The notes under the pieces were generated by a model. It had not been told where the DNA came from. It did no database searches and saw only the letters and a list, made by a program, of their open reading frames with translations. From Armatimonadota bacterium (lineage in GTDB: Bacteria > Vulcanimicrobiota > JACPDT01): 34,603 nt of DNA. Location of the stretch: positions 1 through 34,603 of the forward strand of contig JACPDT010000117.1 in the NCBI GenBank assembly GCA_016183865.1. The letters are read 5' to 3'. The translations under genes and the position numbers were made by a program. This document shows positions 1 to 34,603 of this stretch, piece by piece; positions within the stretch are counted from its first letter, which is position 1; each line of letters starts with the position of its first letter.

Positions 1-1
1 G

Positions 2-1045
2 ATCGGCTCCGGCGGCCTTGGGTCCCCACTCGCTCTTTACCTTGCAGCGGCAGGGGTGGGACGCCTGGGGATTGTGGATTTCGACACAGTGGATTTCACG
101 AATCTTCAAAGACAGATCATTCATTCCACCGAAAGTGTCGGCCGCTCAAAGATCGAATCGGCGAAGACTCGAATCGCGGAAATCAATCCCAATGTCCAGG
201 TAGATGCCTATGAGGCCAGGCTTGCATCGGAAAACGCCCTGGAGTTGTTCGCTCCTTATGATATTGTTGTGGATGGAACGGACAATTTTCCCACCCGATA
301 TTTGGTCAATGATGCCTGCGTACTTTCAGGCAAGCCGAATGTCTATGGCTCCATTTTCCGTTTTGAAGGACAGGCAACGGTCTTTTACGCGAAAGAGGGG
401 CCCTGCTATCGTTGCCTCTATCCGGAGCCGCCCCCTCCCGGGCTTGTTCCCAGTTGCGCGGAGGGGGGAGTCCTGGGTGTTTTGCCCGGAGTGATCGGAG
501 TCATACAGGCCATCGAAACAGTGAAGCTCATTCTCGGCAAGGGTGATTCCCTGATCGGGCGATTGCTCCTTTTTGATGCATTGAAAATGAAGTTCAGGGA
601 ATTGAGGCTGCGCAAAAACCCGAATTGCTCCATTTGCGGTGAGAACCCTGTAATCAGGGGATTGATTGATTATGATGAATTTTGCGGAATTTCCCGTGAA
701 TCCGAGGAAACCACCTCAGATGTGGTCGAATTTCAGATCACTCCTTTGCAACTCAAGGCAAAAATGGACAGGGGAGAGCATCCGGTCGTCATAGATGTCC
801 GGGAGCCGCACGAGTACGCCATTTGTAAGCTGCCCGGCTCCAGGCTGATTCCGTTGCATACTTTGCCTGAGCATCTTCACGAGTTTTCCACCGCAGATGA
901 GATCGTTGTCCACTGCAGGAGCGGAGGCAGATCTGCCAAGGCTGTAGAGCTCCTGCGGCAGGCAGGGCATCGAAAGGTGAAGAACCTGGCGGGCGGGATT
1001 TTGCGCTGGTCTGATGAAGTGGATCCCACGGTGACAAAATACTAA
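2..1045 (+). CDS. ThiF/MoeB-type adenylyltransferase with C-terminal rhodanese domain (5' partial)
   Basis: The reading frame is open from base 2 and enters at the nucleotide-binding motif GSGGLGSP, so the true start lies before the window. The E1-like fold follows: VDFDTVDFTNLQRQ, the DGTDNFPTRY segment, and two zinc-type CxxC pairs (CYRC and CSIC). PSCAEGGVLGVLPG holds a candidate catalytic Cys. The last 100 or so residues form a rhodanese domain (VIDVREPHEY, active-site loop HCRSGGRSA). Family knowledge: MoeB/ThiF/Uba4-MOCS3 enzymes adenylate the C-terminal Gly-Gly of a ubiquitin-fold sulfur carrier (MoaD, ThiS), and the fused rhodanese passes persulfide sulfur to it. No moaD/thiS/moa gene is visible here, so the pathway (molybdopterin, thiamin, cysteine or tRNA thiolation) is open. 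It ends just before a repeat element. Confidence 0.9.
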   Translation: MGSGGLGSPLALYLAAAGVGRLGIVDFDTVDFTNLQRQIIHSTESVGRSKIESAKTRIAEINPNVQVDAYEARLASENALELFAPYDIVVDGTDNFPTRYLVNDACVLSGKPNVYGSIFRFEGQATVFYAKEGPCYRCLYPEPPPPGLVPSCAEGGVLGVLPGVIGVIQAIETVKLILGKGDSLIGRLLLFDALKMKFRELRLRKNPNCSICGENPVIRGLIDYDEFCGISRESEETTSDVVEFQITPLQLKAKMDRGEHPVVIDVREPHEYAICKLPGSRLIPLHTLPEHLHEFSTADEIVVHCRSGGRSAKAVELLRQAGHRKVKNLAGGILRWSDEVDPTVTKY

Positions 1046-1047
1046 CA

Positions 1048-1198
1048 CTACAGCGCCATTTTGCCGCTTCGGGGTCCTGCCACCTGCGCCAGCCCACGGT
1101 GCTCGCAAACTCCTATCCCCCAGTGGGGCCCAGTTTGCTCCGCGCCTTAGGGCGCCCAGGCTCCGGCGTCACCCCTCCGCTTACATTTGGCGTTGTAG
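1048..1198. repeat. MITE-like dispersed repeat, copy 1
   Basis: Bounded by imperfect inverted ends: CTACAGCGCCA at 1048-1058 and TGGCGTTGTAG at 1188-1198 (10 of 11 match when reverse-complemented). The core, 1070-1180, shares several blocks in the same order and orientation with 4066-4235, including CAGTTTGCTCCGCGCC followed by TTAGGGCGCCC, and GGCGTCACCCCTCCGC. No coding capacity is credible. It lies just 3' of the rhodanese-fusion gene. Confidence 0.6.
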
Positions 1199-1216
1199 GA
1201 CTAAATCAACAATTTG

Positions 1217-1278
1217 GCCACGAATTTTCACGAATGGTCACGAATATTGATGCGTGTGCATTCGTGTGCTTTCGTGGC
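1217..1278. repeat. 'cacgaat' inverted-repeat element
   Basis: Outer arms GCCACGAA (1217-1224) and TTCGTGGC (1271-1278) pair perfectly. Inside them CACGAAT is repeated and faces ATTCGTG. The unit lies between the stop of the amidase (1290, minus strand) and repeat copy 1, so it could act as a transcription terminator stem for either convergent gene. No clear U-tract follows. Similar cacgaat/attcgtg intergenic repeats are widespread in several uncultured bacterial lineages (recall, not searched). Confidence 0.5.
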
Positions 1279-1289
1279 TATGATTCTCC

Positions 1290-3980
1290 TCACTCTGCCC
1301 CTTCTTTTACGTACTCGACGATCCCATCGGAAACGGCCTGAGCCAGCCTTTGGCGGAAATCCGAGCTCAAGAGACGCGCCTTGTCCCTTCCGTTTGTCAG
1401 AAAGCCCATTTCCACCAGCACGGCGGGCATGGGAGAGTGGCGGACCACATAGAAGCGATTTCGCATGAGACCCTTGTCCGCGAGGCCGAGGTCGCTGCCT
1501 ACATTTCTCTGGATGGCCTGGGCGAGTGCAACATCGTTTTCCTTGTACCAGTGCGTGGATACTCCGTTGGGCGCGGCGCTGGTGGAGGCATTTATGTGAA
1601 GGCTGATGAAGGCGTAAGCGCTTGTCTCAAGACCCACATCCACCCTTGCCTGCAATTCCTCTTTTGCAGGAGACCCCGCGTAGGTGACATCCCTGTCCGT
1701 TTCTCTTGTCATGACAACCTTCCAGCCCTTCAGTCTGGTCTGCAACAGTTTCCTGACACGAAAAGCGATGTCCAATGTCAGGTCTTTTTCCAGCGTCCCT
1801 GTCTGACGGCAGATGCAACCCGTATCCGAGCCTCCATGGCCCGGATCAAGGACAATGACCTTGTTTCTGTCGGAGAACCCGGCATTCATCGGGCCAGTGC
1901 TGCCCTTTCCCTGTCCCACGGCGATGAGCGGATCCACTCTTCCGGGAAGAATGGTGGCCAGGATCTTGTGCACTCCGTTCGATGATGTCTTCACTGTAAA
2001 GTCAAAGGAGTCCCTGAGATCAAGCACAATCCGCACAACGGGGTAGGGATCTTTTTGGAATTGAGCCACCCGCATCTCCGAAAGGAGAGAGCTCTCCTGG
2101 GGTACGGCCTTTTTGGGGAAATCGAGAAGGGCGTTTGGGATATCAATAAAGATGCGGCAGTCCGGCGCCTTGAGACGATGCCACTCATAAGAAATCGCGC
2201 CATCCCCTTCAATGGTTACCTGAACGCCGTCCTTTGCCTCCTCCACATTGACTGCCGTGATATGGCGATAGGACGGTGTCTCAGCGGGAGTTTCCACAGG
2301 ATCAGGAGCGGCGCCTGAGGCGGGGTCCCCTTTCAGCTCCATGACGATTTCCTTCGTATTAAGCCTGGGAGGGAACTCCACACCCCCCTCCTGGGCAAAG
2401 ACAACGACGATTCGCGTTACATCAGGCTCTCTCTTGAATTGATCCACATGAATCTCGTCAATGAACCCATCCTGGACAGGGATGCGCTTCTCCGCGATTC
2501 CAAGAGAGGTGCCGGGAACATCCACCACAACTCTGTATGGAGGATCTTTCAGCATGAAGGTGGTATAGGAAACAGGCGCGGAAGCGCCGATGACAACCTT
2601 TCGCTTGCCTTCCTCGGAAACATATTGAATTCTTCGAATGGTGGGATATATGTTGAGTATCTGTCCACCCCGTTCTTTACGGACCCTCGCATCAAGAAGG
2701 AATGCGAGAGTTTCAAGAGGGATATAGGGATGGCCGTTCAAGAGAAGGGGGGCGACCGGGATCTCAACAGGCGAGCCGTTCATGGTCCCCTGGCGACTGT
2801 CAATGCCGAGGACGTAGCGCTTCCTGGGCAGGGAGAAGTAGAGTCGGAGCGAGCTTTCGTCCCACGATAACGACGCATCAAAGGTGGAAAGAATCCTCTG
2901 AGTTCCCGGATCCTGAGCCGGAATATGGATGGTGTCACCCGACTCCACCAGATCCCTGGCAAGGGACACCTCCTGTCCTGCAACTGCTATCCTTGGCAGC
3001 GGGGAGGCAAATGCGGCCCCCTGGTCGGTAGTGAAAGCACTTTCCTTGTTGACGAGGCTGGGGCGCATAAGGGGGGTGGAGAGATCGAGGTCCCCGAGCT
3101 TTCCCGGGCTTCCCCCTTCTTCTTTTACCACAATTCTTCCGATCCCAGGTTGTTCCGTCAAGGTCATCAACAGGGCTCTGATCGGCAGGTCCTGATCGGA
3201 AGGCATCCGGCGAAGGGCCTCCACGCTTCCGGCCGCAAGGGAAACGATTGCCTCCCCCCCCGACTGTTCCACCCTGGTCACTGAAACTCCGGGGGGAGCG
3301 ACTCTGTCGAGAAGCTGGGGGAGGGGAGAATCACCGAAAAGAAACTGAGCGATTCCGCGCAGATTTGCTGTCCTCTTGTCCAACTGGAGGGAAAGAGGCG
3401 CCAGAAATCGTGTGCCTCTTGCGGGAAAGTAAAATACCACAGGACTTGTGTTCTTCGTGGTCCGCTCCGGGTAGATGATATTAATGTGAGGCTCTCTGTC
3501 ATAGGGCTCTTCATCCAGATCCTCATGACCCTGCCTCAGCACGGTTAGGGGCTTTCCTTCGACCTGAAATGCGACGCGTGAGATTTCGGGGAATTCCGTG
3601 AGAGTCCACACAACGGACCGAATCATCAACGACTCGGCGGTGGAACCTCCTTCGAATCCCCTCTCCAGCTCCTTGCTGAAACTTACAACGGCAAGGCCCT
3701 TCTCCACTTTGAGGTCCAGGAGTCGGGTTTCGGGGGGGAGCAGCCTCAGCAGGCCTCCGCCGGATTTGGGACCGCGCAGAAGCTCGGTTATCGCATTTGC
3801 GGGGAGATTCTGAGCCTGAGGGATTTGGCGGCTGACAGGGAGAAGGAGCCGCCCGTTCGAATCCGAGAAGTACAGAGTCACGGACGTGGAAGGCTTGCGC
3901 GCACAGTGTGCCAGCAGGAGTCCCACTGTGATCATGAGCACGAGAAAGGCGCGAAGCCGAAGTCTGCTAATGTTGTTCAA
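1290..3980 (-). CDS. N-acetylmuramoyl-L-alanine amidase, GerMN-GerMN-AMIN-AMIN-Amidase_3
   Basis: Envelope peptidoglycan hydrolase that should cleave the amide bond between MurNAc and L-Ala. An ATG at 4199 is possible, but its first 73 codons read through a repeat. I prefer the TTG at 3980, preceded by AAGGAGG about 12 nt upstream and opening a signal segment (AFLVLMITVGLLLAHC; Cys26 is lipobox-like, though His at -1 is atypical). That gives 896 aa. Domains: two GerMN units (about 34-145 and 170-285), a copper-amine-oxidase-N-like stretch (about 350-445), AMIN 1 (448-553), AMIN 2 (574-680) and Amidase_3 (707-896). Zinc ligands are visible as DPGHGG (His715), TLEKD (Glu731) and SLHIN (His795); the catalytic Glu857 is in VEMGFLTN. 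AMIN domains bind peptidoglycan and localise the enzyme. GerMN is better known from spore-former proteins, so the combination is unusual. Confidence 0.9.
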   Translation of the reverse strand: MNNISRLRLRAFLVLMITVGLLLAHCARKPSTSVTLYFSDSNGRLLLPVSRQIPQAQNLPANAITELLRGPKSGGGLLRLLPPETRLLDLKVEKGLAVVSFSKELERGFEGGSTAESLMIRSVVWTLTEFPEISRVAFQVEGKPLTVLRQGHEDLDEEPYDREPHINIIYPERTTKNTSPVVFYFPARGTRFLAPLSLQLDKRTANLRGIAQFLFGDSPLPQLLDRVAPPGVSVTRVEQSGGEAIVSLAAGSVEALRRMPSDQDLPIRALLMTLTEQPGIGRIVVKEEGGSPGKLGDLDLSTPLMRPSLVNKESAFTTDQGAAFASPLPRIAVAGQEVSLARDLVESGDTIHIPAQDPGTQRILSTFDASLSWDESSLRLYFSLPRKRYVLGIDSRQGTMNGSPVEIPVAPLLLNGHPYIPLETLAFLLDARVRKERGGQILNIYPTIRRIQYVSEEGKRKVVIGASAPVSYTTFMLKDPPYRVVVDVPGTSLGIAEKRIPVQDGFIDEIHVDQFKREPDVTRIVVVFAQEGGVEFPPRLNTKEIVMELKGDPASGAAPDPVETPAETPSYRHITAVNVEEAKDGVQVTIEGDGAISYEWHRLKAPDCRIFIDIPNALLDFPKKAVPQESSLLSEMRVAQFQKDPYPVVRIVLDLRDSFDFTVKTSSNGVHKILATILPGRVDPLIAVGQGKGSTGPMNAGFSDRNKVIVLDPGHGGSDTGCICRQTGTLEKDLTLDIAFRVRKLLQTRLKGWKVVMTRETDRDVTYAGSPAKEELQARVDVGLETSAYAFISLHINASTSAAPNGVSTHWYKENDVALAQAIQRNVGSDLGLADKGLMRNRFYVVRHSPMPAVLVEMGFLTNGRDKARLLSSDFRQRLAQAVSDGIVEYVKEGAE

Positions 3981-4020
3981 AGGTTTCTCGGAGCCTCCTT
4001 TTTTGGATGTACTGCTGCTA

Positions 4021-4280
4021 CTATAGTAATCGCCAAAAGTATCGCCATGTATCCGACCGTTGCTACGGGGTCCTGCCGCCTGCGCCAGCCCACGCGGGGC
4101 ACCCGCTTGCGGGTCGGCATAACTCCCATCCCCCAGTCGGGGTACCCGCGCGAAGCGTGGGTCGCAGTTTGCTCCGCGCCTTAGGGCGCCCCGACCCACC
4201 CTTCGGGCGGGTGCCCCGCGGCGTCACCCCTCCGCAACTGGACTTGGCGATGATGGCAAAACTTTCAGGGATGACTATAG
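4021..4280. repeat. MITE-like dispersed repeat, copy 2 (longer form)
   Basis: Ends CTATAGTAATC (4021-4031) and GATGACTATAG (4270-4280) are inverted repeats with one mismatch. The core 4066-4235 matches copy 1 at 1070-1180 but carries about 60 extra bases that form their own palindromes: CGCGGGGCACCCGC near 4093 pairs with GCGGGTGCCCCGCG near 4207, and a smaller hairpin lies around 4140-4165. It occupies most of the 522-bp gap between the divergent amidase and carA genes and would have to be read through if the amidase began at 4199. Confidence 0.6.
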
Positions 4281-4410
4281 TTTCGTGGAGGACGTTCATC
4301 GGGCGCCTGCCCGCAGAGTGAAACGGCTGACTCGTGATGGTTTCAGAGATCGAGGTTCTGATGTGCTCATTGCAAAGCCATAAAACCGGAACGCCACGGA
4401 AAAATTTCAC

Positions 4411-4423
4411 TGTTATTATAACA
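4411..4423. promoter_or_regulatory. AT-rich near-palindrome upstream of carA
   Basis: TGTTATTATAACA is a 13-base near-perfect palindrome containing a TATAAC hexamer that could act as a -10 element or small operator for carA, whose start is about 80 bp downstream. I could not find a convincing -35 at 16-18 bp spacing. No PyrR-type or attenuator hairpin is evident. Low confidence. Confidence 0.2.
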
Positions 4424-4502
4424 CAGATTTTTGTGCTTGGGAAGGGGTTTGCATCATTTTTCGTACAGGAAGTTGACGCCAGGCTCGCGAAATCTGAACT
4501 AT

Positions 4503-5618
4503 ATGCGTACTGCCGGGACATTGCTTCTGGAGGATGGAAAACAGTGGGTAGGGGAATGTTTTGGCGATACTCACGAATCCGTCGGTGAGATTGTTTTCAA
4601 CACTTCCATCACAGGCTATGAGGAGATCCTGACAGACCCATCTTATTCAGGACAAATTGTAACATTCTCGTATCCACATATAGGAAACTATGGAATAACA
4701 TTGGAAGACGTGGAATCGGCGAAAATCCACGTTAACGCTCTTGTGATCAAATCTCTTTCCCCTGTTGCAGCAAGCTGGAGGCATTCGTGCAATCTGGAAG
4801 GTTTCCTCCGGATGCACGGCATTGTCGGGTTGTGCGGAGTGGATACAAGGGGCCTCATCAAGCATATTCGCTCTTTTGGGGCGATGGGTGCCGCGATTTT
4901 CCCTGGGGAAGTCACTCCGGAAAGGATGAAGACCCTTCTTGAGCTTCCAGGAATGCAGGGAACTTCTCTCCTGCGGGGGGTGACAACCGATAAGATCCTC
5001 CACATCAGGCGTGACGGTCCTCGTGTCCTGGTTTACGACTTCGGCTGCAAGGGCGGGATACTGAGGGAATTGTTTCGGCGCGGCTTTGATCTTGTCGTGG
5101 TCCCCGCGGATACGGGAAGCTCCGCTGCCCTTGCGTACAAGCCACAGGGAGTGGTGTTCTCCAACGGCCCAGGGGATCCCGCGGCTTCCGAAGCGGTCAT
5201 TCGAACTGTCCGCGAGCTTGCGGCGACGGGGCTCCCCACGCTTGGCATCTGTCTTGGCCATCAACTCCTCGCACTGGCCTTCGGCGCCCGAACGTACAAG
5301 CTCAAGTTCGGACATCGGGGCGGGAATCACCCCGTTATGCGACTGAATACTGCCCGGGTGGAGATTACCGCGCAAAATCACGGTTTTGTCGTGGACAAGG
5401 AGACCCTTCCATCCTGCCTCGAAGTGACTCACATTAATCTCTATGACAAGACCGTGGAGGGAATTCGCCACAGGGAGCTCCCTGTTTTTGCCGTCCAGTA
5501 TCATCCCGAATCCTGCCCGGGCCCACGGGATTCTTTGTATCTTTTTGACGCCTTTGCGGAGCTGGTGAGAGGAGGTGAAGCTTGCCCAAGCGCAACGACA
5601 TCCACAAGATTCTCGTGA
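4503..5618 (+). CDS. carA: Carbamoyl-phosphate synthase small (glutamine amidotransferase) subunit
   Basis: Hydrolyses glutamine and channels ammonia to CarB for carbamoyl phosphate, the precursor of pyrimidines and arginine (cytoplasm). The conserved N-terminal block begins a few residues after Met ([16 protein letters not shown], then [20 protein letters not shown]), which favours the ATG at 4503 over an in-frame ATG 24 codons earlier and gives a normal 371 aa. The class I GATase motif LGICLGHQL places the nucleophile at about Cys250, with the His/Glu pair in [10 protein letters not shown] near the C terminus. The ribosome site at 4503 is weak. The gene overlaps carB by 37 bp, indicating one transcript and translational coupling. 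Confidence 0.95.
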
Positions 5619-8600
5619 TTGGCTCCGGCCCAATTGTGATCGGGCAGGCTTGTGAGTTTGACTATTCCGGCACCCAGGCCGTGAAAGCCCTCAAGGACGA
5701 GGGCTTTCACGTCATTCTTGTAAACTCCAACCCTGCCACGATCATGACAGACCTGGATGTGGCAAACGAGACCTTCCTGGAGCCCCTCACTTCCGAGGTA
5801 GTCGCCCAGATCATTGAGAAAACGCGGCCTGATGCCCTTTTGCCGACCATGGGCGGTCAGACGGCGCTTAATATCGCCGTGGAGCTGTCTCGCACGGGAG
5901 TCCTTGAGAAATACGGTGTAGAGTTGCTGGGGGCTGATCTGGCTGCCATCGAAAAAGCGGAGGATCGGGGAAAATTCCGTGCTGCCGCCTCCCTGATCGG
6001 CCTGGCTGTACCCAGATCCGCCCTTGTAGAGAATCTGCAGGAAGCCTCCCACGCGGCCGGAGAGATCGGGTTTCCTTTGATCTTGCGCCCTGCCTTCACC
6101 CTCGGCGGGATGGGGGGCGGGTTCGTGATGCGGGAATCGGAGCTTTCCGAGAAAGTGGGGGCCGCACTCAGGGAGAGCCTGATCCATCAGGTGTTGATGG
6201 AAGAAAGTCTCTGGGGCTGGAAGGAATATGAGCTTGAGGTCATGCAGGACTCGAGAGGCAATGCGGTGATTGTCTGCTCTATCGAAAACCTGGACCCCAT
6301 GGGGGTGCACACCGGTGACAGCATTACTGTGGCGCCTGCACAGACTCTGACCGACAGGGAATACCAGACCATGCGCAGGATGGCCTTTGACATCATGAGA
6401 GAAATCGGAATCGCCACAGGGGGCGCCAATGTTCAGTTCGCCGTAAACCCCAGGGATGGGAGGATCGTCCTCATTGAGATGAATCCCCGAGTTTCCCGCT
6501 CCAGTGCTCTGGCCTCAAAGGCCACCGGTTTCCCCATCGCCAAGATCGCGGCACTTGTCTCCGTCGGTCTGACTCTGGATGAGATTCCCAACGACATCAC
6601 CCGTCTGACTCCCGCTTCTTTTGAGCCTGTCATTGATTACGTAGTGACCAAGATTCCCCGTTTTGCTGAAGACAAATTCGAGGAGGCGGATCACATCCTG
6701 GGAACCTCCATGCAATCCGTGGGAGAAGTCATGGCCATAGGGCGTACTTTTCCCGAGTCCCTTCAGAAGGCTCTCCGTTCTCTGGAGAGGGGCTTTTCCG
6801 GGCTGGATGAAAGCCTGCGGAGCCAGTGGGAGGCCGCTGTAGACAAGAAAGCGGCCCTGCGGGTCCCCACGGCGCAGAGGATCTTTTACCTCAAGTACGC
6901 ACTGGCCGATGGCCGGCCGGAAGAGACGCTGGAGGCGCTATGTGGCGTGGATCGTTGGTTCCTGGCGCAGATTCGGAGACTGGTTCAGATGGAGCAGCGC
7001 CTCCGTGAGGCCCGAAATCTTGACGCAAGACTCCTGCGGGAAGCCAAGGAGCTTGGATTCTCGGACAAGCAGATCTGCCTCCTTTGTGATTTGAATGAGG
7101 ACTATCTGCGAATGAAGCGTCACTCCCTCGATATCAGGCCTGCTTTCCTCGCCGTGGATACTTGTGCAGCGGAGTTCCCCGCATTCACCCCCTATTATTA
7201 TTCGGCTTATGAGTTATCGGACGATCTGCCCCCTTCCGCGGGGGAGAGTGTTGTGATTCTGGGAAGCGGTCCCAACCGACTCGGGCAGGGGACCGAGCTC
7301 GCCGCTTTCGCCTTGAAGGAGCTGGGCCTTGAGGCCGTGATGGTGAACTCAAACCCGGAAACCGTCTCCACCGATTACGACACATCCACCCGCCTCTATT
7401 TCGAGCCCTTGACATCGGAGGATATACTGGAGATACTGCATCGAGAGAAGCCTCGGGGCGTGATTCTTCAGCTCGGCGGGCAGACCCCCTTGAAGCTCGC
7501 CAGAACTCTCACAAGTGAAGGGATCCGAATCCTGGGCACCTCTTTTGACAGCATAGATCAGGCCGAATCCAGGGAACGGTTTGCCCTGCTGTCCCAGGGC
7601 CTGGGACTTCAGACCCCGCCGTTCGGGACTGCGGACACTGTTCAGGAAGCATTGCGGGAGGCGGGCCGTCTGGGTTATCCGGTGCTCGTCCGCCCCTCCT
7701 ATGTATTGAGCGGTTCCGCCATGCGCATCATCTACGACGAGGAGGCCATGTCCCGCCACGCTCCCTGGGCGTTCTCCGTTTCCGATGGTCGGACCCTCTA
7801 TGTTGACAAGTTTCTGGAAGATGCACTGGAGATAGATGTGGATGCTCTCTCAGACGGAAAAGAAACGTGGATACTGGGCATAATGGAGCACATCGAAGAG
7901 GCGGGAATTCACTCAGGGGACAGCGCCTGCCTGATCCCTCCCCGGTCCCTCCGGACTGAAACTATCTCGCAGATCGAGGAAGATATTGCACTCCTGGCTC
8001 GGGAGCTCCGGGTAATCGGCTTCCTGAATGTCCAATTCGCCTTGCGAGGGAATCGCCTGTTTGTTCTGGAGGTAAATCCCCGTGCATCCCGCACGATCCC
8101 CTACATATGCAAGGCCCAGGGACTTCCCTTTGTCAAGGCGGCAGTGGCGGTGATGCTAGGCGCTTCTCTCTCCGAGCTGGAAATGAGGGTTCCGGACCGC
8201 CCGCCCTTATGCGCGGTCAAGGTTCCTGTTCTTCCCTTCAAGCGATTCGGAGGGGTGGATGCGGTCCTGGGTCCTGAAATGAAGTCAACAGGGGAAGTCA
8301 TCGGACTGGATGACGATTTCGGCGCCGCATACTGGAAGGCCCTCTCCGCGGCAGGCCAGGCTCTTCCCACACAGGGGGCCGTGTTCCTGTCCGTTAAGGA
8401 TGAGGACAAGAGAGGAATCGTCCCTGTCGCAAGGAAACTGCTGGACTTCGGTTTCTCCCTTCTGGCGACCCGTGGGACCGCTTTAGTCCTGGAACGATCA
8501 GGAATTTCGGTGGTTACGGTGGAGAAAGTTCAAGAGGGGAGCCCAAATGTTGTGGATTACATACAAGGTGGCCGTGTCCAATTGATCATAAACACTCCCA

Positions 8601-8821
8601 GCGGAGCCGAGCGAAAGCGCGCCGGTTTTTTGATTCGTCGGGCTGCCATCACTCGCGATATCCCGCTGGTTACCACGATAACGGGCGCCCATGCCGTCAT
8701 TTCCGCCATGGAAGAGCACCGCAGGCGGCCCCTGAAGGTGAGGAGCCTGCAAGAATACCATGGATGCGCCACGGAGACGCAGAAAACACGGAAAGAATGC
8801 AAATTGACGCCGGATAGATGA
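5582..8821 (+). CDS. carB: Carbamoyl-phosphate synthase large subunit
   Basis: Makes carbamoyl phosphate from bicarbonate, ammonia and two ATP. The 1079 aa match the full-length family (about 1070). Two ATP-grasp halves are clear: the first opens with [20 protein letters not shown] and contains [10 protein letters not shown] and [12 protein letters not shown]; the second opens with [18 protein letters not shown] and contains [12 protein letters not shown] and [12 protein letters not shown]. The C-terminal MGS-like allosteric domain runs from about residue 930 ([18 protein letters not shown], then [12 protein letters not shown], then INTPSG). The start is TTG at 5582 with GAGGAGGTGA just upstream, inside the end of carA. 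Its stop overlaps the ATG of the next gene (ATGA), so that gene probably shares the transcript. Confidence 0.96.
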
Positions 8822-11547
8822 TGGAAGAACAGGCTCAGGCGATACCCGAGTTCCCACAGAAGTGCTCCCCCCTCGTAGTGAGCAAGCAGACCCAGGTGGG
8901 GGTTGTTTATTACATTGTCAAGAACCCTGCCTTTGAGCGCATTTTCAAGCTGAGGGAAGTTGAGTTCTTCATTCTCCAGCAGATGAATGGCCGCAACTCC
9001 CTTTCCGAGATACATCAGCGGGTGATTCGTGAGTTCGCGGATATCGAGATGACCCTTGAGGACATCTCCGATTTCACCGACACCCTCAGGGACAAAGGGC
9101 TCCTGGAAGGCCCGGGGCCTGGAGCTTCGGAAGGGCCCCCGTGGTGGAGCAAGGTGCTTTTCTGGCGGAAATCGGTCGTGAACCCGGACAGCCTGCTGGA
9201 CCGAATGGCGCCCTTCTTTGCCCCCACCTTTGAACGGAGGTTTGTCGTATCCGCCCTGGGGGTCATGTTTTTTTCACTTTACCTGTTTTTCAACCACCGC
9301 CAGGAGTACTTTGAGCAAAGCGAATCCATAATCAATGTCTGGGGATTCGTTCTATTCTATGTCCTCCTTGTAGTCACCGGTTTTGTCCACGAGTTCGGGC
9401 ATGCCATCTGTTGCAAGCATTTTGGCGGGAGGGTCACGGAAATCGGTTTTCTGATCATGTATTTTCAGCCCTGTTTCTATGCCAATGTGAATGACGCATG
9501 GCTTTTCCAGGAGAAGTACAAGAAGCTCTGGGTGGGGGTGGCCGGCCTCTATTTTGAGTTCATGTTGGGCGCTGCGGCAATCTTTGTCTGGTTGCTCACT
9601 TTTCCCGGGACTTTCCTGCACCACGTTGCTCACATCGTGATCGGCTGTACCGGCTTGTGGTCCCTCTTCAACCTGAATCCTCTCATCAAGCTGGACGGGT
9701 ATTATCTTCTGAGCGATGCCCTGGAGATTTCCAATCTCAGGGGGAAGTCCTTTGACTACATCCTTTCCCTCTTCAAGAAAAATGTGCTGGGCATTCAAGA
9801 CGAAACGGCTCTGGAAGAGGCGAAGATACGGTTCCGCAGGGAAGGCTCCGTCCTGGAAAGGAAACCGACAGGTTTTGCGACAAGAGCAAGAAGAGGGTAC
9901 ATACCGGTCGTAAGGAAGGAATACATTTCCCCGAGAGAGAAGAGGATTTACCTGTGGTACGGGGTTCTGGCCTTTGCATACACGGCGTTTTTTCTGACCG
10001 CTGCTCTCATCCTGTTCCTGAAGTTCCTTGTACGCCGTTTCCTGGGCCTGGGTTTCATCCTTTTTCTGGCAATTTTTTTCCTGTGGCTGGGCCGCCCGAT
10101 ATCCCAGGCCGTTCCGTATCTTTTCTTCTTGGCGGGAAGGTGGAAGCAATCGAGCATGATCGCTAAGCTGCGCTGGATAGTCGCCGGCATCGTCCTTTTC
10201 ATCATTCTCGGATCCCTCTTCTTGATCTATTTTCCCCTGGTCGTCCATGGAACGTGCAGAGTGGAGCCGTGGAACAAACAGGTTGTTTCCACCAAGGTCG
10301 GAGGCGTACTGGCGGAAGTAAGGGTAAGAGAAGGGGACAAAGTATCGGAGCATTCCGTTATCGGCTCACTGGAGAATGTGGATCTGAGAAACCGTCTCAA
10401 AGAGCTCAAGATCGAGGCACAGACACTAAGGGTCAAAGGGGACATCCTGACGAAGGAAAGCGAGCTGCTGAGGACACGGAAGGCTTCAGCCCTGAAGAAG
10501 GCGGAAGCGGAATACGAGCAGTCGCGCATCGCTCTCAGAGAGCATGCCGCAGTGGGTCCCCACCATGTGGCGGAACAGGAGCAGAAATTGGCTCAGGCCA
10601 CGGAGGTGCGCGCCCGGCTTCAGAGGGATCATGACAACTTGATTGCCGGCCGTCACCCTCCCGCCTTCCAGGCCATCTCGGAGCATATTGAGAAGAACAA
10701 GGTCGAGAGTTGGGCCGCCCTCCAGAAGTACCAGAGAACCAGTAAGCTTATGGAAGCCGGCGCGGTATCCGCCCAGGCTCTGGAGGAGGCTCGCTCGGCC
10801 TACGAGGCTCTGGAGCGTGAGGGGAAGAGCCTGAAAGAGGATTTCCTGGCGAAAAAGAAGGAGTTGGCGGAACATTTGCGGGAAGCCGTTGAGGAGGAGC
10901 GTTACTGGGAAGCGCGATATGCTTCCACCTCAAGGGAGAATCTGAGGAGCAAGCCTGCTGCCCTCCGGCAGGACATTCTGACCCGTGAGGCTCAGTATAC
11001 CCAGGCAAGAAAAGAAGAGGACGAAATCGCCTTGAAGAGCCAGGAGATCCGGCTCAATGAGCTGGCCCTGGAACACGCTACGCATCTCATGGATGCCACA
11101 GAGCAGAAACTGAGGGCCACGTATCTGGTTGCCCCCATCTCCGGCACAGTCATCACTCCCAAGGTTCATGAGAGGGTGGGAAAGTACTTCGGGAAAGGGG
11201 AGGAGATTTTCTGGATCAGCGACTCTTCCAAGGTTCTTATGGAAGTGGATGTCCAGGAGCGGGACCTCGAGGAGGTGGCAGTGGGAAATCAGGTCAGAGT
11301 GAAGGTCGTGGCCCTGCCCGGCGAGCTCTTCTCCGGCAAGGTCCTCCAGATCAGCCCCACCGCGACACAGGAGAAGCTCTTCAGTGTGGTCAGGGTAAAG
11401 ATCCTTGTTGATAACACAAGCGGCCATCTCCTTTTGGGCATGACAGGCACAGCCAAGCTCGACACCCGAAGGAGAAGCCTCGCATACATCCTGGGAAGAA
11501 GAGCCGCCAATTACCTGAGATACAACGTATGGTCGTGGTTCCCGTAG
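8818..11547 (+). CDS. PqqD-like / M50 zinc metallopeptidase / HlyD fusion membrane protein
   Basis: A 909-aa protein with three parts. Residues about 15-100 resemble a PqqD/RRE winged helix with winged-helix-like spacing ([16 protein letters not shown], then [14 protein letters not shown]). Residues about 140-440 form an intramembrane M50 metallopeptidase with HEFGHA (His191, Glu192, His195) and the second-metal motif [14 protein letters not shown] (Asp293), surrounded by several membrane helices. After a helix at about 455-475 comes a HlyD-type adaptor: lipoyl-like half ([20 protein letters not shown]), a coiled coil at about 520-760, the second half ([15 protein letters not shown]) and a beta-barrel tail. 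Related proteins process or export small peptides, often ribosomally made ones, by family knowledge. No radical SAM enzyme or ABC exporter is adjacent. It overlaps carB by 4 bp and ends 2 bp from a convergent gene, so there is no room for a terminator. Function is inferred. Confidence 0.85.
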
Positions 11548-11549
11548 CC

Positions 11550-13820
11550 CTACCCCAGGTCCCCTCGCTTCTGAGGCCAGTGCAGCTCGAGGATCAGGCT
11601 GTCTACAACGCGGCTCAGCGCCGCTACTACGTTTTCATCGAAATGGGTCCCCGCCAGTTTCTCCACCTCCATCAGGGCGACCTGCGGAGGGAGACCTTCC
11701 TTGTAAGGTCTTGCCGATACGAGGGCATCGAAGAAATCGGCCACGGCCAGAATCCTTGCTGTGAGGGGAATCTGTTCACCTGAGAGTCCGTCGGGGTAGC
11801 CGCGGCCGTCCAGCCGCTCGTGGTGATGGCGCACACAGGAATAGACTTCCTCCCAGAGGCTCTTGAATTTCTCGATGGCTTCAGACCCAAGTATCGTATG
11901 GGTCTTGATGATTTCGAACTCTTCGTCAGTGAGGCGTCCTTCCTTGAAGAGGATGCTGTCCTTGATCCCCAGTTTCCCGATATCGTGCAAGGCGGCGCCC
12001 AGGCTCAGAGTCTTCCTCTGGCGGGCCATGAGGTTCATTTCGCCGGCGATGGCCAGGGCTATCCTTGAGACCCTGCGCGTATGGCCGGTGGTGAATGTGT
12101 CTTTGGCTTCCATCGCGGTCATGAGAGCGGTGATAATGCTTTCAAATGCCTCTTCAAGGTGACGACGAAGCCAGACAAGCTCAAGGTTGATGTAGCTCTG
12201 CATGGCCAGCGTGGAAAAGACGGCAAGCTCGGATTCACTTTTTGGGATGAACTGTGTGACCTCAAGGGCTTCTTCGTACTCCGCTCTTGCCTTTTCGTAT
12301 TCTCCTTCCATTACATAGGATGCGCAGAGATTGAAGTGGCCGAACGCGCTCTCAGGGCTGAGCTCCGTTGTTCGCTTGTATTGTTCTATGGCTTCCCGTG
12401 GTCTCCCGAGGCGCGTATAAGCCGCGCCCAATTGATAGTGGGCGAAAGCATCGTTGGGATTGATTCGGATCGCAGCTTCGAAGTGTTTCGCGGCCTTCCA
12501 GACCTCCGAATCCTGATCGGGCTCGGCAAAAAGCATTGCCCCTCCTGATGAAGGGCGCATGGCTCTTCTCCGTTGATCCAGCTTCATGTAGGTAAGGCCC
12601 ATCTGAAAATGAGCCGAGGCGTCATTCGAGTTGATTTCGAGGCATTTGCCGAATGCCCGTTCCGCCAACTGGAGGTCCTCCGTCTCGGTGGAACGGGCGT
12701 AGAGAAGACCGAGATTATAACGGGCATAGAAATCCTTCGGATTGATCTCAAGGGAGGCGGTATATGCCTGAATGGCGTCGGAAACTCTGTCCGCCTGGGC
12801 GCAGGCACGCCCGAGATGGAAGTAAGTATACGGATCCGGCTTGACGGAAAGCGACTTCTCAAAGGATTCGATGGCCTCATTGGTCTTGCCGAGCCGGAGA
12901 TAAGTCATGCCAAGGTTGCACGAGGCCTCGGCAAAACGCGGGTTTATCTTCAATGCATCCTGATAATGTTTGACCGATGCATCGAGATTGAACTGCTGCT
13001 CATAGGCCACGGCAAGAAGGAAATGGTTCTCATCCGGATTGTGCCCGAGTCGGATCGCGTTCTGGTACGACTCGATGGCGAGTCCCCACTGGTTCTGCCG
13101 TGCATAGATCTTTCCCCTGGCACAATGGGCCTTGCCGAATCCCGGGTTTGCGGCGATAGCCCGTTCGTAAGCCCTGAGCGCCTGTATGAGCTTGTCCTGG
13201 TCTTGCTGGATCTGACCGATCCAGTAATGGGCATCCGAGGATTTCGGATCAAGCTCTATGCAGCGCTCCAGGTTCCTTATGGCGGAGTCGGGGTTGCCGC
13301 TGCGCCAATGGGCCAGACCAAGTCTCAAGAGAGCCTGCTTGAGCGACGGATTGAGCCGTATGCACTCCTCATAAATTTTCAGGGCTGAGGAGATGTCCAC
13401 GAGGATCTCCTCAGCAAAGGCCTGGTGAAAGAGGGCGATCGGATCGCCAGGGCGATGGGCCACCTGCTTTTCAAATTCCGCCAGAGCTTCCCTGATTCTT
13501 GCCCGATAGTCGAAGGGAACGTCATCGGTGTATGTGAAGTGTGCGGTTCGGACAGGACCCCGCTCCAATTGAAGGAACTGTTCCCATTCCTTGACTGCGA
13601 CATCCGTTTTCCCCAGTTGCGCATACAGAAGCCCTTTATGAAACAATACCTTGGACAGGCGGCTTTGAAGGCGGGCAGCCTTGTCATAGGCTTCCACGGC
13701 CCTCGAGAAATCTCCGGCCTCATGATAGGTTAATCCCAACTTGAATTGCGCTTCCACATCATTGGGATTGACACTGACCAGGACGGAATATTTCCTCAGG
13801 TATTTTTCCAGATCTTTCAT
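11550..13820 (-). CDS. TPR-array HD-GYP domain protein (probable cyclic-di-GMP phosphodiesterase)
   Basis: 756 aa, soluble. The N-terminal 520 or so residues are tetratricopeptide repeats (for example AHYQLGAAYTRLGRPREAIE, HFNLCASYVMEGEYEKARAE), roughly a dozen. The C-terminal HD-GYP domain starts at about residue 560: GHTRRV, HDIGK (His612, Asp613), HHERLDGRGYPDG (GYP at 674-676) and ILAVADFFDAL, all key metal and signature residues intact, so hydrolysis of cyclic-di-GMP is likely. There is no receiver or sensor domain; the TPRs probably supply the partner interaction. ATG at 13820 with a modest AGGGGT ribosome site. The gene follows a second HD-GYP gene by 53 bp on the same strand. Confidence 0.9.
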   Translation of the reverse strand: MKDLEKYLRKYSVLVSVNPNDVEAQFKLGLTYHEAGDFSRAVEAYDKAARLQSRLSKVLFHKGLLYAQLGKTDVAVKEWEQFLQLERGPVRTAHFTYTDDVPFDYRARIREALAEFEKQVAHRPGDPIALFHQAFAEEILVDISSALKIYEECIRLNPSLKQALLRLGLAHWRSGNPDSAIRNLERCIELDPKSSDAHYWIGQIQQDQDKLIQALRAYERAIAANPGFGKAHCARGKIYARQNQWGLAIESYQNAIRLGHNPDENHFLLAVAYEQQFNLDASVKHYQDALKINPRFAEASCNLGMTYLRLGKTNEAIESFEKSLSVKPDPYTYFHLGRACAQADRVSDAIQAYTASLEINPKDFYARYNLGLLYARSTETEDLQLAERAFGKCLEINSNDASAHFQMGLTYMKLDQRRRAMRPSSGGAMLFAEPDQDSEVWKAAKHFEAAIRINPNDAFAHYQLGAAYTRLGRPREAIEQYKRTTELSPESAFGHFNLCASYVMEGEYEKARAEYEEALEVTQFIPKSESELAVFSTLAMQSYINLELVWLRRHLEEAFESIITALMTAMEAKDTFTTGHTRRVSRIALAIAGEMNLMARQRKTLSLGAALHDIGKLGIKDSILFKEGRLTDEEFEIIKTHTILGSEAIEKFKSLWEEVYSCVRHHHERLDGRGYPDGLSGEQIPLTARILAVADFFDALVSARPYKEGLPPQVALMEVEKLAGTHFDENVVAALSRVVDSLILELHWPQKRGDLG

Positions 13821-13873
13821 CCGATGACCCCTGGGGTAATTTCGGGGCGCTCCGATTCGTTCCTTCCTTTAGT

Positions 13874-15739
13874 TCAGGCAACGAGGAGGCAGCTTATGGG
13901 GACCCGGACCACGCTCCGAGCCTTTTCGAGGCGGCTCTCCCGGGGGTGATTTCCTTCTTTTGCTTCCAGGATCTCTGCGAGAACCTCCACGATTCCGGGG
14001 TCGAATTGGGCGCCGGATCGGTCTCGAATTGCCTCCAGCGCCATCGAGGGGCTGCAGGGGTTGCCGGCTTCCAGTCCGTTCACCAGCCACACAAAGGCGT
14101 CCGCCACGGCAAAAATACGGGCATCCAGCGGTATTCCCTCCCCCTCCTGGTGGAGGGGATACCCCTCCCCATTGTACCATTCGTGATGGCTCCTGATCAC
14201 ACAGGCCGCATCCTCTGCGATGGCTAAGAGTCCTACCGGATTCACGTCTATATGGTCTTTCATCTCCATTCGCACCCATGGATCGCAGAACTGCGAAGGG
14301 GCGATCCAGATTGAGGCAGGGGGGGTGAAGTGATGAGCCAGCGCCGCCTCCCGAAGATTGTCGCAGGTGCCCGGGGGGAGATCCATTCGGGATGCAATCT
14401 CAAGGGACAGGACCAGGATGTGACCGGCTGGAGAGTCCGGCGCCTGTTGGTCTTCCTCCTCCGGTCCGGCACTCAGAAGCTCGTCAGCCGGCAGCTCTTC
14501 CTCCAGATAGGAAATCAACGCAGCCGCCACTTCGGGATCGAATTGGGTCCCGGATGCCTGTGCCAATCGCCTGAGGGCTACCTTTCGATCCATGCCCTTC
14601 CGATAGGGGCGGTCACTGGTCATGGAGTCATAGGCATCGGCAACAGAAATGATTCTGGAACCCAGGGGGATCTGGTTCTCTTTGAGCGCAAAGGGATACC
14701 CTGTGCCGTCGTATTTCTCGTGATGGCAGTATGCAAGCTCCACGGCCACTCGAAAGGGGGGGAGGTTCTCCAGGAAAGTCTTCAAGGCCCCTACATGGGA
14801 ACGAACGAGAAGGCGCTCCTCACCCGAGATCCGGCCATCCTTGAAAAGAATGTCATCAGGAATCACCACATTCCCGATATCGTGAATCAGGGCTGCTCTA
14901 TAGATTTCCCTCGACTCCTGCTCATCAATCCCCATTTTTGTTGCGATTTGCTTCGCATAGATGGCCACCCGTTCCGAGTGCCCGAAAGTAATGGAATCAC
15001 GGGCTTCCAGAATCTTCAGGACAGCCTCCATCACGGCGGAGATTTCCTTGAAAACCTGGGCATGGGCCCAGTTGGATTTAAGAAGAACCAGGACAGGGAC
15101 TGCGAGCAGAAGAATCGCTCCAGGGGACCGCAAGAGGAAAGTGGTGATGGCCCCGAAAGATACCAGGATGAGATCCTCGGCATAACCGAAGGCGCAGGGG
15201 AACAACCGCGCCGCATCCCTGATTCGGATTCCGAAATCCAGGGAGCTTATCAGGATGCCGGTGGAGAGGGCGACCGTGCTCACTGTAGCACCGCAGAGGA
15301 CAAAGGCGATGAGGTTTTCCACTCCACCAGGTTGTGATGATGAATGGAAGAAAGTGTAAACCGCCGCCCCAGCGGAGAATTTCAACACATAATTGGATAC
15401 ATTGAAAAGTCCCACCCACCATCGGCTCCAATGGATGTAGCCACGACCAAGGAATATCAGGTTATGACACAAGGCAATCGTGAAAGCTCCCCAGGCGGCC
15501 CAGGAGAAAGGGAACAGGAAGATAGTGACATAAAGAAGGATATCGAATACATTAATCACAAGGTTCTTGGTGAAGACCAGCTCCATCGGTCGGAGCCCTG
15601 CGGTGATTCCGGCAGCCACCAGCAGGGTGAAAAAAGCGGTCTCCGTTGGATTTTGAAAAGACAGTGGGTGAAGGTAAAGCACCAGGGCCGTGCAGAGCCC
15701 CAGGCCGATCGGAAACAGTCTTTTCAGGATGTAATACAT
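13874..15739 (-). CDS. Membrane tandem HD-GYP protein with degenerate second domain
   Basis: 621 aa. Residues 1-220 hold about six to seven hydrophobic segments in a MASE-like sensor arrangement. HD-GYP 1 (about 235-415) has GHSERV, HDIGN (His286, Asp287; Lys of the usual HDIGK is Asn), HHEKYDGTGYP (GYP 347-349) and ISVADAYDSMTSDRPYR. HD-GYP 2 (about 435-590) keeps SHHEWYNGEGYP (518-528) and FAVADAF but has AHHF where HDIGK should be, so the HD pair is lost and it lacks the N-terminal GHS/T helix. The first domain is probably active on cyclic-di-GMP and the second regulatory. The ATG at 15739 fits the start of the first membrane helix. Confidence 0.88.
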   Translation of the reverse strand: MYYILKRLFPIGLGLCTALVLYLHPLSFQNPTETAFFTLLVAAGITAGLRPMELVFTKNLVINVFDILLYVTIFLFPFSWAAWGAFTIALCHNLIFLGRGYIHWSRWWVGLFNVSNYVLKFSAGAAVYTFFHSSSQPGGVENLIAFVLCGATVSTVALSTGILISSLDFGIRIRDAARLFPCAFGYAEDLILVSFGAITTFLLRSPGAILLLAVPVLVLLKSNWAHAQVFKEISAVMEAVLKILEARDSITFGHSERVAIYAKQIATKMGIDEQESREIYRAALIHDIGNVVIPDDILFKDGRISGEERLLVRSHVGALKTFLENLPPFRVAVELAYCHHEKYDGTGYPFALKENQIPLGSRIISVADAYDSMTSDRPYRKGMDRKVALRRLAQASGTQFDPEVAAALISYLEEELPADELLSAGPEEEDQQAPDSPAGHILVLSLEIASRMDLPPGTCDNLREAALAHHFTPPASIWIAPSQFCDPWVRMEMKDHIDVNPVGLLAIAEDAACVIRSHHEWYNGEGYPLHQEGEGIPLDARIFAVADAFVWLVNGLEAGNPCSPSMALEAIRDRSGAQFDPGIVEVLAEILEAKEGNHPRESRLEKARSVVRVPISCLLVA

Positions 15740-15769
15740 AGTCCTTGCCTCGTCCCCTGGCCCCTCTCA

Positions 15770-15907
15770 TACCCTCCTCTAGCTCCTCCCAGAGGGAGGA
15801 GAAATGGAGTAAGGATTGGGTACCCTCCTCTAACTCCTCCCAGAGGGAGGAGAAATGGAGTAAGGATTGGGTACCCTCCTCTAACTCCTCCCAGAGGGAG
15901 GAGAAAT
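15770..15907. repeat. Tandem REP-like hairpin repeat, about 2.7 copies of a 51-bp unit
   Basis: Units start at 15770, 15821 and 15872 (TACCCTCCTCTA...). Each has the palindrome CTCCTCCC-AGA-GGGAGGAG, an 8-bp stem with a 3-base loop. The spacer AAATGGAGTAAGGATTGGG is identical between units 1 and 2; the third unit breaks off after GGAGGAGAAAT. The array lies 30 bp upstream of the membrane HD-GYP start. A palindrome of the same design occurs inside mlaD at 27142-27160. Confidence 0.85.
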
Positions 15908-15991
15908 CAGGGAAAAATCCACATGGGAAAAGGGGAAGTTGTTGAGACTTCCCGCCAACTCAACGTTCTTTTGTAATACCGATGATCTTAC

Positions 15992-16141
15992 TTATCTATA
16001 GTAGTACCACCCATCATCTCCGCCATCGCTCGTCGGGACCGGCTTTGCCGGGACGACGCGGGTCTCCAGCTCCTCTACATAGAGCTTTTTGTGACCTTTG
16101 TGTGTTTTTTTGGTTTCCTTGTGTGTCCCCTTCCTCTCCAC
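15992..16141 (-). CDS. Candidate small lysine-rich peptide with LExRxxP-like motif
   Basis: The frame encodes a Lys/His-rich stretch (THKETKKTHKGHKK), then LYVEELETRVVPAKP, an acidic/glycine segment and a terminal WYYYR. The VEELETRVVP motif resembles the LEERxAP-type motif that I recall in short proteins of several uncultured bacteria; no function is known to me. I chose GTG at 16141 (49 aa). The open frame continues upstream to an ATG at 16279 (95 aa), but that part contains a large inverted repeat and looks non-coding. The best ribosome site, AAAAAGGAGG with ATG at 16173, lies one frame off, separated by a run of seven G, so a frameshift (biological or assembly) may hide the true start. 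Not a secure gene call. Confidence 0.4.
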   Translation of the reverse strand: MERKGTHKETKKTHKGHKKLYVEELETRVVPAKPVPTSDGGDDGWYYYR

Positions 16142-16197
16142 CTTCCTCCCCCCCTTCTTGAGCTTGCTTCCATTATACCTCCTTTTTCGTGAGGTGA

Positions 16198-16241
16198 CTA
16201 TTGGACAAAGGTTGAATTGATCTAGGACTTTGGTCCAATAG
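16198..16241. other. Inverted repeat upstream of the small peptide
   Basis: CTATTGGACAAAG (16198-16210) pairs with CTTTGGTCCAATAG (16228-16241) except for one bulged G, leaving a 17-base loop. On the minus strand it lies just before AAAAAGGAGG (16189-16180), so it would sit in the 5' leader of the small peptide mRNA and could be an operator or a leader RNA hairpin. Confidence 0.5.
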
Positions 16242-16304
16242 GCGGAATAGTTCCAGTGACTTATTTCATTCGTAGTCATTTTGATCTATAATAAGATGAA
16301 AGGC

Positions 16305-16326
16305 TCCCAAAAAGTTAACTTTGGGA
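16305..16326. other. Short palindrome in the divergent gap
   Basis: TCCCAAA (16305-16311) and TTTGGGA (16320-16326) flank an 8-base loop containing the GTTAAC palindrome. It lies between the divergent small peptide and subtilase genes. It could be an operator. There is no U-tract of terminator type. Confidence 0.3.
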
Positions 16327-16396
16327 CCGAACAAATGTAACAAAATTGAGTGATAATTAAGAATAAAGAGATTCTTGGGATTGAGGAGGAGTTTCC

Positions 16397-17694
16397 ATGA
16401 AAAGACGGAACCTTTCGGCCTTCTGCCTCCCGGCGGTCATACTCTTGCTTGCAACCCTTTGCGGGTGCGCGGGGGGCAGCGCGCCGGGGATCTCGGCAAT
16501 CCCGCAGCAGGATTCGCTCATTCCCTCATCCCGAGCAGCAGACGGGAGCGTCACCTACCTGGTTCTTGCCAAGCAGGGCAAATACGATAAGGTGAAATCC
16601 CAGGTCGCGGCAACCGGCGCCCGAATTGACCAGGAGATGCCGGAACTGGATGCTCTCACTGCGGCGTCCTCTGATCCGACTTTTGCCGCCACTCTCTCAT
16701 CCACGGCCGATGTGGACGGAGTGGCGGAAGATCAGGAGACATCCGCTCTTGATGAGACTTTTCTTCCTGTGGATGCCGGCACAGTGACTGCGACAGATCC
16801 CTCTTTCCCCACACCTCAGGACAGCCTCTATGGTCTCCAATGGGATATCCGGCGAATAGGCGGAACCTTGCAGAAAGCCTGGGCTGTGACAACCGGAAAT
16901 CACACGATTCGGGTGGCCGTTATGGACACAGGAATTCATGCGGAACACCCGGATCTTGCCCCGAATCTTCTGGTTTCCCTTTCCCGTAATTTCGTGACCA
17001 ACAGTCCGCCGCAGGACCCTGCCGATCTCAGTCTGCGGGATCTGGCCGGTCATGGGACATTTACGGCAAGCCAGATTGCAGGAGCTTTCGGCGGCGGGGA
17101 GATTGTGGGGATCGGTCCCGGACTTTCCGTTGTAAGCGTCAAGATGATCAATAAGAACGGCAGGCTTTGGTTCAGTTGGGCTCTCCCTGCCCTCTATTAC
17201 GCTGCTGCGAATCGCTTCGAAGTCATAAACATGAGCTGGTCAGGGGTCATAGATACTTCCACCCCGGAAACAATGGTCAGAGACTTACCGGAACAAAAAT
17301 TCGAAGGCTGCCGGCAGAGCTTCCAGAGGTCATGACCGTTTCGGCAACCACATACCAGGATCGCCTTGCCCCTTACAGCAATTACGGTGTCTCTACCATC
17401 GTCCTCTCCGCGCCTGGAGGCAGCCTCCCGCCGGGAGCGGATTCTTATCCCTATTTGTGCCCGGGCGCCTTCAGTCCTGATGCCGTTTCAGGGAAATTCT
17501 ATGCCTGGGCGGCAGGGACGAGCTTCTCCGCACCCAAAGTGTCAGGGACGGCAGGCCTGGTTCTTTCGCGGAACAGGATTGCCGTGTCCCAGTTGAAAGT
17601 CGTTCTCCAACAAACTTCAGAGGATTTGGGAAAATCGGGACGTGACGAAGAGTTCGGATTTGGTCTCGTGGATGCAAACAGGGCGGTGAGGTAA
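16397..17694 (+). pseudogene. Subtilisin-like (S8) serine protease lipoprotein, frameshifted
   Basis: The ATG at 16397 follows GAGGAGGAG and opens a signal peptide ending in LLATLCGC, a lipobox-like site. A propeptide-like region (to about residue 150) precedes the S8 domain: VAVMDTGIHAEHPDL (Asp177) and LAGHGTFTASQIAG (His219) in the first frame. INMSWSG is reached at about 17247, but the oxyanion-hole GNNG is read from 17266 in another frame, followed by LPEVMTVSATTY, the catalytic GTSFSAP (Ser codon 17521-17523) and the proper C terminus to 17694. Only about 7 codons separate NMSWSG from GNNG, where the family has about 25-35, so bases are missing as well as the frame. It is inactive unless the assembly is wrong. 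Downstream it abuts a convergent stop. Confidence 0.85.
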
Positions 17695-19206
17695 TTACTG
17701 TCTCGCATTCACGATAGCCATGGCCGACACTGCGGCAAGGCTCGCTGCCAGGCGGATTTCCGATTCCTCGAAATATCGGATTTCCCGGGAGCTCAATGAT
17801 ATGGCGCCGATGATCTTTGTCCCTTTCAGAAGCGGAAGAATCAGCAATGCCTTATAGTGGGCGCCTTGAGGCAGATCCGATATCTGCACTCTCGAATCCA
17901 GCGAGATATCAGGGATCGCCAGGGGTCCGCGGCCAAGAACCGCTTCCGACAGCGCGCCTTTTCCAAAAGGAATCGTAAGCGCCTGGACTTGCTCTTTGAA
18001 CACGCTTGTGGAGATCATTCCGACAAAGACCTCCTCCTGTGGGTCGAAAAGAAAGAGAGTGCAGTCCTCCACATTCAGTGTCCGCGCCATCAGACTCACC
18101 ACCAGAGCCAGGATCTCGTCCAGATTTTGTGCCGACATGAGAGCTGTTGAAGAGGAGTACAATATGGATAACTCCTCATATTTGCGCTCCCTTTCCGCGT
18201 GAATCTGAGCCTTGCTGATCGCTGCGGAAGCATGTTGAGACAGGGTCTCAAGGAGCTCGATATCTCTTTCAGTGAACACGCGGGGGAGAATGGTCCCGCA
18301 GGTCAGGACCCCCAGAATCTCCTCGCCTTCTTTCAGCGGAACGCAGGCCAGGGAAGTTATCCTCTCTTTCCCGTCATAATAGGCAAACCTTGGGTCCTGG
18401 GCGAGATCGGGGATAATCTGGCTCTTGCCTTCTTTTGCGACCCATCCTATGATCCCTTCTCCCAACTGCAAGGGGGGCTGTGTTCCGGAGTCGAGGCGTA
18501 TTTTTCCTGCGGAAGCCCTGACGATGAGGGCCTTATCTGCCTGATTCAGGAGTCTCACAGTTGTGATGTCCGCCCGGAGAAGGCGATTGCCCCATTCCGC
18601 GAGAGAAAAGAGCATGTCGTCCAGCACCAGAGAAGAGTTGAGAGTGTGTCCCAACCCGGCCAGGACTTCCAGCTCCTCCGTTTTGCGGGAGATCGCTTCT
18701 CCCAGAAAACCGAGCAAAGAAGCCATCAGAAACAAGAGAAGAAACCTGAAAAGAAGAAGGACCGGATCTGGGAGCGGCGGACCCTGTGGAAGAAAAGAGG
18801 TCCCCAGAAACAGGAGAGCGCCTGATGTTGCCGTCAGGAGGGCGCCCCGGACACCGTACCAAACGGCGCCAACCGCGGTGGGGATGAGAAGCAGGTAAAA
18901 GGTCTCTCTCTGGTCGCGAAAAAAATAGATAAGGGCGCAAAAGTAAACAACATCCACCAGGAGCATCAGCTCCCGGGAGGCAAGAAGACCTCCCGTCCGC
19001 AGCGTTCCCCGCAGAAGATTGAATATGAGCACAAGTGAGGTCAGGAGAAGGATGGATATTCGTGGAAGGGAGGCGCCGTGAAAGGCGGCCCAGAGGAGAA
19101 TCAGAAGAAGAACGATTCCCCTGATCCCGCGCTCCACTGCGAGCTCCTGGGGCGTGAGTCCCTTCCACAGAGGGGTTGGAATGACGCTATTCACGGATGT
19201 CTGCAA
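17695..19206 (-). CDS. Membrane GAF-GAF sensor protein without output domain
   Basis: 503 aa. About six hydrophobic segments between residues 28 and 175 (for example GIVLLLILLWAAF, FRFLLLFLMASLLGFLG) are followed by two GAF domains, about 205-345 (LGEGIIGWVAKEGKSQIIPD, then ACVPLKEGEEILGVL) and about 355-500 (CTLFLFDPQEEVF, then LLILPLLKGTKIIGAISL). No kinase, GGDEF or HD domain follows, so it must pass its signal through a partner. The likely start is TTG at 19206, one base after the stop of the HDOD gene; GTG four codons later is an alternative, and neither has a clear ribosome site. Translational coupling to the HDOD gene is expected. GAF ligands are not predictable here. Confidence 0.85.
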   Translation of the reverse strand: MQTSVNSVIPTPLWKGLTPQELAVERGIRGIVLLLILLWAAFHGASLPRISILLLTSLVLIFNLLRGTLRTGGLLASRELMLLVDVVYFCALIYFFRDQRETFYLLLIPTAVGAVWYGVRGALLTATSGALLFLGTSFLPQGPPLPDPVLLLFRFLLLFLMASLLGFLGEAISRKTEELEVLAGLGHTLNSSLVLDDMLFSLAEWGNRLLRADITTVRLLNQADKALIVRASAGKIRLDSGTQPPLQLGEGIIGWVAKEGKSQIIPDLAQDPRFAYYDGKERITSLACVPLKEGEEILGVLTCGTILPRVFTERDIELLETLSQHASAAISKAQIHAERERKYEELSILYSSSTALMSAQNLDEILALVVSLMARTLNVEDCTLFLFDPQEEVFVGMISTSVFKEQVQALTIPFGKGALSEAVLGRGPLAIPDISLDSRVQISDLPQGAHYKALLILPLLKGTKIIGAISLSSREIRYFEESEIRLAASLAAVSAMAIVNARQ

Positions 19207-19207
19207 G

Positions 19208-20068
19208 TCACGAAATGCCCAGCAGGTTCTTTACTTCTTCGGCGCCTTTCTTGATCTCCGATATGAGCGGCTCGATTCCGGAAACCGAGATGCCGAGGAT
19301 TTCCAGGGCTTCATTCAGGTGGGGTGAGACCACGTAGTCTCCGGCCCAACCGATTCTCCCCTGCTTACAGAGGTTGTTGGCCGCGTAGACATAAGGACTC
19401 AGGTCCTCCCGGCCGCGGCTGAAAGGATCACGATGGTGCAGTTTGATGGCATTCTGCACGATCGCAGGAAATCTCCACTTTCTGGCGGCGAGCTCGCCGA
19501 TCTCCCCGTGATGAGTTCCCAGGACCTTCATTTCAGCCTCAAAGATGGAGATATTTTCCTTCCGGGTTCGCTCCAGGACCAGGGAAAGCTCCATGGGCGC
19601 CAACTGCGCCAGAATCAATTTGCCCATGTCGTGAAGAAGGCCGATGATAAAAGCTTCCTCCGTTCTCGGGACCTTTGTTTCCCTGGCTATCAGACTAGAG
19701 CCTATGGCGGTACCTATGGAGTGAAGCCAGAATTGCTGCCGGTCCAGAAGGTCTTTTTTCCCTTCCTGGCTGAGGAGACTTAGTGCCGACACGCCCAGCA
19801 CCACGCTTCGGAGCAGGTTGAACCCCAGGATGGCCACAGCATGGGTGATGGAACAGATGGGATTCGGAAACCCAAAATAGGGGGAGTTGGCTATTTTCAG
19901 TATCCTTGCCGACAAAGCCTCGTCTTTCGAGATCAGCTCCGCTATGTCCGATGCGGAGGACTTGGTGTCTTCCAGCAATTGTGTAATTTTCAGGACCGCG
20001 TTTGGAAGGGGCGGGAGGTCTCTGATCTTATAAAACAGCGTCGTCTTCAAGATTCCGTGCATCTCCAT
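19208..20068 (-). CDS. HDOD domain signalling protein
   Basis: 286 aa, almost entirely one HDOD domain: LPPLPNAVLKITQLLEDTKS at the N terminus, ILKIANSPYFGFPNPICSIT, AVAILGFNLLRSVVL, then GLLHDMGKLIL and GTHHGEIGELAARKW. HDOD proteins are HD-related regulators of c-di-GMP, chemotaxis or stress circuits in many bacteria and often lack hydrolase activity. Here the HD pair is present (HDMGK). The pairing with the GAF-GAF protein one base downstream suggests a sensor and effector pair (inference). The start is ATG at 20068, or ATG two codons later; GGAAGAAC upstream is a possible ribosome site. Confidence 0.9.
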   Translation of the reverse strand: MEMHGILKTTLFYKIRDLPPLPNAVLKITQLLEDTKSSASDIAELISKDEALSARILKIANSPYFGFPNPICSITHAVAILGFNLLRSVVLGVSALSLLSQEGKKDLLDRQQFWLHSIGTAIGSSLIARETKVPRTEEAFIIGLLHDMGKLILAQLAPMELSLVLERTRKENISIFEAEMKVLGTHHGEIGELAARKWRFPAIVQNAIKLHHRDPFSRGREDLSPYVYAANNLCKQGRIGWAGDYVVSPHLNEALEILGISVSGIEPLISEIKKGAEEVKNLLGIS

Positions 20069-20097
20069 TCAGGTTCTTCCTTAACAGATCCGACTTC

Positions 20098-20382
20098 CTA
20101 CAGAATCTCAACAGAGGATTCAATGATATCAATTTCTCGCTCTCTTTCCAGAAAATCCAGCACCTTTGAGATGACAGAGTTGGCGTGCTCTTTGCTGTTG
20201 GAGACACAGGCGACGCCCAGACTCGCTCTTTGCCAAAGATGATTGTCTCCCACCTCGGCGATGGAAACTTCGAACTTGTTTCTGATTCTGTCTTTGAGCC
20301 CCCGCAGAATATGGCGTTTCCCTTTAAGTGACTGGGGCTCTTCGAGGAGGTGCAAGTCTACTCTGCAAGTCGCGACCACCAT
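20098..20382 (-). CDS. DUF503 family protein (YlxP-like)
   Basis: 94 aa starting at MVVATCRVDLHL (ATG at 20382), with AGAAGG six bases upstream. An earlier in-frame ATG at 20412 would add a basic stretch outside the family pattern. The DUF503 signature is seen: SLKGKRHILRGLKDRIRNKF, then VSIAEVGDNHLWQRASLGVA. Members are small and of uncertain function; B. subtilis YlxP lies beside nusA-infB-rbfA and is thought to have a ribosome-related role. Here it sits between ksgA (rRNA methylation) and the HDOD gene, loosely consistent with a translation link. Confidence 0.9.
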   Translation of the reverse strand: MVVATCRVDLHLLEEPQSLKGKRHILRGLKDRIRNKFEVSIAEVGDNHLWQRASLGVACVSNSKEHANSVISKVLDFLEREREIDIIESSVEIL

Positions 20383-20406
20383 GTTTCGCCTTCTGATTTT
20401 TGATTT

Positions 20407-20496
20407 CACCACAGAGGCACAGAGTTCACGGAGAAAACCTGAGTATCCCGCGTTCCGGAACTGCTTCGTTATTTTTTTCTATTCCTCTCTGCGGTG
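20407..20496. repeat. 'cacagag' repeat with imperfect inverted ends
   Basis: Starts CACCACAGAGGCACAGAG (20407-20424) and ends CCTCTCTGCGGTG (20484-20496). The ends pair as CACCRCAGAG with small mismatches. It fills most of the 144-bp gap between ksgA and the DUF503 gene. A half-copy is at 22433-22458. The motif belongs to a common intergenic repeat type in many environmental bacterial genomes (recall). Confidence 0.6.
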
Positions 20497-20526
20497 CACC
20501 TTAATTTGGTCTTCGATTAGGAGTTC

Positions 20527-21402
20527 TTATCTGCCGGGGCAGATTCCTTTTGAGAGGGAGATCTGTAATTCCCGAAACTCGGAAATACTTAGAGTTTCCC
20601 CCCTCCTGTTGCCGTCTATCTCCGCTTCGAGAAATGCAGCCTCAAGGACTTCCCGGGACAGGCCGAGAGAGCCCAGCAAGGCGTTACGAAGGGTTTTTCT
20701 CCGGTTGCCAAAGGCGCCGTGAACGAGACGGAAGAAATCCGCCTCATCCTTTTCCGGATAGAGAGGGGTCGGCCTCAGACGTATGCCAACCAGAGCGGAA
20801 TTCACTTCAGGCACCGGATGGAATGCCGTTCTCGGAATCGCGAGCAACAGGTCTGCTTCGGCAAAATACCTGCAGGCCAGAGTCAAAACTCCGTAAGCCT
20901 TGGAACCTGGCGTCGCGACAAGGCGTTGGGCCACCTCCAACTGCATGGTGAGGAACAGCTCGGAGATCAGTCCCCTCGCGCCCAGCAGCTTTTGCAGAAT
21001 AGGGGAGGTCTGATGATACGGAATATTGGCTACGACTTTCCAGGGCGCCTCTCTTTGCGGCAGGACTTCTTCCAGGTTCAGTTTCAGGATATCCCCTTCC
21101 AGGATGTGGGCAATGGGAGAGGACCGGAAGGTTTCCCGCAGATAGCCCACAAGAACAGGGTCTATCTCGACGCCGATCAGTGAGCCGACCTTGAGAGCGA
21201 TGGCTTCGGTGAGCACACCAAGGCCGGGTCCGATTTCGAGGACGAAATCTTCTTTCCGAAGTCGGGCGAAGCTGACAATCTGATCCAGGACTCTTTCACT
21301 GATGAGAAAGTGCTGCCCTTTTTTTCTTCCTCCGCGAATATTCAGCGCCCGGCATAAATATCGTGTCTTTTCCAGGAGGGAGGGAATCTCGGGGTGCGAC
21401 AT
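20527..21402 (-). CDS. ksgA: 16S rRNA dimethyladenosine transferase
   Basis: Dimethylates two adjacent adenines in the 3' hairpin of 16S rRNA using S-adenosylmethionine. 291 aa from ATG at 21402, which overlaps the upstream ABC gene stop (TGATG); a TTG one codon earlier is also possible. Motifs: KKGQHFL, the SAM-binding EIGPGLGVLTE, GVEID, EGDIL, and the catalytic motif IV NIPYHQTSPI in place of the usual NLPYNISTPI. PEVNSALVGIRL and FGNRRKTLRNAL are typical of the C-terminal part. AGAGG precedes the start. Co-translation with the ABC ATPase is probable. Confidence 0.95.
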   Translation of the reverse strand: MSHPEIPSLLEKTRYLCRALNIRGGRKKGQHFLISERVLDQIVSFARLRKEDFVLEIGPGLGVLTEAIALKVGSLIGVEIDPVLVGYLRETFRSSPIAHILEGDILKLNLEEVLPQREAPWKVVANIPYHQTSPILQKLLGARGLISELFLTMQLEVAQRLVATPGSKAYGVLTLACRYFAEADLLLAIPRTAFHPVPEVNSALVGIRLRPTPLYPEKDEADFFRLVHGAFGNRRKTLRNALLGSLGLSREVLEAAFLEAEIDGNRRGETLSISEFRELQISLSKGICPGR

Positions 21403-22412
21403 CAATCCTCTTTGAGACTTCTTCCCACGAGCTTGATGAAGACGTCTTCCAGGTCAGGCTCTGTCTTCTGAACCCTGAGGATCTCGGAGCCATTGTGGAT
21501 CAGGTGGGCAAAGATTCCTGACATGGGCGCCTCATCGGTGAGATGAAACTTGAGATGGGATATGTCGGGATCCGCCCCTGCCGAGGAGATGAGCTGAGTC
21601 ACCCCTGAAAGCTTCTCAAGCTCGCGCCATCCGTTGGAAGACATCCTCACATCCAGCTCAACCGTGATCTCGCGACTCACAAGGGCCCTTAGATTCAGGG
21701 GCGAATCACAGGCCATAATGCGGCCGTCATTGATAATGGCCACTCTTGAGCACAACTCCTCGGCTTCTCGCATGTCATGGGTCGTAAGGAGGATGGTTTT
21801 GTTTGCATTTTCCGAAACCCATCGCTTCATGTACTTTCTGATATCTCTGGATGACTCCACATCCAGGCCAAGGGTCGGCTCATCCAGAAACAAAAGCTCC
21901 GGATCGTTCGTAAAACCTCTCGCAAAATTCATTTTCTGTCGCATTCCAGTAGACAGCTTGTGGACCTTGAGATGAGCGTGGCGGGCAAGTCCCACCACGC
22001 CCAGCATGCGATCTATTCGTTCCTTTGCGACCGGATTGGAAACCCCATAGAATTGCGAGAAAAGCCATAGATTCTCCCTGACCGTAAGGAGTCCATATCC
22101 GGAGTGTTCCCCTCCGGATACCATGTTGATGAGGCGTCTGATTCGGGCTTCGTCCCGAGTGACGTCCAGGCCGTGGACAAAGGCCTTTCCCGTTGTCGGG
22201 AGGAGCAGATTACACAGAATCTTGATCAAAGTGGTTTTCCCCGCTCCATTCGGCCCCAGGAGACCGAAGAGCTCTCCCTTTTGGACTTCCAGGCTTACAT
22301 CGGAGAGGGCGGTCACATTCTGTTCGGGAGAGCCCTTTTTTGCGCCTTTTCGAGTGCCCGTGAAGACACGGGACAGATGTTGCGTTTCAATGGCCGGCGC
22401 CAGGAGATTCAT
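21402..22412 (-). CDS. ABC transporter ATP-binding protein (ABC-2/DrrA-like), no permease adjacent
   Basis: 336 aa from ATG at 22412 (GGAAGG five bases upstream); a GTG one codon earlier is possible. Walker A GLLGPNGAGKTTL, Walker B ELLFLDEPTLGLD, switch His in LLTTHDMREAEE, and signature LSTGMRQK, where the second Gly of LSGGQ is replaced in a way seen in ABC-2-type ATPases. ENLWLFSQFYGV also fits that family. An insertion of about 12 basic residues (TGTRKGAKKG) lies before the first strand. C-terminal residues 230-336 form an accessory domain. No membrane partner is encoded nearby, so the substrate is unknown; the permease may lie elsewhere. Confidence 0.9.
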   Translation of the reverse strand: MNLLAPAIETQHLSRVFTGTRKGAKKGSPEQNVTALSDVSLEVQKGELFGLLGPNGAGKTTLIKILCNLLLPTTGKAFVHGLDVTRDEARIRRLINMVSGGEHSGYGLLTVRENLWLFSQFYGVSNPVAKERIDRMLGVVGLARHAHLKVHKLSTGMRQKMNFARGFTNDPELLFLDEPTLGLDVESSRDIRKYMKRWVSENANKTILLTTHDMREAEELCSRVAIINDGRIMACDSPLNLRALVSREITVELDVRMSSNGWRELEKLSGVTQLISSAGADPDISHLKFHLTDEAPMSGIFAHLIHNGSEILRVQKTEPDLEDVFIKLVGRSLKED

Positions 22413-22432
22413 CACTGCCTTCCGCTATACTC

Positions 22433-22458
22433 AACCACAGAGACACAGAGGTCACGGG
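22433..22458. repeat. 'cacagag' repeat, half copy
   Basis: AACCACAGAGACACAGAGG followed by TCACGG matches the left part of the element at 20407. It lies in the 58-bp gap between the secreted protein gene and the ABC ATPase gene. No right arm is seen. Confidence 0.6.
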
Positions 22459-22470
22459 GAGGAGAGAGAG

Positions 22471-23148
22471 TCATTTTGCCACCATAGCGTCGTCCCATTG
22501 GAACAGGTCGGGGAATTCTCTGAAATTGAAAAGTTTTCTGAAATCCACGATGACCCCGACATTGGAATTCACCAGAGCAAACTCGGCAAAACCGTATCGG
22601 TAGGGATGACTTCCAATCGGCGCCCCCTGAATGGAGGTTTGTCCTCCGACCCTTTGGCTGAAGGAAGTAGTTCCTGCAGGACTCGTGACCGTGTAATCGC
22701 CCAGGTCTTTCCTGTAGGTCACGGTTCCCTTTTTCCCTGTAATGACAAGTGCATTGAGATCGGTTCTATAGGCGATCGAGTCATCGGGATACTGGACCAT
22801 GAAAGCATTCTGTCTGGCCGAAAAGGAGTAGCTCTTTCCTTTGAAGCTGACCGATACTGTACCCAAAGAATTTTTCACCGTTATGTTCCCTTCCGGGGAC
22901 GTGATCTGACACTCTCCGCCCATCCCGCTTGATATGCTCACATTTCCGGCAGGGGATGAGATGGCATATCTGCTCCCAGGGGATGCAGTCACTTGTGCAT
23001 TCGTCATGCGTTCAGGCATGTAGTACGCTGCTCCCCAGGGGAAAGAGATAAGAGTTGTCTTTCTTTGGCCCAAAATGTAATAATCCCCTGCAAATACGGC
23101 AAGTGAGGCCATCCACAGAAAAAGAACAAAACAAACAAAGCGGTGCAT
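22471..23148 (-). CDS. Secreted beta-rich protein, unknown function
   Basis: 225 aa from ATG at 23148. The open frame extends 52 codons upstream, but residue 1 here begins a clear signal peptide (MHRFVCFVLFLWMASLAVFAG). The mature part is short alternating strands with a recurring SPxGN(V/I)(S/T) unit (SSPAGNVSISS, TSPEGNITVKN, TSPAGTTSFSQ), suggesting a small beta-solenoid-like fold. The C terminus is aromatic and Phe-rich (VDFRKLFNFREFPDLF). I do not recognise a family. It leads the minus-strand series toward the ABC ATPase, with 58 bp between stop and start. An envelope role is inference. Confidence 0.75.
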   Translation of the reverse strand: MHRFVCFVLFLWMASLAVFAGDYYILGQRKTTLISFPWGAAYYMPERMTNAQVTASPGSRYAISSPAGNVSISSGMGGECQITSPEGNITVKNSLGTVSVSFKGKSYSFSARQNAFMVQYPDDSIAYRTDLNALVITGKKGTVTYRKDLGDYTVTSPAGTTSFSQRVGGQTSIQGAPIGSHPYRYGFAEFALVNSNVGVIVDFRKLFNFREFPDLFQWDDAMVAK

Positions 23149-23400
23149 TGCGACACCATCCTTTCGCAGCCGTCCAATAACCTCTCTAAAATTTCTTTCG
23201 GTTTTCTCGTCCCTTACTCCTTTACTGACGCTATAAGACCACCACCTGTCTTCCGAGAGATTGTTCCTCCCCCCCGGTGGGGGAAGTGACAAAGGAAGCG
23301 ACATACATGGAGGGGGTAGTTGGGTGCAGGTGGCTGTCTATTTTTCAGGGCAGGACTTTTGCGGTAAAAGATGGAAAAAGGCGCTTGAAGGAGGGGTCTG
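23149..23400. other. Divergent intergenic region with GC-rich hairpin
   Basis: Holds the 5' flanks of the minus-strand secreted-protein gene and the plus-strand regulator-mla series. A short palindrome CCCCC-CCGGT-GGGGG lies at about 23269-23283, echoing the C-rich/G-rich hairpins at 15783 and 27142. AAGGAGGGG at about 23387-23395 is the ribosome site of the next gene. I could not define promoter hexamers. Confidence 0.4.
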
Positions 23401-24495
23401 GTGAGCCGAGCCGAGGTGGTATCAGAAAACCAGGGATCCCAGGACAGAGAGCGGAACAGGCAGTTTCTGGCTGTCCTTGAGCGGCTGAAACAGGGGGGGA
23501 TGCTTGCCCCTCAGATTTTTGTCGAAGGTGAGGAGGGACTTCATCCCGCAGCCGCGCCGGAGCTTCTCCTCCTAGCCTGTGAACGCCCCGATGTCTCCGG
23601 CGATGCCCTTCCCATTCACCTTTCCTCCGTGTCGGATCTGAGCCTGCTGAAGGCAAGGGATTACATGCGTGAAACCGGCGGCCCCGGAACTTTTTCCGAT
23701 GAGGATTGTTTCAAAGCTCTGGAAAATCTGAAAGCCGTTGCCTGGGGCGGGGATGGATGGCTTCCGACTCTTGGGGGATTGCTTCTTTTTGGGAAAAGCC
23801 CCCAGCAGTATGTGCCTTCCGCCCGGGTTTCCGTAACCCGGTACAAGGGTGGTCATATCGGAAGACCCGTTGCGGACAAGTGGCTTGTTCAAGGGACCCT
23901 TTTCGAGATCATTGAAGAGGTCGCATATCTGGTCTCCCAGATCAAGGGGTATCCCCTGGGCTCGTTACGAAGTTTTGTGGCGGCAATAGTAGGATACAGG
24001 AACTACCTCCTTGCCGCCGATTTCGTCAGGGTCAGGATTTTCGATGATCGCGTGGAGTGGGAGTGCCCAGGGACGCTCTTCGCCCTTGAGGAGGAATGGT
24101 GGGACTGGATGGCCGGGCAGTGTCACGTTGTGTTGAGTGCGATGGCCGGCAGGTCTCTTGTGGAGAAGTCGCCTGCCTTTTCAAGAGATCGCGTTGTCCA
24201 GCGTCTCCCCGGGTGTCGGTGGTGGGCCGATGAGGGAAGGCTTTGCCAGATCCTGCAGGATCCGAACAGGGAGAACAAACCGGAACAGGCTTCCGAAGAG
24301 ATGCAAAGCCTGAACTACCGACAGGTTCAGGCTCTGGAGACCTGGAGGGAGAAGAAATACGTGACCAGCAAGGAATACGCCGAATTCAACGCCGTTTCCA
24401 TAGATACGGCGTCTCGGGATCTGCAGGATCTGGAGAGCAAGGGATTTCTGCGCAGTGTCGGAAAGCGCAAAGGGAAAGGATATTTTTACCTTTGA
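23401..24495 (+). CDS. Divergent HATPase (RecG-like/Schlafen-associated) regulator with C-terminal wHTH
   Basis: 364 aa from GTG at 23401 with AAGGAGGGG upstream. The middle matches the divergent-ATPase family usually annotated 'ATP-binding protein' or 'RecG-like': TLGGLLLFGKSPQQYVPSAR, then VSVTRYKG, and VRIFDDRVEWECPG. The last 60 residues are a winged helix (YVTSKEYAEFNAVSIDTASR, DLESKGFLRSV). Two oddities: no AlbA_2/Schlafen domain is evident at the N terminus, and the usual REALVNAIVHRDY is RSFVAAIVGYRNY, losing the metal-ligand Asn and the His. ATP binding is therefore doubtful. Its stop overlaps the mlaE start (TGATG), so it is probably co-transcribed with mla and may regulate it (inference). 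Confidence 0.75.
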   Translation: MSRAEVVSENQGSQDRERNRQFLAVLERLKQGGMLAPQIFVEGEEGLHPAAAPELLLLACERPDVSGDALPIHLSSVSDLSLLKARDYMRETGGPGTFSDEDCFKALENLKAVAWGGDGWLPTLGGLLLFGKSPQQYVPSARVSVTRYKGGHIGRPVADKWLVQGTLFEIIEEVAYLVSQIKGYPLGSLRSFVAAIVGYRNYLLAADFVRVRIFDDRVEWECPGTLFALEEEWWDWMAGQCHVVLSAMAGRSLVEKSPAFSRDRVVQRLPGCRWWADEGRLCQILQDPNRENKPEQASEEMQSLNYRQVQALETWREKKYVTSKEYAEFNAVSIDTASRDLQDLESKGFLRSVGKRKGKGYFYL

Positions 24496-25271
24496 TGGAG
24501 CAGGTCCTTTCACACCTTGGTCATCGCACCATCGCGTTCCTGGAGCATGTCGGCAGAATGATTCGTCTGACCAGGGATACTTGTTATTATCTGGGCAAAG
24601 GCGCCGTCAACTATCGTCTTACCGTGGATCAGATGGCTCAGTTGGGTGTGAACTCCCTTTTCATCGTCTTCATCACGGTGGCCTTTGCCGGAATGGTGCT
24701 TTCCCTCGAGTTGGCGCACATCGCGATTCGATACGGGGTCGGAAAAATGGTCGGAGGGGGGGTAGCCATAGCCATGGCCAGGGAGTTTGCTCCCATGTTG
24801 CCCGCTATTGTAGTGGCGGGAAGGGTGGGCTCCGCGATTACCGCCGAGATCGGCTCCATGAAGGTGACCGAGCAGATTGACGCCCTGGAGGCCCTCGCGA
24901 CCAGCCCTGTTCGGTATCTTGTGGTGCCCAGGTTCTTAGCCTGCGCCGTCATGATTCCCATCCTTACCCTTTTCGCCAATTTCTCGGGGAACTGGGGGGG
25001 GTATTTGATCGCGACGTCCTATGCCCAGATCACACCTTCGGCCTATATGGATTCGATCCACAGGATGGCAGTCATGGAAGATCTGACGGCAGGGCTGATA
25101 AAGGCCCTTGTCTTCGCGATCCTGATTTCCCTTGTAAGCTGCCACCAGGGGATGATCACTGAGGGCGGCGCGGCCGGTGTAGGCAAATCCACGACTACGT
25201 CTGTCGTGGTTTCCATTATTCTAATTTTCGCTACGAACTATTTCTTATCTTATTTTTTGTTCAAATCGTGA
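24495..25271 (+). CDS. mlaE: MlaE-type phospholipid ABC transporter permease
   Basis: 258 aa from ATG at 24495, overlapping the preceding stop; longer in-frame upstream starts read through that gene. Hydrophobic segments and signature stretches fit MlaE: FAGMVLSLELAHIAIRYG, REFAPMLPAIVVAGRVGSAI, AEIGSMKVTEQIDALEAL, then PRFLACAVMIPIL and VGKSTTTSVVVSIILI. In the Mla/MCE systems this is the inner-membrane permease, paired with MlaF and MlaD, that moves phospholipids between inner and outer membranes. No mlaB or mlaC is adjacent. The intermembrane step may instead be carried by the long MlaD encoded two genes downstream. Confidence 0.95.
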   Translation: MEQVLSHLGHRTIAFLEHVGRMIRLTRDTCYYLGKGAVNYRLTVDQMAQLGVNSLFIVFITVAFAGMVLSLELAHIAIRYGVGKMVGGGVAIAMAREFAPMLPAIVVAGRVGSAITAEIGSMKVTEQIDALEALATSPVRYLVVPRFLACAVMIPILTLFANFSGNWGGYLIATSYAQITPSAYMDSIHRMAVMEDLTAGLIKALVFAILISLVSCHQGMITEGGAAGVGKSTTTSVVVSIILIFATNYFLSYFLFKS

Positions 25272-25293
25272 CAATAGTGAGGCATTACCGACT

Positions 25294-26037
25294 GTGATTC
25301 GGTTTGAAAGCATCTCAGTGACTCTCGGAGGGCGGGAGATTCTGCGGGACATTGACCTGGAGATCCAGCGAGGTGAAACCGTGGCGGTTATCGGACTCTC
25401 AGGGGCGGGGAAGAGCACCTTGCTGAAACTGGTGGTGGGCCTGCTCAGACCCACGAAAGGGAAGGTTTGGGTCAATGGCACGGAAATGTCGGGACTCTCG
25501 GGGAAAGCCCTGTACGATGTTCGAAAGAAGATCGGACTGGTCTTTCAGGAAGGCGCTTTGTTCGATTCTCTCACAGTCGGGGAGAATGTCGCCTTCGGAT
25601 TGCGCCAGCACTTCAAGCTGGCTGAATCGGAGATCTGGAAGAGAGTGGAGGAAACCCTGGAGGTGGTCGGCCTGGCAGGAACGGAGGCTCTTTTTCCCAG
25701 CCAGTTGTCAGGGGGCATGAGAAAGAGGATTTCTCTGGCCCGAGCCCTTGCATACAGGCCCGAGATCCTCCTTTTCGATGAGCCCACGACCGGGCTGGAT
25801 CCTATTATGACGAATATCATCAATTCACTGATTCTTCAGTTGAAGAGGGATATTGTCGCAACTTCGATCATTGTCACCCATGACATGCATTCCGCCTTCG
25901 CGGTTTCAGATCGGGTGGCCATGCTTTTCGACAAGCGGTTCATGGCGGTCGGGACTCCCGCCGATGTACAGCAGTCCGTAAATCCCTATGTGAGACAGTT
26001 CATTGAGGGAAGCGCCGAAGGGCCCATACAAGTGTGA
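25294..26037 (+). CDS. mlaF: MlaF-type phospholipid ABC transporter ATPase
   Basis: 247 aa from GTG at 25294, 22 bp after mlaE. Walker A GLSGAGKST, Q-loop followed by the Mla-typical EGALFDSLTVGENVAF, signature QLSGGMRKRISLARAL, Walker B ILLFDEPTTGLDP and switch VTHDMHSAF. It ends with about 25 residues past the fold, where E. coli MlaF has its MlaB-contacting tail; no MlaB partner is encoded here. It powers the MlaE permease on the cytoplasmic face. Confidence 0.95.
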   Translation: MIRFESISVTLGGREILRDIDLEIQRGETVAVIGLSGAGKSTLLKLVVGLLRPTKGKVWVNGTEMSGLSGKALYDVRKKIGLVFQEGALFDSLTVGENVAFGLRQHFKLAESEIWKRVEETLEVVGLAGTEALFPSQLSGGMRKRISLARALAYRPEILLFDEPTTGLDPIMTNIINSLILQLKRDIVATSIIVTHDMHSAFAVSDRVAMLFDKRFMAVGTPADVQQSVNPYVRQFIEGSAEGPIQV

Positions 26038-26061
26038 AGTTTTTGATGATGGAGGGTAGCC

Positions 26062-27645
26062 ATGGGTTTGAGTTCTGAAGCAAAAGTGGGATTGATCACC
26101 CTTTTGGCATTGATTTTCCTGGGCTGGATTATTCTTGAATGGGGCCATATCAAGAAAGAGAACAATGTTTACTATCTGAAAATTCTTTATCCTGATGTAG
26201 CCGGATTGGAACCGGGCGCCCCTGTAAGACTGGGCGGCGTGACCGTCGGAAAAGTCAGTGCCATCGAGCCTCCCATGGACGGCAAAGTCGTGGTCACGCT
26301 CGCCATCAGGAGGGGAATCGTGATCAAGGATGATGCAACTTTCGCCATAGGAACGACCTTAATGGGGGATCGGTGGGTGGAGATATCCATCAACAAGCAC
26401 CAGGGTAAGCCGCTGGAGGAGTGGGCCACAGCGGAAGGAAAGACGCCGATCACCTGGGATACCCTCCTGACGGACGCGGAGAAGACATTGAAGGAATTTC
26501 ACCAGACCCTTGCCGACATGAATGCGACAGTTACCAACAAGAAGACCCTTCAGGCCCTTCATGATTCGATCATAAACTTCAATGAAAGCATGAAAAATGT
26601 AAAAGATGCCTCTGTGGTCATCAAGAAGGAAGTAGCCCATAATTTCCCGAGCATCCTGCGCAAGGTAAACGTCCTTGTAGCCGACTTACACCATGATCTC
26701 TCCCGCATTGGAGAGCAGGTTTACGGCTTCAGCTCGACTTTGAATCGAATGGGCGTGGAAAATGAGAAAGATGTGCGGGCTGTGGTGCGCAATCTGAAGG
26801 AAAGCTCCCTTGTTCTGCGAAGCGCCCTCGAGAGCATCAGGGACCTGGTTGGGGACAAGGAGATCCACAGTGATGTGAAGGAGACCATAAAGAATGTCCG
26901 AAGAAGCAGCGAAAAATTGGAGAGCATTGCCAAGCAGGTCAATGACTTCGTATCGGACGAGGATCTGAAGGAAGATATTCGTGGGACGATTCGAAATGCA
27001 AGGCTCCTCACAGGTGCGGCCAATGAGCTCCTTGGAGTCAGCGAACCTCCAACCGATGCAGGGCAAAAGTCGGAGAAGCCGGCGCCACAGAAACAGGGTG
27101 AAGCGCCAACCCAGCCTCCGTCCCCCGGCCCCCCACCTACCCTCCCCCCAGAGGGGGGAGGCAGGAGGGAGGAGAAGGTGGTTCCGAAAGCACCCGAAAA
27201 GCCTCAGGCGCAATCCAAGGAAAGTGCTGCCCAGAAACGACGCATGGGGAAGCTGACAGCCTGGGATGCCCAGTTCGAATGGAACAAGGACCGCGCCGGT
27301 GTGCTCTCTTCATTCAATTTCTACGTCTTGCCCTATCGCCCCAGATCGTATGTCATGGGGCTTCGAGACATAGGGGGAGAAAACACTCTGAATCTTCAAG
27401 TGAGGAGTCGCTGGAGCGACAATATGTTCTCCCGCGTGGGCATTCTGGAATCCCAGTTCGGGGTGGGTCTTGACTACAGTTTCAGCGATCTCATCGGAAC
27501 CAGCATGGATCTGTATGATACCCATCACTTGAAGGGCAATGTCCACGCATATATCAAGGCCTATCGCGAATGGGAGATCAAGCTGGGCCTCCGGGACGTC
27601 TTCCAGGAAAGACGTCCGGTCATCGGCGTCAGGAGAAGGTTTTAG
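26062..27645 (+). CDS. mlaD: MlaD-like MCE protein with C-terminal beta-strand-rich (barrel-like) domain
   Basis: 527 aa from ATG at 26062 with GGAGGG upstream. One N-terminal membrane helix (VGLITLLALIFLGWIILEWG, residues 9-28), then a single MCE domain at about 35-112 (YPDVAGLEPGAPVRLGGVTV, GTTLMGDRWVEI). Residues about 115-335 are long amphipathic helix. A Pro-rich linker (about 340-390) is encoded partly by a REP-like palindrome. The last 130 residues (398-527) alternate short amphipathic strands and end in RRRF, the terminal Phe typical of outer-membrane barrels. E. coli MlaD is about 180 aa without this domain. An MlaD-barrel fusion spanning the envelope has been described in diderm Firmicutes (Veillonella); a similar one-protein bridge is my inference here. 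Confidence 0.9.
   Translation: MGLSSEAKVGLITLLALIFLGWIILEWGHIKKENNVYYLKILYPDVAGLEPGAPVRLGGVTVGKVSAIEPPMDGKVVVTLAIRRGIVIKDDATFAIGTTLMGDRWVEISINKHQGKPLEEWATAEGKTPITWDTLLTDAEKTLKEFHQTLADMNATVTNKKTLQALHDSIINFNESMKNVKDASVVIKKEVAHNFPSILRKVNVLVADLHHDLSRIGEQVYGFSSTLNRMGVENEKDVRAVVRNLKESSLVLRSALESIRDLVGDKEIHSDVKETIKNVRRSSEKLESIAKQVNDFVSDEDLKEDIRGTIRNARLLTGAANELLGVSEPPTDAGQKSEKPAPQKQGEAPTQPPSPGPPPTLPPEGGGRREEKVVPKAPEKPQAQSKESAAQKRRMGKLTAWDAQFEWNKDRAGVLSSFNFYVLPYRPRSYVMGLRDIGGENTLNLQVRSRWSDNMFSRVGILESQFGVGLDYSFSDLIGTSMDLYDTHHLKGNVHAYIKAYREWEIKLGLRDVFQERRPVIGVRRRF
27142..27160. repeat. REP-like palindrome inside mlaD
   Basis: CTCCCCCC-AGA-GGGGGGAG, an 8-bp stem with the same AGA loop as the tandem array at 15770-15907; the flanking TACCCTCC and GGAGGGAGGAG also match that array's style. 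It is read in frame within the linker of MlaD (PPPTLPPEGGGRREEK), so an intergenic-type element appears to have been accommodated in coding sequence. Confidence 0.65.
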
Positions 27646-27655
27646 AGGTGTTTCA

Positions 27656-28900
27656 GTGTCTGGAAGCTTGATCCACAGTCCTCTACCCTCCGGAACCGTC
27701 CTGGACAAGAGGTATCGCATCAAGGAGTTGATCAAGGCAGGGGGCTATGGCGCCACCTACAAGGCCGAAGACACTTGTGTGGACGGGAAAACCGTTGCCC
27801 TCAAGGAGATGCTGGATACCTTTCAAGACGCAGACGAGCGTCAAGTTGGAATTCGAAACTTCCTGGCGGAGATTCAAATTCTTCAAAGGCTAGCTCATCC
27901 GAATATCCCTCGGATTTCAGACCAGTTCATGGCTGGAGCTTCATTTTTCTTCGTCATGGATTATATCGAGGGCACAGATCTGTCCACTCTCTTGCGCGAA
28001 AACAATGGCGAGGGCTTCGAAGAGCAGGATGTGCTCGAATGGGGAGCGCAGGTGTGCGATGCCTTGGCCTATGTGCACAAACTAAAGCCGAAACCGGTCA
28101 TTCACAGGGACATCAAGCCATCCAATTTGATTCGTCGGGACAGAGACATGCGTATCATGGTTGTGGACTTCGGCATCGCCGGGGTCTATAATCCAAATAA
28201 GGACCGGTGGGTGGGAACACCCGGGTATGCACCTCCGGAGCAGCAATGGAACCAGGATTCAGTGGATGGGCGGGCGGATATTTATGCCCTGGGCGCTTCT
28301 CTGCATCACCTTTTGTCCGGCCAAAGGCCCGAGTCTCCTGAGAACGCCCATTTTACCGATTTACCTTTCTCCCAATGGTTCTCCAACCACCAGGAGCCCT
28401 TCACTCATATGAAGCCCCTGAATCAGTTGCGGCCGGACTTGAGCGAAGAGTGCTGTCGTCTTGTCGCCAAAGCTCTCTTTTGGAACCCTGACGACAGGTA
28501 CGGAAGCGCCACAGAAATGCTGGAGGCCCTGCGAGCCCTGGTCCCTGGCTGTGGGCAACCGGAACCCGATGTTCAACACGATTTCAGACTTCGTGTGAGG
28601 GAGGCCCAGGCAAAATGGATAGAACCCGCTCTGCGAGAGATTGCCCGGCGTTTTCCGGGCCGGTGCCTCACCCCTTCCATACCCTCCGAATATGATTATT
28701 TTGTCTTTTCCCTTGCTTCTTTCACTCCCCTTGAGCTCCATATCAAAGTCAACCCCGACGCTCTTGCCATCGAGTTTTACAGGAAACAGGGGTTGCTGCA
28801 GAAGGATCTCCTCGGTACGGCAGATCTGCGGGGCGCAACGGCAGGGACTGAAATTGCAGGGATTATACGGGAATTCATAGAAGATTTTGAATCATTCTAG
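27656..28900 (+). CDS. Eukaryotic-type Ser/Thr protein kinase
   Basis: 414 aa from GTG at 27656, with GAGGTG five bases upstream and 10 bp after mlaD; an ATG 39 codons earlier lies inside mlaD and is rejected. Kinase motifs are complete: IKAGGYGATYKAED (P-loop), VALKEM (Lys50), Glu72, HRDIKPSN (Asp152), DFGIAG (Asp171), GTPGYAPPEQ and the DIYALGASLHHLL helix. The kinase ends at about residue 295. A C-terminal segment of about 115 residues has no membrane helix or PASTA repeat and is not recognised. The position in a lipid-transport and surface-sugar series suggests envelope control by phosphorylation (inference). Confidence 0.93.
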   Translation: MSGSLIHSPLPSGTVLDKRYRIKELIKAGGYGATYKAEDTCVDGKTVALKEMLDTFQDADERQVGIRNFLAEIQILQRLAHPNIPRISDQFMAGASFFFVMDYIEGTDLSTLLRENNGEGFEEQDVLEWGAQVCDALAYVHKLKPKPVIHRDIKPSNLIRRDRDMRIMVVDFGIAGVYNPNKDRWVGTPGYAPPEQQWNQDSVDGRADIYALGASLHHLLSGQRPESPENAHFTDLPFSQWFSNHQEPFTHMKPLNQLRPDLSEECCRLVAKALFWNPDDRYGSATEMLEALRALVPGCGQPEPDVQHDFRLRVREAQAKWIEPALREIARRFPGRCLTPSIPSEYDYFVFSLASFTPLELHIKVNPDALAIEFYRKQGLLQKDLLGTADLRGATAGTEIAGIIREFIEDFESF

Positions 28901-28930
28901 GCGTTGCGCCTCCAATTGTGAGGATTTGAT

Positions 28931-29464
28931 TTGAGCGAACGATTCGACAAACTGACGGGTCTGTATACACAGAAATATCTTGAGGAGCGTCTGCAGGAGG
29001 AAGTGCTTCGTGCTCGCAGATACAATCACCCTTTGGGTGTCCTGATGATCGAGATTGATTTCAGGTTCTTCGAGGGGGAATATGATGTCCGTGCCAACCT
29101 TTCCTACACCCTGTTCAAGCAGATGGGCGCTCTCCTCCAAAGACTTCTCCGGCTGGTTGACCTGCCTGGACGTTACGGAGGCGAAGCTTTTCTTGCCGTT
29201 CTCCCGGACACGGATGAACCGGGCGCCCTGGTCGCGGGACAACGCATCAGGGAGGAGGTCGAAAACCACCTTTTCCTGGGGGACGACGCTGTTCCAACCG
29301 TGAGGGTGGCCGTGTCGGTCGGCATAGGCTGTTTTGAGAAGCATGGCCGAAATGCTAAGGAGCTGATTTCGGCTGCCCAAAAGGGCCTTCAAGTGGCAAA
29401 AGGAGCAGGAGGAAACGGAGTCGAATTGTGCCCGATCGTACTGGAGGAACAGGCGGGCACATGA
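28931..29464 (+). CDS. Degenerate GGDEF domain protein
   Basis: 177 aa from TTG at 28931 (GTGAGG just upstream). A lone GGDEF fold: LTGLYTQKYLEERLQEEVLRA, VLMIEIDFRFFEG, RYGGEAFLAVLPDTD and VRVAVSVGIGCF. The active-site signature reads GGEAF rather than GG(D/E)EF, so the metal-binding Glu is Ala, and the usual D-x-FKxxND stretch is absent. Diguanylate cyclase activity is unlikely; a binding or scaffold role, or partnership with the upstream kinase, is possible. It has no sensor domain. Its stop overlaps the next ATG (ATGA). Confidence 0.85.
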   Translation: MSERFDKLTGLYTQKYLEERLQEEVLRARRYNHPLGVLMIEIDFRFFEGEYDVRANLSYTLFKQMGALLQRLLRLVDLPGRYGGEAFLAVLPDTDEPGALVAGQRIREEVENHLFLGDDAVPTVRVAVSVGIGCFEKHGRNAKELISAAQKGLQVAKGAGGNGVELCPIVLEEQAGT

Positions 29465-30441
29465 AGGAGTGCTTGCCGTACATTCCCACTTTCTTAACCG
29501 CTTTCTCCCTGACTTTTCTTCTCACACCTCTTGTTTACCGCCTTGCGTTGAAACTGGGAGTCCTTGATCAGCCGGGAGGGCGGAAGGTGCACGAGCATCC
29601 GGTCCCGAAATGGGGCGGGCTTGCAGTTTTCCTCGGTTTCTTCATTTCCCTCGCTGGAAGCATTTTTTTTGTCGGCCACTTCAGGGATGCCCTCTACTCG
29701 ACAAGAGCCGTTCAACTTGCGGTTCTCATGGCGGGAGGACTCGTGATGATGGTCATGGGCGCCCTGGACGATGTTCTTGATCTCCGCCCCCTCGTCAAGC
29801 TGCTGGTGCAGGTGCTGGTCGCCTCCGCAGCAGTGGGACTGGGAATCCGAATATCCTACGTATCCCATCCTCTGACGGAAAGCATCAACTATCTCCCTCT
29901 CTGGATGGGGGCCGGACTGACCATTCTCTGGATAGTCGGAATATCCAATGCCATGAACCTCCTGGACGGCCTGGATGGTCTTCTGGCAGGAGTGACTACC
30001 ATCTCCGCTCTCACGCTTTTCATCATTTCTCTCATGAAGGGTCAGATCGTTGCCTGTTTTCTTCTGGCTGCCGTCGCAGGGAGCACTCTCGCGTTCCTTC
30101 GCTACAATTTCCACCCTGCAAGGATTTTTATGGGAGACACAGGAAGCCAGTTCCTGGGTTTCACTCTGGCCTGCATAGCCGTGCTGGGTGCTCTGAAGGT
30201 TACGACGACCGTCGCCGTATTGATCCCTCTCCTGGTGCTCGGACTTCCCATTTTTGATACTTCCTGGGCTATTTTCCGCAGATACAGCGCGGGAAAGCAC
30301 ATTTTTCACGCCGACAAGGACCACCTGCACCATCGCCTTCTTCGACTCGGACTCTCGCAGCGACAGGTTGCAGTGATCATTTATCTTCTTTGTGGCTGTC
30401 TCGGGGCGATAGCCATATATTTGACACAAGGGGCCAGGTGA
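29461..30441 (+). CDS. wecA: Polyprenyl-phosphate sugar-1-phosphate transferase (WecA/TagO/MraY family)
   Basis: 326 aa from ATG at 29461 overlapping the GGDEF stop. About ten membrane helices. Family motifs: RKVHEHPVPKWGGLAVFLGF, MGALDDVLDLRPLVKLLVQ, NAMNLLDGLDGLLAG, RIFMGDTGSQFLG and HADKDHLHHRLLRLG. The Asp-rich and His motifs are those of the UDP-GlcNAc:undecaprenyl-phosphate GlcNAc-1-P transferases that start O-antigen, ECA or other surface glycans. With wecB next door, a WecA role fits better than MraY. Sugar specificity (GlcNAc or another HexNAc) is inferred. Confidence 0.9.
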   Translation: MKECLPYIPTFLTAFSLTFLLTPLVYRLALKLGVLDQPGGRKVHEHPVPKWGGLAVFLGFFISLAGSIFFVGHFRDALYSTRAVQLAVLMAGGLVMMVMGALDDVLDLRPLVKLLVQVLVASAAVGLGIRISYVSHPLTESINYLPLWMGAGLTILWIVGISNAMNLLDGLDGLLAGVTTISALTLFIISLMKGQIVACFLLAAVAGSTLAFLRYNFHPARIFMGDTGSQFLGFTLACIAVLGALKVTTTVAVLIPLLVLGLPIFDTSWAIFRRYSAGKHIFHADKDHLHHRLLRLGLSQRQVAVIIYLLCGCLGAIAIYLTQGAR

Positions 30442-30445
30442 TACA

Positions 30446-31615
30446 TTGCAATTCGAAAAGTCCAGGAACCCTCTCAAGGTAGTCTCTATTTTCGGTACCA
30501 GGCCTGAAGCCATCAAAATGGCGCCCATAGTGCATGAGCTGGCGCAATGCGCCGGTATACGGTCCAGGATTGTTGTCACCGCACAGCACAGGGAAATGCT
30601 GGACCAGGTTCTGGATCTTTTTGAGATTACCCCTGACGGGGACCTGAACATCATGACGGAAAGGCAGACCCTGGCACAGATTACGAATCGGGCCCTTTCG
30701 GGCCTGGTAGAGTATCTCGGGGAGGAGCAGCCCGACCTTGTACTGGTTCAAGGCGACACTACTACCGTTCTCGCGGCAGGGCTCGCTGCTTACTACCAGA
30801 AGATTCCTGTGGGTCACGTGGAAGCAGGCCTTAGGACGGAAACCAAATATGCTCCATTCCCGGAAGAAATGAACCGCAGACTCACTTCCGTTCTGGCGGA
30901 TCTTCATTTCGCCCCAACCCGGAGGGCCGTGCAGAATCTGCAGAGTTCCGGCGCAGACCCGCGCGGAATCTTTCTCACCGGAAATACCATTACCGATGCC
31001 CTGATGTCCATCTTGCGCCTTCCTTTTCGGTGGGAAAGGACAGGGCTGCCCTTTTCGCCCGGAGACGGAAGGGTCTTGCTCGTGGAGGTTCATAGGAGGG
31101 AGAATCTGGGGCCTCCCTTGCGGCGCATCTGCGAGGCGGTCAAGCGGCTGGCAGACAGTTTTCGTGATATACTTGTGGTGTTCTCCGTCCATCGCAACCC
31201 TGCGGTTCGCGAAGTCGTGTTCTCCATCCTGTCGGGCGTTCCCAGGGTATATCTCTGCGATCCCTTTGATTATGAGGTCTTGATCAACATAATGAAGGAG
31301 TCCTTTTTGGTCTTGACCGATTCGGGGGGGATGCAGGAGGAGGCGCCGTCTTTGGGAAAACCCGTTCTGGTTTTGCGGGAAACGACGGAGCGACCGGAGG
31401 GGGTTGATGCGGGAATCGCCAGGGTGCTGGGGTCGGATGCCGACAAGATCTATCAGGAAACGGCCCGGCTCCTCTCCTGCTCGTCCTCCTACGAGGCCAT
31501 GGCCCGGGTAGCCAATCCTTACGGAGACGGCAAGGCGGCCAAGCGCACCATTTCCGCCATATTATACTACTTTGGAATAACCCGGGAGCCGCCTGAGCCC
31601 TTTGAGCCCGGGTAG
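30446..31615 (+). CDS. wecB: UDP-N-acetylglucosamine 2-epimerase (non-hydrolysing)
   Basis: 389 aa from TTG at 30446, with AGGTGA just upstream and 4 bp after the wecA-like gene. Motifs: SIFGTRPEAIKMAPIVHEL, TAQHREMLDQVL, VQGDTTTVLAA, HVEAGLRTE with PFPEEMNRRL, TGNTITDAL, VHRRENLG, LTDSGGMQEEAPSLGKPV and LRETTERPEGVDAG. It converts UDP-GlcNAc to UDP-ManNAc, used for surface polysaccharides. It ends 15 bp from the convergent lpxD stop, with no terminator between. Confidence 0.95.
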   Translation: MQFEKSRNPLKVVSIFGTRPEAIKMAPIVHELAQCAGIRSRIVVTAQHREMLDQVLDLFEITPDGDLNIMTERQTLAQITNRALSGLVEYLGEEQPDLVLVQGDTTTVLAAGLAAYYQKIPVGHVEAGLRTETKYAPFPEEMNRRLTSVLADLHFAPTRRAVQNLQSSGADPRGIFLTGNTITDALMSILRLPFRWERTGLPFSPGDGRVLLVEVHRRENLGPPLRRICEAVKRLADSFRDILVVFSVHRNPAVREVVFSILSGVPRVYLCDPFDYEVLINIMKESFLVLTDSGGMQEEAPSLGKPVLVLRETTERPEGVDAGIARVLGSDADKIYQETARLLSCSSSYEAMARVANPYGDGKAAKRTISAILYYFGITREPPEPFEPG

Positions 31616-31630
31616 CTATTCTTCTGCGCG

Positions 31631-32644
31631 TTACAAAATTTCTTCCAGGGCCTTTATCCTTTTTTCCAGATCGGGAATCCTGGATATATAGGCGAGGTCT
31701 TTCAGTGCCTCCCTGTGCGGTTTTGCCGGAAAGCCTGAAACAATCGCACCTGCCGGTACATCTTTTATCACGCCGCTTCGTCCTGCAAGCACCGCATCAT
31801 GACCTATGATTACGTGTTTTCCGATAGGTGATGCCGCGCCGGACTGCGCAGCCACCGTGACCCTGTCGCCCATCGTCGTGCTTCCTGCTATTCCCGACTG
31901 AGAAACGATTACACAGTCGTCGCCGATTCTCACGTTATGTGCTATCATTACAAGATTATCAATCTTGGTTCGGTTTCCTATCTTCGTGCTTCCCACAGTC
32001 GCCCTGTCAATGCAGGTGTTCGCGCCTATCTCCACATCATCCCCAATCGCCACGTTCCCGATTTGAGGAATTTTTGCGTGCCTGCTCCCGTCTTTCTCGA
32101 AGCCGAAACCGTCCGCTCCTATGACGACACCGCTGTGGATAACGGCTCTCCGGCCGATTCTGCTGTCATCCATGATCGTCACATTGGGATAAATAGTGCT
32201 CTCTGCACCGATTTCAACATTGTTTCCCACATAAACAAGAGGCATTATCCTGGCCCTGTCGCCGATTCTTACGCCCTCTCCCAGCACGGCAGATGCCCCG
32301 ATGGATACATCCTTACCCAGCGTTGCATTCTCCCCAATAACGGCGGAGGGGTGTATGCCCGGCCCGGTTTCTCCTGTGGGGGAAAAAAGCCTGAGGAGTT
32401 TCGCGAAGGCCCGTCTGGGGTCTTTGACCCTCACAAGCGCCTTCCTGGAATTCCTCGTCTCCATGGAGACCACTATTGCGGAAGCTCTGCCGGCTTCCGC
32501 GAGGGGGAGCTTCTTCTCGTCCTCGGCCCAGACAAGGGCGCCAGGGAAAGCATCTTCGATACTCGAAAGACCAGTAACCGTAAGGTCCTCGCCTTCGAGC
32601 CGCCCTTCCAGCATGTCAGCCAGTTCGCTCAAGGTTTTCCGCAT
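31631..32644 (-). CDS. lpxD: UDP-3-O-acylglucosamine N-acyltransferase
   Basis: 337 aa from ATG at 32644 with GGAGG five bases upstream; the longer ORF from 32809 has no family support. N-terminal uridine-binding domain (TLSELADMLEGRLEG, GLSSIEDAFPGALVWAEDE) and a left-handed beta-helix of hexapeptide repeats (IGENATLGKDVSIGASAVLG, IGADGFGFEKDG, IDRATVGSTKIGNRTKIDN), with the catalytic His in LVMIAHNVRIGDD. It adds the N-linked acyl chain in lipid A synthesis, direct evidence for LPS. No lpxA/fabZ/bamA neighbours, so it stands outside the usual lpx cluster. Confidence 0.96.
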   Translation of the reverse strand: MRKTLSELADMLEGRLEGEDLTVTGLSSIEDAFPGALVWAEDEKKLPLAEAGRASAIVVSMETRNSRKALVRVKDPRRAFAKLLRLFSPTGETGPGIHPSAVIGENATLGKDVSIGASAVLGEGVRIGDRARIMPLVYVGNNVEIGAESTIYPNVTIMDDSRIGRRAVIHSGVVIGADGFGFEKDGSRHAKIPQIGNVAIGDDVEIGANTCIDRATVGSTKIGNRTKIDNLVMIAHNVRIGDDCVIVSQSGIAGSTTMGDRVTVAAQSGAASPIGKHVIIGHDAVLAGRSGVIKDVPAGAIVSGFPAKPHREALKDLAYISRIPDLEKRIKALEEIL

Positions 32645-32767
32645 AGAGCCTCCATAAAGTGATCCCCGACCCCCCTCTACGGTTACGACGTTACTTATTA
32701 GTCGCGTCCATTCGTGTTCTCCCGCAACTTCAGTTCTCCTGCATAATTCGTGCGACAAGGAGGAAAA

Positions 32768-32806
32768 ATGGGTTCCAAAAAGGAATATGGTGACCACAGT
32801 GAGTGA
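32768..32806 (+). other. Possible 12-codon leader ORF before atpZ
   Basis: AAGGAGGAAAAATG is the best ribosome site in this gap, but its ATG (32768) opens only 12 codons (MGSKKEYGDHSE) ending at TGA 32804-32806, overlapping the atpZ start codons in another frame. Either translational coupling delivers ribosomes to atpZ, or a one-base indel hides the true N terminus of AtpZ. Confidence 0.35.
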
Positions 32807-33098
32807 CAATGATCAGGACAGGCAGTCGGACGATAAGCTCAAAGAGCTTGAGAAGCGGCTGGAGCGGTTCCGGAAGACGGATGACAAAGAGGATCTCCGT
32901 CAGTTGTTCAGAAGCCTCGGGTTGGTGACATCCCTCGGTGCGACAATTGTGATCTCGATGGTTCTCGCCTATTTTCTCGGCGCCTTTCTGGATCAGAAGT
33001 TCCGGACCCACCCGTGGATGAGTGTCATATGTCTTTTTGGAGGAGTGGCGTTCGGGGGATACACGGCTTACAAGCTCCTGGGACCCTATTTGAAGTGA
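32787..33098 (+). CDS. atpZ: F0F1-ATPase accessory protein (AtpZ/gene1 family)
   Basis: 103 aa from ATG at 32787; GTG at 32799 is an alternative. A charged N-terminal helix (DDKLKELEKRLERFRK) precedes two membrane helices (SLGATIVISMVLAYFLGAFLD and MSVICLFGGVAFGGYTAYKL), the pattern of the small AtpZ proteins that start atp operons and are linked to cation handling and F0 assembly. Its own ribosome site is poor; see the leader ORF. It heads the F0 gene series. Confidence 0.85.
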   Translation: MVTTVSDNDQDRQSDDKLKELEKRLERFRKTDDKEDLRQLFRSLGLVTSLGATIVISMVLAYFLGAFLDQKFRTHPWMSVICLFGGVAFGGYTAYKLLGPYLK

Positions 33099-33122
33099 GT
33101 AAAGGGAGAACAGTATAATTAT

Positions 33123-33401
33123 ATGATACATGCGGTTCTGGCTGGTGTGGGAATTTGTATTATTAATTTATTCATTTTCTTGAAATGCTCGCAAATCCTG
33201 CTGGCCAGGCCCTCGTCCGCAAAGCTTTTGGCGATCCTTCTCGGGGGATCCCGGTATCTGCTCCTTGCGGCATTGCTTTGGGGGTCTGTCCGCCTGCTTG
33301 GACTGAACCCTGTGGGGGTTGCCGGTGGCCTGCTTGTCTCTCAGGCACTGATTTTCAAGTGGCTGGCGGCACGCGCGGCAGGGAGGAAAGAGGTTGCATA
33401 G
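33123..33401 (+). CDS. atpI: ATP synthase subunit I
   Basis: 92 aa. Hydrophobic protein of about three helices (AGVGICIINLFIFLKCSQIL, RYLLLAALLWGSVRLLG, GVAGGLLVSQALIFKWLAAR), fitting AtpI by size and place between atpZ and atpB. AtpI assists c-ring assembly by family knowledge. The ATG at 33123 has GGGAG about 15 bases upstream, a weak site. Sequence identity is low in this family, so the name rests partly on context. Confidence 0.75.
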   Translation: MIHAVLAGVGICIINLFIFLKCSQILLARPSSAKLLAILLGGSRYLLLAALLWGSVRLLGLNPVGVAGGLLVSQALIFKWLAARAAGRKEVA

Positions 33402-33413
33402 AAAGGACTGATA

Positions 33414-34214
33414 ATGGAGCATTCTGAGCACTTTCATGACTTGGCCCAGATCGGCAACATAAAATTTCTGGAAGATACACTTCATCATTATGTGGTGGCC
33501 AGGACGGGAAGTCTGGATTGGCACGTTGATACGATCCTTTACAGCACCGTGATTGTCCTTGTCCTGGGTGTCACGTCCTTCCTCATCGGAGGGCGGTTCA
33601 GGGAGATCCCCGGGTCCTGGAGTCTGCAGAATGTGTTCGAAATGGTCGTGGCCTATCTGAAAGAATTGTCCGAGAGCATTATTGGCCACGATGGTCCGAA
33701 GTATGTTCCCTTCGCCGCCACTACTTTTCTTTTCATCCTGATTTCCAATTACATGGGGCTTTTCCCGATGTTGAAGCCGCCGACGCGTGATTATAACACG
33801 ACTCTTGCTCTTGCTCTCATTTCTTTCGTCGCTTTCAATTATTTCGGCATCCGGAAAAAAGGAGTCGGGAAATGGCTGGCCCACTTCATAGATCCGGTTC
33901 CATCCATATGGGCTTCTCTGGAAGGGGGGATGAAGCTCCTGGTTCTATTTCTCGGTCCCCTTTTTCTGTTCCTGAACATCATCGAAGAAGTGGCCCGGAT
34001 TGTATCCTTGTCCATTCGTCTCTTCGGAAACATCATGGGAGAGCATACCGTCATGGCGACACTCCTGGGGCTCGTCATCACCGTGAGCTATGTCTTCGAT
34101 TTCATTCCACTTTTTGTCTGGTTGTTGGGCTTGCTGGCAGGCGCCATACAGGCGTTGATTTTTGCGATTTTGACCCTCTCCTACATAGGGGGGGCCGTGG
34201 GAGAACATCATTAG
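33414..34214 (+). CDS. atpB: ATP synthase F0 subunit a
   Basis: 266 aa. Hydrophobic stator subunit with FLFILISNYMGLFPMLKPP, FLFLNIIEEVARIVSLSIRL, then LFGNIMGEHTVMATLLG and GAIQALIFAILTLSYIGGAV. The essential Arg is in SLSIRLFGN and faces the c-ring Glu. ATG at 33414, 12 bp after atpI. Forms the ion half-channels with subunit c. Confidence 0.96.
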   Translation: MEHSEHFHDLAQIGNIKFLEDTLHHYVVARTGSLDWHVDTILYSTVIVLVLGVTSFLIGGRFREIPGSWSLQNVFEMVVAYLKELSESIIGHDGPKYVPFAATTFLFILISNYMGLFPMLKPPTRDYNTTLALALISFVAFNYFGIRKKGVGKWLAHFIDPVPSIWASLEGGMKLLVLFLGPLFLFLNIIEEVARIVSLSIRLFGNIMGEHTVMATLLGLVITVSYVFDFIPLFVWLLGLLAGAIQALIFAILTLSYIGGAVGEHH

Positions 34215-34463
<249 letters not shown>

Positions 34464-34469
34464 TTCGGG

Positions 34470-34530
34470 CATTCAGCATTCGGCGGTCAGCATTCGGCCT
34501 TCGCTGAACGCTGATTGCCGATGGCTGATG
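34470..34530. repeat. Imperfect palindromic repeat between atpE and atpF
   Basis: Left arm 34470-34498 (CATTCAGCATTCGGCGGTCA...) and right arm 34503-34530 (GCTGAACGCTGATTGCCGAT...) are imperfect inverted complements made of repeated CAGCATTCGGC-like words. It fills the only sizeable gap (89 bp) within the F0 series and could attenuate or stabilise the mRNA downstream of atpE. Confidence 0.65.
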
Positions 34531-34552
34531 CTCCTGCAGGAGGTTTGTTTTT

Positions 34553-34603
34553 GTGGAATTGCTGAAACTGATCATGCATCAACTGGAAATCAATGCAACG
34601 ACC
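34553..34603 (+). CDS. atpF: ATP synthase F0 subunit b, N terminus only (3' partial)
   Basis: GTG at 34553 follows GCAGGAGG by nine bases and opens VELLKLIMHQLEINATT, which fits the start of subunit b (residues just before the N-terminal membrane helix). The window ends after 17 codons. The name depends on position after atpE as well as this short match. Confidence 0.6.
   Translation, partial: MELLKLIMHQLEINATT

Follow-up and report, generated by a model that had tools for sequence, protein, structure and literature searches.

We analyzed a 34,603-nt stretch of DNA (the window), which is contig C210 of a 4.4 Mb Armatimonadota assembly of 353 contigs, and found in it a member of a previously undescribed family of ten small peptides. 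In our reading, to which we assign a probability of about 0.68, a 49-aa precursor would be made from GTG 16141 without a frameshift, the RRE (PqqD-like) domain of the 8818–11547 product would bind its VEELETRVVP leader, the site-2 protease part of the same protein would cut after Pro, the HlyD part would export the core AKPVPTSDGGDDGWYYYR, and this core would act as an extracellular signal on the adjoining polytopic HD-GYP protein, changing c-di-GMP. The last step is the least certain. The predicted processing and export of the peptide are well supported, while signaling to the adjoining receptor-like protein is suggested by gene order, the repeated pairing of peptides and receptors, and a fixed [FWY]R end. 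Features are collected in Table 1.

Table 1 Features of the precursor gene, its promoter region and the associated protein genes in the window.
Feature	Position	Strand	Basis and remarks
RRE(PqqD)-site-2 protease(M50)-HlyD fusion, 909 aa	8818..11547	(+)	Domain matches and structure model; predicted leader-binding, cleaving and exporting protein
TPR-HD-GYP protein	11550..13820	(-)	53 nt past the receptor gene; probably co-transcribed
Putative receptor: polytopic N-terminal domain without Pfam match, then HD-GYP	13874..15739	(-)	Immediately downstream of the peptide gene, 252 nt away
Precursor-peptide gene	15992..16141	(-)	49 aa, GTG start; family alignment, leave-one-out profile, paralogue starts, SD pairing
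Conserved leader motif VEELETRVVP	16049..16078	(-)	Two E, R and P invariant in 23 aligned members
G7 tract (C7 on the plus strand)	16148..16154	(-)	Read as part of the RBS for GTG 16141, not as a slip site
Sigma-70-like promoter TAGTCA-17-TATAAT	16172..16200	(-)	10/12 matches; weak, 1 found vs 0.7 expected in shuffles; overlaps AAAAAGGAGG/ATG 16173
Imperfect inverted repeat, 15-nt arms	16198..16241	(.)	Upstream of the promoter; possible operator

Start site of the precursor gene and the G7 tract

The VEELETRVVP frame is open on the minus strand from 16285 down to the stop at 15992, and the C7 run lies where the initial annotation placed it. That annotation held that the frame lacked a good start and pointed to an ATG at 16173, preceded by AAAAAGGAGG and one frame off, whose own frame stops at 16075 after 32 aa; one G added to the tract would join the two into a 60-aa product by slippage, programmed frameshifting or an assembly indel. 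Reading the sequence gave the same 60-aa product, but a start within the frame does exist, as GTG 16141 has a strong SD tract upstream. Pairing between this AAGGGGG tract and the anti-SD reaches -10.6 kcal/mol and stops ~7–8 nt short of the start, and the AAGGGGAGG tracts of two paralogues pair at -10.5 kcal/mol with about equal spacing. GTG 16141, directly after AAGGGGGGGAGG, reads MERKG. Paralogues on another contig, C331, begin with MERKQ, MKRSH, MEKKC, and MEKKH (two with GTG), each a few bases past a GGGGAGG-like tract. Since paralogue starts and SD spacing match GTG 16141, this codon is best read as the start and the G-run as its ribosome-binding site, as in the paralogues, with no slip needed. 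The resulting product consists of the leader MERKGTHKETKKTHKGHKKLYVEELETRVVP followed by the predicted core.

We consider the 60-aa product very unlikely. Its ATG has a good and slightly stronger SD (-12.2 kcal/mol), and an adjoining gene split over two frames indicates that indels or decay exist nearby, but AAAAAGGAGG and the ATG overlap the TATAAT box. The C331 paralogues start past the tract, which is their SD, in the manner of GTG 16141; the initial annotation had itself regarded homologues with that start as speaking against its proposal. No paralogue carries an upstream extension like its MEASSRRGG, and a G7 tract is not unusual in the window, where G/C runs of at least 7 number 10 against ~5.9 expected. 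A homopolymer phase-variable gene was rejected because the tract precedes the homologous start and so lies outside the reading frame, and a start at ATG 16279 was rejected for want of an SD.

The split gene is a divergent subtilase (S8) at 16397–17335 and 17167–17694 on the plus strand, with an intervening segment missing (Pfam positions 3–123 and 152–288 are present); it is a pseudogene or the result of a deletion or an assembly error. Between the peptide and receptor genes, a 51-nt unit that includes the palindrome CTCCTCCCAGAGGGAGGAG occurs three times in tandem, at 15770–15922. Related pieces of this unit occur at 13 other places in the genome, so it is a dispersed repeat.

That the frame is a real small-peptide gene, as the initial annotation proposed, is supported by its paralogue family and by homologues in other phyla. 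A chance open frame without function has a negligible probability: the frame is short and the peptide had no match in Pfam or NCBIfam, but a profile built without it placed the frame at the top of all 1078 in the window (E = 3e-5 when scaled to 100,000 frames; next-best E = 38), and its conserved leader occurs in other phyla.

The peptide family and its link to an RRE-M50-HlyD protein

Peptide family. A search of the genome for homologous short ORFs with the same motif, which the initial annotation had suggested, was productive. The first search with the window frame found similar small frames on C331, and a motif scan, profile, and DNA pattern together gave ten members, seven of them on C331 and one each in the window, on C264, and on C321. 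They share the leader E-E-x-E-x-R-[IV]-x-P, which usually follows a lysine-rich N-terminus, and carry a variable tail of 6–34 aa that ends in [FWY]R in 10/10. When both were left out of the profile, the C264 and C321 members were recovered at E 0.035 and 0.028, and the members from two other genomes of the phylum, G005 and G009, were likewise recovered at E 7e-4 and 0.012, each first in its own stretch. The DNA pattern alone was not specific (11 matches vs 5 with the reversed pattern), and its match on C306 was dropped because the matched bases were unlike the family. Profile matches in G030, G036, G040, G055, and G069 were dropped as chance, lying inside long frames or overlapping unrelated genes; for G055 the rejection rests on its 363-aa frame length only. 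A scan of the contigs of named genomes with the peptide alignment confirmed no relatives.

Other loci in this genome hold RiPP-type enzymes. Beside the seven C331 precursors are two B12-dependent-type radical-SAM proteins (L006, 9456–11498 and 13420–14796, plus strand), one with a B12-binding domain and both weakly matching RiPP C-methyltransferases, and a SAM methyltransferase also adjoins; the C331 peptides may be modified by these enzymes. PqqD-radical-SAM/SPASM loci on C19 and C233 (L053, L054) are, as far as seen, unrelated to the peptide family.

RRE-M50-HlyD protein. The gene for this fusion, on the plus strand, lies 4.4 kb from the window peptide, on the opposite strand. Its PqqD domain scored 30.2 bits (cut-off 23.4), and the protease motif HEFGH is conserved along with a second 12-residue motif. 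The best NCBIfam match was the daptide metalloprotease NF041824 (E 2.8e-54; 184.7 bits, below the cut-off of 300), with HlyD families next. At the level of the predicted structure, both RRE and S2P folds are shown. The model covers the first 430 residues (mean pLDDT 71.9; 11 aligned sequences), with low confidence at residues 1–9, 100–120, 210–229, and 330–368. Residues 8–99 resemble leader-bound RREs (TbiB1, Z 10.8, rmsd 2.6–2.9 Å, 83–84 aligned; PqqD, Z 8.5, rmsd 2.9, 87 aligned), and residues 121–406 resemble the site-2 protease RseP (Z 9.7, rmsd 4.5, 158 aligned) and the M. jannaschii S2P (Z 8.2, rmsd 3.8, 152 aligned). Foldseek alone also placed S2P and TbiB1/lasso B1 on top, at E 0.02–0.4. 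HlyD-type adaptors connect inner-membrane transporters with outer-membrane channels, and with such an adaptor fused to the protease, export would be the natural next step.

Link across genomes and phyla. Leader and protease are linked across genomes and phyla. Among 148 genomes of the phylum, RRE-M50 matches with E <1e-60 occurred only in G000, G004, G005, and G009, and leader-profile matches with E ≤3e-7 occurred in the same four; the next in any genome was at 0.003, and nine weak matches, one of them in G069, fell between 0.003 and 0.05. The chance of this four-of-four co-occurrence is 5e-8, or 2e-5 when counted as three genera among 70, figures that overstate the case because the leader profile (A7) had training members from each of the four positive genomes, two of these genomes (G005 and G009) belong to one genus, and the G004 peptide was noticed via its protease contig. 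An earlier, narrower leader profile at E 0.02 missed G004.

Scanning named genomes with the protease alignment yielded 31 loci. The peptide profile found motif peptides in nine of these, eight being among the 11 best protease matches (nothing below E 8 in the reversed control), and found none in the other 22, several of which are short contigs or distant relatives. The motif pattern gave 25 matches in the named loci against one each in reversed and complemented controls: 20 short peptides, two large proteins with the motif close to their N-terminus (L106, L108), and three inside unrelated frames (L100, L106, L117). Four peptides in Acidobacteria (L093) and five in Verrucomicrobia (L105) lie directly 5′ of the protease gene, one to four in each of five Zixibacteria loci (L096, L097, L098, L101, L102) directly 3′ of it, and two in Gemmatimonadetes (L114) ~4 kb upstream of it. 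A locus titled Armatimonadetes (L094) carries the same peptide as the G004 contig. By record title, short peptides with the leader motif span at least five phyla.

Two observations concern individual loci. The peptides at L093 4661–4930 (record title Acidobacteria) and L105 8292–8456 (record title Verrucomicrobia) have near-identical tails, GNPGNNNPPLNNTNNPGNEGTGGQVSTG, owing to recent transfer, mis-binning or strong constraint. Peptides of Bacteroidetes/Ignavibacteria (L120 5919–6131, L121 268–426, L123 7271–7387) carry a related motif, e.g. VEELEQRLEM (E 0.3–0.6), at loci that also hold an M50 relative; they are possibly another precursor family.

Comparison with known maturation systems

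Daptides are the nearest known system. The daptide paper describes MpaA precursors, an RRE-site-2 protease (MpaP), and a leader ELExMEAP, numbered with its Pro as residue -1 (PMC10036551). The present system similarly has an RRE fused N-terminally to a site-2 protease and several short precursors. Its leader, ELETRVVP in the window and ELExRIAP in the family, shares the E, L, E, and final Pro but not the M-E. By analogy with daptide cleavage, the cut in the window precursor is expected after VVP. Unlike daptides, where a C-terminal Thr is invariant, the own-genome members lack it and all ten end in [FWY]R, and a Fe-ADH-type decarboxylase, an aminotransferase, and an N-methyltransferase were absent among the Pfam-scanned window ORFs within 1290–23304. 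Also unlike daptides, an HlyD adaptor is fused on and receptor-like genes adjoin the peptides. Since the C-terminal Thr is absent and no daptide enzyme was found among these ORFs, the window system is not a daptide; it is related to the peptides matured by RRE/site-2 proteases, but has an export adaptor fused to the protease and, within this phylum, partners that resemble receptors.

Other resemblances were more distant. The epipeptide protease YydH/LiaK (NF058609) is an M50-type metalloprotease in RiPP maturation, but the match was weak (E 6e-13; score 49 vs a cut-off of 225). The ammosamide/lymphostin leader model (NF033737) weakly matched three of 12 family members (best E 0.045), and identity with that leader was rejected, as all scores fell below the 30-bit cut-off (13.5 bits at best in this genome). 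The ammosamide precursor receives Trp and Arg at its C-terminus during biosynthesis (PMC12424672), whereas here the C-terminal residues are genome-encoded. The LEPR-XLL domain (NF012209) has a similar acidic-Arg motif near the N-terminus, but belongs to very large proteins and has LLS instead of IAP, and none of 12 family members matched its model at E up to 10. Large LEPR-XLL-like proteins do lie within ~10 kb of RRE-M50-HlyD relatives, in Magnetococcales (L106 1–5136, minus strand; 28.7 bits) and Phycisphaerae (L108 1664–6427, plus strand; 14.6 bits, with a cut-off of 17), and it is possible that they are substrates of the same protease class.

Receptor-like neighbors and the role of the core

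A polytopic HD-GYP, GGDEF or SpoIIE gene lies directly downstream, on the same strand, of nine of the 13 peptides of the phylum, the other four being C331:1013, C331:667, C321, and G004. The order on one strand of C331 is peptide, peptide, GGDEF, peptide, GGDEF, peptide, peptide, SpoIIE, peptide. In the window, C264, G005, and G009 the gene that follows the peptide encodes a polytopic HD-GYP protein (the C264 HD-GYP motif was identified by eye). These putative receptors have 4–6 predicted hydrophobic segments and an input part without a Pfam domain, for which no solved relative was found by sequence. The C331 input domain is ~50% identical among members and is joined to different outputs (GGDEF or SpoIIE). 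The window input domain is related to that of G005/G009 (E 3e-7), and this group is probably related to that of C264 (E 1.4e-4, 53% probability). One input domain common to all receptors was not supported, with the C331 and window groups aligning at E 0.28 in hhalign. The receptor alignment (A3) thus joins two groups without detectable mutual homology, and because it was built from peptide-adjacent receptors, its ranking of those first is circular. No leader motif was found in the fetched stretches around five weaker own-genome A3 membrane proteins (C74, C189, C149, C220, C91) or in those of G001 and G017.

The most serious competitor to a signaling role is a precursor that is processed and exported in the same way but whose core serves as a bacteriocin, binds metal or a surface, or forms part of a matrix, the c-di-GMP neighbor only timing its production. 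We regard this as a substantial possibility, though clearly the less probable one. Motif peptides of the named loci adjoin the exporter gene, not such a receptor, and low-complexity Gly/Asn/Pro tails are frequent among the exporter-linked peptides of other phyla. Modified products could arise from the B12-type radical-SAM enzymes of C331. The closest relatives known, daptides, are hemolysins (PMC10036551). A signal is favored over these alternatives by the polytopic signaling protein, with three kinds of output, directly after 9/13 phylum members and by the [FWY]R end kept in all ten own-genome cores.

The gene could also be a translational leader peptide (uORF) whose translation regulates the downstream HD-GYP gene, the peptide itself not being the product. 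It does lie upstream on the same strand, with repeats in the 252-nt gap, but its amino acids are conserved across phyla, peptides occur as tandem pairs before one receptor and as one copy after the last receptor, some adjoin exporters without any such receptor gene, and 15700–16420 holds no terminator-like site. We therefore judge a uORF improbable and retain an exported signal as the preferred reading.

To our knowledge, peptide signaling via c-di-GMP receptors is not an established mode, and no paper on it was found, judged by title, in the open-licence literature. Searches of that literature for the leader motif strings returned nothing or papers concerning plants and fungi by title, and those for PqqD, M50, HlyD, and precursor peptide together, or for PqqD and HlyD in Planctomycetes, found nothing. 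Apart from the daptide paper, no open-licence paper on the present system was found by title.

As a broader and tentative model, which we consider rather doubtful in its full extent, a one-polypeptide machine that reads the leader, cleaves within the membrane, and acts as periplasmic adaptor would mature and export a set of [FWY]R peptides. Every peptide would have a polytopic receptor of its own, whose c-di-GMP (HD-GYP or GGDEF) or SpoIIE-phosphatase output is exchangeable, and the leader code, in its LEPR-XLL form, may also direct very large surface proteins to machines of this class. The leader motif joins RRE-site-2-protease maturation, known from daptides, with HlyD-type export and short peptides of multiple phyla, which were unlinked in the open-licence papers searched. 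It also provides a testable rule for unannotated genes of 20–70 aa, namely [VIL]ExLExR[IT][AS]P beside an RRE-M50-HlyD gene, and it may account for the recognition of the LEPR-XLL signal in very large surface proteins.
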